64,000 nucleotides of DNA from Deltaproteobacteria bacterium. Lineage in GTDB: Bacteria; Myxococcota; Myxococcia; Myxococcales; 40CM-4-68-19. The translations under genes were made by a program, and so were the position numbers. Location of the stretch: the NCBI GenBank assembly GCA_025358085.1, contig JANYKT010000068.1:1-64000 (forward strand), read 5' to 3'. A model generated the notes under the pieces. It ran no database searches. It worked only from the letters and a program-made list of their open reading frames with translations, and was not told the DNA's origin. This document shows positions 1 through 64,000 of this stretch, in pieces (positions within the stretch are counted from its first letter, which is position 1; every line of letters begins with the position of its first letter).

Positions 1-813
1 GGTCACCGGCGCAGCGTCCGCGGCGTCACGCTCCGCCGCCGAGATCATTCCCTCTTCCGCCATGCGCCGCAGCACATACGACCGGCGCGCCCTGGCCTTC
101 TCGGGATGGGTGAAGGGCGAGAATTCAGACGGAGCCTGGGGCAATCCTGCAATCAGCGCCATCTCCGGCAGCGAAAGTTCCCAGACGTTCTTGCGGAAAT
201 AATTCTCGGCGGCCGCCTGCACTCCATAGCTGTGGTGACCGAGATAAACTTCATTCAGATAGAGCCAGAGAATATGCTCCTTGTCGAAGTTGCGCTCGAG
301 CCGCTGGGCCAGGATGAGCTCGCGGATATATCGGCGCTTCCCGGCCCAGCCGCGACGCTCGTGCGCGGCCTTGACGCCCTCGGCTGAAGCCAGGATGGCC
401 TTCGCCGTCTGCTGGGTCAGGGTCGATCCACCCTGGGCGTGGCGGCGGAGGATGAAAGTCTTGAAGACCGCGCGGGCGAGGCCGGAAAAGCTCACGCCGG
501 AGTGGTCGAAGAAGCCCGCGTCCTCGGAAGCAATGAGCGCCTGCTTCAGCTTCTTTGGTATGCGCTCGTACGAAACGACCTTGCGGCGCTCATTGTAGAA
601 TTCGCCAATCAGCTGCTCGTCGCCGGAGATGATGTTGGTAACGATCGGCGGACGATAGTGCCTGGCCCAGGCGATCGACGGCAGCCCCCTGGAGAAGCTC
701 AAATACCCGGCGCCGAGCACGATGGCGCCCGCCAGTCCGAGAATGACGACCGGGATTCCGATTTTGAGCCAGCGGCGGCTCGCGAACCAGCGGCGGGGGG
801 GAGTTTTGGCCAT
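1..813 (-). CDS. Penicillin-binding protein 1A-type, glycosyltransferase 51 domain (3' end beyond window)
   Basis: The frame starts at ATG 813 and runs out of the window at base 1, so only about 270 N-terminal residues are visible. A cationic N-terminus (MAKTPPRRWFASRRW) is followed by one membrane anchor at about residues 18-40. The GT51 peptidoglycan glycosyltransferase domain follows: the catalytic-Glu motif ASEDAGFFDHSG and the GGSTLTQQ motif are both present, with LYLNEVYLGHHSYGVQ further on. The enzyme polymerises lipid II on the periplasmic face of the membrane. A C-terminal transpeptidase domain is expected but lies outside the window, so a bifunctional class A PBP is an inference; a monofunctional MtgA would be shorter and usually ends soon after this domain. 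The gene sits 75 bases after the upstream pseudouridine synthase on the same strand. Confidence 0.93.
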   Translation of the reverse strand, partial: MAKTPPRRWFASRRWLKIGIPVVILGLAGAIVLGAGYLSFSRGLPSIAWARHYRPPIVTNIISGDEQLIGEFYNERRKVVSYERIPKKLKQALIASEDAGFFDHSGVSFSGLARAVFKTFILRRHAQGGSTLTQQTAKAILASAEGVKAAHERRGWAGKRRYIRELILAQRLERNFDKEHILWLYLNEVYLGHHSYGVQAAAENYFRKNVWELSLPEMALIAGLPQAPSEFSPFTHPEKARARRSYVLRRMAEEGMISAAERDAADAAPVT

Positions 814-888
814 CAAGTTGCCTCTACCATCGAACACGGGCCGCGGTTCGATTCATCCGGGTTGTGCGTCCACGGTGCAAGGGAGCGG

Positions 889-1857
889 TCAGCTGTCCGC
901 CGGTGGACTCCACTTGATTCCTGCTTTGGGCAGCACCTCTTCGAGTTCGCGCGGGAGTGGCGCGCGGAAGATCAGCTGCTTCTTCGTCATCGGGTGCGCG
1001 ATGGACAGTTGCAGCGAGTGCAGGAACATGCGCTTGAGCCCGTAGGTCCGCGCGCACTGGCGATTGAAAGTGAAGTCGCCGTGCTTGGAATCGCCCACCA
1101 CCGCGTGGCCGATGGCCGCGAGATGCCGGCGAATCTGGTGCGTGCGGCCAGTCTCGATCTCGACCTCCAGCAGCGTTGCCTCGGGACCGCCCGCGAGCTT
1201 CTTCCAATGCGTCAGCGCGTCCTGCATGTTGACGCCGCGCTGCTCCTTGGAATTGGCGGTTTGCTGATGCTCCGATAGCCGCAGATCAATACTACCGCGC
1301 TCCTTCTGGAAGCGACCCTTGGCGAGCGCGAGATATTGCTTGTGCGCTTCGCCGGCGGTGAAGATTTCGGTCAGGCGCACCATCGCCTGGCGGGTCTTGG
1401 AGACCACCACTACGCCGCTCGTGTCGCGGTCGAGCCGGTGCGCGGGGCTTGGTTTGAACTCGCCCTCGGGGACCCGCAGCCCCTGCCGCTCGAGATAGGC
1501 CCGCGCCTGATCGACCAGCGTGTCGCCGGTGATGCCCGAGCCCGGGTGGATGGCGAGGCCGGCTGGCTTGTTGCAAACCAGAATCGCCTCGTCCTCATAA
1601 ATGATTTGAAAGTCCTGCGCCTGCGTGGCAACGGGCGCGATTTCGGGGGGCTTGTCGTCCCGGGCGCCATGGACGGTGATGACATCGCCAGCGGCGAGCA
1701 GCGCATCGATCTGCGCGCGAGCGCCGTTGACGCGCACCTTCTTGGTGCGCACGAGCTTGTACAGATGGCTGAGCGGAACCGACTCGAGCCGCTTCCGGAG
1801 AAACTTGTCGAGCCGCTGCCCCGACGCATCGTCGCTGACCTTCCACTCTTGCTTCAT
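889..1857 (-). CDS. RluA-family 23S rRNA pseudouridine synthase (RluC/RluD-like)
   Basis: The 322-residue protein has an N-terminal S4 RNA-binding domain (about residues 12-70, QRLDKFLRKRLESVPLSHLYKLVRTKKVRVNG region) followed by the RluA catalytic domain. The signature HRLDRDTSGVVVVSKT carries the catalytic Asp, and the C-terminal half has the RTHQIRRHLAAIGHAVVGD motif. Members isomerise uridines in the large-subunit rRNA. HRLDRDTSG is the RluC-like form, while RluD more often has HRLDKDTSG, so RluC is slightly favoured. The start ATG overlaps the stop of the upstream small exported protein by four bases, suggesting coupled translation. A second RluA-family protein lies at 35567-36484, so the genome has at least two paralogues. 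Confidence 0.95.
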   Translation of the reverse strand: MKQEWKVSDDASGQRLDKFLRKRLESVPLSHLYKLVRTKKVRVNGARAQIDALLAAGDVITVHGARDDKPPEIAPVATQAQDFQIIYEDEAILVCNKPAGLAIHPGSGITGDTLVDQARAYLERQGLRVPEGEFKPSPAHRLDRDTSGVVVVSKTRQAMVRLTEIFTAGEAHKQYLALAKGRFQKERGSIDLRLSEHQQTANSKEQRGVNMQDALTHWKKLAGGPEATLLEVEIETGRTHQIRRHLAAIGHAVVGDSKHGDFTFNRQCARTYGLKRMFLHSLQLSIAHPMTKKQLIFRAPLPRELEEVLPKAGIKWSPPADS

Positions 1858-2288
1858 CGGGGCTGTGTCTCAGAAAAGCGGACGACGCGCCAGCCGCCGT
1901 CTTGCATTTGTGCAAGTTCCAGGTGCGCCTCGCGCCGGATCTCGCCGCCTCCCTGCGGCCGGATGTCGAGCTGGTAGTCGGCCTTGCGGACGGCGCCGTC
2001 GCCGTCCAGCGCGATGCGTTTGTAATAGACGCGGACCTGGCGCGCGGGGCCTTCGCTTTGGCCGCGCCGGCCCTCGGCGCTGAGCCGCAGCTCATCCTCG
2101 AGCCGCAGCTGGGCGACCCCACCGGTGAGCGGGAGCGCGGAGGTCTGGTCCGACTCGACGTAGTAGCGGTCGACGAAGGTGTCAGCGACTGTAGCCGGGC
2201 TCTTTGCACCGCAAGCGAAACCGCAGACCAGCAGCGCGGCGACGGCAACACGGGGGGGACACCATGGAATGAAAGTGTCCCCCTTCAT
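1854..2288 (-). CDS. Small exported protein of unknown function, possible lipoprotein
   Basis: About 144 residues if started at ATG 2288; an in-frame ATG at 2318 is also possible. The N-terminus has a hydrophobic stretch (VAVAALLVCGFACG) that reads as a signal peptide, and FAC followed by G could be a weak lipobox. The mature part begins ATVADTFVDRYYVESDQ and ends DGGWRVVRFSETQPR. This looks like the small NTF2-like or DUF-type lipoproteins with alternating beta strands, but no family is recognised with certainty. The first dozen codons are formed by a palindromic element (2254-2306), which makes the true start uncertain. The stop overlaps the pseudouridine synthase start, so the two are probably co-transcribed. 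Export is inferred from the hydrophobic stretch alone. Confidence 0.6.
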   Translation of the reverse strand: MKGDTFIPWCPPRVAVAALLVCGFACGAKSPATVADTFVDRYYVESDQTSALPLTGGVAQLRLEDELRLSAEGRRGQSEGPARQVRVYYKRIALDGDGAVRKADYQLDIRPQGGGEIRREAHLELAQMQDGGWRVVRFSETQPR

Positions 2289-2306
2289 GTCGCTAGGGTG
2301 TCCCCC
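2254..2306. repeat. Nested GGTGTCCCCC-type inverted repeat
   Basis: Bases 2254-2263 (GGGGGACACC) pair perfectly with 2297-2306 (GGTGTCCCCC), and an inner copy GTGTCCCCC at 2275-2283 can pair with the same left arm. The two right-hand copies are therefore alternative partners. Short palindromes of this GGGGACAC/GTGTCCCC type occur as scattered intergenic REP-like elements in several high-GC bacteria. No RAYT-type transposase gene is visible here. The element covers the beginning of the small exported protein frame. Confidence 0.6.
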
Positions 2307-2316
2307 GGCCAAGCAC

Positions 2317-2342
2317 ATTGCAGGATGGTATCAGCCTGCAAT
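2317..2342. promoter_or_regulatory. Inverted repeat ATTGCAGG-N10-CCTGCAAT, operator-like
   Basis: Perfect eight-base arms at 2317-2324 and 2335-2342 separated by ten bases, centred in the divergent gap between the small exported protein and the cobalamin adenosyltransferase start at 2358. Position and symmetry fit a dimeric regulator site. The same core (TTGCAGG/CCTGCAA) recurs in opposite arrangement at 8779-8819. No regulator can be assigned. Confidence 0.4.
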
Positions 2343-2357
2343 AAGGTGCGCGACCCA

Positions 2358-2894
2358 ATGAAGATCTATACGCGCACAGGCGATGATGGCTCTACCGGCC
2401 TCTTTGGCGGCCCGCGCGTTCGCAAGGACTCGCTGCGCGTGGAGGCGTACGGCGATGTGGACGAGCTCAACTCGGCCCTCGGCGTTGCGCGCGAGGAGCT
2501 CAAAGCCGACGACCTGCGCGCGCTCGTCGATGCGCTGCAGAGCGAGCTGTTCACCGTGGGCGCGGAGCTGGCCACGCCCGACACCAGCAGGAATGTTCCG
2601 CGCGTGGCGCTGGCGCAGGTCGAGCGCATGGAGCGCGAGATCGATCGCCTCGAGGCCGAGCTTCCCGAGATGCACAACTTCATCCTCCCCGGCGGCTCGC
2701 GCGCCGGAGCCGCGCTGCACCTCTGCCGCACCATCTGCCGCCGTGCCGAGCGCAAGGTCGTGCAACTCGCCGCGCAGGAGCCGGTGACCGCGGAAACTCT
2801 CGCCTATCTGAATCGCCTTTCGGACCTGCTGTTCGTCATGGCCCGCGCCGCGAACTTGCGTGCCGGCGGCCAGGAGATTCCCTGGAAGCCGTGA
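2358..2894 (+). CDS. Cob(I)alamin adenosyltransferase, PduO/MMAB type
   Basis: This 178-residue protein starts at ATG 2358 with MKIYTRTGDDGSTGLFGG, the diagnostic ATP-binding N-terminus of PduO-type corrinoid adenosyltransferases. The typical five-helix bundle follows, with HNFILPGGS and the C-terminal motif YLNRLSDLLFVMARAAN. The enzyme transfers the 5'-deoxyadenosyl group of ATP to cob(I)alamin, making coenzyme B12 for mutases in the cytosol. Length matches the family. The frame is open further upstream, but the family start and the absence of homology before 2358 support this site. Its stop overlaps the GTG start of the Rieske protein, so the two genes form a small operon; the Rieske protein could be an electron donor for Co(II) reduction, which is only an inference. 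Confidence 0.95.
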   Translation: MKIYTRTGDDGSTGLFGGPRVRKDSLRVEAYGDVDELNSALGVAREELKADDLRALVDALQSELFTVGAELATPDTSRNVPRVALAQVERMEREIDRLEAELPEMHNFILPGGSRAGAALHLCRTICRRAERKVVQLAAQEPVTAETLAYLNRLSDLLFVMARAANLRAGGQEIPWKP

Positions 2895-3304
2895 AACAGG
2901 CAGCTGCGATGCAGGTCAAGCTGTTCGAGTCGCCGCAATTGCATCCGGGCTCGTCGGTGCGCTTTCCAATCCGCGAGATGCGCGGCGCCTACGGCCCCTG
3001 GACCCTGGAAGGCTTTGCCGTCCGCACCAATGAAGGCGCGGTGCGCGCCTGGGTCAATCTCTGCCCCCACCGCGGCCAGGCCGTGGACCTGGGCGACGGC
3101 CGGCTGTTCTCAAGAGCCGAGGGTAAAGTGGGCCTCCTCGAATGCCAGGCCCACGGCGCTTACTTCGACGCCGACAGCGGCCTCTGCGTCGCCGGCGCCT
3201 GCCCCGGCCGCTCGCTCACCGCCGTCGAAATTGAAGAGCGCGACGGCGTCGTCTGGCTCACCGCCCGCACTGGGACCAGCATCAACGACGAGGGCACCGA
3301 CTAG
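2891..3304 (+). CDS. Rieske [2Fe-2S] domain protein (ferredoxin-like)
   Basis: This 137-residue soluble protein contains a complete Rieske cluster site: NLCPHRGQ (Cys-x-His) and, about 22 residues later, LECQAHGAYF (Cys-x2-His). There is no membrane segment, no catalytic dioxygenase domain and no signal peptide, so it is a small electron carrier or the Rieske part of a multicomponent reaction. The GTG at 2891 gives a four-base overlap with the cobalamin adenosyltransferase stop; ATG 2909 is an alternative start without overlap. The 3' end overlaps the stop of the convergent antitoxin-like gene by four bases. Its partner oxygenase or reductase is not obvious nearby. Confidence 0.85.
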   Translation: MKQAAAMQVKLFESPQLHPGSSVRFPIREMRGAYGPWTLEGFAVRTNEGAVRAWVNLCPHRGQAVDLGDGRLFSRAEGKVGLLECQAHGAYFDADSGLCVAGACPGRSLTAVEIEERDGVVWLTARTGTSINDEGTD

Positions 3305-3684
3305 GTCATCGACGTCGCCTCTTCCAACGCCGCCAGCATTTGAGCCCTCATCTCCTCCAGCTCAAGCTCCGCATGCGCGATGGCGAGTGGGTCTTTCAGT
3401 TCCCGCGCTTCCTGCAAAACCTCCTGTACCTTCCACGAGGCTTGCCGCAGCGTCGCGTGCCGCTCCATCGCGCCACGCCGCCGCCAGGTTCTCTCATGCT
3501 CGGTCAGCGGTGCTGGCGCCGGCGGCAACTTTCGAAGCCGGTCCAATTCCTTCCAGCCCACGAGCGCGCCCATGACCCGCCCATGGCGGACGACGACCAC
3601 GCGCTGCTGCCCATGGGCCACTGCGCTCAGTACAGCAGCCCATTGCTCTCGCAGATCACTGGCACTCATCGAACTTTCATCCAT
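3301..3684 (-). CDS. Phd/YefM-family antitoxin-like protein, orphan
   Basis: The N-terminal half of this 127-residue protein (SMSASDLREQWAAVLSAVAHGQQRVVVVRHGRVMGALVGWKELDRL) follows the Phd/YefM fold: an S-x-x-x-L-R start helix, then beta strands VVVVRHGR and the V-x-W-x-E-L-D-R-L helix. The C-terminal 60 residues are highly charged helix (AHAELELEEMRAQMLAALEEA), longer than the usual toxin-wrapping tail. Family members bind operator palindromes and neutralise RelE, Doc or YoeB toxins. The expected downstream position for a toxin is occupied by the opposite-strand Rieske gene and no toxin frame is visible, so this antitoxin seems solitary. An inverted repeat with GTAC cores lies 100-175 bases upstream. 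Confidence 0.75.
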   Translation of the reverse strand: MDESSMSASDLREQWAAVLSAVAHGQQRVVVVRHGRVMGALVGWKELDRLRKLPPAPAPLTEHERTWRRRGAMERHATLRQASWKVQEVLQEARELKDPLAIAHAELELEEMRAQMLAALEEATSMT

Positions 3685-3782
3685 GCAGGCAACCTACGGG
3701 ACGGGTCTGACATCGAGCGCGATCGGACCGGCAAATCCGACCGTTCGTTGGCGGCGGGGGAGGGGAGGTCTCGGCGGGGACT

Positions 3783-3859
3783 CGTACGTTTCGTACAAAA
3801 CGAGCTTTTAAAACCTCAAATCGGCCCGCCCAAATCGCTCGTTTCGTACGAATTGTACG
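3783..3859. promoter_or_regulatory. 23-bp imperfect inverted repeat with GTAC cores upstream of the Phd-like gene
   Basis: Arms at 3783-3805 and 3837-3859 match as inverted copies with three mismatches over 23 bases, separated by 31 bases. Each arm ends in an AAACGAGC/GCTCGTTT block, and the right arm contains the perfect palindrome TTCGTACGAA (3843-3852) and a TTGTACG. Cores CGTACA and TGTACG resemble the TGTACA hexamer known to be bound by E. coli YefM. The region 3685-3923 has no gene and is locally less GC-rich, so it probably holds the antitoxin gene promoter. Confidence 0.55.
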
Positions 3860-3923
3860 GCCGCCGCGGAAGAGGACTCACCACCTCCGGCACATCGGTC
3901 GGCCTGGTGCGACCGGCCTCGCC

Positions 3924-4931
3924 TTACTTCAGACGCTTGAGGACCGCGTTGGTGAACATGTGCGTAGTGGCGCTGCCGCCCAGGTCCGGGGTGACGGCTT
4001 CTCTTGAAGCAATCGCCTCGCGGATCGCGGTCATCAGTTTTTCCGAGGCGGTGCGCTCACCGATGTGCTCGAGCAGCATGGCGCCCGCGATCATCACCGC
4101 GGTGGGATTGGCCATGCCCTTGCCGGCGATGTCGGGCGCGGTGCCGTGGACCGCCTCGAAAATGGCAGCGTCCTTGCCGATGTTCGCGCCGGCGGTAAGG
4201 CCGAGGCCGCCGATGAGGCCGCTCGTGAGATCGGAGAGAATGTCGCCAAACAGGTTGGTGGTGACCAGGACGTCGAACTGGTTTGGATTCTTCACCAGCT
4301 GCATGGCGCAGTTATCAATGATGATCTCATTGAACTCGATCTCGGGGTGCTTGAGCGCCACCGCGCGGCCTGCCTCGAGGAAAAGCCCGCTGGTCGCCTT
4401 CAGGATGTTGGCCTTATGGACCAGCGTGACGCGGCGGCGCTGGCGCGACTTGGCATATTGAAAAGCGTATTCAACGATTCGCTCGGAACCCTTGCGCGTA
4501 ATGATGCTGATCGACTCGGCGGCCGAGCGTTCTTCGTCGATGAAGTGCTCGATGCCTGAATACATGCCCTGCGTGTTCTCGCGGATGACGACGAGATCGA
4601 CGCCCTCGTAACGGGTCTTCACACCAGCGAAGCTGCGCGCGGGGCGGACGTTGGCGTAGAGGTCGAACTCCTTGCGGAGGGCCACATTGACGCTGCGAAA
4701 GCCGTCGCCGATAGGCGTGGCGAGCGGGCCCTTCAACGCGAGTTTGTTGCGGCGGATGGACTCGAGTGTCTCGACGGGGATGGGCGTGCCGTGGATTGCG
4801 ACCGCACCAGCTCCAGCGGCGGCGCGGTTCCATTCGAGCTTGGCACCAGCCGCCTCGATCGCCTCGACTGCAGCGCTGACGACCTCGGGGCCGATCCCGT
4901 CGCCGGCGATGAGAGTCACAGGAATGGTCAT
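3924..4931 (-). CDS. NAD-type isocitrate dehydrogenase (isocitrate/isopropylmalate dehydrogenase family)
   Basis: This 335-residue enzyme starts at MTIPVTLIAGDGIGPEVV (ATG 4931). The frame can also begin at ATG 4985, but that start overlaps the upstream membrane-protein gene and adds residues outside the family. It has the substrate-binding GPLATPIGDGFRSVNVALRK block, the VVIRENTQGMYSGIEH motif, the catalytic Lys in TLVHKANILK, the metal-binding Asps in NLFGDILSDL, and the nucleotide loop EAVHGTAPDIAGKGMANPTA. The S-x-N-x-x-x-R block and the short length favour homoisocitrate/NAD-isocitrate dehydrogenase over LeuB. The reaction is oxidative decarboxylation of isocitrate to 2-oxoglutarate in the TCA cycle. 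Cofactor choice is inferred, not proven. Confidence 0.88.
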   Translation of the reverse strand: MTIPVTLIAGDGIGPEVVSAAVEAIEAAGAKLEWNRAAAGAGAVAIHGTPIPVETLESIRRNKLALKGPLATPIGDGFRSVNVALRKEFDLYANVRPARSFAGVKTRYEGVDLVVIRENTQGMYSGIEHFIDEERSAAESISIITRKGSERIVEYAFQYAKSRQRRRVTLVHKANILKATSGLFLEAGRAVALKHPEIEFNEIIIDNCAMQLVKNPNQFDVLVTTNLFGDILSDLTSGLIGGLGLTAGANIGKDAAIFEAVHGTAPDIAGKGMANPTAVMIAGAMLLEHIGERTASEKLMTAIREAIASREAVTPDLGGSATTHMFTNAVLKRLK

Positions 4932-4965
4932 GTGGCGCGTGTTCTGCGCGGGCTTGGGCGCGCTG

Positions 4966-5430
4966 TCAATCGCTTTGCGGTGCAAGCCAGATGGCTACGA
5001 CCAGCAGCAGGAGTTCAGCGACAAGCAGGAGCGAGCTGAGCCCGTGCAGCTGGCCGAAGCGCGGAGACGCAGTCGCTCCTGCGAGACGCAGCTGGTGGAT
5101 GGCCGGCGTGACGACGGCGCTGCTTGCGAGCGCCGCGACTCCGACCAGCAGCACGGCGAGGGCGCTGCGGCGAGCAGAAGAGAAGCCGCGCCGGACCAGG
5201 ACGACGGCGCAGAGCGCGGCGACCGCTGAGAGTGCGAGTGTGAGCAGGTCGAGGCGAGCGAGCAGCAGACCGATGAGGTCCGCCGCGGCGCGCCGGCGTG
5301 GATCGGCTGACGGCAGCGCCGCGAGGGCGCGGGTGAAGATGACTTGCGCTGCGATGGCCGCGAAGAACAGCTGCGCGCCAAAGAGCGTGCCTGCGGCGAG
5401 ACGGAACAAGAAGCAGAGAAAGCGATTCAT
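4966..5430 (-). CDS. DUF4149 (TMEM205-like) membrane protein
   Basis: The 154-residue protein has four predicted membrane segments at about residues 5-30 (LAAGTLFGAQLFFAAIAAQVIF), 52-78, 87-108 and 128-150. The first segment with G-x-Q-L-F-F resembles DUF4149/TMEM205-like proteins, whose biochemical role is unknown. It lies 34 bases upstream of isocitrate dehydrogenase on the same strand and is probably co-transcribed, but nothing suggests a functional link. It is divergent from queG, with about 50 bases between the two starts. Confidence 0.72.
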   Translation of the reverse strand: MNRFLCFLFRLAAGTLFGAQLFFAAIAAQVIFTRALAALPSADPRRRAAADLIGLLLARLDLLTLALSAVAALCAVVLVRRGFSSARRSALAVLLVGVAALASSAVVTPAIHQLRLAGATASPRFGQLHGLSSLLLVAELLLLVVAIWLAPQSD

Positions 5431-5483
5431 TGCGCTGATTGATACCCTGCCGGCGCAGGCAACGCGATAGGAAGGCGCGCGCG

Positions 5484-6509
5484 ATGATCGACACGGTGGC
5501 AGGCCCAGCCAGGACTACTGCAGCGGCGGTCAAGGCGCAGGCGCTTTCGCTGGGCTTTGATCTTTGCGGAGTAGCGCGGGCTCATCCGCTCGACCCTTCA
5601 GCGCTGGACAAGTGGCTGGGCGCGGGCTGGGACGCTGGCCTCAAGTACGTGCGCGAGCGACGCGAGGCCCGGCTCGACCCGTCGCTGTTGCTGCCGGGCG
5701 CGCGCAGCGTGATTGCACTCGCGGCCTCTTATGCGCCGCAGCCCGGCGAAGAAACCCCGGACGGTGAACTCATCGTTGCTCGCTATGCCCGCGGCCGCGA
5801 CTATCACAATGTGGTGCTCAAGCCCGCGCGCAAGCTGGCTGCCTGGCTGCGCTCGCAGGGCGCGCGCGTCTATTGCGAGGTAGACACCGGCGCGGTGATG
5901 GAGAAGGCCTGGGCGCAGGAAGCCGGACTCGGATGGATCGGAAAGAACGGCTGCTTGATTCATGAGCGGCTCGGATCATGGCTGCTGCTGGGCGCGCTGG
6001 TCACCGACGCGGAGCTTGCGCCGGACTCGCCCCATCCCGATCGCTGCGGCGATTGCATTGCTTGTATGCCGGCCTGCCCGACCGCGGCCATTCCCGAGCC
6101 GCGCTTTATTGATGCGCGGCGTTGCCTCGCCTATCACACCATCGAGCACCGCGGCCCGATTCCACCCGAGCTCTCGTCGCTTGCGCCGGGCCGCGTCTTT
6201 GGCTGCGATATATGCCAGGACGTCTGTCCCTGGAATCGCCGGCCGCGGCCAGGGACGCTCGTGCAATTGCGCGCGCGCCCGGAACAGACCGCGCTTTCTT
6301 TAAATGACATCCTCGCGCTCGACACCGCGACGGCCTGGGCGCGCTACGAGGGCACCCCGCTCTTGCGCGCCGGCCGCGACGGACTGGTGCGCAGTGCGCT
6401 TGCGGTTGCGCCGCGGCCCCTCTCGCCGGCAGCTCGTGAACTGGCGACGCGGCTGCTGGCCGATCCCTCGGAAGGCGTGCGCATCGAGGCGCGCCGGGCG
6501 CTCGCGTGA
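5484..6509 (+). CDS. queG: Epoxyqueuosine reductase QueG
   Basis: The 341-residue protein starts at ATG 5484 (MIDTVAGPARTTAAAVKAQA); the frame is open from 5439 but upstream residues are not conserved. It has the cobalamin-binding N-terminal domain (SLGFDLCGVARA, then YARGRDYHNVVLKPARKLA). Two [4Fe-4S] cluster motifs follow: CGDCIACMPACPT, and CDICQDVCPWN. A HEAT-like C-terminus ends the protein. QueG reduces epoxyqueuosine to queuosine in tRNA anticodons using cobalamin, which fits the cobalamin adenosyltransferase at 2358-2894 only in general terms. The stop overlaps the start of the EamA transporter by four bases. Confidence 0.96.
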   Translation: MIDTVAGPARTTAAAVKAQALSLGFDLCGVARAHPLDPSALDKWLGAGWDAGLKYVRERREARLDPSLLLPGARSVIALAASYAPQPGEETPDGELIVARYARGRDYHNVVLKPARKLAAWLRSQGARVYCEVDTGAVMEKAWAQEAGLGWIGKNGCLIHERLGSWLLLGALVTDAELAPDSPHPDRCGDCIACMPACPTAAIPEPRFIDARRCLAYHTIEHRGPIPPELSSLAPGRVFGCDICQDVCPWNRRPRPGTLVQLRARPEQTALSLNDILALDTATAWARYEGTPLLRAGRDGLVRSALAVAPRPLSPAARELATRLLADPSEGVRIEARRALA

Positions 6510-7435
6510 AGCCGACCAGGTCCCTGCTCTACGGCGCGCTGCTCCTCCACACCCTGCTGAGCGCGGGGACGTATATCGTCGCGAAACAAGCGCTCACCGA
6601 GATCCCGCCGCTGGCGCTGGGAATGCTGCGCTTTGGCGGCGCGTCAGTGCTGCTGGCGCTCCTCTTGCGCAAGCTGCGGCCCAAGGGCTCGCGGCTGCCG
6701 CGGCCGGAGCAGCGCCGCAAGCTCTGGCTGCTCGCCTTCGTCGCGGTGCCGCTCAATCAAGGCTTCTTCCTTTATGGCCTGTCGCTCAGCACGGCGGCGC
6801 ACGCGGCGCTGCTCTACACGTTGACGCCTTTGTTCGTGCTGCTGCTGGCGCAAGCGCTGCTGGGGGAACTGCCGGGGTTCCGCACCTCGCTGGGCACCGC
6901 CATCGCGCTGGCCGGCACCGTCTGGGTGCTGTTTGCGCGCGGACTTGACCTTTCGCGCGGGCCGCTCGTGGGCGACCTGCTGATCGTCGTCGCGGTGCTG
7001 GCGTGGGCGTTCTATACCGCCGAAGGCCGCGAGATCGTCGCGCAGGACGGCGCCCTGCCCACCATTGCCTGGACGCTCATCGGTGGAACGCTGTTGTTCC
7101 TGCCGGTGGGTCTCGGTTCAATGCTGCTTCCCTCGACTCGCGCACAGCTCGCGCACGCCTCGCGCGAGGCCTGGCTGGGCGTTCTCTACTTAAGCATCAT
7201 GACGAGTGTGGTTGCTTATCTGATTTGGTACTGGGCGCTCGGCCACCTCACCGCGGCGCGGGTGGCCATCTTCAGCAACCTGCAGCCGCTCGGCACCGCG
7301 CTCCTCGCGCACGTCTTTCTCGGCGAGCGCATCACCGCGTCGTTCCTGCTCGGTGCGGCGGTGGTCATCGCAGGGGTCCTGACTGCACAGCTGCGGTCCC
7401 GGCCAGCTCAGCCGCGCCGCAAGCCGGCGATATAG
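6506..7435 (+). CDS. EamA/DMT-family transporter
   Basis: The 309-residue membrane protein starts with GTG 6506 inside the queG stop. It has about ten hydrophobic segments arranged as two EamA repeats of five; the second repeat begins near residue 155 (VGDLLIVVAVLAWAFYTAEGR). Typical features are PPLALGMLRFGGASVLLALLL, the ALLYTLTPLFVLLLAQALLGE motif and AIFSNLQPLGTALLAHVFLGE. Such carriers export metabolites or amino acids across the inner membrane; the substrate cannot be told. The C-terminus is cationic (RSRPAQPRRKPAI). The 3' end overlaps the convergent rsmB gene by 28 bases. Confidence 0.92.
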   Translation: MKPTRSLLYGALLLHTLLSAGTYIVAKQALTEIPPLALGMLRFGGASVLLALLLRKLRPKGSRLPRPEQRRKLWLLAFVAVPLNQGFFLYGLSLSTAAHAALLYTLTPLFVLLLAQALLGELPGFRTSLGTAIALAGTVWVLFARGLDLSRGPLVGDLLIVVAVLAWAFYTAEGREIVAQDGALPTIAWTLIGGTLLFLPVGLGSMLLPSTRAQLAHASREAWLGVLYLSIMTSVVAYLIWYWALGHLTAARVAIFSNLQPLGTALLAHVFLGERITASFLLGAAVVIAGVLTAQLRSRPAQPRRKPAI

Positions 7436-8745
7436 AATCCGTCGGTGGTATCGCGGTGCGGCAGCAGCTGCACATCGACCTCGGTCGCGGCTACGGAGGC
7501 CGCCAGCGGCGCGCCCAGGAGTTCAGCCGGAGGAATCGGGACCAGCTCCGGATGCGCCTCGGCAAAGGCCGCGCGCACGTCCTGGTTCTCGCCGCGGTTG
7601 ATTGAGCAGGTGGCATAGATCAGCCGTCCGCTCGGCTTGAGTAGCCGCACATACCGCTCGAGGATCTCGCGCTGGCGCGGCGGGAAGATGTTGACCTCGT
7701 CCATGTTCAACCGCCAGCGCGCGTCGGGATTGCGGCGCAGCGCGCCCAGTCCGCTGCAGGGCGCATCGATCAGCACCACGTCGGCCTGGCCCGCGAGGTC
7801 TTCGATGCGGGCCTCGCCCACCGCGCCCTCGGGGACGCCGCGCGACTCGCAGTTGTGCACACCAGCGCGGCGGGCACGCACCTTCATCTCAACCAGCCGG
7901 CGCGCGTCGCGATCGCAGGCGACCAGCCGCCCCTTGTTGTTCATCTCCATCGCGAGCGCCAGCGTCTTGCCTCCCGCGCCGGCACAGGCATCGACCACGA
8001 TCTGTCCCGGCCGCGCGCCGCACGCGAGCGCGATCAACTGGCTGCCTTCGTCCTGGACTTCGAAGAGCCCCGCTTTGAAGGCTTTCAAGGCGAAGACATT
8101 GGTCCGGCCCGTGAAGGTCACGCCCCAGGGTGAAAGCTTCGTTGGCTCGACCCGCGCATCCTCGCCCGCGAGCGTGCGCACGAGCTCGTCCCGCGTGTTC
8201 TTCAAAAGATTTGCGCGCACGGTCAGCGGCGCGCGTTGATTGATGGCAGCGGCGAGCTTGCGGGTCTCTGGAGCACCCAGCTGATCGCTCCAGAGCTTGG
8301 CCAGCCAGCGCGGCAGTGAAGTCTCCGCCGCCAGCGCGTCATTGACATCACCCTCGGGAATGCCCAGCTCCACCGGCTGCGCAACGAGCTCGAGCGCCCA
8401 GAGATACGGCGCGACCTCCAGCCCCGCGAGGCCCGCCGCGCTGGCCGCACTCTGCTGGTCTCCGACAATCAGATAGGCCGCATAGCGCAAGAGATGCTGC
8501 GTGGGCGTCGCCAGCCGATCCATCGAGGACTTGCGGGTCAACAGCGCCCGTCCGAGCAGGTGATCGACCCGGCCCTGCAGCCGGAGCAGGCCATAGACCG
8601 CATCGGAGACCGCCCGCCGCTCGACCGAGCGCAGCCGCTTTTCGCGCCGCAGCACGCGCTGCAGCGACTGATCGGCACGCGCGCCCTCACGCCGCACCTG
8701 TTCGTAGATCTCCATCACTGCCATTCTCACCAGCTCGGCTCGCAT
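7408..8745 (-). CDS. rsmB: 16S rRNA (cytosine-967-C5) methyltransferase RsmB-like
   Basis: The 445-residue protein starts at ATG 8745 (MRAELVRMAVMEIYEQVRR); the frame remains open upstream into the efflux gene, but that part is not coding. Residues 1-135 are a NusB-like RNA-binding domain, and the remainder is a Rossmann methyltransferase. Motif I is VDACAGAGGKTLALA, motif IV DAPCSGLGALRRNPDARWR carries one active Cys, and motif VI YATCSINRGEN the other; the two-Cys arrangement is typical of RNA m5C enzymes. The NusB domain favours RsmB over RsmF or other NOL1/NOP2/sun members. It is divergent from the metal-efflux operon. Confidence 0.92.
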   Translation of the reverse strand: MRAELVRMAVMEIYEQVRREGARADQSLQRVLRREKRLRSVERRAVSDAVYGLLRLQGRVDHLLGRALLTRKSSMDRLATPTQHLLRYAAYLIVGDQQSAASAAGLAGLEVAPYLWALELVAQPVELGIPEGDVNDALAAETSLPRWLAKLWSDQLGAPETRKLAAAINQRAPLTVRANLLKNTRDELVRTLAGEDARVEPTKLSPWGVTFTGRTNVFALKAFKAGLFEVQDEGSQLIALACGARPGQIVVDACAGAGGKTLALAMEMNNKGRLVACDRDARRLVEMKVRARRAGVHNCESRGVPEGAVGEARIEDLAGQADVVLIDAPCSGLGALRRNPDARWRLNMDEVNIFPPRQREILERYVRLLKPSGRLIYATCSINRGENQDVRAAFAEAHPELVPIPPAELLGAPLAASVAATEVDVQLLPHRDTTDGFYIAGLRRG

Positions 8746-8778
8746 TGGAGGCCTTATACCGATCCGTGCATCGCTCGT

Positions 8779-8819
8779 CCTGCAAGAAACTTTCGCTGGC
8801 GGTGCAAGATCCTTGCAGG
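8779..8819 (+). promoter_or_regulatory. Candidate upstream activating sites for the sigma-54 regulator of the efflux operon
   Basis: CCTGCAAG at 8779-8786 is inverted as CTTGCAGG at 8812-8819. A tighter repeat TGCAAG-N3-CTTGCA occupies 8803-8817. Three half sites thus lie 45-100 bases before the candidate -24/-12 promoter, the usual place for an NtrC-type enhancer. The matching regulator gene is the last of the same operon (17352-18737). Confidence 0.5.
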
Positions 8820-8861
8820 CCGCGCCGGCTGGTCGATGGCCGCACGGCTGAGAAGAGGGTG

Positions 8862-8878
8862 CTGGCGCGGCTCTTGCT
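8862..8878 (+). promoter_or_regulatory. Candidate sigma-54 (-24/-12) promoter
   Basis: CTGGCGCGGCTCTTGCT matches the sigma-54 consensus with one substitution (GGCGCG for GGCACG) and the exact GG-N10-GC spacing. It is followed by the operon that encodes its own sigma-54 activator. A problem: a start site about 12 bases after the -12 element falls near 8889, only five bases before ATG 8894 and after the AAGGGAG ribosome-binding-like sequence at 8880-8886. Transcripts would then be nearly leaderless, or a second promoter exists. Confidence 0.45.
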
Positions 8879-8893
8879 GAAGGGAGTGTCTCC

Positions 8894-10192
8894 ATGGGTC
8901 CTTTCTTGTTCGCGCTCTGTCTCCTCGCTGCTGCTGGCGCCCGAGCCGAGCCTCCGGCCGACCCTGTGCAGCTGCCGCCCGTGCTCACGCTCGGCAAGGC
9001 GCTTGCGATCTTCCGCGCCCACGGCTTCGACTTGCTGGTGGCCGAGGCGAACGTGCGCGCCGCCAGCGGTGACGTGAGCATTGCCGGCGGCCTGCCCAAT
9101 CCCAGCCTGTCGCTGAGCGCCGGCAAGAACTTTCGCTGCGCAGCCTCGCAGGATTGCAGCGTGGTCTCCTACAGCGGCTCGCTCTTCGACAACAACCTCA
9201 TCTCGAATCTGGTGACCGGCAAGCGCGGCCTGCGAAAAGACGTAGCGCAGGCTGCATTCGAGGCGGCGCGCCGTTCGAAGGACGACGCCCAGCGGACTCT
9301 CGAGTATCAATTGAAGCAGGCTTACTTCCAGGCCCTGCTCGCCCAGGCACAGCTGCAGGTGGCGACGGATACTTATGAATCGAACCTGCGCACTCGCCAG
9401 GTGAACGAAAAGCGATTCCAGCTGGGGGGAATGAACGAGGCGGATCTCGCCACCATCCAGGTCGCCGAGCTCGAGTCCGAGCAGGCGCAGGATCTCGCCG
9501 GGCAGGGCCTGCGCGCGGCCAAGGTCGCGGTGGCTTTCCTGCTCGGCTTCCGCACCCTGGTGCCGGACTATCAAATCGATGCAAGAGAGCTCGAGTTCGC
9601 GGTCCCGGGAAAGCTCGCCACTGCCACGCGCGAGACGCTGCTCGATCAAGCATTGAAACAGCGGCCCGATATCGCCGCATTCAATCAACAGATCCAGCGC
9701 GCCGATGCCGCGCTGCGCCTGTCGCATCGCAATGTCTTTCCCGATATCGGCGTGGGCGTGACCTATTCAGCGAATGGCACCGGCGACAGCAACATCTCGC
9801 CGCCGAACGGCTCCATCAACCTGAGCTTCACCCCGCCCCTCTTCTATTTCCAGTCGGGCGAGATCCGCCGGGCGGAGGCGGACCTGGTCACACAACAGGT
9901 CCTGCGGCAGAAGGCCGAAGCCCAGACCGTGGCCGACGTCGAGACGGCCTGGGGACAGCTCGTCGCCACGCGCAAGCTGGTGGAGCGGATGGAGAAGTCT
10001 TTGCTGGAGCGCGCCCAGAAAGCCCGCGATCTGATCAAGTTCCAGTACGAGCACGGCGCTGCGTCCCTGTTGGACCTGCTCAATGCCCAGCGAACCTATA
10101 CCGCCATTCGCGCCGAGCATGCCCAGGACCTGGCCAATTATTGGACCGCCTTTTCGCTTCTGGAACAGGCCACGGCGCAGGAGCTCAAATGA
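8894..10192 (+). CDS. TolC-family outer membrane efflux protein (CzcC/CusC-like)
   Basis: This 432-residue protein has a signal peptide (MGPFLFALCLLAAAGARA) and then two TolC repeats. The first helical pair starts LGKALAIFRAHGFDLLVAEANVRAASGDVSIAGGLPNPSLSLS, and the second around QALKQRPDIAAFNQQIQRADAALRLSHRNVFPDIGVG. The final helices carry the typical YEHGAASLLDLLNAQRTYTAIRAEHAQDLANYWTAFSLLEQATA. It should trimerise as the outer-membrane duct of a CBA-type heavy-metal pump. ATG 8894 is preceded by AAGGGAG at a good distance. Its stop overlaps the adaptor start by four bases, and the pump genes follow at once. The metal is not readable from this subunit. Confidence 0.93.
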   Translation: MGPFLFALCLLAAAGARAEPPADPVQLPPVLTLGKALAIFRAHGFDLLVAEANVRAASGDVSIAGGLPNPSLSLSAGKNFRCAASQDCSVVSYSGSLFDNNLISNLVTGKRGLRKDVAQAAFEAARRSKDDAQRTLEYQLKQAYFQALLAQAQLQVATDTYESNLRTRQVNEKRFQLGGMNEADLATIQVAELESEQAQDLAGQGLRAAKVAVAFLLGFRTLVPDYQIDARELEFAVPGKLATATRETLLDQALKQRPDIAAFNQQIQRADAALRLSHRNVFPDIGVGVTYSANGTGDSNISPPNGSINLSFTPPLFYFQSGEIRRAEADLVTQQVLRQKAEAQTVADVETAWGQLVATRKLVERMEKSLLERAQKARDLIKFQYEHGAASLLDLLNAQRTYTAIRAEHAQDLANYWTAFSLLEQATAQELK

Positions 10193-12396
10193 AGATCCTG
10201 ACCCTGATGCTCCTGCTCCTCACGGCTTGCAAAGCCCAGGTCAAACACGAGGAGACGCCGCCAGAAGACGAGCTCTGGATCGCGCGCGACGCCTTCGAGC
10301 ACGGCAGCAAGGTCATTGAAGTCCACGCGCAGGACCTGCCGCAGAACATTACCACCGGCGGGCGCATTGCTTTCGACGACCTGCGCGTCTCGCATGTCTT
10401 CTCGCCGGTGACCGGCCGGGTCACGCGCGTTCTGGCCCAGCTGGGCGCGCCCGTGCACAAGGGCACACCGCTCGCAGCCATCGTCTCGCCCGACGTCGGC
10501 AGCGCCTTCTCCGACCTGGTCAAGGCGCGCGCGGACCTCTCCGCGAGCGAGCGCGACTTCCACCGGCAGGAGCAGCTGCGCGAGGCAGGCGCCGGCTCCA
10601 GCCGCGATTACGAAACATCGGAGGATGCTTATCGCCGGGCCCGAGCCGAGGAGGAGCGCGCGAAAGCGAGGCTGCGCACGCTGCGCTCGGGAAGCGTTGA
10701 TTCCGTGACCCAGGAATACACCTTGCCCAGCCAGATCGAAGGCCGCGTGATTGCGCGCATGATCAATCCCGGTATGGAGGTGCAGGGCCAATTCTCCGGA
10801 GGCACCGCGGTCGAACTGTTTACACTCGGCAGCATCGATTCGGTGATCCTCAATGCCGATGTCGGCGAGGCGGATCTGCCTCAAATGGAGCTGGGCTCGA
10901 CGGTCTCGGTGCGCGTGCTCGCCTGGCCGGACCGCACCTTCAAGGGAAAGCTGGAATGGATCAGCCCCGCGCTCGACCCCGCGCTGCGCACGGCGCGGAT
11001 CCGCTGTGCGCTGCCCAATGCCGATTTTGCCCTCAAGCCCGAGATGTTCGCGACCGTCATCATCGAGCGACCTTCAGTGAGACAGCTGGCGGTGCCGGCC
11101 GGTGCAATCATTCGCATTCATGATCAATCCTTCGTTCAGGTAGCCGCTGGAGAGAGGCCGGACGGCCGGCAAATCTTCAAGCGGCGTCATATCCAGACTT
11201 CCGATCACGACGGCGCCCCGCCGAAGCGGAGCTCACCGCACGGCGAACTCCCGATCGCACAAGCCGAGGCGGCGCCGGCACCCGTGGCCGTTCTCGATGG
11301 GCTGACCGAGGGCGAGAAGGTGCTCATTGACGGCGCCCAGGCACCCAAAGCCGAGCTGGAAGATAGCGTGCTCACCGAGCAGCAACTGCAGTCCGGCAGG
11401 GTCTCCATCGTCGCCGCGGAGGAGAAGGACGTCTCCGACGCCATCACGGTGGGCGGGCGGCTGACCTTCAATGATTTGCGCGTCACGCATGTCTTTCCGC
11501 CGGTCAATGGCCGTATCCAGCGGGTCCTGGCTGCGCCCGGTCAGCACGTGCACAAGGGCGACCCGCTGGCCGTGCTGATTTCGCCCGACCTCGGCAGCGC
11601 CTTCTCCGATCAATTCAAGGCCAAGGCCGACCTGATCCAGGCCGGGCACGAGGTGAAGCGCCAGCGCGAGCTCTATGCCGTCCACGCCAGCGCGCAGAAA
11701 GATCTCGAAATGGCCGAGGGTGCTTATCAAAAGGCCAATGCCGAGCACGAACGCACTTTGCAGAAGACCCGGCTCTTTCAGGTGGGTCAAGCGAGCAACG
11801 TCTCGCAGGAGTATGTCCTGCGGAGCCCCATCGACGGCGAGGTGATCGCGCGCTCCGCGAATCCCGGAGTCGAGGTGCAGGGCGCCTACTCAGGCTCGGG
11901 CGGGGTCACGGAACTCTTTACCATCGGCAGCATCGAGGACCTCTGGTTGATGGGCGAAGTCTATGAAACGGACCTGCCCTACATCAAGCGCGGGGCCCAG
12001 GTTGAATTGAGCGTCTCTATCTATCCCGGACGCATTTTTCGCGGCCGCGTCGATTGGATCTCCGAGACGCTCGATCCCGTCCTGCGCACGGCCAGGGTGC
12101 GCTGCGTGCTCAAGAACCAGCAGAGTCTGCTGCGTCCGGAGATGTATGAAGTGGTCAATATCGCCGCCCCCTCCCGCCACGCCTTGACCATTCCGCGCGA
12201 GGCGCTGTTGCGGCTGGGCAACGAGACCGATGTCTTTGTAGAATTGCCCAAGGACAAAGACGGCCGCACCGCCTTCCGCCGCCGCCGCGTCCTGGCCAAC
12301 GAGCAATTGCCCGGCAGCACCGTGCCTGTGCTTGCGGGCCTGCAGCCGGGCGAGCGCGTGGCCTCCGCCGGCGCGATCTTCCTGGTCGGGAACTGA
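10189..12396 (+). CDS. Tandem-duplicated periplasmic adaptor (membrane fusion protein) of a metal RND pump
   Basis: At 735 residues this is about twice the length of a normal CusB/CzcB adaptor. It starts at ATG 10189 with a lipoprotein signal (MKILTLMLLLLTACKAQ, predicted lipid Cys14). Two complete adaptor modules follow. Module 1 starts near residue 54 (ITTGGRIAFDDLRVSHVFSP) and module 2 near 419 (ITVGGRLTFNDLRVTHVFPP), a period of 365 residues. Each has a lipoyl half (PVHKGTPLAAIVSPDVGSAF; HVHKGDPLAVLISPDLGSAF), a short helical hairpin, a second lipoyl half with a PGVEVQG-like loop, and beta-barrel and membrane-proximal parts (WISPALDPALRTARIRC; WISETLDPVLRTARVRC). A His/Pro-containing linker (about 345-400) joins them. 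RND adaptors normally work as six chains in three pairs, so the fusion would make each pair covalent; that is inference. It overlaps the outer membrane gene by four bases. Confidence 0.93.
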   Translation: MKILTLMLLLLTACKAQVKHEETPPEDELWIARDAFEHGSKVIEVHAQDLPQNITTGGRIAFDDLRVSHVFSPVTGRVTRVLAQLGAPVHKGTPLAAIVSPDVGSAFSDLVKARADLSASERDFHRQEQLREAGAGSSRDYETSEDAYRRARAEEERAKARLRTLRSGSVDSVTQEYTLPSQIEGRVIARMINPGMEVQGQFSGGTAVELFTLGSIDSVILNADVGEADLPQMELGSTVSVRVLAWPDRTFKGKLEWISPALDPALRTARIRCALPNADFALKPEMFATVIIERPSVRQLAVPAGAIIRIHDQSFVQVAAGERPDGRQIFKRRHIQTSDHDGAPPKRSSPHGELPIAQAEAAPAPVAVLDGLTEGEKVLIDGAQAPKAELEDSVLTEQQLQSGRVSIVAAEEKDVSDAITVGGRLTFNDLRVTHVFPPVNGRIQRVLAAPGQHVHKGDPLAVLISPDLGSAFSDQFKAKADLIQAGHEVKRQRELYAVHASAQKDLEMAEGAYQKANAEHERTLQKTRLFQVGQASNVSQEYVLRSPIDGEVIARSANPGVEVQGAYSGSGGVTELFTIGSIEDLWLMGEVYETDLPYIKRGAQVELSVSIYPGRIFRGRVDWISETLDPVLRTARVRCVLKNQQSLLRPEMYEVVNIAAPSRHALTIPREALLRLGNETDVFVELPKDKDGRTAFRRRRVLANEQLPGSTVPVLAGLQPGERVASAGAIFLVGN

Positions 12397-12397
12397 C

Positions 12398-15300
12398 ATG
12401 ATCCGCAAGCTCGTCGACGCTGCGCTTGCCAATCCCGTCATCATCATCTCACTGGCCGTGATCCTTTTGATTGGCGGCATTGCTGCTTTTCGCCGCTTGC
12501 CAATCGAGGCCTATCCGAACCCGGTTCCGCCGCTGGTGGAAGTGATTGCGCAGCCACCGGGCTGGAGCGCGGAAGAGACCGAGCGATATGTCTCGATCCC
12601 GCTCGAGATCGGCCTGTCGGGAATGGCCGGACTCGACCATATCCGCTCGCAATCGCTCTTCGGACTCACCGACGTAAAGTGCTACTTCAAGTGGGGCGTT
12701 GATTACTGGGCCGCGCGGCAGGAGGTCATCAACCGCCTGCAATTCATTTCGCTGCCACCCGGGGTGCAGGCGCAGATCTCTCCCTGGAACGCCATCGGCG
12801 AGGTCTATCGTTACAACCTCGTCGGCAAGGGCTATTCGCTGATTGACTTGAAGACCGCGGAGGACTGGATTCTCGAGCGCCAGTGGAAGCAGGTGCCGGG
12901 CGTCGTCGATGTCACGAGCTTCGGAGGCCAGACGCGCGAATACCACGTCGAGGTCGATCCTTATCTGTTGCGGGCCCGCGGCGTCTCGCTCGCGCAGCTC
13001 TCGGCGGCGCTGGCCAACTCCAATCAGAACGTGGGTGGCCAGCGGGTGACGCTGGGGCAGCAGGCTTATACCATTCGCGGTATCGGACTCATCAGCTCTC
13101 TGAAAGACATCGAAGACGTGGTGGTGCTGGAACAGAAGGGCATTCCCGTCCACGTCCGCGACGTAGCGAAGGTGTCGGTGGGAGGCGCGCCGCGGCTGGG
13201 CAAGGTGGGCCGCGACGGCGATGAAGACGTGGTGCAGGGCACCATTCTCATGAAGTACGGCGGCGAGACCAAGGCCACGCTGCAAGGCATCTATGAGCGG
13301 CTCGCCCTGATCAAGCAGCGCCACCTGCTGCCGCCGGGAATGGAGATCATTCCCTATTATGACCGCGGCGACCTGGTCAATGTAACTACGCATACGGTGA
13401 TGGAGAACCTGATCATCGGCATGGTTTTAGTGACGCTGGTGCTGATCCTCTTTCTCGGCAACTGGCGTGCGGCGATGATTACCGCGCTGAATATCCCGCT
13501 CGCCCTGCTGGTCGCTATCATTGGCCTGGTGGCGACGGGTACCTCCGCGAACCTCATTTCCCTGGGCGCGGTGGACTTTGGCATCGTCATCGATTCCACC
13601 GTGATCATGATGGAGAACATCTTCCGCCACCTGGGCGAGAAGGACGGCGGAAGCCTGCCGGACCGCATCCGCACTGCGGTCGGCGAGGTCGGCAAGCCAA
13701 TGGCCTTCTCCACGGTCATCATCGGCGTTTCTTTTCTGCCGCTGTTCACGCTGACCGGCGTCTCGGGCGTCATCTTCGCGCCCATGTCGCATACTTACGC
13801 ATTGGCCATCGGCGGCGCAATCATACTGGCTTTGACACTCACGCCGGTGCTGACGTCGCGGTTCATGCCCGAGCATGTGGAAGAGAAAGAAAACTTCGTC
13901 ATGCGGGCGCTGCACAAGATCTATGACCCGCTCTTCAATGCCGGCCTGCGAAACCCGTCGCTGGGTGTCTGGCTGCTGCTCTTGCCCATCGCCGCCGTCA
14001 TCCTGCTCTTTCCGCTCTTGGGCAAAGAATTCATGCCGCAGCTCGAGGAGGGCAACTTCTGGATTCGCGCCACGCTCCCGCAGTCGGTCTCGCTGGAAGA
14101 GTCGTCACGGCACGTCGGAAAGATGCGCCAGATCATCAAATCCCACGCCGAGACCTTGACCGTCACCTCCCAGTTGGGCCGGCCCGACGACGGCACCGAT
14201 GTGACCGGCTTTCACAACATGGAATTCTTCGCCCCCTTGAAGCCATTCGATGAATGGCCGGCGGGGCTGACCAAGGAGAAGCTCACCAAGGTGCTGCAGA
14301 AGGAATTGCAGGACGAGTTTCCCGGCGTGCTGTTCAACTTCTCTCAATACATCTCCGATAACGTCGAGGAAGCACTCTCTGGCGTCAAGGGCGAGAACAG
14401 CGTCAAGATCAATGGTCCTGATGTCAAAAGCAATGAAGCTATCGCCGACGGCATCGTGGCGGTGATGCAGAAGGTCCGCGGCGTGGACGACCTGGGGCTT
14501 TTGCGCTCGTTGGGGCAGCCGAGCATCAAGATCGTTCCCGACCGCGCCCAGGCCGCGCGCTATGGACTCAATACCGGCGACATCGAGGCGGTGGTGCAGG
14601 CGGCCATCGGCGGGCAGGCGGTCACGCAGGTCTTCGAGGGTGAAAAGAGCTTCGCGCTGACGGTGCGGTGGCTTCCTCAATATCGCGCCGATCTGGCGGC
14701 CATCCGCCGCATCACGGTGGCCTCGCCCGACGGCAGCCAGATCACGCTCGCGCAGCTCGCCTCGATTACGGCCGAGGATAGCCCCAATGTCATCTACCGT
14801 GAGGACGGCCGCCGCTATACGCCGGTGAAGTTCTCGGTGCGCGGCCGCGACCTGGGCTCGACCATCACCGAGTCGCAGCGCCAAATCGAAGAGAAGGTGC
14901 GCCTGCCGCCCGAGACAAATCTTATCTGGTCAGGGCAGATCAACGAATTGAAAGAGGCAGAGCAGCGGCTCTTCTTGATCGTTCCATTGACTCTCCTGTT
15001 GATTGGCTTCCTGGTCTATAGCGCCGTCCGGAACTGGGCCGCGACTGTCATCGTCCTGGTATCGATTCCGGTGGCCTGTGCCGGTGGAATCCTCGCGCTC
15101 CTGGCCACACGGGTGGACCTGTCGGTCTCGGCGGCGATGGGCTTCATCTCCATCTTTGGTATCGCGGTGCAGGACGCTCTCTTGATGGTCACCTATTTCC
15201 AGCAATTGCGCGCCTCCGGAGACACCATTGAAGTGGCCGCCAAGGCCGCGGCGGAGAAGCGGCTGCGCGCAGGCCTGATGACGACGCTCGTGGCCATGAT

Positions 15301-15490
15301 CGGCCTGTTGCCCGCGGCGCTCTCGCACGGCATCGGCTCCGAGACGCAGCGGCCCCTCGCCATCGTCGTCATCGGCGGCTCGCTGATGCTGACCACGCTC
15401 ACGCGCGTGCTGCAGCCGCCGTTGCTGGTTCTGGCCTGGCGCTGGATTGAAAGGCCGCGGCCAAACAGGGCTATACCGGTCGCGACATGA
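12398..15490 (+). CDS. CzcA-type heavy-metal RND efflux pump
   Basis: This 1030-residue inner membrane transporter starts at ATG 12398, one base after the adaptor stop. It shows the RND plan: membrane helix 1 (NPVIIISLAVILLIGGIAAF), a large periplasmic loop (about 40-330), helices 2-6, a second periplasmic loop (about 560-860) and helices 8-12. In helix 4 the proton-relay motif reads VDFGIVIDSTVIMMEN, with the two Asp and one Glu typical of the HME subfamily (CzcA D402, D408 and E415 equivalents). This favours divalent ions such as zinc, cobalt or nickel over the Cu/Ag CusA group; the ion is an inference. It exports metal through the adaptor and the TolC-type duct using proton entry. Its stop overlaps the kinase start. 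Confidence 0.95.
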   Translation: MIRKLVDAALANPVIIISLAVILLIGGIAAFRRLPIEAYPNPVPPLVEVIAQPPGWSAEETERYVSIPLEIGLSGMAGLDHIRSQSLFGLTDVKCYFKWGVDYWAARQEVINRLQFISLPPGVQAQISPWNAIGEVYRYNLVGKGYSLIDLKTAEDWILERQWKQVPGVVDVTSFGGQTREYHVEVDPYLLRARGVSLAQLSAALANSNQNVGGQRVTLGQQAYTIRGIGLISSLKDIEDVVVLEQKGIPVHVRDVAKVSVGGAPRLGKVGRDGDEDVVQGTILMKYGGETKATLQGIYERLALIKQRHLLPPGMEIIPYYDRGDLVNVTTHTVMENLIIGMVLVTLVLILFLGNWRAAMITALNIPLALLVAIIGLVATGTSANLISLGAVDFGIVIDSTVIMMENIFRHLGEKDGGSLPDRIRTAVGEVGKPMAFSTVIIGVSFLPLFTLTGVSGVIFAPMSHTYALAIGGAIILALTLTPVLTSRFMPEHVEEKENFVMRALHKIYDPLFNAGLRNPSLGVWLLLLPIAAVILLFPLLGKEFMPQLEEGNFWIRATLPQSVSLEESSRHVGKMRQIIKSHAETLTVTSQLGRPDDGTDVTGFHNMEFFAPLKPFDEWPAGLTKEKLTKVLQKELQDEFPGVLFNFSQYISDNVEEALSGVKGENSVKINGPDVKSNEAIADGIVAVMQKVRGVDDLGLLRSLGQPSIKIVPDRAQAARYGLNTGDIEAVVQAAIGGQAVTQVFEGEKSFALTVRWLPQYRADLAAIRRITVASPDGSQITLAQLASITAEDSPNVIYREDGRRYTPVKFSVRGRDLGSTITESQRQIEEKVRLPPETNLIWSGQINELKEAEQRLFLIVPLTLLLIGFLVYSAVRNWAATVIVLVSIPVACAGGILALLATRVDLSVSAAMGFISIFGIAVQDALLMVTYFQQLRASGDTIEVAAKAAAEKRLRAGLMTTLVAMIGLLPAALSHGIGSETQRPLAIVVIGGSLMLTTLTRVLQPPLLVLAWRWIERPRPNRAIPVAT

Positions 15491-17351
15491 AGCTGCGCCC
15501 GCGCATCGCGCTCGTCTCCTGCCTGGTGGCGCTCATCTCGGTGGGCGTGACCGGTGCGCTGCTCATCCGGCAATCGCGCGCCTGGTCCGCGCAGGAGCTT
15601 TTGCAACGACAGACTTTGCTGGTGCAGACGCGGGCCTTCGCGGTGGGCGACGCTCTGGAGACCGCCTCGCGCGAGCTCATTCGCTTGTCCCAGAGCGCCG
15701 AAGTCGACCTCACCGACAACGACGTGCGGCCCGAGGCTGCACTGCTCGCGCACGCGCACCGCAACTCAACCATCTTCAATGTCGGGCTGCAGGTGGTGGA
15801 CAAAGCTGGACTCTGCCTTTGGTCGGAGCCGGCGGCGGCGGGCTGCCCGGGCCGCTCCTACGCCGACGAGCCGTGGTTCGTGCAGGGCAAGCGGGCCAAA
15901 GGCGCCATCGTCGTTCCGCAGCGCGCGGCCGACGAGGCGACGGTCATCAATGTGGTGGTCCCGGTGGGCGGCCGCTTCGACGCGCCCGACGGCGTGCTGC
16001 GCGGCGTGATTGATCTGCGCAATGACAAGATCATCTCGCCCAACTTGACTCAATCGCTGCCGCCACAGACCGAGGTGGCGCTGGTCACCCGCGGTGGCGA
16101 GATCATGTTTCCGGCGGGCCTCAAGCGCACCATTGGATGGGATCGCGCGCTCGCAGCCGCGCCCAGCGGGCCCGCCAGCGCTTTCGTCGCTACCGAAGAG
16201 ACAGGCTGGGTTTATGCCCACGCGCCAGTCGCGCACGCTGAATGGGGGCTGGTCTTTCGCTGGCCCTATGCCGGGCTCGATAGCGGGCTCCAGCGCCAAC
16301 TGGGCTTGCTGCTGCGAATCCTCGGCTTTGGCGGCGCGCTGGCGGTGCTGCTCGGTCTCGGCACCTCTGGATACCTGACCGGCCCGCTGGAAGAGCTCTT
16401 GCGCGCGGTGCGGTCGCTCAGCGCGGCGCGGCGCACCGGCGCTGAGCCGCCTCCTTTCGCGACCGGCGCCGCGCGGCGCACCGACGAGCTGGGCGAGCTT
16501 TCGCGCGCCTTCGCCGACCTGCGGGCACAGCTCTCCTCGGGCGACCAGGTGCACCGTCAGGATCTGGAGCGCATTCGCGAGCTCGCGGCGTCGCTGGAAG
16601 AGCGCGTGCGGGCGCGCACCGCGGAGCTGGAGGCGGCGCAGCTGACGCTGGTGGCGCAGGAGCGGCTGGCGGCGATGGGCCGCGCCGCGGCGGTGATCTC
16701 GCATGAATTGAAGAACTCATTGAATGCGCTGGGCATGGGCTTTGACCTGGTCGCGCTCGAGGCGGGCCGGCTGCCGCACCTCGCGCGCGTCAATGCTCAG
16801 GTGCGCGAGGAGGTCAATCGATTGCGGACCATGTCTGACGAGCTGCTGGTCTTTGCCCGCAGCCCGCGCATCGAGGCCCGGTCAGTGGACTTGAATGATC
16901 TGGCGCGACGCACGGTGGAGTTGTGCGCGGAGCAGGCGGCCTCGGCCGGCGTGCGGGTGGCGCTCAAGCTCGACGGTTCATTGACGGTCTCGTGCGATGC
17001 CGAGCGTATCCGCAGCGTGCTGGTCAATCTGCTCCAGAATGCCATTGAGGCGGTGGCCTGGGGAACGGCTCCGGGGGCGCGGCGCGAGGTGCTGCTGGCC
17101 ACGCAAGGAGGACCTTCGTTTGCTTTCGTCGCAATTGAAGACAGCGGGCCCGGCGTTGCTGCCGAAGCGCAGGAGCATCTCTTCGAGCCCTTCTTCACCA
17201 CCAAGCGCAACGGCACTGGGCTGGGCCTCGCCACCGCGCAGCGCTTCGCCGCCGCCCACGGCGGTCATATCGAGTTGCAGACTTCGACTTTGGGCGGTGC
17301 CCGCTTCGTGCTCCGGCTTCCATTGTTCGCACCCGTTTCCGTCGAGGCCGC

Positions 17352-17355
<4 letters not shown>
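15487..17355 (+). CDS. Membrane sensor histidine kinase of the efflux operon
   Basis: The 622-residue protein has an N-terminal membrane helix (about 8-29, IALVSCLVALISVGVTGALLI) and a periplasmic sensor domain of Cache-like character (about 35-265, with DNDVRPEAALLAHAHRNSTIFNVGLQVVDK). A second helix (about 277-300) is followed by HAMP and a coiled coil (RIRELAASLEERVRARTAELEAAQ). The phosphoacceptor helix AAAVISHELKNSLNALGMG has its His in HELKN, as in NtrB/ZraS-type kinases. The ATPase domain has the N box (NLLQNAIEAV), G1 EDSGPGV and G2 GTGLGLA. It starts inside the pump stop and its stop overlaps the response regulator start. It presumably senses periplasmic metal and phosphorylates Asp52 of that regulator. 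Confidence 0.93.
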
Positions 17356-18737
<1,382 letters not shown>

Positions 18738-18874
18738 GAGTGGCCTTCAGACCGTCGACGAAGTCCCTTCATGTTGCGCACGCTGCTGGGGCATCGCGCC
18801 CACACAGAGCTGCTTGTGCGCGAGGGCGGCACGACGTTTTCTTCACCCTGTTTCTCGTCTGAAGTGGAGTTCCC

Positions 18875-21226
18875 ATGCCGGTATCAAGCAGGGACATCGA
18901 GGATCTGGACGCGCTCTGGCGCGCCGCGAATTATCTGACTGTCGGGCAGATCTACCTGCAGGCGAATCCGCTCTTGATCGAGCCGCTCCGCCCCGCGGAC
19001 ATCAAGCCGCGCCTGCTCGGCCACTGGGGAACCTCACCCGGATTGAGCCTTGTCTATGTCCATTTGAATCGGCTCATCAAAAGGGATCAGGCGCAGGTGA
19101 TCTTCCTCGCGGGCCCCGGCCACGGCGGGCCGGCGGTGATCGCGAATGTCTATCTGGAAGGTACTTATTCGGAGATCTATCCCGCGATCACACAGGACGC
19201 CGCGGGAATGCGCGCGCTCTTCCGGCAATTCTCCACGCCCGGCGGCGTCCCCAGCCATGTGAGCCCTCCCACTCCCGGCTCCATTCATGAGGGCGGCGAG
19301 CTCGGGTATGTCCTCGCGCACGCGTTCGGCGCCGTCTTCGACAACCCCGACTTGATCGCGGTGGCGGTGGTCGGCGATGGCGAGGCCGAGACGGCTCCCT
19401 TGGAAGGCTCCTGGAAGGGAGTGAGCTTTCTCAATCCGCTGCGCGACGGCGCGGTGCTCCCCGTGCTGCACCTGAATGGCTACAAGATCGCCGGTCCCAC
19501 CGTGCTCGCGCGCGCGCCCGAAGAGGACCTCGCCCACCTCCTGCGGGGGCACGGCTATGACCCGCACTTCGTCTCGGGCGACGAGCCGGGGAAAGTGCAT
19601 GAGGCCTTTGCGAACACGCTCGAGCGGTGTCTGGAGACCATCCGCCGGATCCAGCGCGAGGCGCGCGCGAACGGGAGCGTTGCGGCGCGGCCGCGCTGGC
19701 CCGCCATCGTCTTGCGCACGCCGAAGGGATGGACCGGGCCCGCTCAAGTCGATGGCATCCCGATCGAAGGAACGTTCCGCGCCCACCAGGTCCCGGTCTC
19801 GCAGGTGCGGACCAACCCGCAGCACCTCGCCATCCTGGAAGCGTGGATGAAGAGCTACCGGCCCGAAGATCTCTTTGACTCCCGCGGGCAATTGATTCCG
19901 CGCCTCGCCGCCCTCATGCCGGAAGGTCCCCTGCGCATGGGCGCAAACCCACACGCGAACGGCGGGCTGCTCTCGAGGCCTCTCTCGATCCCTGACTTCA
20001 AATCCTATGCAATCGCTGTCCCGGGGCCGGGCACGGTCGTCCGTGAATCGACTCGCCTGTTGGGGGAGCTGCTGCGCGACGTCTATCGACAGAACCCGTC
20101 CAGCTTCCGGCTCTTCTGCCCCGACGAGACCAACTCGAATCGGCTGGGCGCAGTCTTCGAGACCGAGCAGCGCTGCCTGGTGGAGCGCACGATTCCAGGC
20201 GACGACCACGTCTCGGTAAATGGCCGCGTGATGGAGGTCCTCAGCGAGCACAACTGCGAAGGCTGGCTGGAGGGATATCTGCTCACCGGCCGCCACGGAC
20301 TCTTCGCTACTTATGAAGCCTTCGCGCTCATCGTCGCTTCCATGGTCACCCAGCACGTCAAATGGCTGGAGGCCTGCGAGGAGCTTCCGTGGCGCGCGCC
20401 GATCCCGTCGCTCAATGTCCTCTTGACCTCGACCTGCTGGCGCAATGACAACAACGGCTTCAGCCACCAGGGCCCCGGCTTCATGGACACTATCGTCTCG
20501 AAGAAGGGAACGGTGGCGCGCGTCTACCTTCCGCCCGACGCCAACTGCCTGCTCTCGGTCGCCGACCACTGCCTGCGCAGCCGCAACTATGTGAACCTGA
20601 TCATCATCGACAAGCAGCCCCAGCTGCAGTGGCTCGGGATGGACGCCGCGCGCGAGCACTGCGCGAAAGGCGCCTCGGTCTGGAGCTGGGCTTCCAATCA
20701 CCAGGAAGACCCCGACATCGTGCTCGGCTGCGCGGGGGATGTGATGACGCTGGAGACGATCGCGGCGGCGTGGTGGCTGCGAAAGTATGCGCCCGGCCTG
20801 CATGTGCGCGTGGTCAACGTCGTTGACCTGATGGGCCTGTTCTCCCCGTCCGAGCACCCTCACGGGATGCCGGAAGATCGCTTTTCGGAATTGTTTACTG
20901 CTGACGTCCACGTCGTCTTTGCCTTTCACGGCTATCCAGGCCTCTTGCACCAGCTGCTCCACGGGCGCCCGCATGCGCAGCGCTTTCATGTCCGCGGCTA
21001 TCGCGAGGAGGGCACCACCACCACGCCATTCGATATGGTGGTGCTCAATCAGGTCAGCCGCTTCCACCTGGTAATCGAGGCGCTCCGGCGCGCCCGCAGG
21101 CCTCCGGATAACGCGGACCTGCTCATCGACGGATGCCTCGCGATCCTGAAGCAGCACCGCGCGTATGTCCGCGAGCAGCTGGAGGACATGCCCGCGATCC
21201 GCGACTGGACCTGGGCGAGCGCATGA
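18875..21226 (+). CDS. xfp: Phosphoketolase (xylulose-5-P/fructose-6-P)
   Basis: This 783-residue thiamine diphosphate enzyme starts [28 protein letters not shown] (ATG 18875). It carries the family blocks [32 protein letters not shown]-like [17 protein letters not shown], the TPP/Mg motif [16 protein letters not shown] and [12 protein letters not shown]. The C-terminal XFP domain has [16 protein letters not shown] and SHQGPGFMD. It cleaves xylulose 5-phosphate or fructose 6-phosphate with phosphate to acetyl phosphate and a triose or tetrose phosphate. Its stop overlaps the acetate kinase start (ATGA), so acetyl phosphate can be turned into ATP and acetate by the next product. The 137-base leader shows no clear promoter. 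Confidence 0.97.
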
Positions 21227-22413
21227 CGGCCCCGGCGGTGCTCTCGATCAATTGCGGGTCGTCATCTTTGAAGTTCGCCATCTACGAGGAGGGCAGCGAG
21301 CGCCGCGCGGCGGAGGGCGCGGTGGAGCGCATCGGCGGGGCGGGTGGGCGCGCCTTTGTCCGGCACGGCGCCGCGCGCGCGGAGCGTGAGGCGGCTTGTC
21401 CGGACCACGCCGCGGCGCTGACTCTGGCCTTCGAGCTCCTCTCGACGATCGAGGCTCCGCGCGCCGGCATTGCGGGCCACCGCATCGTCCACGGCGGCCC
21501 CAATCATGTCCAGCCCGCGCTGGTCGACGCCGCGCTCCTGGCCAGCCTGCGCAGTCTGGTCCCGCTCGCGCCGCTGCACCTGCCGTCCTCGCTTGCGGCC
21601 ATCGAGGCGATTTTCGCGCGCGACCCGGGGATGCTGCAGGTCGCCTGCTTCGACACCGCCTTCCACGCGGGCCTTCCCGAGATCGCGCGCAGGCTGCCCC
21701 TCCCGGAGCCGTATCGCGAAGTGCGCCGGTATGGCTTTCATGGCCTCTCTTATGAATACGTAATGTCGGTGCTGGGGCCGGCCGCGCCCGCGCGCATCGT
21801 CATCGCGCACCTGGGAAATGGCGCCAGTCTGGTGGCGATCAAAGATGGCCGCCCGGTGGATACCACCATGGGCCTGACTCCGGCCGGCGGCATCCTGATG
21901 GGCACGCGCACTGGAGATCTGGATCCGGGCGCGATGATTTATCTCGCACGCGAGCGGGGTCTTGGGCCCGATGCGCTCGAACAGCTGATTGAACGGGAAT
22001 CGGGGCTGCTGGCGATCGGGGGCACCCCGGATATGGAGGCTTTGATCGCGCGCTCCGCCGCCGAGCCACGCGCGCGGCTGGCGGTCGACATGTTCGGTTA
22101 TGCGGTGCGCAAAGCCATCGGCGCCTTCGCGGCGGCGCTGGGCGGGCTCGAGCTGCTGGTCTTCACCGGCGGCATCGGTGAGCGCGCGCCCGTGATCAGG
22201 ACCGAGGCCTGCCGTGGACTCGAATGCTTTGGAGTCGTGCTCGACGCAGATCGCAATGCCCGATCTGAAGGGATCGCCAGCGCGCCATCCAGCCGCGTGC
22301 TCGTGCGCGTAGTGAAGACCGACGAGGACCTGATGATCGCGAGGCATGCGCGCGCCGCGGTTGAACACAATGACGTTTCACCGCCGGAAGCGGCTCGAAA
22401 CCGTCGCCGGTGA
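21223..22413 (+). CDS. ackA: Acetate kinase
   Basis: The 396-residue protein starts at ATG 21223 ([23 protein letters not shown]). ASKHA-family signatures are [78 protein letters not shown] and [13 protein letters not shown]. It transfers phosphate from acetyl phosphate to ADP. Coupling to phosphoketolase gives the phosphoketolase pathway with substrate-level ATP formation. The 3' end overlaps a small hypothetical frame (22370-22594) by 44 bases, and its last fifteen residues ([14 protein letters not shown]) look unlike the family, consistent with a slightly extended C-terminus. Confidence 0.97.
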
Positions 22414-22594
22414 CGCCTTTACGAAGCTGGCGTGGGTCGCGCCGCCGAGGCTGCTGGGCGACTTGCGCGAGAACCTCAGGCTTTTGGCCCGTGCTAAGGA
22501 CACATCGCGTAACGAGGGTACCATCCCGGTCCCCAGCAAAGGCATTTCCAAGTTGCTCAAGGCGCTGCGCCACATCGCCCAAGCGAAGGGATGA
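22370..22594 (+). CDS. Small basic protein of unknown function (74 aa)
   Basis: The frame starts at ATG 22370 ([23 protein letters not shown]) and is positioned between ackA (44-base overlap) and the monooxygenase (four-base overlap with its start). It is basic and helical, with a Pro-rich hinge (TIPVPSKGISKLLKALRHIAQAKG). There is no membrane segment or recognisable domain. The tight fit between two genes argues that it is real; the large overlap with ackA argues against. I do not recognise a function. Confidence 0.4.
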   Translation: MTFHRRKRLETVAGDAFTKLAWVAPPRLLGDLRENLRLLARAKDTSRNEGTIPVPSKGISKLLKALRHIAQAKG

Positions 22595-24114
22595 CCAGGA
22601 GCATGGAGCACTTCAAAGTCGCCATCATCGGTGCTGGCTTCGCGGGCCTCGGGACCGCCATTCGCCTGCGGCAGCAGGGCGAGGAGAGCTTCGTCGTGCT
22701 CGAACGCGCCGCGGAGGTGGGCGGCGTCTGGCGTGATAATACCTATCCGGGCTGCGCGTGCGATGTGCAGTCGCACTTGTATTCATTCTCGTTCGCGCCC
22801 AATCCAGACTGGTCCCGCCGCTATTCACCGCAGGTGGAGATCTGGCAATACCTGCGCGGGTGCGTCGAGCGCTTTGATATCAGGAAGTATCTGCGCTTCG
22901 GGCAAGAGCTGCAGCAGGCCGCCTGGGACGGCGAGACCCAGCGTTGGCGGCTCCGCACCAGCCAAGGCGAGCTGACCGCCGACATCCTCGTTCTGGGAGC
23001 GGGCGCGCTCAGCGAGCCGTCGACTCCGCGGTTGCCGGGTCTGGAAAGCTTCCAGGGCAAGACTTTCCATTCGGCGCGGTGGGATCATGCTTATGACCTG
23101 GCGGGAAAGCGCGTTGCGGTGATTGGCACCGGCGCCAGCGCGATTCAATTCATCCCGCACATCCAGCCGCGGGTAACAAAGCTGCATCTCTTCCAGCGCA
23201 CGCCGCCGTGGGTGGTGCCGTGCCTGGACGGCGCCATCGGCCCCGGGACACGGGGGCTCTTGCGCAGCTCGCGGCTCGCCCGCGCGGCGCTGCGCGCGCA
23301 GCTCTTCGTCACCCGCGAGCTGTTCGCGCTGCCGTTCCTCCGGCCGGCGCTCGCCGGCCTCGTGCGGTTGCTCGCGCTTCATTTCCTCAAGCGCAGCGTG
23401 CCGGATAAAGCCTTGAGATTGAAGCTGACGCCACCTTATCAATTCGGCTGCAAACGAATCCTGCTCTCGGACGACTACTTTCCCGCGCTCAATCAATCCA
23501 ATGTCGAGGTGATCACCGAAGGCATCAAAGAGGTGCGCGCGCACTCCATCGTCACCTCCGACGGCACCGAGCGCGCGATTGAGGTGTTGATCTTTGGCAC
23601 CGGCTTCGAGGTCAGGGAGCTGCCTGTCGCACGCCGTGTGAACGGCCGCGACGGGCGCACTCTCGCGCAGGTCTGGGGCCCGAGCCCACGCGCGCACCTG
23701 GGCACCACCGTCGCCGGCTTCCCCAATCTCTTTGTCTTACAAGGCCCGAACACCGGGCTCGGCCACACCTCGGTCATCATCATGATTGAAAGCCAGATTG
23801 ACCATCTCCTCTCCGCGCTCAAATACATGCGCGCGCACGGCCTCGCTGCCGTCGAGCCGCTCAAGGAGGCAGAGGACGCCTTTGTCGCGAATGTCGACGG
23901 GAAGATGCGGCGCACGGTGTGGCTCGCGGGCGGCTGCCGGAGCTGGTATCTCGACAGCACGGGTCGCAATTTCACGCTCTGGCCCGGCTTCACTTTTTCC
24001 TTCCGGAGCCGTGTGCAGAACTTCGATCCCAGTGAGTACCGCTGCGAGACCCAGCTGAAGGCGACGGCCCAGGGCAGCGGGACGGCCGCAGCCAGGGCGA
24101 CTCATGGCGCATAG
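22591..24114 (+). CDS. Flavin-containing Baeyer-Villiger monooxygenase
   Basis: The 507-residue enzyme has an FAD-binding GxGxxG site (VAIIGAGFAGLGTAIRL), a second Rossmann motif for NADPH (VAVIGTGASAIQFIP) and between them the Baeyer-Villiger fingerprint FQGKTFHSARWDH, which fits F-x-G-x-x-x-H-x-x-x-W-D. It inserts oxygen next to a carbonyl to give an ester or lactone; the substrate is unknown. ATG 22591 gives MTRSMEHFKVAI; ATG 22603 is nearly as good. The next genes encode an HSL-type esterase and an SDR, in the same order as mycobacterial mymA (Rv3083), lipR and sadH. The esterase start overlaps this stop by eleven bases. Confidence 0.93.
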   Translation: MTRSMEHFKVAIIGAGFAGLGTAIRLRQQGEESFVVLERAAEVGGVWRDNTYPGCACDVQSHLYSFSFAPNPDWSRRYSPQVEIWQYLRGCVERFDIRKYLRFGQELQQAAWDGETQRWRLRTSQGELTADILVLGAGALSEPSTPRLPGLESFQGKTFHSARWDHAYDLAGKRVAVIGTGASAIQFIPHIQPRVTKLHLFQRTPPWVVPCLDGAIGPGTRGLLRSSRLARAALRAQLFVTRELFALPFLRPALAGLVRLLALHFLKRSVPDKALRLKLTPPYQFGCKRILLSDDYFPALNQSNVEVITEGIKEVRAHSIVTSDGTERAIEVLIFGTGFEVRELPVARRVNGRDGRTLAQVWGPSPRAHLGTTVAGFPNLFVLQGPNTGLGHTSVIIMIESQIDHLLSALKYMRAHGLAAVEPLKEAEDAFVANVDGKMRRTVWLAGGCRSWYLDSTGRNFTLWPGFTFSFRSRVQNFDPSEYRCETQLKATAQGSGTAAARATHGA

Positions 24115-25111
24115 ATTCGAAAGCGCCTTGCTCCAGATGCTCGGCGCGCTTCCGGCGGTGGCGCAACGGCGGCTCGCGGGCAATGCGCCCATCGTGCGCG
24201 ATGGCCAGACGCTCGCTCCCGAGATCCAGCTGCTGATGAAGCTCGTCAAGCTGCGCGGCGGTCCGGGCCTGACCGATCTCCCGCTCGACGAATCGCGACG
24301 CAAGTATCGCAGCGACGTCCAGGTCAGCAGCGGACCGCAATTGAGCGTGAGCTCGGTGCGCGATCTCGAGATCCCCGGTCCCGGCGGTCCCTTGCGCGCG
24401 CGCCATTACATGCCGCGCGACTCGAATGCTCCGCTGCTGGTGTTCTTCCACGGCGGCGGCTTCGTGCTCGGCGACCTCGACACCCACGACGCGCCCTGCC
24501 GGTTTCTCTGCCGCGAAGGGCCGCTGCAGATCCTCTCGGTCGAATACCGGCTCTCGCCCGAGCATCCTTATCCCGCCGGGATCGAAGACGCCTGCGCTGC
24601 ATTTGAATGGGCGCGCACGGAACTCAATGCCGTCGCGGTCGGGGGAGACAGCGCCGGAGCCCACCTGGCCGCGGCGGTCGCGCAGCGGACGCAGCCTGGA
24701 ACCTCCCCACCCTCATTGCAGTTGCTGATCTATCCCGCCATTGATCGCGTGCAACCCTGGCCCTCACTCGAACTCTTCGCGGAAGGCTTTCCGCTTTCGC
24801 GCAAAGACGTCCAATGGTTCGAGACGCACTCGCTGGCTCCGGGTGTCCAGGCAGGCGATCCGCGCGGCTCGTTGCTCGCCAGCGGAAAGCACTCCAGCCT
24901 CGCGCCCGCCATCATTGCCGTGGCCGGCTTCGACCCGCTCCGCGACGAGGGGCTCGCGTACGCCGGCGCGCTGCGCGAGGCGGGCACGCGGGTGCAGGTC
25001 CATCGCTTCCCGCACCTGGTGCACGGCTTTGTCCATCTGCTCGGCGTCAGCCGCTCGTCCCGCGCCGCGCTCCGCGAGCTGGCGCAAGCCGTGCAACGGC
25101 GGCTGTCGTGA
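24104..25111 (+). CDS. Alpha/beta hydrolase of the hormone-sensitive lipase family (LipR-like esterase)
   Basis: The 335-residue protein has the oxyanion motif VFFHGGGFVLGDLDTHD, the nucleophile elbow GGDSAGAH, the acid in AGFDPLRDEG and the His in HLVHGFVHL. No signal peptide is present. A helical cap-like N-terminus (about 1-80) precedes the hydrolase core, as in other HSL members. In this operon it probably hydrolyses the ester or lactone made by the monooxygenase encoded just upstream; that is inference from context. The stop overlaps the GTG start of the SDR by four bases, so the three genes are likely coupled. Confidence 0.92.
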   Translation: MAHRFESALLQMLGALPAVAQRRLAGNAPIVRDGQTLAPEIQLLMKLVKLRGGPGLTDLPLDESRRKYRSDVQVSSGPQLSVSSVRDLEIPGPGGPLRARHYMPRDSNAPLLVFFHGGGFVLGDLDTHDAPCRFLCREGPLQILSVEYRLSPEHPYPAGIEDACAAFEWARTELNAVAVGGDSAGAHLAAAVAQRTQPGTSPPSLQLLIYPAIDRVQPWPSLELFAEGFPLSRKDVQWFETHSLAPGVQAGDPRGSLLASGKHSSLAPAIIAVAGFDPLRDEGLAYAGALREAGTRVQVHRFPHLVHGFVHLLGVSRSSRAALRELAQAVQRRLS

Positions 25112-25980
25112 ACTCATTCGCGGGCAAGGTCGCTGCGATTACCGGCGCAGGCTCCGGCATCGGCCGCGCTCTGGCGTTGGCCCTCGCGCGCTCAGGCTGC
25201 GAGCTCTCCCTCTCGGATATCAATGAAGCAACCCTCTCCGGGACCGCGGCGCTGGCGAGCGCTTTGAAGGTGAAAGTCACCACCGCCCGCGTGGACGTCT
25301 CTTCGCGGGCGGAAGTCTTCGCCTGGGCCGCGCAAACCGCGCGCGATCACGGCCGCGTCAATCTTGCCATCAACAACGCCGGCGTCTCCCTCGGTGCCAC
25401 CGCCGAAGGGATCACCGAGGAAGAGTTCCGCTGGATCATGGGAATCAATTTCTGGGGCGTAGTCCACGGCACGCAGGCATTCCTCCCGCTCCTGCGCGCT
25501 TCGGGCGAGGGCCATCTGGTCAATCTCTCCAGCGTCTTCGGTATCATCGCGGTGCCGGGCCAGAGCGCTTACAACGCAAGCAAGTTCGCGGTGCGCGGCT
25601 TCACCGAATCGCTGCGGGAGGAACTTGATCTCACCCGCTCCTGCGTCAGCGTTACCTGCGTGCATCCGGGCGGTGTTCAGACCAACATCGCGCGCGCCTC
25701 GCGCGTCTCCCAGAGCATGCGCGAACTGGGCGTGGAAGACCCGGCCGCGCTGACCCGCGACTTCGAGCGCCACTTCCGCACCACCGCGGACGCGGCCGCG
25801 GCGCAGATCCTCCGCGGCGTGCGGCGCAACGCGCGGCGGGTGCTGGTGGGCGCGGACGCGCGCGCGCTGGACCTGCTGCAGCGCGTTCTCGGCGCCGCAT
25901 ACCAGCGGCTCGTGGTCGGCGCCGCGCGGCGTCTCCTCCGCCAGGGAGTTCCCCCGGCCAGGAACCTCGAGGCGCCCTGA
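25108..25980 (+). CDS. Short-chain dehydrogenase/reductase (SadH-like)
   Basis: The 290-residue protein starts with GTG 25108 (NSFAGKVAAITGAGSGIGRALALALARSG). It has the cofactor motif TGAGSGIG, the NNAG motif (INNAGVSLG), catalytic Ser in LSSVFGIIAVPG and YNASK as Tyr-x-x-x-Lys. An Asp-rich beta2 end (SLSDIN) suggests NAD preference. The C-terminal 60 residues (AAAAQILRGVRRNARRVLVGADARALDLLQRV) are the extension found in SadH-like SDRs. It may oxidise the alcohol or reduce the ketone that feeds the Baeyer-Villiger step. The much longer upstream open frame overlaps the esterase gene and is not coding. Confidence 0.9.
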   Translation: MNSFAGKVAAITGAGSGIGRALALALARSGCELSLSDINEATLSGTAALASALKVKVTTARVDVSSRAEVFAWAAQTARDHGRVNLAINNAGVSLGATAEGITEEEFRWIMGINFWGVVHGTQAFLPLLRASGEGHLVNLSSVFGIIAVPGQSAYNASKFAVRGFTESLREELDLTRSCVSVTCVHPGGVQTNIARASRVSQSMRELGVEDPAALTRDFERHFRTTADAAAAQILRGVRRNARRVLVGADARALDLLQRVLGAAYQRLVVGAARRLLRQGVPPARNLEAP

Positions 25981-25989
25981 GCCAGGACA

Positions 25990-26013
25990 GGGCTGAAGCC
26001 CAGGCTTCAGGCC
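25990..26013. terminator. Strong stem-loop after the oxidative triad
   Basis: GGGCTGAAGCC at 25990-26000 can pair with GGCTTCAGGCC(C) from 26003 with one mismatch and a two-base loop. No U-run follows, so termination is uncertain; it could instead be a REP-like hairpin or an mRNA-stabilising element. It sits in the 73-base gap before the SRPBCC gene. Confidence 0.4.
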
Positions 26014-26053
26014 CGGATATGGTAATGCTCCGCGCTCAAGTCAGGGAGAGCCC

Positions 26054-26500
26054 ATGGCCACCGCGAGCAAGAGCGTCACCGTCGATGTATCGCTGGAAAA
26101 GTTCTTCGAGGTCCTGGTCGACTACGAGAAGTACGCCGAGTTCCTGCCCGAGGTGAAGAAGGTCAAGGTCGAAGGCGGCCAGGGGGCCATCAAGGAAGTC
26201 ACCTATACGGTTGATATCAAGGCAAAGGTCATCAATTATACCTTGAAGCATAGTGCCGAGAAGCCCAACAAGATGACCTGGACCATGGTCAAGGGCGAGA
26301 TGATGAAGGGCAACGACGGCAGCTGGACGCTCAAGCCGACGGCCACTGGCGGCACCGAGGCGACTTATCACATCGACCTCAAGCTCTCTTCGCTGGTGCC
26401 GGGGTTCATCGAGAAGGCGCTGGCCGAGCAATCGCTGCCGTCGCTGCTGGCGAACTTCAAGGCGCGCGCGGAAAAGTTGCACCCCGCGAAGCAGGCTTGA
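26054..26500 (+). CDS. SRPBCC-superfamily protein (polyketide cyclase/RatA-Coq10-like)
   Basis: The 148-residue protein matches the START-like fold: an N-terminal strand and helix (ASKSVTVDVSLEKFFEVLVDYEKYAEFLPEVKKVKV), antiparallel strands in the middle and a long C-terminal helix (PSLLANFKARAEKLHPAKQA). The DYEKYAEFLPEVKKV block resembles Coq10/RatA-type members that bind hydrophobic ligands or ribosomes. No catalytic residue can be assigned. AGGGAGAGCCC before ATG 26054 is a reasonable ribosome-binding site. It precedes an SDR gene by seven bases and may belong to the same oxidative island. Confidence 0.82.
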   Translation: MATASKSVTVDVSLEKFFEVLVDYEKYAEFLPEVKKVKVEGGQGAIKEVTYTVDIKAKVINYTLKHSAEKPNKMTWTMVKGEMMKGNDGSWTLKPTATGGTEATYHIDLKLSSLVPGFIEKALAEQSLPSLLANFKARAEKLHPAKQA

Positions 26501-26506
26501 CTCCAG

Positions 26507-27268
26507 GTGATCGATCTCCGCGACCGCGTCGTACTCGTCACCGGAGGCGCGGGCGGTATCGGGCGCGCGCTCTGCGAGGCTCTCACGCTGCAAGGCGCGC
26601 GGGTGGCGATCGCCTCGCGCAAGCTCGACAAGCTGCAGGAACTCGCCGCTTCAATCAATGGCTTCGCCGTTCAATGCGACGTGCGTGAGCTTGCGCAATG
26701 CCAGCACGCGGTCGATGAAACCGTCCAGCGCTTTGGCCGGCTCGACGTGCTGATCAACAACCACGGCGCGAACTTCCTCGCCCCCGCCAATGCCGTCTCG
26801 CAGAATGGGTGGCGCGCGATCCTGAGCGTGGTGCTCGACGGTACCTTCCATATGAGCCGCGCCGCCTTCGAGCCATTACGCGCCTCGGGCCGCGGCAGGG
26901 TGATATCGATTGCAGCTACGAATGCCTCCTCGGGCTCGCCGCTGATGGCCCCCTCGGGCGCGGGGAAGGCGGGCGTACTCTCGCTGATGCAATCGCTGGC
27001 AGTCGAGTGGGCGCCGTTCAATATCACTTGCAACAGCGTCTCCCCGGGCCCGGTCGACACCGAAGGCGCCAATCGCCGCCTCTGGGCCGATCAAGCGGAC
27101 TACGACCGCGTCGCGCAGCGGGTGCCGCTCGGCAAGCGGATGGCCACGCCCAAAGACGTGGTCGGTCCGGTGCTCTTCCTTGCCTCGGACGCCGCGGCCT
27201 TCATCACCGGCGCGGAGATCGTGGTCGACGGCGGCGAGCGGCTGCGCCAGCTCTGGTTCGAGTCTTGA
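26507..27268 (+). CDS. SDR-family oxidoreductase with Ser in place of the catalytic Tyr (2,4-dienoyl-CoA reductase-like)
   Basis: The 253-residue protein starts with a GTG or ATG-equivalent at 26507 (IDLRDRVVLVTGGAGGIGRALCEAL). It has the GGAGGIG cofactor loop, with an Ala-Ser-Arg-Lys end of strand 2 (IASRKLDK) that favours NADPH, and NNHGAN instead of NNAG. The usual Tyr-x-x-x-Lys is SGAGK, so the Tyr is replaced while the Lys is kept. Peroxisomal and mitochondrial 2,4-dienoyl-CoA reductases and some enoyl-CoA reductases also lack this Tyr, so a CoA-thioester reduction role is possible. C-terminal FITGAEIVVDGGERL is typical of classical SDRs. Confidence 0.88.
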   Translation: MIDLRDRVVLVTGGAGGIGRALCEALTLQGARVAIASRKLDKLQELAASINGFAVQCDVRELAQCQHAVDETVQRFGRLDVLINNHGANFLAPANAVSQNGWRAILSVVLDGTFHMSRAAFEPLRASGRGRVISIAATNASSGSPLMAPSGAGKAGVLSLMQSLAVEWAPFNITCNSVSPGPVDTEGANRRLWADQADYDRVAQRVPLGKRMATPKDVVGPVLFLASDAAAFITGAEIVVDGGERLRQLWFES

Positions 27269-27313
27269 ACTTCTTGCCTCGCAAGGCCCGGCGCGGCTAG
27301 GTTGCCGTCGATC

Positions 27314-28153
27314 ATGCGCCCCGAAGAGCTGCGGCTCCTGAAGGTTCCAGAGCTCGTCAAACGTTTCCTCGACAGCAACGAGGAGCTGCCCCGCGGCGGG
27401 CTGCTCGCGCTCCGGGAGGACGCGCGGGCGGGCGCGCGCGCAGTGGGCGAGCGCCTCGAGCGCAGGAACCAGCAGGCCGCTGCCGAGGGCCGCAGGCTGA
27501 CCCGGCTGTCCGCCTTCGAGCAGCCCCTCTGGGACCAGGGTCTCGAGCTGGTGGGCGGCTGCGATGAGGTCGGAATGGCGCCACTGGCCGGACCTGTCAT
27601 CGCCGCCGCGGTGATCCTGAAGCGCGGTACGCGCATACCGGGAATCAATGATTCAAAGAAGCTGACCGCCGAAGAGCGCGAGTTGCTGGACCCGCAGATC
27701 AGGGCAGCGGCAATCAGCGTTGGTATCGGGCGCGCGGAGCTGCACGAAATTGACAGCATCAATATCTATCACGCCGGATTGCTGGCCTTGCGCCGCGCCG
27801 TGCTAGCCCTTTCGCCGCAGCCCGAGCATCTGCTGGTCGATGCGCGGACTTTAAAGGACCTTCCTTTCCCGCAGCAGGGAATCATCAAGGGCGACGCGAA
27901 AAGCATTACCATCGGCGCCGCATCGATCATCGCCAAGGTGCACCGCGATCGATTGATGTGCGAGCTCGACCGCGAGCACCCGGGCTATGGCTTTGCTACC
28001 CATAAGGGATATCCGACGCCCGAGCACCTGGAGGCGCTGGAGCGGCTGGGCGCGTGCCCGCTGCACCGTCGCAGCTTCGCCCCGGTGGCCCGCAAGCTCG
28101 GCCTGATTCCCACCCAGCAGGAACTCTTTTCAATGCCTGAGGCACGCAAGTGA
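27314..28153 (+). CDS. rnhB: Ribonuclease HII with a long N-terminal extension
   Basis: The 279-residue protein starts at ATG 27314; TTG 27302 is a weaker option. The first 75 residues form a charged helical extension. The catalytic core starts LVGGCDEVGMAPLAGPV; the four acidic residues are recognisable (Asp84, Glu85, Asp in LLVDARTL and Asp in KVHRDRL). The usual GRG motif, which reads the RNA-DNA junction, is G87-M88-A89 here. HKGYPTPEHLEALERLGACPLHRRSF is the normal C-terminal region. The enzyme removes ribonucleotides embedded in DNA. Its stop overlaps the YhbY start by four bases. Confidence 0.93.
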   Translation: MRPEELRLLKVPELVKRFLDSNEELPRGGLLALREDARAGARAVGERLERRNQQAAAEGRRLTRLSAFEQPLWDQGLELVGGCDEVGMAPLAGPVIAAAVILKRGTRIPGINDSKKLTAEERELLDPQIRAAAISVGIGRAELHEIDSINIYHAGLLALRRAVLALSPQPEHLLVDARTLKDLPFPQQGIIKGDAKSITIGAASIIAKVHRDRLMCELDREHPGYGFATHKGYPTPEHLEALERLGACPLHRRSFAPVARKLGLIPTQQELFSMPEARK

Positions 28154-28449
28154 ATGAATCTTTGACAGGTAAGCAGCGCCGCCATCTCCGCGGGCTCGGA
28201 CATCACCTCGCAGCCGTGGTCCACATCGGCCACGAAGGCGTCAGCGAAGCGCTGGTGAAGCAGGCCGACGTCCAGCTGGAAGCCCACGAGTTGATTAAAG
28301 TGAAAGTCGGCGAGAGCGCTCCCGAAGGCCGGCACGACGCGGCGACCGTGCTCGCGGAAAAGACGGGCGCGCACCTCGCCCAGGTGCTGGGTCGCACCTT
28401 CCTGCTGTATCGGCGGCGGAAGGAAAAGCCCGCCATCACGCTCCCGTGA
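28150..28449 (+). CDS. YhbY/CRM-domain RNA-binding protein
   Basis: The 99-residue protein is a single CRS1-YhbY (CRM) domain: LTGKQRRHLRGLGHHLAAVVHIGHEGVSEALVKQADVQLEAHELIKVKV. The IGHEG loop corresponds to the conserved GxxG RNA-binding loop. YhbY associates with pre-50S particles in E. coli. The start (GTG-type, overlapping the rnhB stop) and the downstream four-base overlap with the epimerase gene show it is the middle gene of a compact three-gene run. C-terminal LLYRRRKEKPAITLP is basic. Confidence 0.92.
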   Translation: MNESLTGKQRRHLRGLGHHLAAVVHIGHEGVSEALVKQADVQLEAHELIKVKVGESAPEGRHDAATVLAEKTGAHLAQVLGRTFLLYRRRKEKPAITLP

Positions 28450-29207
28450 TCTCACTCTCCATCGGCGATGCGCTCGCGGAGATCGTGCCGGAGCGCGGCG
28501 CCCTCTGCACGCGGCTGCGGCTCGGTGGCAGCGAGCTGCTCTACCTCGATCCGGCCACGCTCGCCGACCCGGCGCGCAATGTCCGTGGCGGCATTCCCAT
28601 TCTGTTCCCCATCGCCGGCAAGCCCGTTCCGCCGCTGAAGCAGCACGGCTTTGCACGCGACCTGGCCTGGGAGTCGATCGAAGACCACGTCTGCCGGCTG
28701 CGCTCGACGCCCGCGACGCGCGCCCTCTTTCCCCATGACTTCGAGCTGACGGCGGCCTTCACGCTTTCCCTCCGCTCGCTGCGCATTGACTTTCATTTAC
28801 TCAATACCGGCACCGCTCCAATGCCACTTCACTTTGGCCTTCATCCCTACTTCAACGCCGTCGACAAGCGCGCGGCCTGGGTGGAGACGGACGCCACCCA
28901 CGCGCTCAACAACCGCTCCGGCACCGAGGGCCAATTGCAGCGGCTGGACTTCGATGTGGACGAGCTTGATCTGGCGCTGCTCGATCATGAGGACGACGGC
29001 ACCGTGCTCCACCGCGGCGAGGGACCGCCTATCCAATTGCGCTGGAGCCCGCGCTTTCGCACACTGGTTCTCTGGACGGTGCGTGGAAAAGAGTTCATCT
29101 GTGTCGAGCCGTGGACCGCGCCGGGCCTCGCGCTCGCCACCGGTGAAGGCCTCCTGCAGCTTGCGCCGGGCGAGGCGTTTTACCCGTGGGTCGAGATCTC
29201 GGTCTGA
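28446..29207 (+). CDS. Aldose 1-epimerase / hexose-6-phosphate epimerase family protein
   Basis: The 253-residue protein begins with GTG 28446 (ISLSIGDALAEIVPERGALCTRLRLGGSELLYLD). It has GGIPILFPIAGK, the HGFARDLAW block with the first catalytic His, LHFGLHPYFN with the second His, and a Glu near the end (FICVEPWTAPG) acting as general base. It interconverts alpha and beta anomers of hexoses or hexose 6-phosphates. FGLHPYF is closer to the YeaD-like proteins than to GalM. The role fits the phosphofructokinase and phosphoketolase genes of this region only loosely. Confidence 0.9.
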   Translation: MISLSIGDALAEIVPERGALCTRLRLGGSELLYLDPATLADPARNVRGGIPILFPIAGKPVPPLKQHGFARDLAWESIEDHVCRLRSTPATRALFPHDFELTAAFTLSLRSLRIDFHLLNTGTAPMPLHFGLHPYFNAVDKRAAWVETDATHALNNRSGTEGQLQRLDFDVDELDLALLDHEDDGTVLHRGEGPPIQLRWSPRFRTLVLWTVRGKEFICVEPWTAPGLALATGEGLLQLAPGEAFYPWVEISV

Positions 29208-29305
29208 ACGGTAGCCGCTGTCTGCCTCGGCAGCGCGCACCCCATCAGATTCAACTTGCGGCTTGAACGTCCTATGGCCTGAAACGCCGCCCGACCTCCT
29301 GAGCT

Positions 29306-29841
29306 TCAATCCTTCGGCAGGCAATCGTTGGCTTCGACCAGCTTCAAGCCGGGCATTTCCTTCGCGCACTGCCTCATCAGATATGCATGGCCGGCGCCGT
29401 AAATCACGACGACGCGGTCGCCCGGCGTGACCTCCTGGACGAGGTTCGCGCAGATGAGGAAGTTTCGCCGATGCCAGGCGGTGAGGAGATCGACGCCCGG
29501 CTGATCGTCGCTTGCCCCATAGCGCAGCATGGCCGGATAGAATGAGGTGTGGCTCCGGACGACGTTCGCCGGGTCATTCAAGAGGCGCAGCTCTCCGTCG
29601 ACGTCAATTCCCAGGACACGCGCTTTGGCCAGCCTGCCGAGGCGAAAGCCGAGTTGGACGACTTCGTTCCTCGACGGCTCCAAGGTCTGATCGAGATACT
29701 TCTGGTACCGCTCCTCGACCAGCGCCTTCGGCCATTCGACCACCACCAGCGTAGGCTTGAAGCGCGAAAGTCCGTCCGTCACCGCCGCGATCTCCGCCTG
29801 CCGCTTCGGCGCCAATGCATCATTTGAATCAGCCGCCCTCC
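29306..29841 (-). pseudogene. 5'-truncated DUF5694-like protein remnant
   Basis: From about 29841 the minus strand reads NDALAPKRQAEIAAVTDGLSRFKPTLVVVEWP and ends in the family-like C-terminus WHRRNFLICANLVQEV with VVVIYGAGHAYLM. This corresponds to a DUF5694 protein (of the TraB/ChaN-like haem-binding sort) without its N-terminal signal peptide and first strand, which normally carry a GTFH-like motif. The same frame continues upstream only as an out-of-frame shadow of the J-domain protein gene, which ends at 29863. A TTG at 29815 could start a 169-residue product, but the missing motif makes function doubtful. Deletion at the junction with the J-domain gene is the simplest history. Confidence 0.6.
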
Positions 29842-29862
29842 GAAGTGGACAAGCACCGGTTC

Positions 29863-31692
29863 CTACTTCTTCTTCCCCATCAGCCGCAGTTCGCGCTGCG
29901 CTTCGACATGTCTGGGGTCGAGCTGCAGCACGCGGGAGTAGCACTGCTCCGCCAGCTTCAGGTCGCCCATGGCTTTGCCCATGTGTCCGAGGAACAGGTG
30001 CGCTGGAAGGCACTTATCGAGCATCCGGGCGGCCTTGCGGCAATCGGCCGCCGCATCTGAGTAGGCCGCCTTTCGATCCTTGGCGATGAGAAAGCTTGCA
30101 TATCCGCGCCAGGCATAGAATTCGGCCTCATCGGTGTTGAGGCAAATGGCCTGTTCAAGCAGGGCCAACCCGTCGGCGTACTTGCGCGCCTTGATCATGA
30201 TCTCCGCGCGCTGGAAATTTTCCTCGGCGGCAAAGATCCGGGCGACGTCGACATTCGACGCCGCGCCGTCCAGCTCCTTCTCGTACGCCTTGCGGCGCGC
30301 GTCGTCGGAGAGCACCTGGGAGGCTTCATTGATACGCGCGAAAAGAAGCGCCTTGACTTCGTGCAGAGCGGTCTGGCCCGGGTCCGTGACAGTGTCGGGA
30401 TGCAGCTCTTTCGCCAGCACCAGGAAGTTGCGCTTGGCCTCGCCAGGCGCCATCGCCTTGCGGTCCAGGCCCAGAGCCGCGAAGTGGTCACCCTTTTTCA
30501 GCCGGAGTGCCAGAGCCTCGAGACGCGCAAGCATCGCCTCGGGCGTCTCGCCCTGCGGAGACTCGGCAAAGGCGGGCGGTGGACGCATGCTCGGAGACGC
30601 CACGGTGGGCTTGCCGGGCCCGGAGACGACCGCTACGGCACGCGGAACCGCATTGTTCGAACGCGGAGGATTCGATTGCGCAGGATTTGATCCCGCAGGA
30701 CTCGATTGCGCCGCAGCCCCCGGTTGCGCCTGCATCGACGGCGGTGGCCGCGACGGCCCAGCGGCGATTCCCGGAGGAGGCGGCGGCCGCGCGATCCTCG
30801 GCAACTCGCGCGCGGGAGCTCGTGCCGGGTCCCGCTGCGCCGCGTTCGCGGCCGGGGCCGGGACAGTGTCAGGAACTCCCGCAGGCAGAGGTCCCCCGGC
30901 CCCCCCCGTCAGCCCCGCCGGCGGCAACCAGGGCTGCGGCGGCTCGACCAACTCCCCGAACGCCAGGTGTCCCAGTTCGGTCAGTAGATAAAGGGTCCGC
31001 AGCGCAGTGGACGGATCCTGCTGCTTGAGCAACTCGTCGCCGGTGTGCGTACCGTCGATGGAGGCGTACAGCCGCGCTTCTTGCGCGCTCAGCGCCAATT
31101 GCTCGACGCTGCCGATGCCGAGCCCGCCTGAGCGAAGCACCGGGCGCCCCAGCCGCTTCCCGAGTCTCGCCCGCAGCAAAGTCGGGTCGAGCCTGCGCAC
31201 CGCCTCAGCCAGGAGGGTCCACCGCTGCCCGAGCGGGAACGCTCCCGGCGGCGCGGGCGCGTCCTTCTCGAAGGCAAAGTTTCCACGCCAGGTCGTCAAT
31301 GCGCGGTCGAGCAGGAACAGCGAGTAGTCGCCCAGGATCCGGTGCGCCTCGGCTGGAGCGATGAACTGCAGCTGGAAGAGCACCGAGACGATGTCCTGCC
31401 CGCTCCTGCTCGATTGCTCCTCGGCCTTGACACCCTGCTCGCCCGTCACGAGTCCGCGCAATTGCAAGAATCGCAGCAGCGAAAGTTCGGGATCGTCGCT
31501 GCTCAGGTGCTCGGGCGTGCCCCGCCGGAAGCTCACCTGCAGCATCCGCCCCTTGTCGACTTCGAGCTGCAGCCAGCCCGTGGCCGAGGTGAACGCAGCG
31601 ATGGCGTAGAGCCGCACCGGCGAGGCGTCCGCGAGGTCGCCACTTTCGGGCAGCGAGAGCGCCCCGTCGGAAGGGGAGGTCGGATCGCCCAC
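29863..31692 (-). CDS. DUF4388 (PATAN) - J-domain - TPR protein
   Basis: About 609 residues if started at GTG 31692 (GDPTSPSDGALSLPESGDLADAS); a longer start at 32088 would overlap the divergent peptidase gene and is rejected. The first 170 residues match DUF4388/PATAN (VRLYAIAAFTSATGWLQLEVDKG, later LFLLDRALTTWRGNFAFEKD). A second winged-helix-like part follows, then a Pro/Ala-rich linker (about 285-390). A J domain (about 415-480) has the HPD motif in AKELHPDTVTDP, and TPRs make up the C-terminus, ending in GKKK. The J domain should stimulate a DnaK-type chaperone; the TPR and DUF4388 parts suggest a scaffold or signalling role. Such architectures are typical of Myxococcota. The GTG start lies 11 bases beyond a perfect palindrome. 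Confidence 0.82.
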   Translation of the reverse strand: MGDPTSPSDGALSLPESGDLADASPVRLYAIAAFTSATGWLQLEVDKGRMLQVSFRRGTPEHLSSDDPELSLLRFLQLRGLVTGEQGVKAEEQSSRSGQDIVSVLFQLQFIAPAEAHRILGDYSLFLLDRALTTWRGNFAFEKDAPAPPGAFPLGQRWTLLAEAVRRLDPTLLRARLGKRLGRPVLRSGGLGIGSVEQLALSAQEARLYASIDGTHTGDELLKQQDPSTALRTLYLLTELGHLAFGELVEPPQPWLPPAGLTGGAGGPLPAGVPDTVPAPAANAAQRDPARAPARELPRIARPPPPPGIAAGPSRPPPSMQAQPGAAAQSSPAGSNPAQSNPPRSNNAVPRAVAVVSGPGKPTVASPSMRPPPAFAESPQGETPEAMLARLEALALRLKKGDHFAALGLDRKAMAPGEAKRNFLVLAKELHPDTVTDPGQTALHEVKALLFARINEASQVLSDDARRKAYEKELDGAASNVDVARIFAAEENFQRAEIMIKARKYADGLALLEQAICLNTDEAEFYAWRGYASFLIAKDRKAAYSDAAADCRKAARMLDKCLPAHLFLGHMGKAMGDLKLAEQCYSRVLQLDPRHVEAQRELRLMGKKK

Positions 31693-31702
31693 GGCCGCAA
31701 CA

Positions 31703-31718
31703 CTAGCACGCGTGCTAG
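31703..31718. promoter_or_regulatory. Perfect 16-bp palindrome CTAGCACGCGTGCTAG between divergent genes
   Basis: The two arms 31703-31710 and 31711-31718 are exact inverted copies with no spacer. The site lies 11 bases before the GTG start of the J-domain protein and about 50 bases before the peptidase ATG. It is too symmetrical to be a hairpin loop and looks like a dimer-binding operator that may control either gene. The regulator is unknown. Confidence 0.45.
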
Positions 31719-31770
31719 AAGCCAGCCTGGAGGCATACCAAGTTTGCCCAGCAAGGTGCGCGCGCGGCGC

Positions 31771-32319
31771 ATGCCACGACCGAATGCGACGCTGCTCTGC
31801 CGCCGCATTGCCGCCGACATGGCCGCGAAGCTCCCCGAGCTTTCGCACCTGCGGCCGTCGCGAATCCTTTTCGTCTCGGGAGAGGCGCGCCGCGGCTCCC
31901 GCGCCACCATCCGCCCGCTCGAGAAAGCGAAGGTGGCGCTGAACGGGCGGCGCGCGATGTACTGCGTGACGCTGCGGCCGCGTTTCTTTCGCGCCTCCAC
32001 CCCTGAGCAGCGCGTCGCGACCCTGCTGCACGAACTTTTGCACATTTCTCCCGCCTTCGATGGCCGGCTCGATCCGGCGCGCCGGCACGCGGCTCTTCCG
32101 AAAGGGAAGTTCGAAGCGCTGCTGCGACCGCTAGTCCGCCGGTACTTATCGGAGGGCGACGCGGCGCTCCTGGGCGGGCTCGCCTATCACGGCGAAGCGG
32201 TCGCCCGGCAATGGCTCGAGCGACCGACCGCGCGCCGCAGCCGGGCGCAGACCTATACCGAGAAGCACCTGTTCCTCGGACCCGTACAGATGATCACGAG
32301 TAGAGACCTGAATTCCTGA
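31771..32319 (+). CDS. Putative zinc metallopeptidase (HExxH, SprT-like)
   Basis: The 182-residue protein starts at ATG 31771 (MPRPNATLLCRRIAADMAAKL); an in-frame GTG 31756 is an alternative. It contains LLHELLHISPAFDGRLDPARRHAA, a zinc-binding HExxH followed by a His about ten residues later, as in putative metallopeptidase families related to SprT and archaemetzincin-like folds. A strand YCVTLRPRFF precedes it and there is no signal peptide, so a cytosolic protease is likely; its substrate is unknown. It is divergent from the J-domain protein and shares the 80-base promoter region containing a 16-bp palindrome. Confidence 0.72.
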   Translation: MPRPNATLLCRRIAADMAAKLPELSHLRPSRILFVSGEARRGSRATIRPLEKAKVALNGRRAMYCVTLRPRFFRASTPEQRVATLLHELLHISPAFDGRLDPARRHAALPKGKFEALLRPLVRRYLSEGDAALLGGLAYHGEAVARQWLERPTARRSRAQTYTEKHLFLGPVQMITSRDLNS

Positions 32320-32351
32320 AAAGCGCTTTTGTCGTTTGATATGGAGGACGC

Positions 32352-33383
32352 ATGAAAATCGCGGTTCTGACCGGCGGCGGTGACTGTCCTGGGCTCAATG
32401 CGGTGATTCGCGCGGTGGTACGGCGCGGCGAGCAGCACGGCCTCGAGGTCATGGGCGTGCGCGAAGGCTGGCGCGGCTTGCTGGACCCGCCGCTGCATTT
32501 TCGCCTGACGCGCGAGGCGACCAGCGGCATCTTGCACCTGGGCGGCACCATCCTCGGAACCAGTCGCACGAACCCTTTCAAGAAGCCTCCGGGTGGTGCC
32601 GAGATGGTCATCAAGAATTTGAAGACGCTGAATGTCGGCGCGGTCATCGCCATTGGCGGCGAGGATACGTTGGGCGTCGCCACCAGGCTGTCGAGCATGG
32701 GCATCAACATCGTCGGCGTCCCCAAGACCATCGACAATGATCTATCAGGCACGGATCTGACGTTCGGCTTCGACACCGCGGTGGGCATCGCCACCGAGGC
32801 CATCGACCGTTTGCACTCCACCGCTGAAGCGCACAAACGCGTCATCGTTTGCGAAGTGATGGGCCGCCACGCCGGCTGGATTGCGACTCATTCAGGCATG
32901 GCCGGCGGTGCCGACGTGATCCTCATTCCCGAGCGGCCGATTGATATCGAGGCAGTCTGCGCGCACATCACCCACCGGCACCGCACGCAGAACAAGAACT
33001 TCTCCATCGTGGTGGTTGCCGAAGGAGCAAAGCTGGGTATCTCCGAGTCCACGGTGGCGCAGAAGCTGGACGAGTTCGGTCACGTGCGACTGGGCGGAAT
33101 CGGCCAGCAGATTGCCGATCTAATCGAGAAGAAGACCGGCTATGAAACGCGCGTGACCGTGCTGGGACATATCCAGCGCGGCGGGACGCCCACCGCGTTC
33201 GACCGGGTGCTGGCTACGCGCTTTGGCGTTCACGCCGCCGATATGGTCGCAAAAGGCGAGTTCGGCAAGATGGCCGCGCTGCGCGGGACGCAGATCGTCT
33301 CCGTGCCGCTCGCGGAAGCAACCGCTCACCTGAAAACCGTCGATGACGCCTTCTTCTCCGTCGCCGAAGTCTTTTTCGGTTGA
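32352..33383 (+). CDS. 6-phosphofructokinase with pyrophosphate-type active site
   Basis: The 343-residue protein starts at ATG 32352 after a good ribosome-binding site (TGGAGGA). It has the PFK signatures GGDCPGLNAVIR, GGTILGTSRT, IGGEDTLGVA, VPKTIDNDLSGTD (catalytic Asp in TIDND), CEVMGRHAGWIA and HIQRGGTPTAFDR. At the positions that tell the phosphoryl donor, it has Asp105 (Gly104 in the E. coli ATP enzyme) and Lys125 (Gly124). Both are the pyrophosphate-type residues, as in Amycolatopsis methanolica. It phosphorylates fructose 6-phosphate reversibly if the inference is right. It is alone between the peptidase and the GMC pair. Confidence 0.93.
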   Translation: MKIAVLTGGGDCPGLNAVIRAVVRRGEQHGLEVMGVREGWRGLLDPPLHFRLTREATSGILHLGGTILGTSRTNPFKKPPGGAEMVIKNLKTLNVGAVIAIGGEDTLGVATRLSSMGINIVGVPKTIDNDLSGTDLTFGFDTAVGIATEAIDRLHSTAEAHKRVIVCEVMGRHAGWIATHSGMAGGADVILIPERPIDIEAVCAHITHRHRTQNKNFSIVVVAEGAKLGISESTVAQKLDEFGHVRLGGIGQQIADLIEKKTGYETRVTVLGHIQRGGTPTAFDRVLATRFGVHAADMVAKGEFGKMAALRGTQIVSVPLAEATAHLKTVDDAFFSVAEVFFG

Positions 33384-33432
33384 AGACCCTGCGGCCGCGG
33401 CGGCGCAGAGTTGAAGTGTATAAGGGCCTGCA

Positions 33433-34053
33433 ATGACCAGCCGAAGAGGATTGCTGAAGAAGACCCTGGGGGGCGCGGTGCTGCTTGCGGCAGCCGGCGC
33501 CGTGCCTCTGGCGCTGCGCAAGACCAGGCTGCGAGCGCTTGCCCCAGGTCGGGCTCTGCTCTTCTTCACTCCCGCCGAGTATTCGGTCTGGGCCGCCGTG
33601 GCCGATCGGATTCTCGACCGCAATGCAACCTACATTACCCAGGAGCACAACGACGGCCCGCCGCTGCCGGCCGCGGTCCTGGTCGAGGCCGCGGAGAAGC
33701 GCAAGACCGCGCCCACGCCCGTCGCCATTGACTTGACCGGCAAGGCCGACGCTTTCCTCGCCCCGCTCGACGCTGCCAGTGCGAAAGACCTGAAGCAATT
33801 GCTGGCGCTCTTCGACAGCGCGCTCTTCAGTCTGGTCACCGGCGGCCCGCCGCGGCCTTTCACGCAGCAGGAGCCCGCCGAGCAGGACGCGCAACTCAAG
33901 GCCTGGCAGACCTCGCGGCTGGCCATCCGGCGTACCGGCTATCAAGCAATGAAGCGCCTTTGCTGCGCCATCTATTACGGCTCGCCCGAGACCTATGCTT
34001 CGATTGGATATCCCGGCCCGCCCTATGATCTGGTCAAGAGCGTGATGAAATGA
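33433..34053 (+). CDS. Gluconate 2-dehydrogenase subunit 3-like protein
   Basis: The 206-residue protein begins MTSRRGLLKKTLGGAVLLAAAGAVPLAL, a Tat-type signal (SRRGLLK) that would export it folded with its partner. The mature part has FFTPAEYSVWAAVADRILDRN, typical of the small subunit of membrane-bound GMC dehydrogenases, and ends AIYYGSPETYASIGYPGPPYDLVKSVMK. The family helps to export and stabilise the flavoprotein. Its ATGA overlap with the GMC oxidoreductase start shows they are partners. ATG 33433 follows AAGGGCCTGCA. Confidence 0.85.
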   Translation: MTSRRGLLKKTLGGAVLLAAAGAVPLALRKTRLRALAPGRALLFFTPAEYSVWAAVADRILDRNATYITQEHNDGPPLPAAVLVEAAEKRKTAPTPVAIDLTGKADAFLAPLDAASAKDLKQLLALFDSALFSLVTGGPPRPFTQQEPAEQDAQLKAWQTSRLAIRRTGYQAMKRLCCAIYYGSPETYASIGYPGPPYDLVKSVMK

Positions 34054-35570
34054 TCTTCAAGGGCAATCAAGTCACGCAGGACCTGGTGCTCAAGCCCGAC
34101 GTCTGCATCGTCGGCAGCGGACCAGGCGGATCCATGGCCGCCTCCCGGCTTTCGGCGCAGGGCGCGAAGGTGGTGGTGCTCGAGGAGGGGGGCTATCACC
34201 AGAAGGACGAATTCGACATGCAGGAGGCGACCGCTTTTCCGCGCCTCTATCAAGATCGTGGCAACCGCGCCACGGCGGACTTGAGCATTGCAGTGCTGCA
34301 GGGCCGCGCGGTCGGCGGCGGCACGGTGGTCAATTGGACCACGAGCTATCGCACTCCCGACGACGTCATCAATCGCTGGCGCGACGAGGGCAGCATCCTC
34401 ACGCCCGCGCTGTTGAAGCCCCACTTCGACGAGGTGGAGCAGCGGCTCGGTATCCAGAAGGTCGATTACGACGATACCAATGCCAATAACCGCTCCCTCT
34501 ATGACGGCTGCAAGAAGCTGGGCTGGCAGGTCGATACCACCCGGCGCAATGTCCGCGGCTGCCTGCGCACCGGCTATTGCGGAATGGGCTGCCCGGTGGA
34601 CGCCAAGCAGAGCGCGGCGCTGACCTATCTGCCCGACGCAATCGCCAAGGGAGCCGATCTCTATGCCGATTGTCGCGTCACGCGCATCGACTGGAACGGC
34701 AAGCGGGCGCAGGCGGTGATTGGCGTGGTCCTCGACCCCGCCAGCGGACAATATACCGGCCGTACCATTCGTGTGGAACCCAAAGTGATTGTCGTCAGCG
34801 GCGGCGCGCTGAACTCGCCAGCTCTCTTGTTGCGCTCCGGTATCCGGCAGGGACCCGTGGGCGAGAAGACCTGGCTGCATCCAGTGGTCGCGGTCGGCGC
34901 GATGTACAAGAGCCGCATTGAGGGCTTCTATGGCGCGCCGCAAAGTGTCGCCTCGCACCACTTCGCGCATCGCGATCCCGGCGCTGGCTTCTTCATGGAA
35001 GTGGCGCCGACCCATCCCATGATCACCGGCATCGCCATGCCGGGATTCGGCGCGCCGCTGCGCAGCCGGATGGCGCTGTTGCCTCATCTCGCGTCGTGCA
35101 TCTCATTGATGATTGACGGCTTCCACGGCGACCAGGGCGGCACCGTCAGCTTGCGCCCGGACGGCGGGCCCAGACTGGATTACCCCTTCAATGAGGTTCA
35201 TTATGAATGCTTCCGCGAGGGAATGAAAGCGATGGCGCGCGCCCACCTCGCCAATGGCGCCGAGAGCATCACTACTTTCCACGCCACGCCGCTGGTCCTG
35301 ACCAAAGAATCAGATCTGGCACAGATCGATCACGCGCCGCTTGGCCCGAACCTCTTCGCGGCCTTTACCGCGCACCAGATGGGCGGCTGCCGCATGGGCA
35401 GCGATCCCAAAACTTCGGTGGTCAATCCGCAATTGCGACACCATTCACTGGAGAATCTCTTCGTGGCCGACGGCAGCGTCTTTCCGACTTCGCTGGGCGT
35501 CAATCCAATGGAGTCGATTTACGGTATCTCCTCGTGGGCCGCGCAACACATCCACGCGGCGCTTTCGTGA
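34050..35570 (+). CDS. GMC-family FAD oxidoreductase (dehydrogenase large subunit)
   Basis: The 506-residue enzyme has VCIVGSGPGGSMAASRLSAQGAKVVVLEEGG as the FAD-binding fold, GRAVGGGTVVNWTTSYRTP for the isoalloxazine site, a Cys-rich segment CLRTGYCGMGCPVDAKQSA often seen in membrane-associated GMC dehydrogenases, and the C-terminal FAD/active-site motif VNPMESIYGISSWAA. A His-x-Met-Gly-Gly-Cys-Arg-Met-Gly block (TAHQMGGCRMGSDP) is present. It oxidises an alcohol or sugar; the electron acceptor is probably a quinone or cytochrome, but no cytochrome gene is adjacent. Together with the small subunit at 33433-34053 it forms a complex exported by the Tat route. Its stop overlaps the GTG of the pseudouridine synthase gene. 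Confidence 0.9.
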   Translation: MIFKGNQVTQDLVLKPDVCIVGSGPGGSMAASRLSAQGAKVVVLEEGGYHQKDEFDMQEATAFPRLYQDRGNRATADLSIAVLQGRAVGGGTVVNWTTSYRTPDDVINRWRDEGSILTPALLKPHFDEVEQRLGIQKVDYDDTNANNRSLYDGCKKLGWQVDTTRRNVRGCLRTGYCGMGCPVDAKQSAALTYLPDAIAKGADLYADCRVTRIDWNGKRAQAVIGVVLDPASGQYTGRTIRVEPKVIVVSGGALNSPALLLRSGIRQGPVGEKTWLHPVVAVGAMYKSRIEGFYGAPQSVASHHFAHRDPGAGFFMEVAPTHPMITGIAMPGFGAPLRSRMALLPHLASCISLMIDGFHGDQGGTVSLRPDGGPRLDYPFNEVHYECFREGMKAMARAHLANGAESITTFHATPLVLTKESDLAQIDHAPLGPNLFAAFTAHQMGGCRMGSDPKTSVVNPQLRHHSLENLFVADGSVFPTSLGVNPMESIYGISSWAAQHIHAALS

Positions 35571-36484
35571 CGATTCTCGACGAGCGCACGGTCCCGGCCG
35601 ACGCGGCTCCCGAACGCCTGGACAAGACAGTGGCGAAGCTGTTCGGCGTCAGCCGCGGTCGCGCGATGGATTGGATTTCCGAGGGCCGTGTGCGCGTTGA
35701 TGGACGGCGGGCGCCCAAGGGAGCACCGGCGCCGGCGGGTTGCACCCTCGCCGTCGAGCGGCCGCCGCCCGACCAGCCTGTGCCCGAGCCGGACCTGGCC
35801 ATTCGCATCGTCCACGCCGACGCGCACTTGATCGTCGCCGACAAGCCGGCCGGAATGCCGTCGCATCCATTGAAGCCCGGCGAGACCGGGACGGCTGCCA
35901 ATGCGCTGGTCGGCCGCTTCCCTGAGCTTGTCAATATCGGCCCGTCGCCGCGAGAAGGTGGGCTGGTGCACAGGCTTGATACCGATACCTCGGGGCTATT
36001 GCTCGCAGCGCGCACCGACGCGGCACATTCCCTCCTGCGCGCGCAGTTCACCGCGCGTACGGTCGAAAAAGGATATCTCGCGCTGGTCGCTGGCGAGCTG
36101 CATGCGGATGGCGAGGTCGAGCTTCCCCTCGCGCACGACCCCCAGGACCCGCGCAAGATGCGGGCAGCCGGCGACGCGGAATATGCCGAGTCTGTCAACG
36201 CGCGACCGGCGCTGACGCGCTTTTCTCCGCGCGAGCGCAAGGGCGGGTTCACGTTGCTTGAGGTCGAGATTGCCACCGGAGTGATGCACCAGATCCGCGC
36301 TCATCTCGCCTTCATTGGTCATCCGCTCGCAGGCGACGCGCTCTATGGCGGGCCCTCGCTGCCGGGGTTACCGCGCCACTTCCTTCACGCCGCGCGGCTG
36401 GGCTTCTCGCACCCCGACGGCACGCGGCCGCGCTACCAGAGCCCGCTTCCGGCCGACCTCCTCGCGGTTCTCGCAGCGTTATAG
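35567..36484 (+). CDS. RluA-family pseudouridine synthase
   Basis: The 305-residue protein starts with GTG 35567 (TILDERTVPADAAPERLDKTVAKLFG). It has an S4 domain at about 20-75 (RLDKTVAKLFGVSRGRAMDWISEGRVRVDG), then the catalytic domain with VHRLDTDTSGLLLAARTDAAH (catalytic Asp in RLDTD) and GVMHQIRAHLAFIGHPLAGD. HRLDTDTSG differs from the RluC-like HRLDRDTSG of the first paralogue, so the two modify different uridines. The frame is open far upstream inside the GMC gene, which is a shadow. The target is not readable. Confidence 0.92.
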   Translation: MTILDERTVPADAAPERLDKTVAKLFGVSRGRAMDWISEGRVRVDGRRAPKGAPAPAGCTLAVERPPPDQPVPEPDLAIRIVHADAHLIVADKPAGMPSHPLKPGETGTAANALVGRFPELVNIGPSPREGGLVHRLDTDTSGLLLAARTDAAHSLLRAQFTARTVEKGYLALVAGELHADGEVELPLAHDPQDPRKMRAAGDAEYAESVNARPALTRFSPRERKGGFTLLEVEIATGVMHQIRAHLAFIGHPLAGDALYGGPSLPGLPRHFLHAARLGFSHPDGTRPRYQSPLPADLLAVLAAL

Positions 36485-36538
36485 CTATCGCCGGAATCGA
36501 TGCAGCAAAGCGCAGGCCGGACTTCGAGGAGAGACGCC

Positions 36539-37327
36539 ATGGCGATTTACATCGACGACAGCGAAGGCAAACGCTTCGTCCGGTATACGAGCCTCGATTC
36601 GAAAGAGTCGGTCGAAGAGTACGTTGCAGATAGCGGGCTGGTCGTCGACTGGTCGAAAGTCCTACTGAGCTCGACAGGGGTCATCAATGGCCGCCCCATC
36701 GAAATGTACCGGCTGCCAATTATTGACGGCAGCCCTTCAGGAACGCTGTCTGCCGATTTCCCGTCATGGTCACTCCTGGTTTCACTGGCCCGAGAACTTC
36801 AAGGCGACGGGTTTACGCGGGCCCTCCACTCATACCTTGAGGTGGGTCACAAGATTATGCGCGTGACCATCGAGCCCGCCACGGATCTGCAGCCCGTCCA
36901 GTACGTCTTCCTCCTCTATCGACAGGAAACTTTCACGTTTCATCGGGTGCCAGCTGGGCAGTTGCCGGTAGAAAAACTGCTGTCGCGCCGCGGCCAGCGG
37001 CTGGCGAGCGAGGGTGACGAATCTCTCCGCGTTGAGTTCCTGCTCAAGCGCTCTGGCGAGCCGTTCGCCGTTTGGGGGAGCGCGACCTCGCAGATGGCGT
37101 TAAGGCTGCTTGCGAAGAGCATTGGCGGACCGCGGTGCCAGGGGGCCGAGGGGAGCCCGCTTGACGAAGAATCAATCATTCAGGCCCCGCTGCAAGCGAT
37201 GCTGGCAGTCTTGCAGTCTGAGGTTCGCCAGATCCTCTCTGATCTCGTGCTGGGCCTCAACTATCGGCTTGAGGAGGCGGGGAGCATTCTGGATACGGCA
37301 TTGGCCGCAATGATCAAATCTGGTTGA
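36539..37327 (+). CDS. Protein of unknown function next to an ATPase/TOPRIM module (262 aa)
   Basis: ATG 36539 (MAIYIDDSEGKRFVRYTSLDSKES) follows GAGGAGAG at 36526-36533, a strong ribosome-binding site, so I prefer it to ATG 36500. The N-terminal 190 residues look like alternating beta strands (HSYLEVGHKIMRVTIEPATD, YVFLLYRQETFTFHRV) and the C-terminal 60 like helix (APLQAMLAVLQSEVRQILSDLVLGLNYRLEEAG). There is no signal peptide or membrane segment, and I recognise no domain. It converges on the TOPRIM-like gene with a 14-base overlap. Codon use is less GC-rich than in the RluA gene just upstream, like the next two genes, so all three may have arrived together. Confidence 0.75.
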   Translation: MAIYIDDSEGKRFVRYTSLDSKESVEEYVADSGLVVDWSKVLLSSTGVINGRPIEMYRLPIIDGSPSGTLSADFPSWSLLVSLARELQGDGFTRALHSYLEVGHKIMRVTIEPATDLQPVQYVFLLYRQETFTFHRVPAGQLPVEKLLSRRGQRLASEGDESLRVEFLLKRSGEPFAVWGSATSQMALRLLAKSIGGPRCQGAEGSPLDEESIIQAPLQAMLAVLQSEVRQILSDLVLGLNYRLEEAGSILDTALAAMIKSG

Positions 37328-37904
37328 GGAACTGCTTAAAGCTCTTGCTCTTCTGAGCAAGGTCCTGAGGGTCCATCCGGGTGACCAGGGGGATCGCTAT
37401 CTCCCGCATCAGCGCACGCCCAGGATCCTCGTCGCCATACAACAGTCGTTTGAGTTTTCGCCGCCCCACGTGTCCTATCCCGATACCTTCCGGAAGCCCT
37501 GGGAATGGATATTCCTTCACCAGCAGCAGCCATGTCTCGACGGTCTGCACGGGAACCGCGAACAGATACCGGAGCGGCGGCGCGCCAGCGCGTGTCCAGG
37601 CGAGTGGGACCTGAACGTTGGCGGCCTGTCTGAGTAGACAGAAGCGGCATCTTTCGTCATTTGAATGAGCTGACTCGTGCTCGGAAGACCCGTCATTGTC
37701 GATCGCGAAGACGGCCCCATCCAGGTAGGCGGTTGCAGCGCGCTTGGCGACCGAAGGAGCCAACAATAGCGCCGTGCTCCATCCCCCCCGAGCGAACTGA
37801 TAGGTCGTTCTGTCCGGCTCGACTGGAACTCCGAGGAGCTTCTCGAGAATGAGCGCAAAGACCGCTTCATCGGTCTCGTCCTCGACGCAAAACGCAAACT
37901 TCAT
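37314..37904 (-). CDS. TOPRIM/DUF4276-like protein with a possible zinc site
   Basis: Started at ATG 37904 (MKFAFCVEDETDEAVFALILEKLLG), the protein has 196 residues. The first strand and helix with Glu8, and AVFAIDNDGSS with Asp69 and Asp71, fit a TOPRIM nuclease fold as in OLD nucleases and DUF4276 proteins; the usual VEGxTE is VEDETDE here. Directly after the Asp pair come His76, His80, Cys86 and Cys89 (HESAHSNDERCRFC), a possible zinc-binding knuckle. Later FAVPVQTVETWLLLV is a buried strand and helix. The ATG overlaps the stop of the ATPase (ATGA), so the two are coupled and probably form one complex. Nuclease activity is inferred. Confidence 0.75.
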   Translation of the reverse strand: MKFAFCVEDETDEAVFALILEKLLGVPVEPDRTTYQFARGGWSTALLLAPSVAKRAATAYLDGAVFAIDNDGSSEHESAHSNDERCRFCLLRQAANVQVPLAWTRAGAPPLRYLFAVPVQTVETWLLLVKEYPFPGLPEGIGIGHVGRRKLKRLLYGDEDPGRALMREIAIPLVTRMDPQDLAQKSKSFKQFLNQI

Positions 37905-39037
37905 TTTTGACCCGCGCCGCCCCATTGAATGGGAGCGCTTCTCGAGGGCACTCCGCCGAGGATGCCCGAGTACCAGATCTCTCCCAGCGGCTTGCCCTCC
38001 ATGTCGGAGATCCAGTCTTGCCGGTCGGAGAGCCGGGTTACGCGAGTACCGGAAGCATCGCGGTCAAGGATAACAACGCTTTCGGGCTGATCACGAAACT
38101 CATTGAGCAGCTCGGGTGAATGTGTGGTGACCACAACCTGGCTACCGGCCTTTACGACGAGCCGCATCAGGTCGACGAGATCGCGGATGCGGCGTGGATG
38201 CACCCCGCGCTCGGGCTCCTCGATTCCAAGCACGGAACTCGCATCGCCCGCCAATGCCGTGGCGACGGACAATCCAATGAAGAGCAGGAGGCCATCGGAC
38301 ATTTCATTTGCAGTAAAGATACCGCCGCCGGCTTCCTGCACGCCAACGACTCTCTTTCCCGGCTCGATGGCGTTGCGCACCAGCACGCGCCTGATCTCAG
38401 GGGCCGCCTCTTTTACGTTGCGCTCGACTGCCTCGAGCATGTCCGGATTCAAATCATCGAGAACGGCAGCAAGGTTGCGGCCATCGCGTTCCAGTTTGGC
38501 GCCTCCCAGCGCCAAACTTGCCTCCCGGATTGCCGAAACCGAAAGGTCTCGAACCTCGAGGTTGATCAGGGCTCGGTGAAGAGCAACCACCGATACCGGT
38601 ACACCCGGCTGCATGACCCAATGGAACAAGCCCGAGCCAACCGCCGCCCTGACCCCGCCCCCTTCAGGCGAGATAAAAACACCATTATCGTCCCGCGAGA
38701 CTTTCAGTTCTCCCCCGCCCGGCACGGAGTAGGAAACAATTTCCTGGTCAGGAAAGCCCAGCTGGTAGGCGGCGGTTGATTCACCGTCCCGGAATCGAAC
38801 AGTAATGCTCAAGTCGCGTTTGGCGCCTCTCGTGACCAATGAGTCGATTCCACCGAAGAGAGCGGCCGCTTTTGCGAAGCTGCCCGTCCGCACCGTCGCG
38901 GCGACCAAAGACAGGAGCAACAGTATATTTGATTTGCCGCTGTTGTTCGCGCCGACGAGGACAGTAATTCCCTCAGCGAGCGGAATGACCACGTCCTGCA
39001 GCGTCTTGAATCCTTTGACCTCAATGCTTTCAATCAC
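37901..39037 (-). CDS. AAA ATPase (RecF/SMC-like, AAA_21 type) partnered with a TOPRIM protein
   Basis: GTG 39037 is chosen because GGAGGT lies at the right distance before it; the longer frame from 39067 lacks support. The 378-residue protein begins IESIEVKGFKTLQDVVIPLAEGITVLVGANNSGKSN, with Walker A at 29-36. Near the C-terminus it has the signature-like MSDGLLLFIGLSVATAL, Walker B VLGIEEPERGVHP and the switch His VVTTHSPELLNEF, all typical of ABC-type ATPases of the OLD, RloA and AriA sort. The overlapping downstream gene encodes a TOPRIM-like protein, as in split OLD, Gabija-like or PARIS-type defence systems. DNA damage repair is the alternative. Lower GC than the surroundings suggests transfer. 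Confidence 0.85.
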   Translation of the reverse strand: MIESIEVKGFKTLQDVVIPLAEGITVLVGANNSGKSNILLLLSLVAATVRTGSFAKAAALFGGIDSLVTRGAKRDLSITVRFRDGESTAAYQLGFPDQEIVSYSVPGGGELKVSRDDNGVFISPEGGGVRAAVGSGLFHWVMQPGVPVSVVALHRALINLEVRDLSVSAIREASLALGGAKLERDGRNLAAVLDDLNPDMLEAVERNVKEAAPEIRRVLVRNAIEPGKRVVGVQEAGGGIFTANEMSDGLLLFIGLSVATALAGDASSVLGIEEPERGVHPRRIRDLVDLMRLVVKAGSQVVVTTHSPELLNEFRDQPESVVILDRDASGTRVTRLSDRQDWISDMEGKPLGEIWYSGILGGVPSRSAPIQWGGAGQK

Positions 39038-39147
39038 GCTACCTCCGGCCCGGCAGCTTACCCCCAACGCGAACGGGCGTCCCGATCTTCACCGGCGGCA
39101 CTGCCTCCTGCGAGGCAACCGTCGCACGACACAACCCCGTTTGCTGG

Positions 39148-40230
39148 TCAATCCAGAGGATAGTCGGTGTAACCCTTTTCGCCCGACGTATAGAAAGTTG
39201 CCGAGTCCGGCTGGCGGAGAGTCGTCCGCTCTCGGAGCTTCGTCACCAGGCGAGGATTTGAGATGAAAGGTTTTCCGAACGCAATCAGGTCCGCTCGTTG
39301 CTCGCGCAGGTCGGCCTCGGCACGGTCGCGGTCGTATCCGCCCGCAAGGATGAGTGCGCCCTTGAACGCCTCGCGCAGCCTGCGCAACATCTGGGACCTT
39401 ATGCCGGACGCGCTCATCGACTGGTGATTGACGACATGAAGGTAGACCAGGCCCAGCCCCGTGAGTTCGCGCGCCAGCGACTCGAATACCTCCTCGGTCG
39501 CGGCATCGCTCACCATCGAATTGAAAGTTCCATAGGGAGAGAGTCGCATGCCCAGCCGGTCGGCTCCGATGCGCCCGGCCGTCCGCCGCGCGACCTCGAC
39601 GGCGAAGCGAATGCGATTTGTCACTGACCCGCCCCACTCGTCTGTGCGCCGGTTGGATGCGGTATTAAGGAATTGATCAATCAGATAGCCATTGGCGCCG
39701 TGCAGCTCGACGCCGTCGAAGCCTGCCTCGAGAGCGAGCTCGCTCGAGCGCGCGTAGCCCTCGATGGTGCGGTCGACGTCACCCGCCGTCATCGCCTCGG
39801 GAACCGGCGCTGGCTGTTCCCCTGCTGCGTCGACCCAGATGCCGCTGCCCAGCGCAACCGGCGACGGTCCGAGCATGCGGGCGCCGGCCGGAAGGTTCGC
39901 AGGGTGCGAAGCGCGCCCGGTGTGCATCAGCTGCACGAAGACGCGCCCACCCTCGCGGTGGACAGCGGCAGTGACGCCTTTCCAGGCATGCACCTGCGCC
40001 GGGCTGAAGAGGCCCGGGATGCGCGCGTAGCCGAGCCCGTCGGGAGACGGCGAGGTGCCCTCGGTGACAATCAAGCCTGCTTCGGCGCGCTGCGCGTAAT
40101 ACCGGGCGGCCTGCTCGCTGGGAACATTGCCGATGGAGCGATTGCGCGTCATCGGGGACATTACGACGCGGTTCCGAAGCTCCATGCGGCCGAGTCGGAA
40201 GCTGGAAAACAGCAAAGCGGGATCGGTCAT
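39148..40230 (-). CDS. Old yellow enzyme-type NADH:flavin oxidoreductase (ene-reductase)
   Basis: The 360-residue TIM-barrel protein begins LFSSFRLGRMELRNRVVMSPMTRNRS and carries the active-site pair in HGANGYLIDQFLN (His and Asn), VEVARRTAGRIGADRLGMRLSPYG for substrate and FMN binding, LILAGGYDRDRAE for FMN phosphate, and FGKPFISNP near the end. It reduces activated C=C bonds of enones, nitro compounds or similar with NAD(P)H. Length and motifs match bacterial NemA/XenA-type alkene reductases. The stop is 110 bases from the ATPase gene; a TGCCTC-CTGC-GAGGCA hairpin at 39102-39117 lies between and may end transcription. Confidence 0.93.
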   Translation of the reverse strand: MTDPALLFSSFRLGRMELRNRVVMSPMTRNRSIGNVPSEQAARYYAQRAEAGLIVTEGTSPSPDGLGYARIPGLFSPAQVHAWKGVTAAVHREGGRVFVQLMHTGRASHPANLPAGARMLGPSPVALGSGIWVDAAGEQPAPVPEAMTAGDVDRTIEGYARSSELALEAGFDGVELHGANGYLIDQFLNTASNRRTDEWGGSVTNRIRFAVEVARRTAGRIGADRLGMRLSPYGTFNSMVSDAATEEVFESLARELTGLGLVYLHVVNHQSMSASGIRSQMLRRLREAFKGALILAGGYDRDRAEADLREQRADLIAFGKPFISNPRLVTKLRERTTLRQPDSATFYTSGEKGYTDYPLD

Positions 40231-40400
40231 GGGAGCTGGGATGCCGCGGGTTCCACCGCGGTGCGTCTAACAGATCGCGATTAAGAGCCGCTTCAAACGA
40301 AACCGAGGCGGACCCGCTTCATGCTTGAAAGCCAGGGACAACGGCTGACCGCGCGTGCGGCGGCTGCGCAGTGGAACCGCATTGAACCCGCCGCATTGGA

Positions 40401-41180
40401 TCAAGAGCCGGTGTTGTTCAAGATGAGATCCACCGTCTCCGCGGGCTGGTCCCACTGCGGGAAGTGACCACACCGGTTGAACCAATGAAGCTTGGCGTCG
40501 GGAAAGAGCGCCATGGCCAGCTTTGATTGGCTAGGCAAGAGCACGCGGTCATTGCGGCCCCAGCCGATCGTCAACGGCCCCGGAAGCGAGCCCGCAAGCG
40601 CTCCCTGCTGCTGTGGCCCGTGCACCAGCGAGTTTAAAGCGGCATCGAACGACGGCGCCTGCGCATAGCTGCGCATCTCGCGCAACGCCAGGTCGGCCGG
40701 TAGCGCCCACGGCTTCGCCGAGAGCTGCGAGAGCAGCATCGTGCGCCCCACGGGATTGCCGGTGATACCAGGCATGACCGGTTGCAGCGCCCGCACCAAC
40801 CGGATGGACGCCTGCAGCGATGCATTGAAAAAGCGCAGCTGACCCCTGCTCCAGAAGCCGCCGGGCGCGAGGGCAACCGTGGCGCCGCCGACCCCGCGGC
40901 GGGCGAGTTCCATCACCAGCCGCCCGCCCATCGAGCTACCGACCAGATCAATGCTTGATAGATTTTGTTCGACCAGAAAGGCGGTGACGGCATCGGCCAG
41001 GGTCGCGATCGATACCTCGCCGGCGAGCGGCGGTGACTGCCCGAAGCCCGGCAAATCGATGGCGATGACTTCGCGCCGGGCCGCCAGCGCAGGTAGCACC
41101 GGATCCCACGACTGCCAAGTCGCGCCGAGGCCGTGAACGAGGAGAAGAGGCTTGCCGGTCCCACGTCGAATCGAATGCAT
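40401..41180 (-). CDS. Alpha/beta hydrolase (LipV/MhpC-like)
   Basis: The 259-residue protein starts at ATG 41180 (MHSIRRGTGKPLLLVHGLGATWQSW); the open frame upstream overlaps the divergent monooxygenase. It has the oxyanion HGLGATW, the nucleophile elbow GSSMGGR, Asp in GWGRNDRVLL and His in CGHFPQWDQ. No export signal is visible. It probably cleaves an ester or C-C bond in the degradation route encoded around it. The gene is 83 bases from the divergent monooxygenase, so a common regulatory region is likely. The 170 bases between this gene and the old yellow enzyme start show nothing recognisable. Confidence 0.88.
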   Translation of the reverse strand: MHSIRRGTGKPLLLVHGLGATWQSWDPVLPALAARREVIAIDLPGFGQSPPLAGEVSIATLADAVTAFLVEQNLSSIDLVGSSMGGRLVMELARRGVGGATVALAPGGFWSRGQLRFFNASLQASIRLVRALQPVMPGITGNPVGRTMLLSQLSAKPWALPADLALREMRSYAQAPSFDAALNSLVHGPQQQGALAGSLPGPLTIGWGRNDRVLLPSQSKLAMALFPDAKLHWFNRCGHFPQWDQPAETVDLILNNTGS

Positions 41181-41262
41181 AACCAGGAGAGTATGTTGCG
41201 CACGGCGCGGATGCAGCACCTGGCGCTTGACAGGCCGGCGCGCATCTCGAACTGTAGGGTAT

Positions 41263-42384
41263 ATGGAGTCCGCTCTCGTCATTGGCGCAGGACCGGCCGG
41301 GCTCGCGTGCGCCGCCATGCTGCAGGCGAACGGCGTCCGCGCGCTGGTGGTCGAACGCGCTCCGGACGTCGGCTCCACCTGGCGCGCGCATTATGACCGG
41401 CTGCACCTGCACACCGAGCGGCGGCTCTCGTCGCTGCCCGGCCTCGAGCTGCCGCGCGCTTATGGCAAGTGGGTCCCGCGCGCGCAGGTGGTTGAATACC
41501 TCGAGAGCTATACAAAGCATTTCAATCTGCAAGTGAAGCACGGTGTCCAGGTCGAGCGCATCGATCGCGGCGGCGAGGCCTGGCGAGTGCTGACTGCCGG
41601 GGGGGCACTCCTGGCACGCGCCGTAGTGATAGCCACCGGATTCAATCACACTCCGCGACTGCCAATGGAATGGACTGGCACCTTCGCCGGGGAGCTTTTG
41701 CACTCCGCGGCATATAAGGTCCCAGATCCTTATCGAGCCCGCGATGTCCTGGTGGTGGGCACCGGGAACAGCGGCGCCGAGATTGCGGTTGACCTGGTGG
41801 AAGGCGGCGCTGCCCGCGTACGCGTCGCGGTGCGGACTCCGCCCAATATCTTGCGCCGCGAGGTTTTCGGCATCTCTTCGCAGCGGCTTGGACTCTCGAT
41901 GAAGTTCCTTCCAGAACGCTGGCGCGACCCCGTGGCCAACGCCGTTCAGCGGCTCAGCATCGGAGACTTGAGCGCGCATGGACTCAAGGCATCTCCGCGA
42001 GGTCCTTATACGCGGGCGAGGGAAGGCCAGATCCCGATCCTCGATGTTGGATTCGTCTCTTCATTGAAACAGGGAAGGCTTTCGGTGGTCCCGGCGGTGA
42101 TGGGCTTCGACGGCCGCGACGTCCTGCTGGAGGGCGGCGCGCGCATCCAGCCTGACGCGGTGATTGCCGCCACCGGCTATGCGCGGGCACTCGAAAAGCT
42201 GGTTGGCCATCTGGGCGTGCTCTCGAGACAGGGCCTGCCTCTGGAGCATGGTCCACGTCCGGCCGCGCCGCGCTTACACTTCATCGGCTATTCGAATCCG
42301 GTGAGCGGCAACTTGCGGGAGATCTCCATCGACGCGCGCACCCTGGCGCGCGCCGTCGCGCAGGAACTGGAGTTGGTCTCATGA
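41263..42384 (+). CDS. FAD-dependent monooxygenase (FMO/YUCCA-like)
   Basis: The 373-residue protein starts at ATG 41263 (MESALVIGAGPAGLACAAMLQANGVRALVVERA). The FAD site is GAGPAGLA, the NADPH site is VLVVGTGNSGAEIAVDL, and GFNHTPRLPMEWTGTFAGELLHSAAYKV sits between them. The region ATGY near the end (VIAATGYARALEKL) is an FMO hallmark. The Baeyer-Villiger fingerprint is not complete (FAGELLHSAAYK has no Trp), so an N- or S-oxygenase or other class B flavoenzyme is more likely. It overlaps the Rieske oxygenase start by four bases, so both may act on one substrate. Confidence 0.9.
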   Translation: MESALVIGAGPAGLACAAMLQANGVRALVVERAPDVGSTWRAHYDRLHLHTERRLSSLPGLELPRAYGKWVPRAQVVEYLESYTKHFNLQVKHGVQVERIDRGGEAWRVLTAGGALLARAVVIATGFNHTPRLPMEWTGTFAGELLHSAAYKVPDPYRARDVLVVGTGNSGAEIAVDLVEGGAARVRVAVRTPPNILRREVFGISSQRLGLSMKFLPERWRDPVANAVQRLSIGDLSAHGLKASPRGPYTRAREGQIPILDVGFVSSLKQGRLSVVPAVMGFDGRDVLLEGGARIQPDAVIAATGYARALEKLVGHLGVLSRQGLPLEHGPRPAAPRLHFIGYSNPVSGNLREISIDARTLARAVAQELELVS

Positions 42385-43412
42385 CCGATCTCACCCGCTT
42401 CTTCCATCCCGTGCTCGACACAGGCGCCCTGGGCCGCGACAAGCCGGTATTGGTGCACCTCAATAGCAGCCGGATTGCGCTCTTTCGCGATGCCCTGGGC
42501 GCGCCTGCCGCAGTGGACGACGCCTGCCCGCATCGGGCGGCGCCGCTCTCCATTGGCGCTGTAAAGGACGGGCGGCTGACCTGCGCGTACCACGGCTGGA
42601 ACTTCGACGCGCAAGGCTGCGGGAAGAGCCCCGCGCAGCCAGGCCTGCGCAAGTGCGATACGACCTCCTATCAAGTGGTGGAGCGCTGGGGCACGCTGTG
42701 GCTCGCCGCGCGCGACGTGCCGCTCAGCGCATTCCCGGTGCTGGGCTGGGACGAGTTCCGCTTTGCCGGCACCTTTCACCGCGATTTCGACGCGCCGCTG
42801 CACGTGGTCCTCGATAATTTTTCCGAGGACGAACACTTTCCCACCGTCCATTCGCTGTTGGGCTGGGACACAGGCGGCCAAGGAGCAATCGAGTTCTCCG
42901 CCGATAATTTCGACGATCGCAGCGAGGTCCACTATCGCGGCCCGCAGCGCCGCCATTGGGCGCTGCCCATACTGGCAGTGAAAGCCGGTGACCAGTATTT
43001 CAATGATTGGGCCACTCGCTTCAATCCTGTGCACGCGGTCTTCAGCTTTCATTGGAAGGCGCCGGACACCGGGAAGAAGCGGCCGTTCCAGGTCACCACG
43101 GCGATCTTTCTGGTTCCGCAGAGCGAAGAGCGCACGCGGCTGTTTGCTTTCCTCTTTCTGCGAATTGATCCCGATTCGCTGCTGCGGCTGAGCTATCCAT
43201 TGGTGCGCCATGTCGCGCTGCTGCTGGGCCGGCGCGAGATCGCAGCCGACGCGCGCATCTGCGCGCAAGTCCGCACGCCACTCTCGCTGCAGGGGCTGCG
43301 ACTGGGGAAGTTCGACAAGCCGGTCATTCACAATCGTCGCTTGCTCGAGCAGCTCTACTTTGCTGCACCACGGCCGCGCCTGGCGGGGGTGCCGGTGTTG
43401 GGAGGCCACTGA
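42381..43412 (+). CDS. Rieske non-haem iron oxygenase, large subunit
   Basis: The 343-residue protein has an N-terminal Rieske domain with CPHRAAPLS and CAYHGWNFD (Cys-x-His and Cys-x2-His). The mononuclear iron site in the C-terminal catalytic domain is recognised in DNFSEDEHFPTVHS (two His, with Asp expected later). Length and single-component form resemble the VanA and KshA-type aromatic or steroid hydroxylases (about 340-380 residues), which need a reductase encoded elsewhere. No reductase is visible nearby. The overlap with the upstream monooxygenase and the convergent TonB receptor suggest a degradation and uptake unit for a hydrophobic compound. Confidence 0.92.
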   Translation: MTDLTRFFHPVLDTGALGRDKPVLVHLNSSRIALFRDALGAPAAVDDACPHRAAPLSIGAVKDGRLTCAYHGWNFDAQGCGKSPAQPGLRKCDTTSYQVVERWGTLWLAARDVPLSAFPVLGWDEFRFAGTFHRDFDAPLHVVLDNFSEDEHFPTVHSLLGWDTGGQGAIEFSADNFDDRSEVHYRGPQRRHWALPILAVKAGDQYFNDWATRFNPVHAVFSFHWKAPDTGKKRPFQVTTAIFLVPQSEERTRLFAFLFLRIDPDSLLRLSYPLVRHVALLLGRREIAADARICAQVRTPLSLQGLRLGKFDKPVIHNRRLLEQLYFAAPRPRLAGVPVLGGH

Positions 43413-43431
43413 AGGCGGCTGCATTGGACTT

Positions 43432-45348
43432 TCAAAACAAGAGCGAGGCAGAGAGGCGCACGGAGATTGGCAACTGAGACTCGGACAAGCCCTGACGATC
43501 ACCGGGCAGCTGGGCCCGGCTATTGGAGAGATTGAAGAGATCAAGTGTCAAACTGGCATTGAACTCCTGATTGAGCTTGCGAGTGCCCGCAATCCTCAAA
43601 TCGATTTCATTGACCAGCGCGGTCGCCTGCGCGGTCGCTTGATCGAAGAGCCGCAATGCCGCGCCCAGGCTCACCGACGTGCGCGCGTCCACCTCATAGA
43701 GATAAGCGAGATCCAGCTTGAAGACATTGGGCGCGTCATCGGCGGGCGGACCGTTGCGCAGGCGCGAGAGCGTATAACTGGCCGAGAGCAGGTAGTTCTC
43801 CCCGAAAGGTTTGCGCAACAGCAGCGTGACGCCGTCGTACTGGCGCTGGTCGAGCGAAGCGTGCTCGTAGACCGCGCCGGCCACCAGATCGCGGAAGACC
43901 TGCAACTCGAACCCTGCGGTGATTTGATCGGCGGTGGAAAGCGAGACCGTGGCCCGTGGAGTCAGCGCGTTGGCGGAGGTGGTGCGTCCCCACGATGCGA
44001 ATGCGCGCGAGGTGCCGGCGCCGCGGAAGTCCCAGGAGAGGCCGACCCGCGGCAGAAGAGCGCGAATTGCCGATCGCTGATCGCGCTCGTACCGCAGGCC
44101 GGCGTCCAGCAACAGGTCATTGAACAGCCGGACCGAATCCTGCGCGAAGAAAGCCACGCTCGCGTCATTGCTGTCCTGCCGCAAAGCCTGCAAGCCGTAC
44201 CTCAACTCGTGACGACCGAAAAGATTGGTCAAGCGCAGATCTCCGGCAATCCTGTCGAAATCGAACGCGTGCGACGAACCATTGGAGTCGTGGTGCCACG
44301 AGGCCACCGCCTGCACCAGGGAAGCCCGGTCCGAAAGCGCGCCGTCGTAGCGCAGCACTGTCTCGCTTCCGCCGCCGGCAGGGCCCGGGTTGCCGAAACC
44401 TTCCAGCGAGAGGAGCTGGCCGGCCGAGGGCGCCCAGTCGAGCTTCCCGATGAATTGAAACTGCCGCTCTCCGGCGAGGAACACCGGCGCGAAACCTCCA
44501 TAGAAATAGAGGCGGTCGCGCAGCAGCGGACCGCCCATCTCGGCGCCGACGTCGAGGTCGGCGCTGCGACCCGTTCCGCTGCGGCGCGCGGCGTTGAAGG
44601 GCGAAACATTGGTGAAGACCGAGCCGTGCAGCGCATCGCCTCCCGAGCGCGTCGCGGCCTGCAACACCGCTCCCGCACCGCCGCCGTCCTCCGCGCGATA
44701 GCCAGCGCGCTTGATTTCGATCTCCTCGATAAAGTCCTGGAGCAACGGCGTTCCGACCCCGAAGCCGGCAGCGCCGTTCACCGGAGCGCCGTCGATTCGA
44801 TAAGCATGCTCGGCCGGAGAAGCTCCATTGATGCTCTGGGCGCGCTGAACGCCGGGTAGTGCGACAAAGGCCGCATCGAAGCTCCGCAGATCGCGGCCAT
44901 ACGGGACCAGCGTGAGCTGCTGGCGCGAGAGGGTGCCGACGGTCGCGGCCGTCTGCGGAATGACGCCGGGCCGCGGCGCGGTGGTGAAGGAGAGCAGCTG
45001 ACCTGTCTCGGCAAACAGCTCGACGCGAACCCGCACTACTTCGCCGAGCGGCACCGCCACTCCAGACTCGCTCAGCGCCTGGTAGCCGTCGCATTGCACG
45101 TCGAGGTCGAGCACTCCGGGAGGGAGCAGAGTCAGGACGAATTCGCCGTCGCTGTCGGCCGTGGCGCGCCGTGAACCTCGCAGAAATGGGCCCGCGGCGG
45201 TGATGACGGCGCCCGGCAGCGGCTCGCCGTTCTTGTGATCGACCACGCGGCCCGAGAGCGTGCCCGAAAGCTGCGCCTGCGCAGAAGCTGCGGCGAGGGC
45301 TGCGGCAACCACCAGCCCGGATGCGAACCTCGACAAAACGTGCCTCAT
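43432..45348 (-). CDS. TonB-dependent receptor-like outer membrane protein with carboxypeptidase regulatory-like domain
   Basis: The 638-residue protein starts at ATG 45348 with a signal peptide (MRHVLSRFASGLVVAAALAAASAQA). A CarboxypepD_reg-like beta domain follows (SGRVVDHKNGEPLPGAVITAAG, about 30-115), then a plug-like region (IPQTAATVGTLSRQQLTLVPYGRDLRSFDAAFVALPGVQ, about 145-240) and a beta-barrel whose last strand ends LSASLLF with a terminal Phe. The barrel is short, about 400 residues compared with 500-600 or more in most such receptors. No TonB-box is obvious. It is followed on the other strand by ExbB/ExbD genes. It may import or export an organic substrate for the adjacent oxygenases. 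Confidence 0.85.
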   Translation of the reverse strand: MRHVLSRFASGLVVAAALAAASAQAQLSGTLSGRVVDHKNGEPLPGAVITAAGPFLRGSRRATADSDGEFVLTLLPPGVLDLDVQCDGYQALSESGVAVPLGEVVRVRVELFAETGQLLSFTTAPRPGVIPQTAATVGTLSRQQLTLVPYGRDLRSFDAAFVALPGVQRAQSINGASPAEHAYRIDGAPVNGAAGFGVGTPLLQDFIEEIEIKRAGYRAEDGGGAGAVLQAATRSGGDALHGSVFTNVSPFNAARRSGTGRSADLDVGAEMGGPLLRDRLYFYGGFAPVFLAGERQFQFIGKLDWAPSAGQLLSLEGFGNPGPAGGGSETVLRYDGALSDRASLVQAVASWHHDSNGSSHAFDFDRIAGDLRLTNLFGRHELRYGLQALRQDSNDASVAFFAQDSVRLFNDLLLDAGLRYERDQRSAIRALLPRVGLSWDFRGAGTSRAFASWGRTTSANALTPRATVSLSTADQITAGFELQVFRDLVAGAVYEHASLDQRQYDGVTLLLRKPFGENYLLSASYTLSRLRNGPPADDAPNVFKLDLAYLYEVDARTSVSLGAALRLFDQATAQATALVNEIDLRIAGTRKLNQEFNASLTLDLFNLSNSRAQLPGDRQGLSESQLPISVRLSASLLF

Positions 45349-45489
45349 GGCGCGGCACCCATAGCGCACGCTCTCGCAAAATGCTGAGCGCCAATGAGGG
45401 GGCGAGAACGATCCCGAATTCATTGGCACCGCAATTCGTTGACAGCTGTACAAGAGGGGGAACGCCGCCCAAAGTCATTGGCGAACGCG

Positions 45490-45518
45490 TTGACACGGAA
45501 TCACTGCCTGTGTAGGTT
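45490..45518 (+). promoter_or_regulatory. Sigma-70-type promoter for the exbB-exbD-exbD operon
   Basis: TTGACA at 45490-45495 and TAGGTT at 45513-45518 are 17 bases apart. The -35 box is a perfect match, the -10 box weaker. The predicted start lies near 45525, leaving about 90 bases of leader before ATG 45614, where TCGGAGGAAG is the ribosome-binding site. Confidence 0.55.
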
Positions 45519-45613
45519 GCGGCGCCTTTTAGCTGCCCCGTCGTTGTGAAGGTGCAGTTTCGATTCGTCTTCACCCAGCAGTCGTCCGATCCTTTTCGGA
45601 GGAAGTCAGCGCC

Positions 45614-46366
45614 ATGGATTTCAGCCTTCTCGGGATGTGGCATTCGATGGGCATTCCCGCCCGCATGGTCGTGGCCACTCTCTCGATCATGTCCGTTTAC
45701 TCTCTCAGCGTGATGGCCGAGCGGCTGTTCTCGTTCTCGCGCGCCAAGGAGCAAAGCCGGCGTTACGCCGAGAAGCTGCGCGACCTGCTGCCGGGCCACC
45801 AGATGGTCGAGGCGGCGCAGTTCGCAACCACCCTCAAGTACGGTCACATCCCCCGCGTGCTGGGCTCGGGAATCTCCGAGTACAACAGGGGCCGCGAGGC
45901 GCTGGCCAACCAGGGCCCGCACGACGTGGGCGAGTTCGATCTGGTCGAGGCCATCAATCGCTCCATCGATCGCAGCACCCTCCGCGTCACCGCCGACCTG
46001 CGCCGAGGCCTCTCGGGCCTCGCCACGGTCGCGTCGGCCGCCCCCTTCGTCGGACTGCTCGGTACGGTGCTCGGCATCATCACCGCCTTCCAGCTCATGG
46101 CCGCGTCGGGCTCGGGCGGTCTGGCATCGGTGTCGGCCGGTATCTCCGAGGCGCTCATCACGACGGCCTTTGGTCTGCTCGTCGCCATCCCAGCGCTGAT
46201 GATGTTCAACTACCTCACCAACCGCGTCGAAGAGATGACGGTCGACATCGCCGACGCCTCCAACGAACTGGTGGACTTCTTCCTCAAGGAAGGCCGCTTC
46301 TCCGAGCCGCTGACCAATCCGGGAGCCAAGGCTCCCGCCCCGGGCGCGAAGGGCGTGAAGGTTTAA
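45614..46366 (+). CDS. MotA/TolQ/ExbB proton channel family protein
   Basis: The 250-residue inner membrane protein begins MDFSLLGMWHSMGIPARMVVATLSIMSVYSLSVMAERLFSFS, with the first membrane helix at about 16-38. Two further helices fall at about 140-165 (ATVASAAPFVGLLGTVLGIITAF) and 185-205 (GISEALITTAFGLLVAIPALMMFNYL). The APFVGLLGTVLGI motif and the Thr/Glu set of the channel are recognisable. ExbB/TolQ forms a pentamer around an ExbD/TolR dimer and uses proton flow to energise TonB or Tol. TCGGAGGAAG precedes ATG 45614. The next two genes are ExbD-type proteins at spacings of 3 and 2 bases. Confidence 0.94.
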   Translation: MDFSLLGMWHSMGIPARMVVATLSIMSVYSLSVMAERLFSFSRAKEQSRRYAEKLRDLLPGHQMVEAAQFATTLKYGHIPRVLGSGISEYNRGREALANQGPHDVGEFDLVEAINRSIDRSTLRVTADLRRGLSGLATVASAAPFVGLLGTVLGIITAFQLMAASGSGGLASVSAGISEALITTAFGLLVAIPALMMFNYLTNRVEEMTVDIADASNELVDFFLKEGRFSEPLTNPGAKAPAPGAKGVKV

Positions 46367-46369
46367 TTC

Positions 46370-46798
<429 letters not shown>

Positions 46799-46800
46799 CC

Positions 46801-47430
46801 ATGAGCATGGACGTTGGGGCCAAGAAGGGCCCGCGCTCGGACATCAACATCACGCCGCTGGTGGACGTGGTGCTGGTGCTCTTGATCATCTTCATGGTGC
46901 TCACGCCGCTCATGGAGAAGGAGCTCGGCGTTCGCGTTCCGGAAGTGCAGGATCCCGCGCAGATTGTGGAACCTCCGCCGCCCGACATGGTCCAGGTCAT
47001 GTTCAAGGTGGACGAGTCCGGCAACTTCCACATCAACAATGAGACCCTGACCGACGCGAACCTGCAGGACCGGCTCAAGGCGTACTACCGCCAAGCCAAG
47101 TCCAAGGAAGCCTCGCAGGGCCCGCCGGTCATTTTCTTCGACGCCGACGACAAGACCAAGTACGTGCGCGCCGTCAAGGCTCTCGACGCCATTCGCGACA
47201 GCTCGCCGGGTTGGACCATCGGAATGCTGACCGAGCAGATCAAGGCCGAGGCCGCTGCGCCTGCCCCGGTTCCAGGTGCGGCCACTCCCGCACCGGGAGA
47301 CCCGGGATCACCGGGAGCGCCTGCCGCACCCGGAGACGTGGGATCACCGGGAGCTCCTGCCACACCGGCCGACGCAGTTCCGCCGGCAGCACCGGCCGCG
47401 CCTGCTCCACCAATCGCGCCCAAGCCGTAA
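46801..47430 (+). CDS. ExbD/TolR-family protein with a collagen-like Pro/Gly/Ala tail (second copy)
   Basis: The 209-residue protein repeats the ExbD start (SDINITPLVDVVLVLLIIFMVLTPLMEKELGVRVPE) and a periplasmic domain to about residue 148 (TIGMLTEQIKAEAAAPAP). The last 60 residues are low complexity: PGDPGSPGAP, PGDVGSPGAPA, then Pro/Ala only. The tail holds collagen-like Gly-x-y triplets coded by two 36-base repeats (47290-47361). It is about 60 residues longer than the neighbouring ExbD. A periplasmic spacer reaching the wall or a receptor is conceivable, but that is inference. Only two bases separate it from the first copy. Confidence 0.92.
   Translation: MSMDVGAKKGPRSDINITPLVDVVLVLLIIFMVLTPLMEKELGVRVPEVQDPAQIVEPPPPDMVQVMFKVDESGNFHINNETLTDANLQDRLKAYYRQAKSKEASQGPPVIFFDADDKTKYVRAVKALDAIRDSSPGWTIGMLTEQIKAEAAAPAPVPGAATPAPGDPGSPGAPAAPGDVGSPGAPATPADAVPPAAPAAPAPPIAPKP
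47290..47361 (+). repeat. Two 36-bp direct repeats in the ExbD tail
   Basis: Bases 47290-47325 and 47326-47361 are near-identical units (five or so differences), each coding for an APGD-x-GSPGAPA block. This is in-frame duplication inside the second exbD gene, which could vary in copy number. Confidence 0.8.
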
Positions 47431-47460
47431 GAAAACTTGGGGGGCGGTGCTCTGCCTCTC

Positions 47461-47480
47461 AGGTTGCATCCTCGCAACCT
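47461..47480. terminator. Stem-loop between convergent exbD and pcnB
   Basis: AGGTTGC (47461-47467) and GCAACCT (47474-47480) form a seven-pair stem with loop ATCCTC. It overlaps the pcnB stop at 47479 and lies 31 bases after the exbD stop, a good place for a bidirectional terminator, though no U-run is seen. Confidence 0.5.
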
Positions 47481-49128
47481 AAGCGCTGGAGCCTTTGCCA
47501 CCGCGACGGCCGCCACGGCGACGTCGCCGGGGGCGATCGCCGCGCGGGCCGGGTGCGTCGGTGACATCCGGCTCGAGCAGCGAAAGGTCCTGGCCGGCGA
47601 AGATAGCCTGCCATCGCGCGAGTTGGTCTTTGCCGCGCTCGGTCGCGGCGACCGAAAGTTCAAAGACCGCGAGGGCCTCGGGAAAGATGCTCTGCTTGGC
47701 AAAGTCCTGCGGCTTGCCGCGCCGCTTGCGCCGCTCACCCGAAAGGATGGGCTGCGCGAGCAGGATCATGCGCGTCCGCTCCGCGATGCGCCGCGGGAGC
47801 CGCGCGGTCCGCACCATCTCTGCGAGCACGATCTCGGGCGCCACCACAGTGTGCGGCAGCGACCAAGGCTGTACGTCAGCGGGACCGACCGGGAACGAGG
47901 GCACGGCGGGACCGCCCAGGCGCTCGTCGTGCGGCTCGTCTTGGCGGAGCGCGCCCTCGGGCAGCGGCGCGTGCGCGGGGTCCTCACCGTCGCCGCCGGC
48001 GACCTTGCGCTCGTCGGCCGATTCCTCTTCCGCGGCGTCTTCTTCAAGCTCTTCAGAAAGCGCCTCGAGCTCTTCGTCCAGCTCGTCGTCGTCTGGTTCG
48101 GCGGCGCCGCCGACCGGAGGCTCGCTGCCGTCGACTGCGTTCTGCGGCCCTTCGCCGTCGGCGGTCGCCAGCGCTGCGTCAGACTTGGGCGGCCGCGGAC
48201 CCGCCCGCGGAATGGGCCCCTTGGGAGCGCCATCACGCGGCAGTGGCATCAACAATGTCGCGAGCAGGACCGCGTCCGAGGGGACCTCGCCCACTCGAAC
48301 GTGGGCGTCCAGTGCCTCGAGCGCGCGCAGGTGGCGCTCGGCGGCCTCTGGCCCCAACTGCTCGAGGTGCACCGCCACCGGCGGCAGCAGAATCTTCAGG
48401 GCGCCGACCTCGCGCAAGAGTTCGAAGCAGCGGCGCGCCGCGCTCGAGCGCACCAGCTTGAGCACTTCTTCCAGCACGCGCGGCGGCGCGCAGCGCGGGA
48501 TCTCGTGCACGTGCTGCTTCATGGCGGCGAGCGTGGCCGGCTCTAGATCGCAGCTGCATTTGGCGGCAAAGCGGATGGCCCTGAGGATGCGCACCGGATC
48601 TTCGCGCATACGCACGTCGGGGTTGCCGATGGTGCGGATGAGCCGGTGCTTCAAGTCGGTCATGCCATTGACGTGATCGACCACCCGGCCAGTGTCCAGA
48701 TCGTAGAAGAGCCCGTTGACCGTGAAGTCGCGCCGCCGCGCGTCCTCTTCGGCATTGCCGAAGACGTTGTCGTGGCGGATGAGCAGGTCCTTCGGGAGAT
48801 CGGTCAGTTCGTCGAGCGGGTTGGCGCGGAAGGTCGAGACCTCGACGATCTTGCCGCCCTTGAAGAAGACGTGCGCCAGCCGGAAGCGCCGGCCGATCAG
48901 GCGGCAGTTGCGGAAGGTATCCTTGACCTGCTGCGGATGGGCAGAGGTCGCGATGTCGAAATCTTTGGGACGCAGGCCGAGAAGCAGGTCGCGCACGCAG
49001 CCGCCAACGAGGTACGCCTCGTGACCCGCACGACGCAGCCGCCGGACCGTCTTGACGGCGTCGGGGTCGAGCAGCTCTTCCGGGATCTCGGGGCGCCCTG
49101 GGGCAGCGCTGGGGGTATCGTTCGACAA
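47479..49128 (-). CDS. pcnB: Poly(A) polymerase PcnB (class II CCA/poly(A) nucleotidyltransferase)
   Basis: The 549-residue protein starts at ATG 49128. The nucleotidyltransferase head reads YLVGGCVRDLLLGLRPKDFDIATSAHPQQV with the metal-binding DFD, and FRNCRLIGRRFRLAHVFF and RRDFTVNGLFYDL are family blocks. The RNA-binding helical part follows. An acidic, low-complexity insertion (about residues 310-400, EPDDDELDEELEALSEELEED) interrupts it, and the C-terminus is strongly basic (RPRRRRRGGRRGG). PcnB adds poly(A) tails that promote RNA decay. RRFRLAHV distinguishes poly(A) polymerases from CCA-adding enzymes. The long acidic insert is not usual in the E. coli enzyme. Confidence 0.92.
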   Translation of the reverse strand: MSNDTPSAAPGRPEIPEELLDPDAVKTVRRLRRAGHEAYLVGGCVRDLLLGLRPKDFDIATSAHPQQVKDTFRNCRLIGRRFRLAHVFFKGGKIVEVSTFRANPLDELTDLPKDLLIRHDNVFGNAEEDARRRDFTVNGLFYDLDTGRVVDHVNGMTDLKHRLIRTIGNPDVRMREDPVRILRAIRFAAKCSCDLEPATLAAMKQHVHEIPRCAPPRVLEEVLKLVRSSAARRCFELLREVGALKILLPPVAVHLEQLGPEAAERHLRALEALDAHVRVGEVPSDAVLLATLLMPLPRDGAPKGPIPRAGPRPPKSDAALATADGEGPQNAVDGSEPPVGGAAEPDDDELDEELEALSEELEEDAAEEESADERKVAGGDGEDPAHAPLPEGALRQDEPHDERLGGPAVPSFPVGPADVQPWSLPHTVVAPEIVLAEMVRTARLPRRIAERTRMILLAQPILSGERRKRRGKPQDFAKQSIFPEALAVFELSVAATERGKDQLARWQAIFAGQDLSLLEPDVTDAPGPRGDRPRRRRRGGRRGGKGSSA

Positions 49129-49333
49129 GCAGGCCGCTACCTAGACTGAAGCTGGCCCCGGGTCAACCGAAAGCCTTCGCCTGCGCGCCGATTGTCCCTT
49201 TTTGAAGCCGTACTAGCTCGAAGCTGCCCGCTCGGCGCGCGACCTGCTCGGAGCGAATGGCATGACGTTGGATACCCGCCCATTCGACCTCTGTTGAATC
49301 TGGGCCGCTGTCTGAGGTCCAGGCCTGTCCCGC
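49129..49333. other. 205-bp intergenic region without recognised features
   Basis: Between pcnB and the HIT gene no conserved frame, tRNA or repeat was seen. A 70-residue open frame on the minus strand here is Arg-rich, has no ribosome-binding site and looks like chance. The region should contain the pcnB promoter. Confidence 0.5.
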
Positions 49334-49678
49334 TCAGCCTGGCGGCCACTCCATAGGTCGGCCGCCGAGGACGTGCAGATGGAGGTGGAAGACGGTCTGG
49401 CCGGCGTCGGGGCCGCTGTTGATCACGGTGCGAAAGCCGCTCTGCAGGATGCCGGTGTCGCGCGCGACCTGCACGGCAAGCGCATGCATGGCGCCCAGCA
49501 CGTCAAAGTCGGTGAGGTCGCCGAGCGACGCGAAGTGCGCGCGCGGAATCACCAGTGCGTGCGTCGGCGCGACCGGGCGAAGATCGGGAAAGGCAAGCGC
49601 ATGCTCATTGAACGCGAGCACCTTCACCGGGATGTCGCCGCGCGCGATCTTGCAGAAGAGGCAATCATTCATCGGCAC
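49334..49678 (-). CDS. HIT-family nucleotide-binding hydrolase (HinT-like)
   Basis: The 114-residue protein begins MPMNDCLFCKIARGDIPVKVLAFNEHALAFPDLRPVAPTHALVIPRAH and ends with the histidine triad VFHLHLHVLGGRPMEWPPG. The first Cys pair (CLFC) and size match HinT, which hydrolyses aminoacyl adenylates and other nucleoside phosphoramidates. The gene is 26 bases downstream of dtd on the same strand, and both deal with aminoacyl derivatives, which may not be chance. Confidence 0.94.
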   Translation of the reverse strand: MPMNDCLFCKIARGDIPVKVLAFNEHALAFPDLRPVAPTHALVIPRAHFASLGDLTDFDVLGAMHALAVQVARDTGILQSGFRTVINSGPDAGQTVFHLHLHVLGGRPMEWPPG

Positions 49679-49704
49679 TCCTTACGGATTGGACCTGGAA
49701 CGAC

Positions 49705-50154
49705 CTAGAACAGCTTCTTGCTGTCGAGCAGCAGAGTCACCGGGCCTTCGTTGACCAGGGTGACTTGCATGGTGGCGCGGAAGACGCCCTCTTGCACGGT
49801 CAGGCCGCGCTCGCGGCATAGCGTGCAGAAGCGGTCATATAAGGGCTTGGCCAATTCGGGCGGTGCCGCGGCGGTGAATGCCGGCCGCCGGCCGGTGCGC
49901 GCGTCGCCCAGCAGCGTGAACTGGGAGATGGCGAGCAGGCCCAGGCGCAGGTCCAATGCCGACCGGTTCATTTTGCCCTGCTCGTCCTCGAAGATGCGCA
50001 GTTCGACCACTTTGGCGGCGAGCCAGACAGCGTCCTCCAGGGTGTCGCCCTGGGCCACACCGACCAGTACGCAGAGACCGGCACCAATGGCGCCGGTCAC
50101 TCTGCCGTCTACGCTCACGGAGGCAGACGAGACCCGCTGGCAAACGGCACGCAT
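49705..50154 (-). CDS. dtd: D-aminoacyl-tRNA deacylase
   Basis: The 149-residue protein begins [37 protein letters not shown] and has [12 protein letters not shown] with the SQFTL motif and [16 protein letters not shown], in which the cis Gly-Pro motif excludes L-amino acids. DTD hydrolyses D-aminoacyl-tRNAs, and also glycyl-tRNA(Ala). Its length is standard. Start ATG 50154 lies about 50 bases after the ferritin-like gene, so the three minus genes 49334-50783 may be co-transcribed. Confidence 0.96.
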
Positions 50155-50207
50155 CGCAAAACTTCTCTAGCACTCTCGCGATGCCTTGCGGCTGCTTCAG
50201 GTGGCTT

Positions 50208-50783
50208 TCAGTGCTTCGAAGTGTCGGGCGCCTTCTGCGGATCGAGCGTCTCGAGGAGGTTCGCCAACTCGTCCGCGTGCTCCTCCTCGACTTCCAGGAT
50301 CTTCTCCATCAGGCGCCGCGAAGTGGGGTCGCTGTCGCCGAAGAAATGAATCATCTCCAGATAAGACTCGATGGCGATGCGCTCGGCGATCAGGTCTTCC
50401 TTGATCATATCGAGAAGCGTTACGCCCTCTGCATATTGCGCGCGGCTGCGCATCAGCAGACCTTCGGGGCTGAAGTTCGGCGCGCCGCCGAGCTGGCGAA
50501 TACGCTCGGCGATCCAGTCGGCGTGCTCCTGCTCCTCGAGCGCATGCTCCATGAACTCATCGGCCACGGACTGGGAGTGGATACCGGAAGCCATATAGTG
50601 ATGGCGGCGATACCGCAGGGTGCAGACGATCTCGGTCGCCAGCGCTTCATTCAAAAGCTTCTCGGTGAGCTTGAGATCGCCCTTGTACTGGGGCGTCACG
50701 GCGCCCTTCATCACGTGCTCGCGCGCGCGGCGCTGGATTTCCTTGATGTCGGTGAGAAAAGGCGTCGCAGTCGGGTCATTCAT
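50208..50783 (-). CDS. Ferritin-like protein (bacterioferritin-related)
   Basis: Started at ATG 50783 (MNDPTATPFLTDIKEIQRRAREHVMKG), the protein has 191 residues and a four-helix ferritin bundle. Probable di-iron ligands are Glu in LNEALATEIVCTLRYRRHHY, the pair in MEHALEEQEHADWIAERI (Glu-x2-His), Glu in EDLIAERIAIESYLEMI and the final EVEEEHADEL (Glu-x2-His). Two ExxH motifs in a tandem bundle are typical of bacterioferritin or related Dps-like proteins that store or oxidise iron. A Met haem ligand cannot be assigned. An extended start at 50846 would run toward the divergent peptidase promoter. Confidence 0.85.
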   Translation of the reverse strand: MNDPTATPFLTDIKEIQRRAREHVMKGAVTPQYKGDLKLTEKLLNEALATEIVCTLRYRRHHYMASGIHSQSVADEFMEHALEEQEHADWIAERIRQLGGAPNFSPEGLLMRSRAQYAEGVTLLDMIKEDLIAERIAIESYLEMIHFFGDSDPTSRRLMEKILEVEEEHADELANLLETLDPQKAPDTSKH

Positions 50784-50896
50784 AGGTCTCGCTCCAGAGG
50801 TCGAGTGTCTGCCTGCAAAAGTCAGGATGAGGCAGCTCATCGGCAAGCCTTGCTGCTTGCCACTGAGGCCACTTCCGTGTCAGACGAGGCCACCTC

Positions 50897-52339
50897 ATGG
50901 CGCTGTCGACCGGCTTCATGCACCACGCGCAACGATTGATTGCCGCCAATACGGTCTCGGCGAATGGCACCTTGGCGGCGGCGGACGTGCTTCAGCCGCT
51001 CTATGAGCATGCAAGCCTGCCCACGCTTCGGCAGGTGGTCGACGGTGTTCACGTCAATGTCCTGGCGGGTCCCGGAGGCATGGATACTCCCGCGCCGGGC
51101 GGCGTGCTGTTCGTGACGCACCTCGATACGGTGCCGTCGGGGCCGCTCGAGCGCTGGACCACGGACCCATGGACGCTGACCGAAAAGGGCGGCTACCTGC
51201 ACGGGCTCGGCGTGGCCGACGTCAAGCTGGACGCGCTCTGCAAGGCCGAGGCTGCGCGGCGCGTGCAAGGATTTGAGTTGAAGCGGCCGTTCTGGCTTTT
51301 GGGTACCTATGGCGAAGAGGTCGGACTCAAAGGCGCACGACATTTCGTACAATCAAAAGAATTCGAAATCATCCGCCCGCGCTGGGTGCTGTGCGGCGAG
51401 CCCAGCGAGCTGAAGCAAATTCACGCGCACAAGGGCTATGCGGTGGTGAAGGTGACGGTGATTGATCGCAAAGCGCGACTGGTCTCGAGCGCGGGCCCGG
51501 GCGTCGAGGAGCTGCGCTTCGCCGGCAAGGCGGCCCACAGCTCGACGCCGCAGCTGGGAATCAATGCCATTCAAAGAGCGCTGGCCTGGGCCAAGTCGTC
51601 GGGCACGCCGGTGATCGCGGCGAGCGGTGGCTCGTCCAGCAATGTGGTCCCGGCCGCGTGCGTACTGAAGGTGCCGACGCCGCGCGACCGCGGTGAGCCT
51701 GCGCCGGACGAGGTCAAGTTCCTCCCGGCCACCGCGCTCAAGCCGAACCTGTGGCGCGCGTTGATGACCGCCGGCGCGCTCGAAGAGCTGTGGCAGCAGC
51801 AGCTCGCAAAGCTGCAGCCCTCGAGCGACGCGCTCTTCGATCCGGCGGGCGCGGTGGGCGGCGTCAATCTGCTGGAGTGCGTCGACGCTCCTGCGCCGGC
51901 CCCGGACGCGGTCTACGGCACCGGCGAAGTTTCAGCGAGCTTCGACGCGCGCCTGCTGCCGCAGCATGACCCCGAGACGCTGCTCAAAGCTTTCGAAAGC
52001 GCCGCGCACACCTGGGTCGCGGGCCTGGGCCGCGGCGAGCTCGAGCTGCGCCTGACTGTCGAGCGCAACGCGGGCGGCATGGCGCCGTCCGAGGACAGCG
52101 AGCTCGTCAAAGCCGTGGGCCGGGTCTTGGAGCGGCACGGGCTCGAGCCAACGCCGCGCGCCAAGCCCACCAGCACCGAGGGCGGCATCTTCGCGCGTGC
52201 GGGCTGCGAGGCCATCGTCTTCGGTCCGGGGGTCTCCACCGGCAATGCGCACACCGCCAACGAGCGCATTGAAATGGCGCAGCTCGAGCGGGCGTGCGAT
52301 TTGTACGAGGCCCTGATTCACGAGCTGTGCGGAGCCTGA
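50897..52339 (+). CDS. M20-family deacylase (ArgE/DapE-like), next to AstA and AstD
   Basis: The 480-residue protein has the M20 metal ligands: His in VTHLDTVPSGPLERW, Asp in GLGVADVKLDA, catalytic Glu in GTYGEEVGLKG, and a late His in GNAHTANERI. A dimerisation lid domain lies in the middle (about 190-370; GKAAHSSTPQLGINAIQRA). Such enzymes remove acyl groups from amino acids: acetylornithine (ArgE), succinyl-diaminopimelate (DapE) and others. Two bases separate it from astA. Because this operon lacks AstE, N-succinylglutamate desuccinylation is a reasonable guess; acetylornithine deacetylation is the alternative. ATG 50897 has only a modest ribosome-binding site. Confidence 0.87.
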   Translation: MALSTGFMHHAQRLIAANTVSANGTLAAADVLQPLYEHASLPTLRQVVDGVHVNVLAGPGGMDTPAPGGVLFVTHLDTVPSGPLERWTTDPWTLTEKGGYLHGLGVADVKLDALCKAEAARRVQGFELKRPFWLLGTYGEEVGLKGARHFVQSKEFEIIRPRWVLCGEPSELKQIHAHKGYAVVKVTVIDRKARLVSSAGPGVEELRFAGKAAHSSTPQLGINAIQRALAWAKSSGTPVIAASGGSSSNVVPAACVLKVPTPRDRGEPAPDEVKFLPATALKPNLWRALMTAGALEELWQQQLAKLQPSSDALFDPAGAVGGVNLLECVDAPAPAPDAVYGTGEVSASFDARLLPQHDPETLLKAFESAAHTWVAGLGRGELELRLTVERNAGGMAPSEDSELVKAVGRVLERHGLEPTPRAKPTSTEGGIFARAGCEAIVFGPGVSTGNAHTANERIEMAQLERACDLYEALIHELCGA

Positions 52340-52341
52340 CC

Positions 52342-53379
52342 GTGTACGTCATTCGCGATGTCCAGAAGAGCGACCTGCGCGGCCTGAAGAAGCTCGCGCA
52401 CGAGCTCGACACGGTGAACCTGCCCAATGACGAGCGCATGCTCTCGAGCGCCATCGAGAAGTCGTGCCGCTCGTTCCACGGCCAGCAGCGCGACCCGTTC
52501 AAGCGCGAGTACCTCTTCGTGCTGGAAGACGTGCGCACCGAGCGAGTGGTCGGAACTTCGCTGATCATCGCGCAGCACGGCACCCGCGACGCGCCGCACA
52601 TCTTCTTCGACGTCTACGAGAAGGAGCACTACAGCGCGAGCGTGGACAAGCATGTGAAGCACCGCGTGCTCTCCATCGGCTACAACTTCGACGGTCCGAC
52701 CGAGATCGGCGGGCTGGTGGTGGACCCGCAGTTTCGCGGCCAGGGAAAGCCAGGCAAGCAGCTCAGCTACGTGCGGTTCCTTTTCATTGCCATGCACCGC
52801 GCGCGCTTCTGCGAACGCATCCTGGTCGAGCTGTTGCCACGGCTGGAAGAGGACGGGCGCTCGCCGTTGTGGGAGGCGCTGGGCCGCAAGTTCACCAGCT
52901 TGAGCTACCAGGAAGCGGACCGCCTGAGCCGCGAGAACAAGGAATTCATCCAACAGCTGTTTCCGCCCGGCGAGATCTACGCGACGCTCTTCTCGCAGAA
53001 GATCCAGGACGCAATCGGCGAGGTCGGTCCCGAGACCGCCGGGGCTAAAAACATGCTGACCAGGATTGGCTTCCGCTACGACGAGCGGATCGATCCCTTC
53101 GACGGCGGGCCGCATTACTCGGCGCCGACGGAGAAGATCGAGCCGATTCGTAGATACCGGCGCGCCAAGCTCTCGGCGACGCCGCTGGTCGATGACGGCG
53201 ACACACAGCTGGAAGATCTCCTGGTGAGCGTCGAGCGCTCGACCGGCCGCAACCGTTTCCGCGGCGTGCGGACAAGCTGCACCTTCCGCGACGCCGAGGT
53301 ACAGCTTCCGCAGGAGGCCATCGACGTTCTCGAGGCGAAGCCCGGCGAGCGGCTACACACCATTCCTTTCGAGACCTGA
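52342..53379 (+). CDS. astA: Arginine N-succinyltransferase
   Basis: The 345-residue protein starts with GTG 52342 (YVIRDVQKSDLRGLKKLAHELDTVNLPND). AstA marks are the GNAT-like fold with EYLFVLEDVRTERVVGTSLI, IGGLVVDPQFRGQGKPGKQLSYVRFLFIA and ERILVELLPRLEEDGRSPLWEALGRKFTSLSYQEADRLSREN. It transfers succinyl from succinyl-CoA to arginine, the first step of the AST degradation pathway. astD follows after one base and the M20 gene precedes it by two, so they are one operon. astB and astC are not in the window. Confidence 0.94.
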   Translation: MYVIRDVQKSDLRGLKKLAHELDTVNLPNDERMLSSAIEKSCRSFHGQQRDPFKREYLFVLEDVRTERVVGTSLIIAQHGTRDAPHIFFDVYEKEHYSASVDKHVKHRVLSIGYNFDGPTEIGGLVVDPQFRGQGKPGKQLSYVRFLFIAMHRARFCERILVELLPRLEEDGRSPLWEALGRKFTSLSYQEADRLSRENKEFIQQLFPPGEIYATLFSQKIQDAIGEVGPETAGAKNMLTRIGFRYDERIDPFDGGPHYSAPTEKIEPIRRYRRAKLSATPLVDDGDTQLEDLLVSVERSTGRNRFRGVRTSCTFRDAEVQLPQEAIDVLEAKPGERLHTIPFET

Positions 53380-53380
53380 A

Positions 53381-54925
53381 GTGGACCTCATCGCTGGACG
53401 CTGGGCAGACGCGGCAAGACCGGACGGCGAGCTGGAGAACCGCTCGCCCGCCGATCTGACCGCGGTGCTTTCGCGCCACGCCTTCGCGCTCTCGCAGGTG
53501 GACGCAGCGGTCTTTGCCGCGCGCGAGGCCCAGCCGGCCTTTGCAGCGTGGCCGGTGGCCAGACGGGCCGAGCTCGTGCGCACCATCGGCAAGGTGCTCA
53601 AGCAGCATGAAGAAGAGCTCGCGCGCGCCATCGCGCTCGATGTCGGAAAACCGCTCTGGGAGGCGCGCACCGAAGCGCAGGCCTGCGCGGCCAAGGCGGG
53701 CATCACCGCGGAAGACGGCCTGCGGCTGGTCGCGCCCTACCCGCTCAGCGCGCCGGGGCAGGCCGCTGCCGAATGCCGCTTCCGCCCGCTCGGAGTACTT
53801 GCCGTTTTGGGGCCGTTCAATTTCCCGGTCCACCTCCCGAACGGGCACATCCTGCCCGCGCTCGCCTGCGGGAATGCAGTGGTCTTCAAGCCCAGCGAGA
53901 TAGCTCCCCACGCCGCCGAGGTGTATGCCCGCTGTCTCCAGGAGGCGGGCGTGCCGGCGGGCATCTTCAACCTGGTGCAAGGCGGCTCGCGGACGGGCGC
54001 CGCGCTGGCCGCGCACCCGCAGGTCGACGGCGTTCTCTTCACCGGCAGCTGGGGCGTTGGCCAGGCCATCGCGCGCGCGACGCTGGGGCAGACGAAGCTG
54101 CTGGCGCTGGAGATGGGCGGCAAGAATGCGGCGCTCATCCTCGAGGACGCAGACCGCGACAAGGCGCTCTACGACACGCTCTTTTCCGCCTTCGTCTCGG
54201 CCGGGCAGCGCTGCACCGCCGCCTCGCGCGCGATCGTGGTCGGAGCGCCCGGGCGCGCCGATGCCTTCGCGCGCCGCATCGCCGCGCTGGCCGCGAAGCT
54301 CACCGTCGGCCACCCGCTCGATGACGGCGTCTTCATGGGGCCGCTCGCTTCCGAGGCCGCATTGCTCAAGTTCGAGCAGGGCCAGCCACGGGACTTCAGC
54401 ACAGAGACAGTGCTGGCTTCGCGGCGCCTGGAGCCGCGCGGACTTCGCGGCTGTTACATCACGCCCGGCGTGCATCGCATTCACCAGCGGACCGGCAGCC
54501 CGTACGAGACCGAAGAACTGTTCGGGCCGGACCTCGCGGTGCACGCGGCTTTGACGGTGGATGAAGCCGTGCAGATCGCCAACGCAACCGAGTACGGCCT
54601 GGCGGCGAGCGTGCACACCGCCAGCAACGAGAGCTTCGAGCGCTGCCTTCGCGACCTCGAGTGCGGCGTGGTGAACTGGAACGCGCCCACCGTCGGCGCG
54701 AGCGGGCGGCTGCCATTCGGGGGGCTGAAGAGGAGCGGCAACCATCGGCCCGCGGCGCTCTGGAGCACGCTCTACTGCACTGCCCCCGTCGCGGTGCTCA
54801 AGGGCGAGCCGGCGCTCGACCGCAAGAAGCTTGCCCCCGGCGTGAGCTGGGTCGACGACATCGTCGCCGTCAACGGTGGCCCGGTCGCGGTCGCAGACCC
54901 GGCCACAGCGCTGGTAAACGAGTGA
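53381..54925 (+). CDS. astD: N-succinylglutamate 5-semialdehyde dehydrogenase
   Basis: The 514-residue aldehyde dehydrogenase starts with GTG 53381 (DLIAGRWADAARPDGELENRSPAD). It shows GPFNFPVHLPNGHILPALACGNAVVFKPSE for the substrate and NAD pocket, ALEMGGKNAALILEDAD with the general-base Glu, and the catalytic Cys in AGQRCTAASRAIVV. The C-terminal NWNAPTVGASGRLPFGGLKRSGNHRPA agrees with the AstD subfamily. It makes N-succinylglutamate, which a desuccinylase would convert to glutamate. The stop overlaps the GTG start of selB by four bases, an unusual partner for an arginine catabolic gene. Confidence 0.93.
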   Translation: MDLIAGRWADAARPDGELENRSPADLTAVLSRHAFALSQVDAAVFAAREAQPAFAAWPVARRAELVRTIGKVLKQHEEELARAIALDVGKPLWEARTEAQACAAKAGITAEDGLRLVAPYPLSAPGQAAAECRFRPLGVLAVLGPFNFPVHLPNGHILPALACGNAVVFKPSEIAPHAAEVYARCLQEAGVPAGIFNLVQGGSRTGAALAAHPQVDGVLFTGSWGVGQAIARATLGQTKLLALEMGGKNAALILEDADRDKALYDTLFSAFVSAGQRCTAASRAIVVGAPGRADAFARRIAALAAKLTVGHPLDDGVFMGPLASEAALLKFEQGQPRDFSTETVLASRRLEPRGLRGCYITPGVHRIHQRTGSPYETEELFGPDLAVHAALTVDEAVQIANATEYGLAASVHTASNESFERCLRDLECGVVNWNAPTVGASGRLPFGGLKRSGNHRPAALWSTLYCTAPVAVLKGEPALDRKKLAPGVSWVDDIVAVNGGPVAVADPATALVNE

Positions 54926-56913
54926 GCGACTCCGCGCTGCGCGTCGTGGTCGGCACCGCGGGTCACGTCGATCACGGCAAGACCGCGCTGGTCAAGGCTC
55001 TCACCGGCATCGACACCGACCGGCTGCCGGAAGAGAAGCGCCGGGGCATCACGCTGGAAGCGGGCTACGCGCACCTGAATCTGCCGGGCATCGGCACCGC
55101 GGGCGTGGTCGACGTCCCGGGCCACGAGCGCTTCCTGCGCGCCATGGTGGCCGCCGCGGGCGGCATCGATGTCGCGGTGCTTTGTATCGCCGCGGACGAG
55201 GGCCCGATGCCGCAGACCCGCGAGCACCTCGACGTGCTGCGGCTGCTGGGCGTGCAGGCCGGCGTGATCGCGCTGACCAAGGCGGACCTGTTGCCGCTCT
55301 TGGGCGCGGACCATCGCGAGCTGCTCCTGCTCGAGCTGCGGGAGCTGGTGCAGGACACCTTCCTGGCCGAGGCGCGCATCATCGAATGCTCGGCTCGCAC
55401 CGGCGAAGGGCTCGATGCGCTGAAGGCCGCCATCGCCAGCGCGGTCCAGGCGCGCGCGCCGCGGCCGGAGCAGGGACCGCTCTTCCTGCCGCTCGACCGG
55501 TCTTTTGCGGTTAAAGGTTTTGGCACCGTCATTACTGGGACTCTCTTTTCGGGCTCGCTCGCGGCCGGTGACGAAGTCGATCTGGTCGGCATGGGCGCGC
55601 GCTCGAAAAGCATCCGGGTGCGCGGGGTGCAAGTGCACGGCGCCGCGGTCGAGAAGGCGCGCGCGGGCCAGCGCACGGCGGCAAATCTGGCCTCGCTGGA
55701 AGTGCAGGACGCACCGCGCGGAGCGGCCCTGGTAGCGGCTGGAACGCTCGAGTCGGTGGGCCTGGCGCAGATCCTCGATGTCGAGCTGGAGCTGCTCCCG
55801 TGGGCCTCCCGAGCGCTGAAAAACCGGGCGCGGCTGCTGGCTCACATCGGCACGGCGCAGGTGGCGGCGACGGTGGCACTGATCGATCGCGCGGAGGTCG
55901 CGCCGGGCGAGCGCGCTTTGGCGCAGCTGAGACTCTCGCAGCCCACCGCGGCGCTCGCGGGCCTGCGCTTCCTGGTGCGTGGCGCGCTCCCCAAAGGCGA
56001 GGACAAGGCTCCGCAAAAGAACACGCCGCGATCGCACGCGAGCACGCTGGGCGGGGGCCGGATCCTCTCGGTCGCACCGAGAAAACGCCGGCAAAGCAAA
56101 GTCGACGTAGCCGCGCTGCAGGCGCTCGCGGGCTCGGACGCGCTCGCCCAGGCCGACCAGCTGCTGCTCGAGGCAGGCTATCCCGGTGCCTCGCCGCAGC
56201 TGCTTGCCGCGCGCGGCGCCTTCACGCAGAAGTCTGCTGGCACCGCGCTCGAGCGGCTGGCGCAGTCCGGTCGTGCGCTGCTCTTTGATCGCGACGCGCG
56301 CCTGTTCGCGCATGCACAAGTGCTGGAGTCGCTGGAGGTGAAGATACTGCTGCGTCTCAATGAGCATGCGGGCCAGATCGATCCGTCGGTCGGCCGCGAG
56401 GAGCTGCGGCAGCGGACCGGCTCCCCTCCGACGCGGCTGTTCGGCCGGGCGCTTTCGGCACTGGAGGGACGCGGCGAACTGCGCGCCGATGCCGAGCGGG
56501 TCAGGCCGCCGGGCGCGGTGGGGAAGTTGACCGGACCCAATGCGGACGCGCAGGAAAAACTGGCGAGCCTGCTCGACGAGGCAGGGCTTTCGCCGCCGCG
56601 CGTGGCCGAGCTGCCGGCTCTGATCGGAGAGACCCCGCAGCGGACGCAGGCGTTCCTCAAGTCGCTCCATACAGCGGGCCGCGCCACGCGCGTGAGCGAG
56701 GAGCTCTGGTTCGGAACCGCTCCACTGCAGGAGCTGCGCAAGCGTCTGGTCGTGCACCTCGGCAGCCACGCCTCCATTGATGCGCAGGGCTACAAGGAGC
56801 TGACCGGCCAGAGCCGCAAATTCACCATTCCCATCGCCGAGTATTTTGACAGTGAGAAAGTCACGCTCCGGATCGGCGACAAGCGCGTCCTGCGCAAGGG
56901 AGGCGTCTCGTGA
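54922..56913 (+). CDS. selB: Selenocysteine-specific elongation factor SelB
   Basis: The 663-residue protein starts with GTG 54922 (SDSALRVVVGTAGHVDHGKTALVKALTG). The GTPase domain has GHVDHGKT, DVPGHERF and LTKADL; two beta-barrel domains follow (LFLPLDRSFAVKGFGTVITGTLFSGS). The C-terminal third has winged helices that bind the SECIS hairpin, ending REELRQRTG, then YKELTGQSRKFTIPIAEYFDSEKVTLR. SelB brings Sec-tRNA to UGA codons, so the organism should make selenoproteins. No selA, selD, tRNA-Sec or selenoprotein gene is evident in the window. Its stop overlaps the kinase start. Confidence 0.96.
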   Translation: MSDSALRVVVGTAGHVDHGKTALVKALTGIDTDRLPEEKRRGITLEAGYAHLNLPGIGTAGVVDVPGHERFLRAMVAAAGGIDVAVLCIAADEGPMPQTREHLDVLRLLGVQAGVIALTKADLLPLLGADHRELLLLELRELVQDTFLAEARIIECSARTGEGLDALKAAIASAVQARAPRPEQGPLFLPLDRSFAVKGFGTVITGTLFSGSLAAGDEVDLVGMGARSKSIRVRGVQVHGAAVEKARAGQRTAANLASLEVQDAPRGAALVAAGTLESVGLAQILDVELELLPWASRALKNRARLLAHIGTAQVAATVALIDRAEVAPGERALAQLRLSQPTAALAGLRFLVRGALPKGEDKAPQKNTPRSHASTLGGGRILSVAPRKRRQSKVDVAALQALAGSDALAQADQLLLEAGYPGASPQLLAARGAFTQKSAGTALERLAQSGRALLFDRDARLFAHAQVLESLEVKILLRLNEHAGQIDPSVGREELRQRTGSPPTRLFGRALSALEGRGELRADAERVRPPGAVGKLTGPNADAQEKLASLLDEAGLSPPRVAELPALIGETPQRTQAFLKSLHTAGRATRVSEELWFGTAPLQELRKRLVVHLGSHASIDAQGYKELTGQSRKFTIPIAEYFDSEKVTLRIGDKRVLRKGGVS

Positions 56914-59570
56914 GCTTCGAGGACACGCTCGTCGACGGCCTTCCGGTGCCCGCCTGCGTAGTGCGCGGGGGCCGCATCGTCGCCGCGAATGAGCGGCTGG
57001 CGGCGCTCTTGGGTCGCGACCGAGCGACGCTGCTCCTCTCGGCCGATCCTTTCGGGGATTTCGTCTCCACCGAGGACGCCGCGCGAATGGCCGAGCGCCA
57101 CCGCGCGCGCGTGCGCGGCGAAGCGGTCCCCGACGACTATGATTTCACCGCCCGCCACGCAGACGGTTCGGCCATGCATGGCCGCGCCCGGGTGGGGCCG
57201 TTCCCGCTCGCCGGCGAAGGCGCAATGCTCTTGCTCTGCACCGACGAGAGCGAGCGCGAGCATGACAGCGGCCTCATCCGTGGCTTCGTGAACGTGGCGG
57301 TCCACGCGCAGCGCGAGACCACCGTCGATGATCTATTTCGCGTGGTGCGCGAGAAGCTCGCCGAGCTGGGCCTGACCTTCACGCTGATGGCGGTCGAGCC
57401 TCAGGGCTATCGCGTCCTGGGCCAGGCGACCGGACCGTTCATGCAGCTGATCCGGAACCGCTGGCCCACCTGGATTCCGCCCGGCGCTTTTCGCATCGGA
57501 GGGCCGGACGGCCAGCAGGGGCTCTTGATCGACGACTTGCCGGGATTGGTGGCGCAGGCATTCGACTCAGCGCGGATGCCTGCGTTGGCCTCCGAGGTCC
57601 GCGCAGTGGTGGCCGCGATCCCGGTTGAAGGCGGCACCGGCTACCTCCTCTCTTCGACCGGCGAACACCTCGACCGCACGGTCGCCAGCGCCTTCGGCCT
57701 CTTCGGCAAGCAGCTCGGCGCGGCCATCGACAACGTGCGCCGCCTGACACAGCTGCGGCGCGGCAACCGCGAGCTGCGCGCCGTCAACGAGGTGGCCTTC
57801 GCCAGCGCGACGCTCGGGTCGGGCCGCGCCCTGCAGGCGGCGCTCGAGCAGCTGATCGACTCACTCGACCTCGACAGCGCTGCACTCTTTCGGCATGCGC
57901 CGTCCGGCGAGCTCGAGTTGATCGGAGAGCAGGGGTTCGGGCCGGGCTGGGCCGAGGGCATCGCCGCCGACCGGGAGTCGCCATGGACGGAAGCCGCGGC
58001 CGCCGGCCAGCCAGTGCTGTTCCAGCTCGACGACGCTGGCCGCGTGAACGCGCGGGGCCGCCGGGTGGGGACGCCGGCCGGCGGCCATCCGCGGCTGGGT
58101 TCGACGCCGACGCTGCAGTCGCTCGAGCCGCCCAGCTGCATCGCGCTGCCGCTGCAGATCTCAGACCAGGTCAACGGCGTGCTGATTGCCGCGAGGCAAG
58201 GGCGGCCGCTCAACGACGACGATCTCCGGCTGCTCACCACGGTCGCGGCGCAGGTGGCGGTGGCACTGCAGAACGCGACGCTGCTGGAGCAGGCGCGCCG
58301 CCGGGTGGACGAGCTGTCCCCTCTGCTGGAGCTGGGGCACGAGGTGGTGGGCGCGCTGGACCTGACGGGGGTGCTGCAGCTCGCGGCCCGCGTGGTCGCG
58401 CGCGTTCTGCGCTGCGCGTGCGCGTTCGTTTTCCTGCCCGATCCGGGTGGCGAGCTCCTGCGCGTCCACGCGGCTCACGATCCAGAGATGCCTTCCTCGG
58501 TAGGCGTCACGCTTCCGGTGAGCGGCAAGTCGCTGACCGCGGCTGCGTTCGTCAGCCAGAAGCCGCAGTGGACCACGAACGCCGCCGCGGACGCGCGCAT
58601 CGACCCCGCCCTGGCGCGCGTCGTGGGCTGTCACTCGACGCTCGCGGTGCCACTCTTGTCGCACGACCGGTCGCTGGGTACGCTCGCCCTGATCGAGCGA
58701 ACCGGGCGCGTCTTCGATGACCAGGACGTGCGGCTCGCTACCCACGCGGCCCAGCTGATCTCCGCGGCCATCGAGAATGCGGAGCTGTTCGACCACGAGA
58801 GGCGGCGCGGCGATGAAATGGCGCTGCTGCAAACCGACCTGCGAAAGAGCTACGCCCAGCTCGCCCGTACGCAGGCTGAGCTGATCGATCGCGAGCGACT
58901 CGCGGCGCTGGGCGAACTCTCTGCATCGATCGCGCACGAGGTGCGCAATCCGCTCGGCGTCATCTTCAATTCGATGGGAAGCCTGCGCCGCATCCTCCGC
59001 CCCACGGGCGACGTCGCGCTCCTGATCGGCATTGTCGAGGAGGAAGCGGACCGGCTCAATCGGATGGTCGGCGATCTGCTCGACTACTCGCGGCCGCTCC
59101 AGCCGGCGCTGCAGCCGGTGGAGTTGCGCGCGCTCATCGAGGAGGCAATCACGGCCGCGCGGCTGCAGGCGGGCGCGACGGTGGGGGCCCCGGTCGCGGC
59201 CACCGTGCAGATCGCCAAGGAAGTTGCCACGATCCGCGCCGACGGACGCCTGCTGAGACAGGCACTCATCAATCTGTTTCTGAATGCCTTCCAGGCGATG
59301 CCGAAAGGTGGCCGACTCAGCGTCAAGGCGCGTCTCGGCGACCTCGATGGCGTGCCCGCCGCGGATATCCTCATCGCGGACACGGGTCCCGGCATACCGC
59401 CCGATACCCGTGGCCGCATCTGGCAACCGTTCTTCACCACCAAGGCAACCGGCACCGGCCTCGGTCTCGCGGTCGTGAAACGCATCGTCAACGGGCATGG
59501 CGGCAGCATCGAGCTCTCGCGAGCCGATGCTTTCGCCGAGTTCCGCCTCTACCTGCCTATCGGGACGTAG
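56910..59570 (+). CDS. Soluble multi-sensor histidine kinase (PAS, GAF, GAF)
   Basis: The 886-residue protein starts with GTG 56910 inside the selB stop. It has no membrane segment. A PAS domain (about 5-120, VPACVVRGGRIVAANERLAALLGRDRATLL) is followed by an unassigned domain (125-285), GAF domains at about 295-450 and 475-640, a coiled coil, the dimerisation helix LAALGELSASIAHEVRNPLGVIFNSMGSL with phosphoacceptor His, and an ATPase domain (NLFLNAFQAMP; DTGPGIP; GTGLGLAV). The HEVRNPL and overall type are those of NtrB-like kinases that phosphorylate sigma-54 response regulators; the regulator at 60738-62144 is the obvious candidate. What is sensed is unknown. The 3' end overlaps the esterase gene by 14 bases. 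Confidence 0.93.
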   Translation: MSFEDTLVDGLPVPACVVRGGRIVAANERLAALLGRDRATLLLSADPFGDFVSTEDAARMAERHRARVRGEAVPDDYDFTARHADGSAMHGRARVGPFPLAGEGAMLLLCTDESEREHDSGLIRGFVNVAVHAQRETTVDDLFRVVREKLAELGLTFTLMAVEPQGYRVLGQATGPFMQLIRNRWPTWIPPGAFRIGGPDGQQGLLIDDLPGLVAQAFDSARMPALASEVRAVVAAIPVEGGTGYLLSSTGEHLDRTVASAFGLFGKQLGAAIDNVRRLTQLRRGNRELRAVNEVAFASATLGSGRALQAALEQLIDSLDLDSAALFRHAPSGELELIGEQGFGPGWAEGIAADRESPWTEAAAAGQPVLFQLDDAGRVNARGRRVGTPAGGHPRLGSTPTLQSLEPPSCIALPLQISDQVNGVLIAARQGRPLNDDDLRLLTTVAAQVAVALQNATLLEQARRRVDELSPLLELGHEVVGALDLTGVLQLAARVVARVLRCACAFVFLPDPGGELLRVHAAHDPEMPSSVGVTLPVSGKSLTAAAFVSQKPQWTTNAAADARIDPALARVVGCHSTLAVPLLSHDRSLGTLALIERTGRVFDDQDVRLATHAAQLISAAIENAELFDHERRRGDEMALLQTDLRKSYAQLARTQAELIDRERLAALGELSASIAHEVRNPLGVIFNSMGSLRRILRPTGDVALLIGIVEEEADRLNRMVGDLLDYSRPLQPALQPVELRALIEEAITAARLQAGATVGAPVAATVQIAKEVATIRADGRLLRQALINLFLNAFQAMPKGGRLSVKARLGDLDGVPAADILIADTGPGIPPDTRGRIWQPFFTTKATGTGLGLAVVKRIVNGHGGSIELSRADAFAEFRLYLPIGT

Positions 59571-60624
59571 CCGTCTCGCGAGGAGAGCGGCCCATCGCCT
59601 TGCCAGTCGGCTTGCCCGTTGAGAAGGCCTTGGCCAGCCGCGCGCCGGCCCACTGCTCGGCCTCCTTCGCTTCGGGCACCGCTGCGCCCATGCCGAAGAA
59701 TTCGTGGGTCACGCCCTTCCATGTCTTCTGCTCGACCCGCACGCCCGCGGCCTTGAGCTGCTTCGCCAGCAGCTCGCCTTCCGAACGAAGCGGGTCAATT
59801 TCCGCCGACACGATGGAGGTCTCTGGCATGCCCTTCAGGTCGGCACTCACGAGGGAAATGCGCGGGTCCTTCCCGTCGGCCGGGGTGTTCAGATACTGCT
59901 TGAAGAACCAGGCCATCATCGGCTTGTTCAGCGGCTTCGCGTCCGCGTTCTCCTGGTACGACGCGGTGTTCATGTCATAGCCAGAGACCGGGTAAACGAG
60001 CAGCTCGTGCACCGGCATCTGCAGCTTCTGGTCGCGCGCCGCCATCGACACCGACGCAGCCAGGTTGCCGCCCGCGCTCTCGCCCGCTACCGCAATGCGA
60101 GCCGGATCGCCGCCGAGCGACGCTGCATTGGCGAGCACCCACTGGTACTCGGCGAGGGCGTCTTCATGCGCCGCCGGGAACTTGTTCTCCGGCCCGTTGC
60201 GATAATCGACGGAGACGATGATCGCGTGCGTGAGGTTTGCGAGCGCCCGCGGCGTCGCGTCATAAACGTCCTTGCTTGCGATCACCCAGCCGCCACCGTG
60301 GAAGTAAAGGATCAAAGGCAGCGTGCTGCCGGTCCCTTTCGGCGTGTAGATCCGCGCCGCCTGCTTCCCCGCGGCGCCCGGAATCATCGTGTCTTCCACC
60401 TTTTCAACGGACTCCGGCGCGGTGCTCTTGCCTTGGTCCTTGAGCACGCCTTTGACCGCGTCGGCCGGGGTCGGCTGCTTGCGCGCTTCGACGGCGGTCA
60501 GGGTCTCAGTGGGCTTGCCGCCGAGCGTACCAAGCTTGTCGAGGACCTTCTGCATTTCGGGCTGCGCGGGAGCAGCGGCGAGTGCTGCCCCGGCACAGAG
60601 GCTGACGAGAATAAGATTTTTCAT
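59557..60624 (-). CDS. Exported alpha/beta hydrolase, hormone-sensitive lipase family
   Basis: The 355-residue protein has a signal peptide (MKNLILVSLCAGAALAAAPAQP). The HSL core shows LPLILYFHGGGWVIASKDVYD, the nucleophile GESAGGN, the acid in SAEIDPLRSEGE and the His in WKGVTHEFFGMGAA. It should act on short-chain esters in the periplasm or outside. A Gln/Glu/Thr-rich spacer (about 22-85) separates signal and core. The gene lies between the sensor kinase and the matching regulator, transcribed opposite to both, which looks like a later insertion or a regulated target. Confidence 0.9.
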   Translation of the reverse strand: MKNLILVSLCAGAALAAAPAQPEMQKVLDKLGTLGGKPTETLTAVEARKQPTPADAVKGVLKDQGKSTAPESVEKVEDTMIPGAAGKQAARIYTPKGTGSTLPLILYFHGGGWVIASKDVYDATPRALANLTHAIIVSVDYRNGPENKFPAAHEDALAEYQWVLANAASLGGDPARIAVAGESAGGNLAASVSMAARDQKLQMPVHELLVYPVSGYDMNTASYQENADAKPLNKPMMAWFFKQYLNTPADGKDPRISLVSADLKGMPETSIVSAEIDPLRSEGELLAKQLKAAGVRVEQKTWKGVTHEFFGMGAAVPEAKEAEQWAGARLAKAFSTGKPTGKAMGRSPRETATSR

Positions 60625-60737
60625 TTGCGGGTCTCCAATAGGAACTATGTGTTTAAAAAATGTAGGTCATGAGCGGACGCGGCACAGGCCCTTGCGAAAG
60701 CGTTGCTCGACGGCGCCCGATCTGCGAGTGATGGGGC

Positions 60738-62144
60738 GTGACCACGGACGAGAAAGTAGACGCCGCGCCAGCAGGAACCGCACGAACAACGCCGCGCGGA
60801 CCGCGCATCCTCATCGTCGACGACCAGCGCAACATGCGCACCACCACGGCGCTGGTCCTGCGGCAGCAAGGTTATGACGTCGCCGAGGCCGAGAGCGGCG
60901 AGGCGGCCCTCTCCTGGCTGCTCGCCGAACCCTTCGACGTGGTGCTGACCGACCTCAAGATGGCGCCGCTGGACGGACTCGCCGTGCTGCGGGGCGCGCT
61001 GGAGATCTCGCCGTCGACACAAGTGATCGTCATGACCGGTTATGGAACGGTCGAGAGCGCGGTGTCGGCGATGCAGAACGGCGCGCACGATTACATCTCC
61101 AAGCCATTCAAGGAGACTGAGCTTCTGGTGCGCGTGCAGCGCGCCCTGGAGAAGCGCCGGCTGCTGGTCGATGTCGGCCTCTTCTCCGACGAGTTCCGCG
61201 AGCGCTACAAGCTGGACGCGCTGGTGGGCCGCTCGGCGCCGATGCGCGATTTGTTGACCCGCCTGGTCCGCGTCGCGCCGACCGACGTGACCGTGCTGAT
61301 TACCGGTGAGAGCGGGACCGGCAAAGAATTGATTGCCCGCGCCATCCACGCCAATTCCAAGCGCGCAACGCGGCCGTTCATGCCGGTCAATTGCGCGGCC
61401 ATCTCCGAATCGCTGCTCGAGAGCGAACTCTTCGGGCACGTCAAGGGAGCCTTCACCGGCGCCGTCAAGCTGCGGCAGGGCCTGCTGGAGGAGGCCTCCG
61501 GCGGGACCTTCTTCTTCGATGAGATCGGCGAGACCACGCCGGCTTTCCAGGCCAAACTGCTGCGCGTTATTCAAGAGCACGAGATTCGCCGCGTCGGGGA
61601 CAACGCCTCGATTCCCGTCGATGTCCGCGTGATTGCCGCGACCAATCAGGATCTGCGGGTCGCCATCTCCGAGAAGCGCTTTCGTGAAGACCTCTTTTAT
61701 CGATTGAATGTGGTGCCGATGATGGCGCCGCCGCTGCGCGAGCGCCGCGAGGACATTCCTTCGCTGGCGCAACACTTCATTACCCGCTTCAACCAGCGCA
61801 ACGGCACCCGGCGCACGCTGACGCAGGGCGCGCTGCAGAAGATGGTCGGCCACGAATATCCCGGCAATGTGCGCGAGCTGGAAAACGTGGTCGAGCAGGC
61901 GGCGGCGCTCTCGCGCGCCGATGAGATCGAAGCCGAGGACGTCTTCCTCGAGCAGCCCACCGAGAAGACGCCGGCCTCCGGCATCCGCACGCTCGCGCAG
62001 GAGGTGGACGACGCCGAGAAGCAGGCCATCTCGATGTCGCTCGAACGCAACGAGGGCGCGCTGGAGAGGGTGGCGCGCGAGCTGTCTGTCTCCTCGACCA
62101 CGCTGTGGCGGAAGATGAAGCGCCTGGGGCTGCGGAAGGAGTGA
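60738..62144 (+). CDS. Sigma-54-dependent response regulator (NtrC family)
   Basis: The 468-residue protein starts with GTG 60738. The receiver (about 24-140) has ILIVDDQRNMR, the phosphorylation Asp in DVVLTDLKMAPLDG and Lys in YISKPFKE. The AAA+ domain has GESGTGKE, the complete sigma-54 loop GAFTGA (GHVKGAFTGAVKLRQG), GGTFFFDEIGE and FREDLFYRLNVV. The C-terminal Fis-type helix-turn-helix reads GALERVARELSVSSTTLWRKMKRLGL. It is probably the partner of the kinase at 56910-59570, from which it is separated by the opposite-strand esterase gene. Unlike the metal-operon regulator it keeps the GAFTGA sequence. Confidence 0.94.
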   Translation: MTTDEKVDAAPAGTARTTPRGPRILIVDDQRNMRTTTALVLRQQGYDVAEAESGEAALSWLLAEPFDVVLTDLKMAPLDGLAVLRGALEISPSTQVIVMTGYGTVESAVSAMQNGAHDYISKPFKETELLVRVQRALEKRRLLVDVGLFSDEFRERYKLDALVGRSAPMRDLLTRLVRVAPTDVTVLITGESGTGKELIARAIHANSKRATRPFMPVNCAAISESLLESELFGHVKGAFTGAVKLRQGLLEEASGGTFFFDEIGETTPAFQAKLLRVIQEHEIRRVGDNASIPVDVRVIAATNQDLRVAISEKRFREDLFYRLNVVPMMAPPLRERREDIPSLAQHFITRFNQRNGTRRTLTQGALQKMVGHEYPGNVRELENVVEQAAALSRADEIEAEDVFLEQPTEKTPASGIRTLAQEVDDAEKQAISMSLERNEGALERVARELSVSSTTLWRKMKRLGLRKE

Positions 62145-62261
62145 CCGCTGGCTGTCGCGAGGGGGTGGCTTGCATCCGCCCGACCGCTCTGCTCAATGCG
62201 AAGCGCTTCATTCCGTGACCTCCTCCGGCTGGAGCGACAACCGCTATCAGAGGGGTGCGCC

Positions 62262-63080
62262 ATGGAAGCTCCGAATCGCAGCCGCTGCCGTCCTCGCCTC
62301 AATCCCCTCCGGCGCGAGCGCCTTCGCCGGCGCCACCGTCATGTTCGCTCCGAGGAAGGCGAGACCACTTTGCTGCTCGACGGCAACAAGCTGCGCACCG
62401 AGGGGCTGGGGCCGAACCACTCCGGCATCATGATCTACGACGGCGACATGCAGGTGATGTCCATGCTCGACGTCGAAGCGAAGACGTACACGGAGATGAC
62501 GCCCGCCAGCACGAAGGCGCAGATGGGCGCGGTGCACGACCAGATGAAGAACAAGACGGCCGGGATGACGCCGGAGCAGCGCGCGCAGATGAAGGCCGCG
62601 ATGTCCCGGATGGATCCCAAGCGGATGGAAGCGATCATGGGCGGGCAGGACCGGTCGCCGCAGGCCGCGGCGCCGAAGAAGACTTTCGAGAAGACCGGGA
62701 AGCAGCAGACCGTGGCCGGCTTTCCCTGCGAGGGCTATCGCCAGCTGAGCGGGGGACGGGTCGAAGCGCAGGGGTGCCTCATTCCCTGGAGCAAGGGCGC
62801 GGTGTCGAAGGCGGACCTGGGCTCGATGGAGAAGCTGCAGGCCTTCATTCAGGAGGGTGCGCGCGGCATGATGGGCGGCAACCCGTTCGTGCAGATTGGC
62901 GACATGCCCGGGATGCCGAGGGAGTGGGCCATGCTCGAGGAGGGCGTGTATCCGTGCACGTCCGCCAGATCGACTTGGCCGCGCGCGACGCGTCGATAGC
63001 GCAGTTGCAATCGCAGGTCGGGCCACAGCCTCGATACCCAAGGCCACGGCGCAGGTACCGCGCCGGCTGGGCCCGCTGCA
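62262..63080 (+). pseudogene. Frameshifted DUF4412-like exported protein relic
   Basis: Three frames each carry a part of one protein. ATG 62262 is followed, one base out of frame, by a signal peptide (KLRIAAAAVLASIPSGASAFAG, frame of 62170). From about 62345 the coding frame returns (RSEEGETTLLLDGNKLRTEGLGPN...MIYDGDMQVMSMLDVEAKTYTEMTP) through to MLEEG near 62945. The C-terminal strand VHVRQIDLAARDASIAQLQSQ is in a third frame (62255) and breaks off. Read together, they look like a DUF4412 periplasmic protein. At least three indels suggest decay; sequencing error cannot be excluded. If translated as it stands, the frame gives an Arg-rich start and no signal. Confidence 0.6.
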
Positions 63081-63126
63081 GTAGTTGATTAAACCAGGGC
63101 ATATTGGTGCTGCAAGCGTTTGCAAG

Positions 63127-64000
63127 TTAGAGAAGATCGTGACTCCACACCCCATCAGTGTAAGTGCCGATGTAGAGTTTATTACCGAGGATGGTCATCG
63201 AGAACGCGCGGTTGGCATCAGGCAAGTCAGTGCGGTCGAGCGCCTTCCAGTTGCTGCCATCGTCCGTGGTCACATACACCCCGGAATCGGTGCCGACGTA
63301 GATCGTGTTGCCGGAGACAGCAAAGGAATAGGCCGAAGTAGGCGACAACAGATCTTTCGTGACCAGCCCGTTGTTTGTCGCAGTCCACGTCACGCCAGTA
63401 TCTGCCGACTTATAGACGCCGGAGCCCCCGGTGCCGGCGAAGAGTGTGTTGCCGTGGACGCCGAAGGCACCCACGCTGACCGGGTTGTTAAATGCGTCCA
63501 GCGGCGGATTTGTAGCGGCGTCTGTCCAATTGTCACCGCGGTCAGTGGAGACAGACACGCTGTGGCCATATTGAGTGCCGGCGAAATACTTGTTGTTAAA
63601 TGAGGCGAAAGCGATCGGCACGCCACCCCCGGCAAAGTTGGTGGTGTTCCAGTTGAGGCCACCGTTGTGCGAGACGACAATGTTGAATGTCGGGCCGGCC
63701 AGGATGTCGTTGGCAAAGACACTCATGGCCGTATAGACAGTGCCGGTCGTGGTGTTGACTGGCCCGTCGGAGACAGTTGCCCAGCTCTTGCCATCATTAT
63801 CAGAGCGCCACATCCATCCTGCGCCAGCGAATATCGTGTTGCCGCTCACGGCGAACGCGGTGACTGCGGCGTCACTTCCATCGGACAAGACGAGACCCGC
63901 GGAGGCGTTAGTCCACGAGGAGCCAGCATTGGTCGAGACGTAGAAGCTCTTCTTGGCAACGCCGGTGGAGGCATAGAGATTGGTGCCATTGTTGGCGAGG
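63127..64000 (-). CDS. Asp-box (BNR) repeat protein, 5' end beyond window
   Basis: Only the C-terminal 290 residues are present; the frame remains open to base 64000. Six or so Asp-box repeats are recognisable, about 45 residues apart: STNAGSSW, SDNDGKSW, SHNGGLNW, STDRGDNW, SADTGVTW and TTDDGSNW. Between them run strand pairs such as GNTIFAGAG, GNTLFAGTG and GNTIYVGTD, giving a beta-propeller. Such proteins are secreted or surface-bound; sialidases have the same boxes, but no active-site residues are visible. GC content is lower than in the other genes of the window. The C-terminus ends GVWSHDLL with no sorting signal. Confidence 0.82.
   Translation of the reverse strand, partial: LANNGTNLYASTGVAKKSFYVSTNAGSSWTNASAGLVLSDGSDAAVTAFAVSGNTIFAGAGWMWRSDNDGKSWATVSDGPVNTTTGTVYTAMSVFANDILAGPTFNIVVSHNGGLNWNTTNFAGGGVPIAFASFNNKYFAGTQYGHSVSVSTDRGDNWTDAATNPPLDAFNNPVSVGAFGVHGNTLFAGTGGSGVYKSADTGVTWTATNNGLVTKDLLSPTSAYSFAVSGNTIYVGTDSGVYVTTDDGSNWKALDRTDLPDANRAFSMTILGNKLYIGTYTDGVWSHDLL

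Follow-up and report, generated by a model that had tools for sequence, protein, structure and literature searches.

In the dominant model of RND efflux systems, pump, adaptor and channel follow a 3:6:3 plan with an adaptor dimer as the functional unit, a model supported by TriAB, DSY0927 and working AcrA fusions (PMC4446572, PMC4338810). The TriABC-OpmH system of Pseudomonas aeruginosa contains two diverged adaptors per RND pump, TriA and TriB (36% identical), which take non-equivalent roles; the manner in which these roles are assigned within the assembled ring is said to be unclear as yet (PMC13328181). A natural fused dimeric adaptor, DSY0927, has been described in Desulfitobacterium hafniense (Zgurskaya 2009, as cited in PMC4446572 and PMC4338810), and engineered tandem AcrA fusions are reported to complement an AcrA deletion (Xu 2011a, as cited in PMC4446572). 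The adaptors of ZneCAB, CzcCBA and CusCBA, whose pumps belong to TIGR00914, are single-module proteins.

An adaptor that departs from this usual one-module-per-chain build is encoded in an operon of an uncultured myxobacterium. The stretch of DNA that was analysed (the window) comprises 64,000 nucleotides of contig JANYKT010000068.1 (assembly GCA_025358085.1) and contains, in order, genes for a TolC protein, a tandem RND periplasmic adaptor with an N and a C module, a CzcA-type RND pump, a histidine kinase and a sigma-54 regulator. The features of the operon and of the adaptor are as follows:

8894–10192, plus strand: outer-membrane channel gene of the TolC/OEP family (Pfam OEP, E 3e-45)
10189–12396, plus strand: tandem (double-module) periplasmic adaptor, a 735-residue lipoprotein (reading frame, Pfam, BLASTP, AlphaFold2 model)
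10189–10230, plus strand: signal peptide with lipobox LTAC and predicted lipidated Cys14 (sequence, alignment of tandems)
10270–11328, plus strand: module N, residues 28–380, with membrane-proximal domain, beta-barrel, lipoyl domain and helical hairpin (HlyD_D23, AlphaFold2)
10489–10683, plus strand: module N helical hairpin, residues 101–132 and 138–165, tip motif R-x3-L-x6-S (AlphaFold2, tip alignment)
11329–11364, plus strand: inter-module linker, residues 381–392 (alignment of six tandems, AlphaFold2)
11365–12393, plus strand: module C, residues 393–735, a second complete adaptor (HlyD_D23, AlphaFold2)
11584–11781, plus strand: module C helical hairpin, residues 466–497 and 503–531, with Ala in the third place of the tip motif (AlphaFold2, tip alignment)
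12398–15490, plus strand: CusA/CzcA-family heavy-metal RND pump (TIGR00914; nearest solved structure ZneA)
15487–17355, plus strand: histidine kinase (Pfam HATPase_c)
17352–18737, plus strand: NtrC-type sigma-54 response regulator (Pfam Sigma54_activat, Response_reg, HTH_8)

This locus shares features with each of the described systems and matches none of them in full. As in TriABC-OpmH, two diverged adaptors are provided per RND pump, but TriA and TriB are the products of separate genes for a triclosan pump, whereas the tandem is one chain from a single ORF beside an HME-type pump. DSY0927, as far as the citing papers describe it, is likewise a single natural chain with two adaptor modules; its host is Gram-positive and its N half is without a coiled coil (PMC4338810), unlike the tandem, which has full hairpins in both halves, 46% identity between them and a place in a tolC-RND operon. 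The AcrA fusions, on the account given in the same literature, are also covalent adaptor dimers but are man-made, contain the same adaptor twice and serve a drug pump. The operon is like ZneCAB, CzcCBA and CusCBA in having a pump in TIGR00914, and, of the adaptors with solved structures, ZneB and CusB are the closest to the tandem in both sequence and fold. The implication of the original prediction that this build lacks a parallel goes too far: fused and paired adaptors are known from DSY0927, TriABC and the AcrA fusions, while none of those found is of the metal type, and the literature searched yielded no precedent for a fused adaptor in a metal-type RND context. The tandem is a real, old and conserved natural version of an arrangement known mainly as two genes or as laboratory fusions.

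The adaptor gene runs from an ATG at 10189 to a TGA at 12394–12396 with no in-frame stops across its 735 codons. Comparison of residues 1–365 with residues 366–735 by BLASTP reveals the internal repeat (137 of 300 positions identical, E 5e-93), with a single one-residue gap that shifts the offset from 365 to 366 residues, in agreement with the predicted 365-residue period. At the DNA level, the best repeat is 59 nt long, 73% identical and spaced by 1098 nt, which agrees with the protein offset. All three predicted motif pairs are present in both halves: ITTGGRIAFDDLRVSHVFSP and ITVGGRLTFNDLRVTHVFPP, SPDVGSAF and SPDLGSAF, and WISPALDPALRTAR and WISETLDPVLRTAR. The Pfam model HlyD_D23 matches twice (E 2e-80; 269.5 bits against a cut-off of 30, over two stretches), and the NCBI RND adaptor model TIGR01730 also matches over two stretches (237.5 bits, cut-off 94.9). 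At the subfamily level, the scores fall below the cut-offs for both CzcB/NccB (TIGR00999, 219.1 against 319.3) and CusB (PRK09783, 106.4 against 390). Together with the intact frame and the structure model, these results bear out the presence of two complete adaptor modules in one chain. The source is a 217-contig draft genome, which might suggest that assembly or sequencing had united two adaptor genes. However, no frameshift or assembly join is found between the modules: the single frame has a uniform codon signature (GC3 of 0.80 and 0.82 for the N and C halves, with codon-position composition even over the join), and the same architecture occurs in seven independently assembled loci, including that of a named strain. 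An artefact is ruled out by these homologues.

A model of the adaptor was calculated with AlphaFold2 from an alignment of 35 related sequences (mean pLDDT 88.1) and supersedes an earlier, low-confidence model based on six sequences (pLDDT 64). In both modules, the model shows the strands of the membrane-proximal and barrel domains together with a lipoyl domain and a hairpin of two helices, approximately 65 residues long (101–165 in N and 466–531 in C). A Foldseek search with this model returned ZneB as the top match, followed by AcrA, CusB in CusBA and MexA, with one module per match. The pTM of 0.52 indicates that the relative placing of the N and C modules is not predicted reliably, and linker residues 384–389 have low confidence. 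The linker of approximately 12 residues is nearly constant in length and variable in sequence among the six aligned tandems. A lipoprotein signal is present at the N-terminus only, where Cys14 is invariant in all six aligned tandems; module C is without a signal peptide, leaving the Cys14 lipid as the sole predicted anchor of the chain. Module N also contains an extra stretch of approximately 21 residues (11209–11268 in the window; loop 341–360) that is poorly modelled. This stretch is common to the window and a second genome of the same family (G005), is missing in the other four aligned tandems and, judged by module length, is probably also present in a tandem on contig C59 of genome G080.

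To determine the distribution of this architecture, 195 genomes of Myxococcota, the phylum of the window, were searched, with a tandem counted where a match extended across the whole profile. Full-length tandems are present in seven loci: that of the window, that of G005 and a further five from another family within the order, so that the search for other tandems beside pumps was successful and homologues are found as one gene rather than always as two. One of the seven belongs to a named strain, Anaeromyxobacter oryzisoli SG63. Where measured, the tandem adaptors are 46–61% identical to that of the window. In G080, a split copy has its N half at the end of one contig and its C half at the start of another; since each half takes the expected position in the trees, this is probably an eighth tandem that was cut by the assembly. 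The remaining relatives examined are single adaptors, the commoner arrangement. A first single-sequence scan of named genomes gave no matches, and plasmid matches to more than 80% of the query were rejected as they looked like joined pieces of single adaptors, with approximately 900–1100 bases matched by both modules. No tandems were found in 297 genomes of the phylum of an Acidobacteria record (G195), 399 of the phylum of a Burkholderiales record (G197) or 198 of the phylum of a Hymenobacter (G202), in searches that scored the top few candidates per genome with strict cut-offs and that distant tandems could therefore escape. Among the genomes searched, the tandem architecture is restricted to two families of myxobacteria and is fairly rare. 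A different arrangement is seen in Myxococcales BP9.bin63 (L050:5977-8191), where a related RND pump is preceded by two neighboring, unfused adaptor genes, both of which encode a lipobox. Like the tandem, this locus has two adaptor copies before the pump, but in two genes; these copies are sisters to each other and lie outside the tandem clades, so the pair is an independent duplication that gave a two-gene version.

The module tree resolves two clades, one of all eight N modules (100/98) and one of all eight C modules (98/99). The pumps of the tandem loci likewise group in a single clade (SH-aLRT 97), whose main branches follow those of the tandems. This agreement indicates a single origin of the tandem, before the versions in the two families split, and its inheritance together with the pump. 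The TolC proteins, in contrast, form no single clade, which indicates that the channel has been exchanged. At the G080 contig C59 locus (L104:3700-10830), a tandem adaptor and RND pump have no detectable tolC upstream; a gene for an NDH-2-like oxidoreductase is there instead, which means that the channel has to be supplied from elsewhere. Copies from G080 are found in each of the two subclades, and the tandem may have moved by horizontal transfer within the group. A recent internal duplication is rejected: N–C identity within a protein (43–49%) is not above the level seen when single adaptors are compared across genomes (mean 48%), and the N and C modules form separate clades. Monophyly of N plus C, the sign of an internal duplication, is neither supported nor rejected (p-AU 0.48). 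Of the proposed old duplication, then, the age and single origin are upheld by the clades, while duplication and fusion of distinct adaptor genes are both compatible with the data.

The favored reading, to which a probability of roughly 0.7 is assigned, is that this natural tandem adaptor builds the six-module ring from three chains, with the N and C modules in set positions. The ring would sit between a trimer of the CzcA-type RND pump and one of the TolC-type channel, and each chain would bring to it two complete, diverged modules that are connected by a short linker of nearly uniform length and share a single N-terminal lipid anchor. In each chain, the N module would occupy one non-equivalent position and the C module the other, and each would retain a hairpin tip for the channel. 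As three chains would supply six modules, the 3:6:3 plan would become 3:3:3 in chains, the stoichiometry originally proposed. The hexamer geometry and fixed module positions are inferred, and the linker length would suit a tether between neighboring membrane-proximal domains. A stronger form of this proposal envisages an ancient fused hetero-adaptor that locks N and C in the two non-equivalent positions on a heavy-metal RND pump, with an obligately asymmetric ring and a gene-encoded 3:6:3 module stoichiometry; it is considered tentative, at slightly less than even odds.

Whether the modules have separate assignments can be judged in part from their divergence. The N and C modules evolve asymmetrically: C modules are the better conserved in 20 of 21 comparisons, which share one tree and hence are not independent. 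The channel-binding tip motif RxxxLxxxxxxS is known from MacA, AcrA and MexA, and its serine position is reported to be the permissive one (PMC3391258). In the tandems, the R is kept in all modules and a hydrophobic residue occupies the L place, while in the third place all eight C modules have Ala and the N modules have Ser, Pro or Thr and never Ala. Given the permissive nature of the serine position, this Ala marks divergence and does not prove a function. Only four columns passed the filter for fixed N- or C-specific residues, so specialization is weakly marked and a strong division of labor is not demonstrated. These few fixed differences are consistent with a neutral fusion of interchangeable adaptors, equivalent to six free copies, with unassigned positions and retention by drift or balanced expression, as are the prevalence of single-adaptor relatives and the function of engineered AcrA fusions (PMC4446572). 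A need for fusion is also countered by single-adaptor relatives beside a pump that is 56–63% identical, which presumably function unfused. Nevertheless, such a fusion is considered unlikely: N and C remain separate clades without homogenization, their rates and tips differ consistently, and the pump lineage tracks the tandem.

The faster evolution of N in nearly every comparison could instead mean that one module alone engages the pump and channel and that the other has been recruited elsewhere, for example to metal handling or ring sealing. This is very improbable, as both modules keep all adaptor domains along with the R and hydrophobic tip positions. Periplasmic cleavage of the chain into two adaptors, a TriA/TriB-like pair from one gene, is improbable as well; the low confidence of the linker and the unmodelled loop 341–360 would be compatible with processing, but module C would be left without any membrane anchor, and a linker of near-constant length and varying sequence shows no conserved cleavage site.

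The organization of the operon ties the tandem adaptor to its pump. Genes overlap by ATGA at the tolC/adaptor, pump/kinase and kinase/regulator junctions, and a one-base gap separates the adaptor from the pump ATG at 12398. The predicted link to a CzcA-type pump is confirmed by this adjoining gene, which scores 820.8 bits against TIGR00914 (CusA/CzcA, cut-off 701.45) and whose nearest solved structure is ZneA, at E 9e-200 compared with E 3e-143 for CusA. In the alignment with CusA, no methionines of the window pump stand opposite those of the CusA Cu(I) ladder, which would argue against a CusA-type copper pump. Based on family membership, the operon is predicted to export divalent metal ions, and the downstream kinase/regulator pair probably controls it. 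A kinase and sigma-54 regulator 38% and 54% identical to this pair are encoded next to an RND locus with one adaptor in a different family (L036:1502-8540), linking the regulatory pair to the pump family beyond the tandem. In A. oryzisoli, genes for an OprB-type porin and a P-type cation ATPase lie downstream of the tandem operon (L027:13420-17317), a weak hint of ion homeostasis; the ATPase is downstream in this one tandem locus only. Adjoining the window operon is a long ORF (18875–21226) that resembles a phosphoketolase by eye. The same genome has a second RND locus with a single adaptor (L031, G000:C139), in which the pump gene (approximately 5931–7668, minus strand) is without residues corresponding to approximately 473–905 and has a frame shift there, suggesting either a defective pump gene or an error in the assembly.

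The tandem bears on how the six adaptors on an RND pump with three-fold symmetry come to form two non-equivalent sets, and on whether these sets differ in the work they do. As fused and paired adaptors were already known, it is mainly useful as a handle on adaptor asymmetry: since the chain fixes the pairing and order of the modules, each position would be separately mutable, unlike in a homo-hexameric adaptor, and removal of the register ambiguity may make the tandem suited to structural work.
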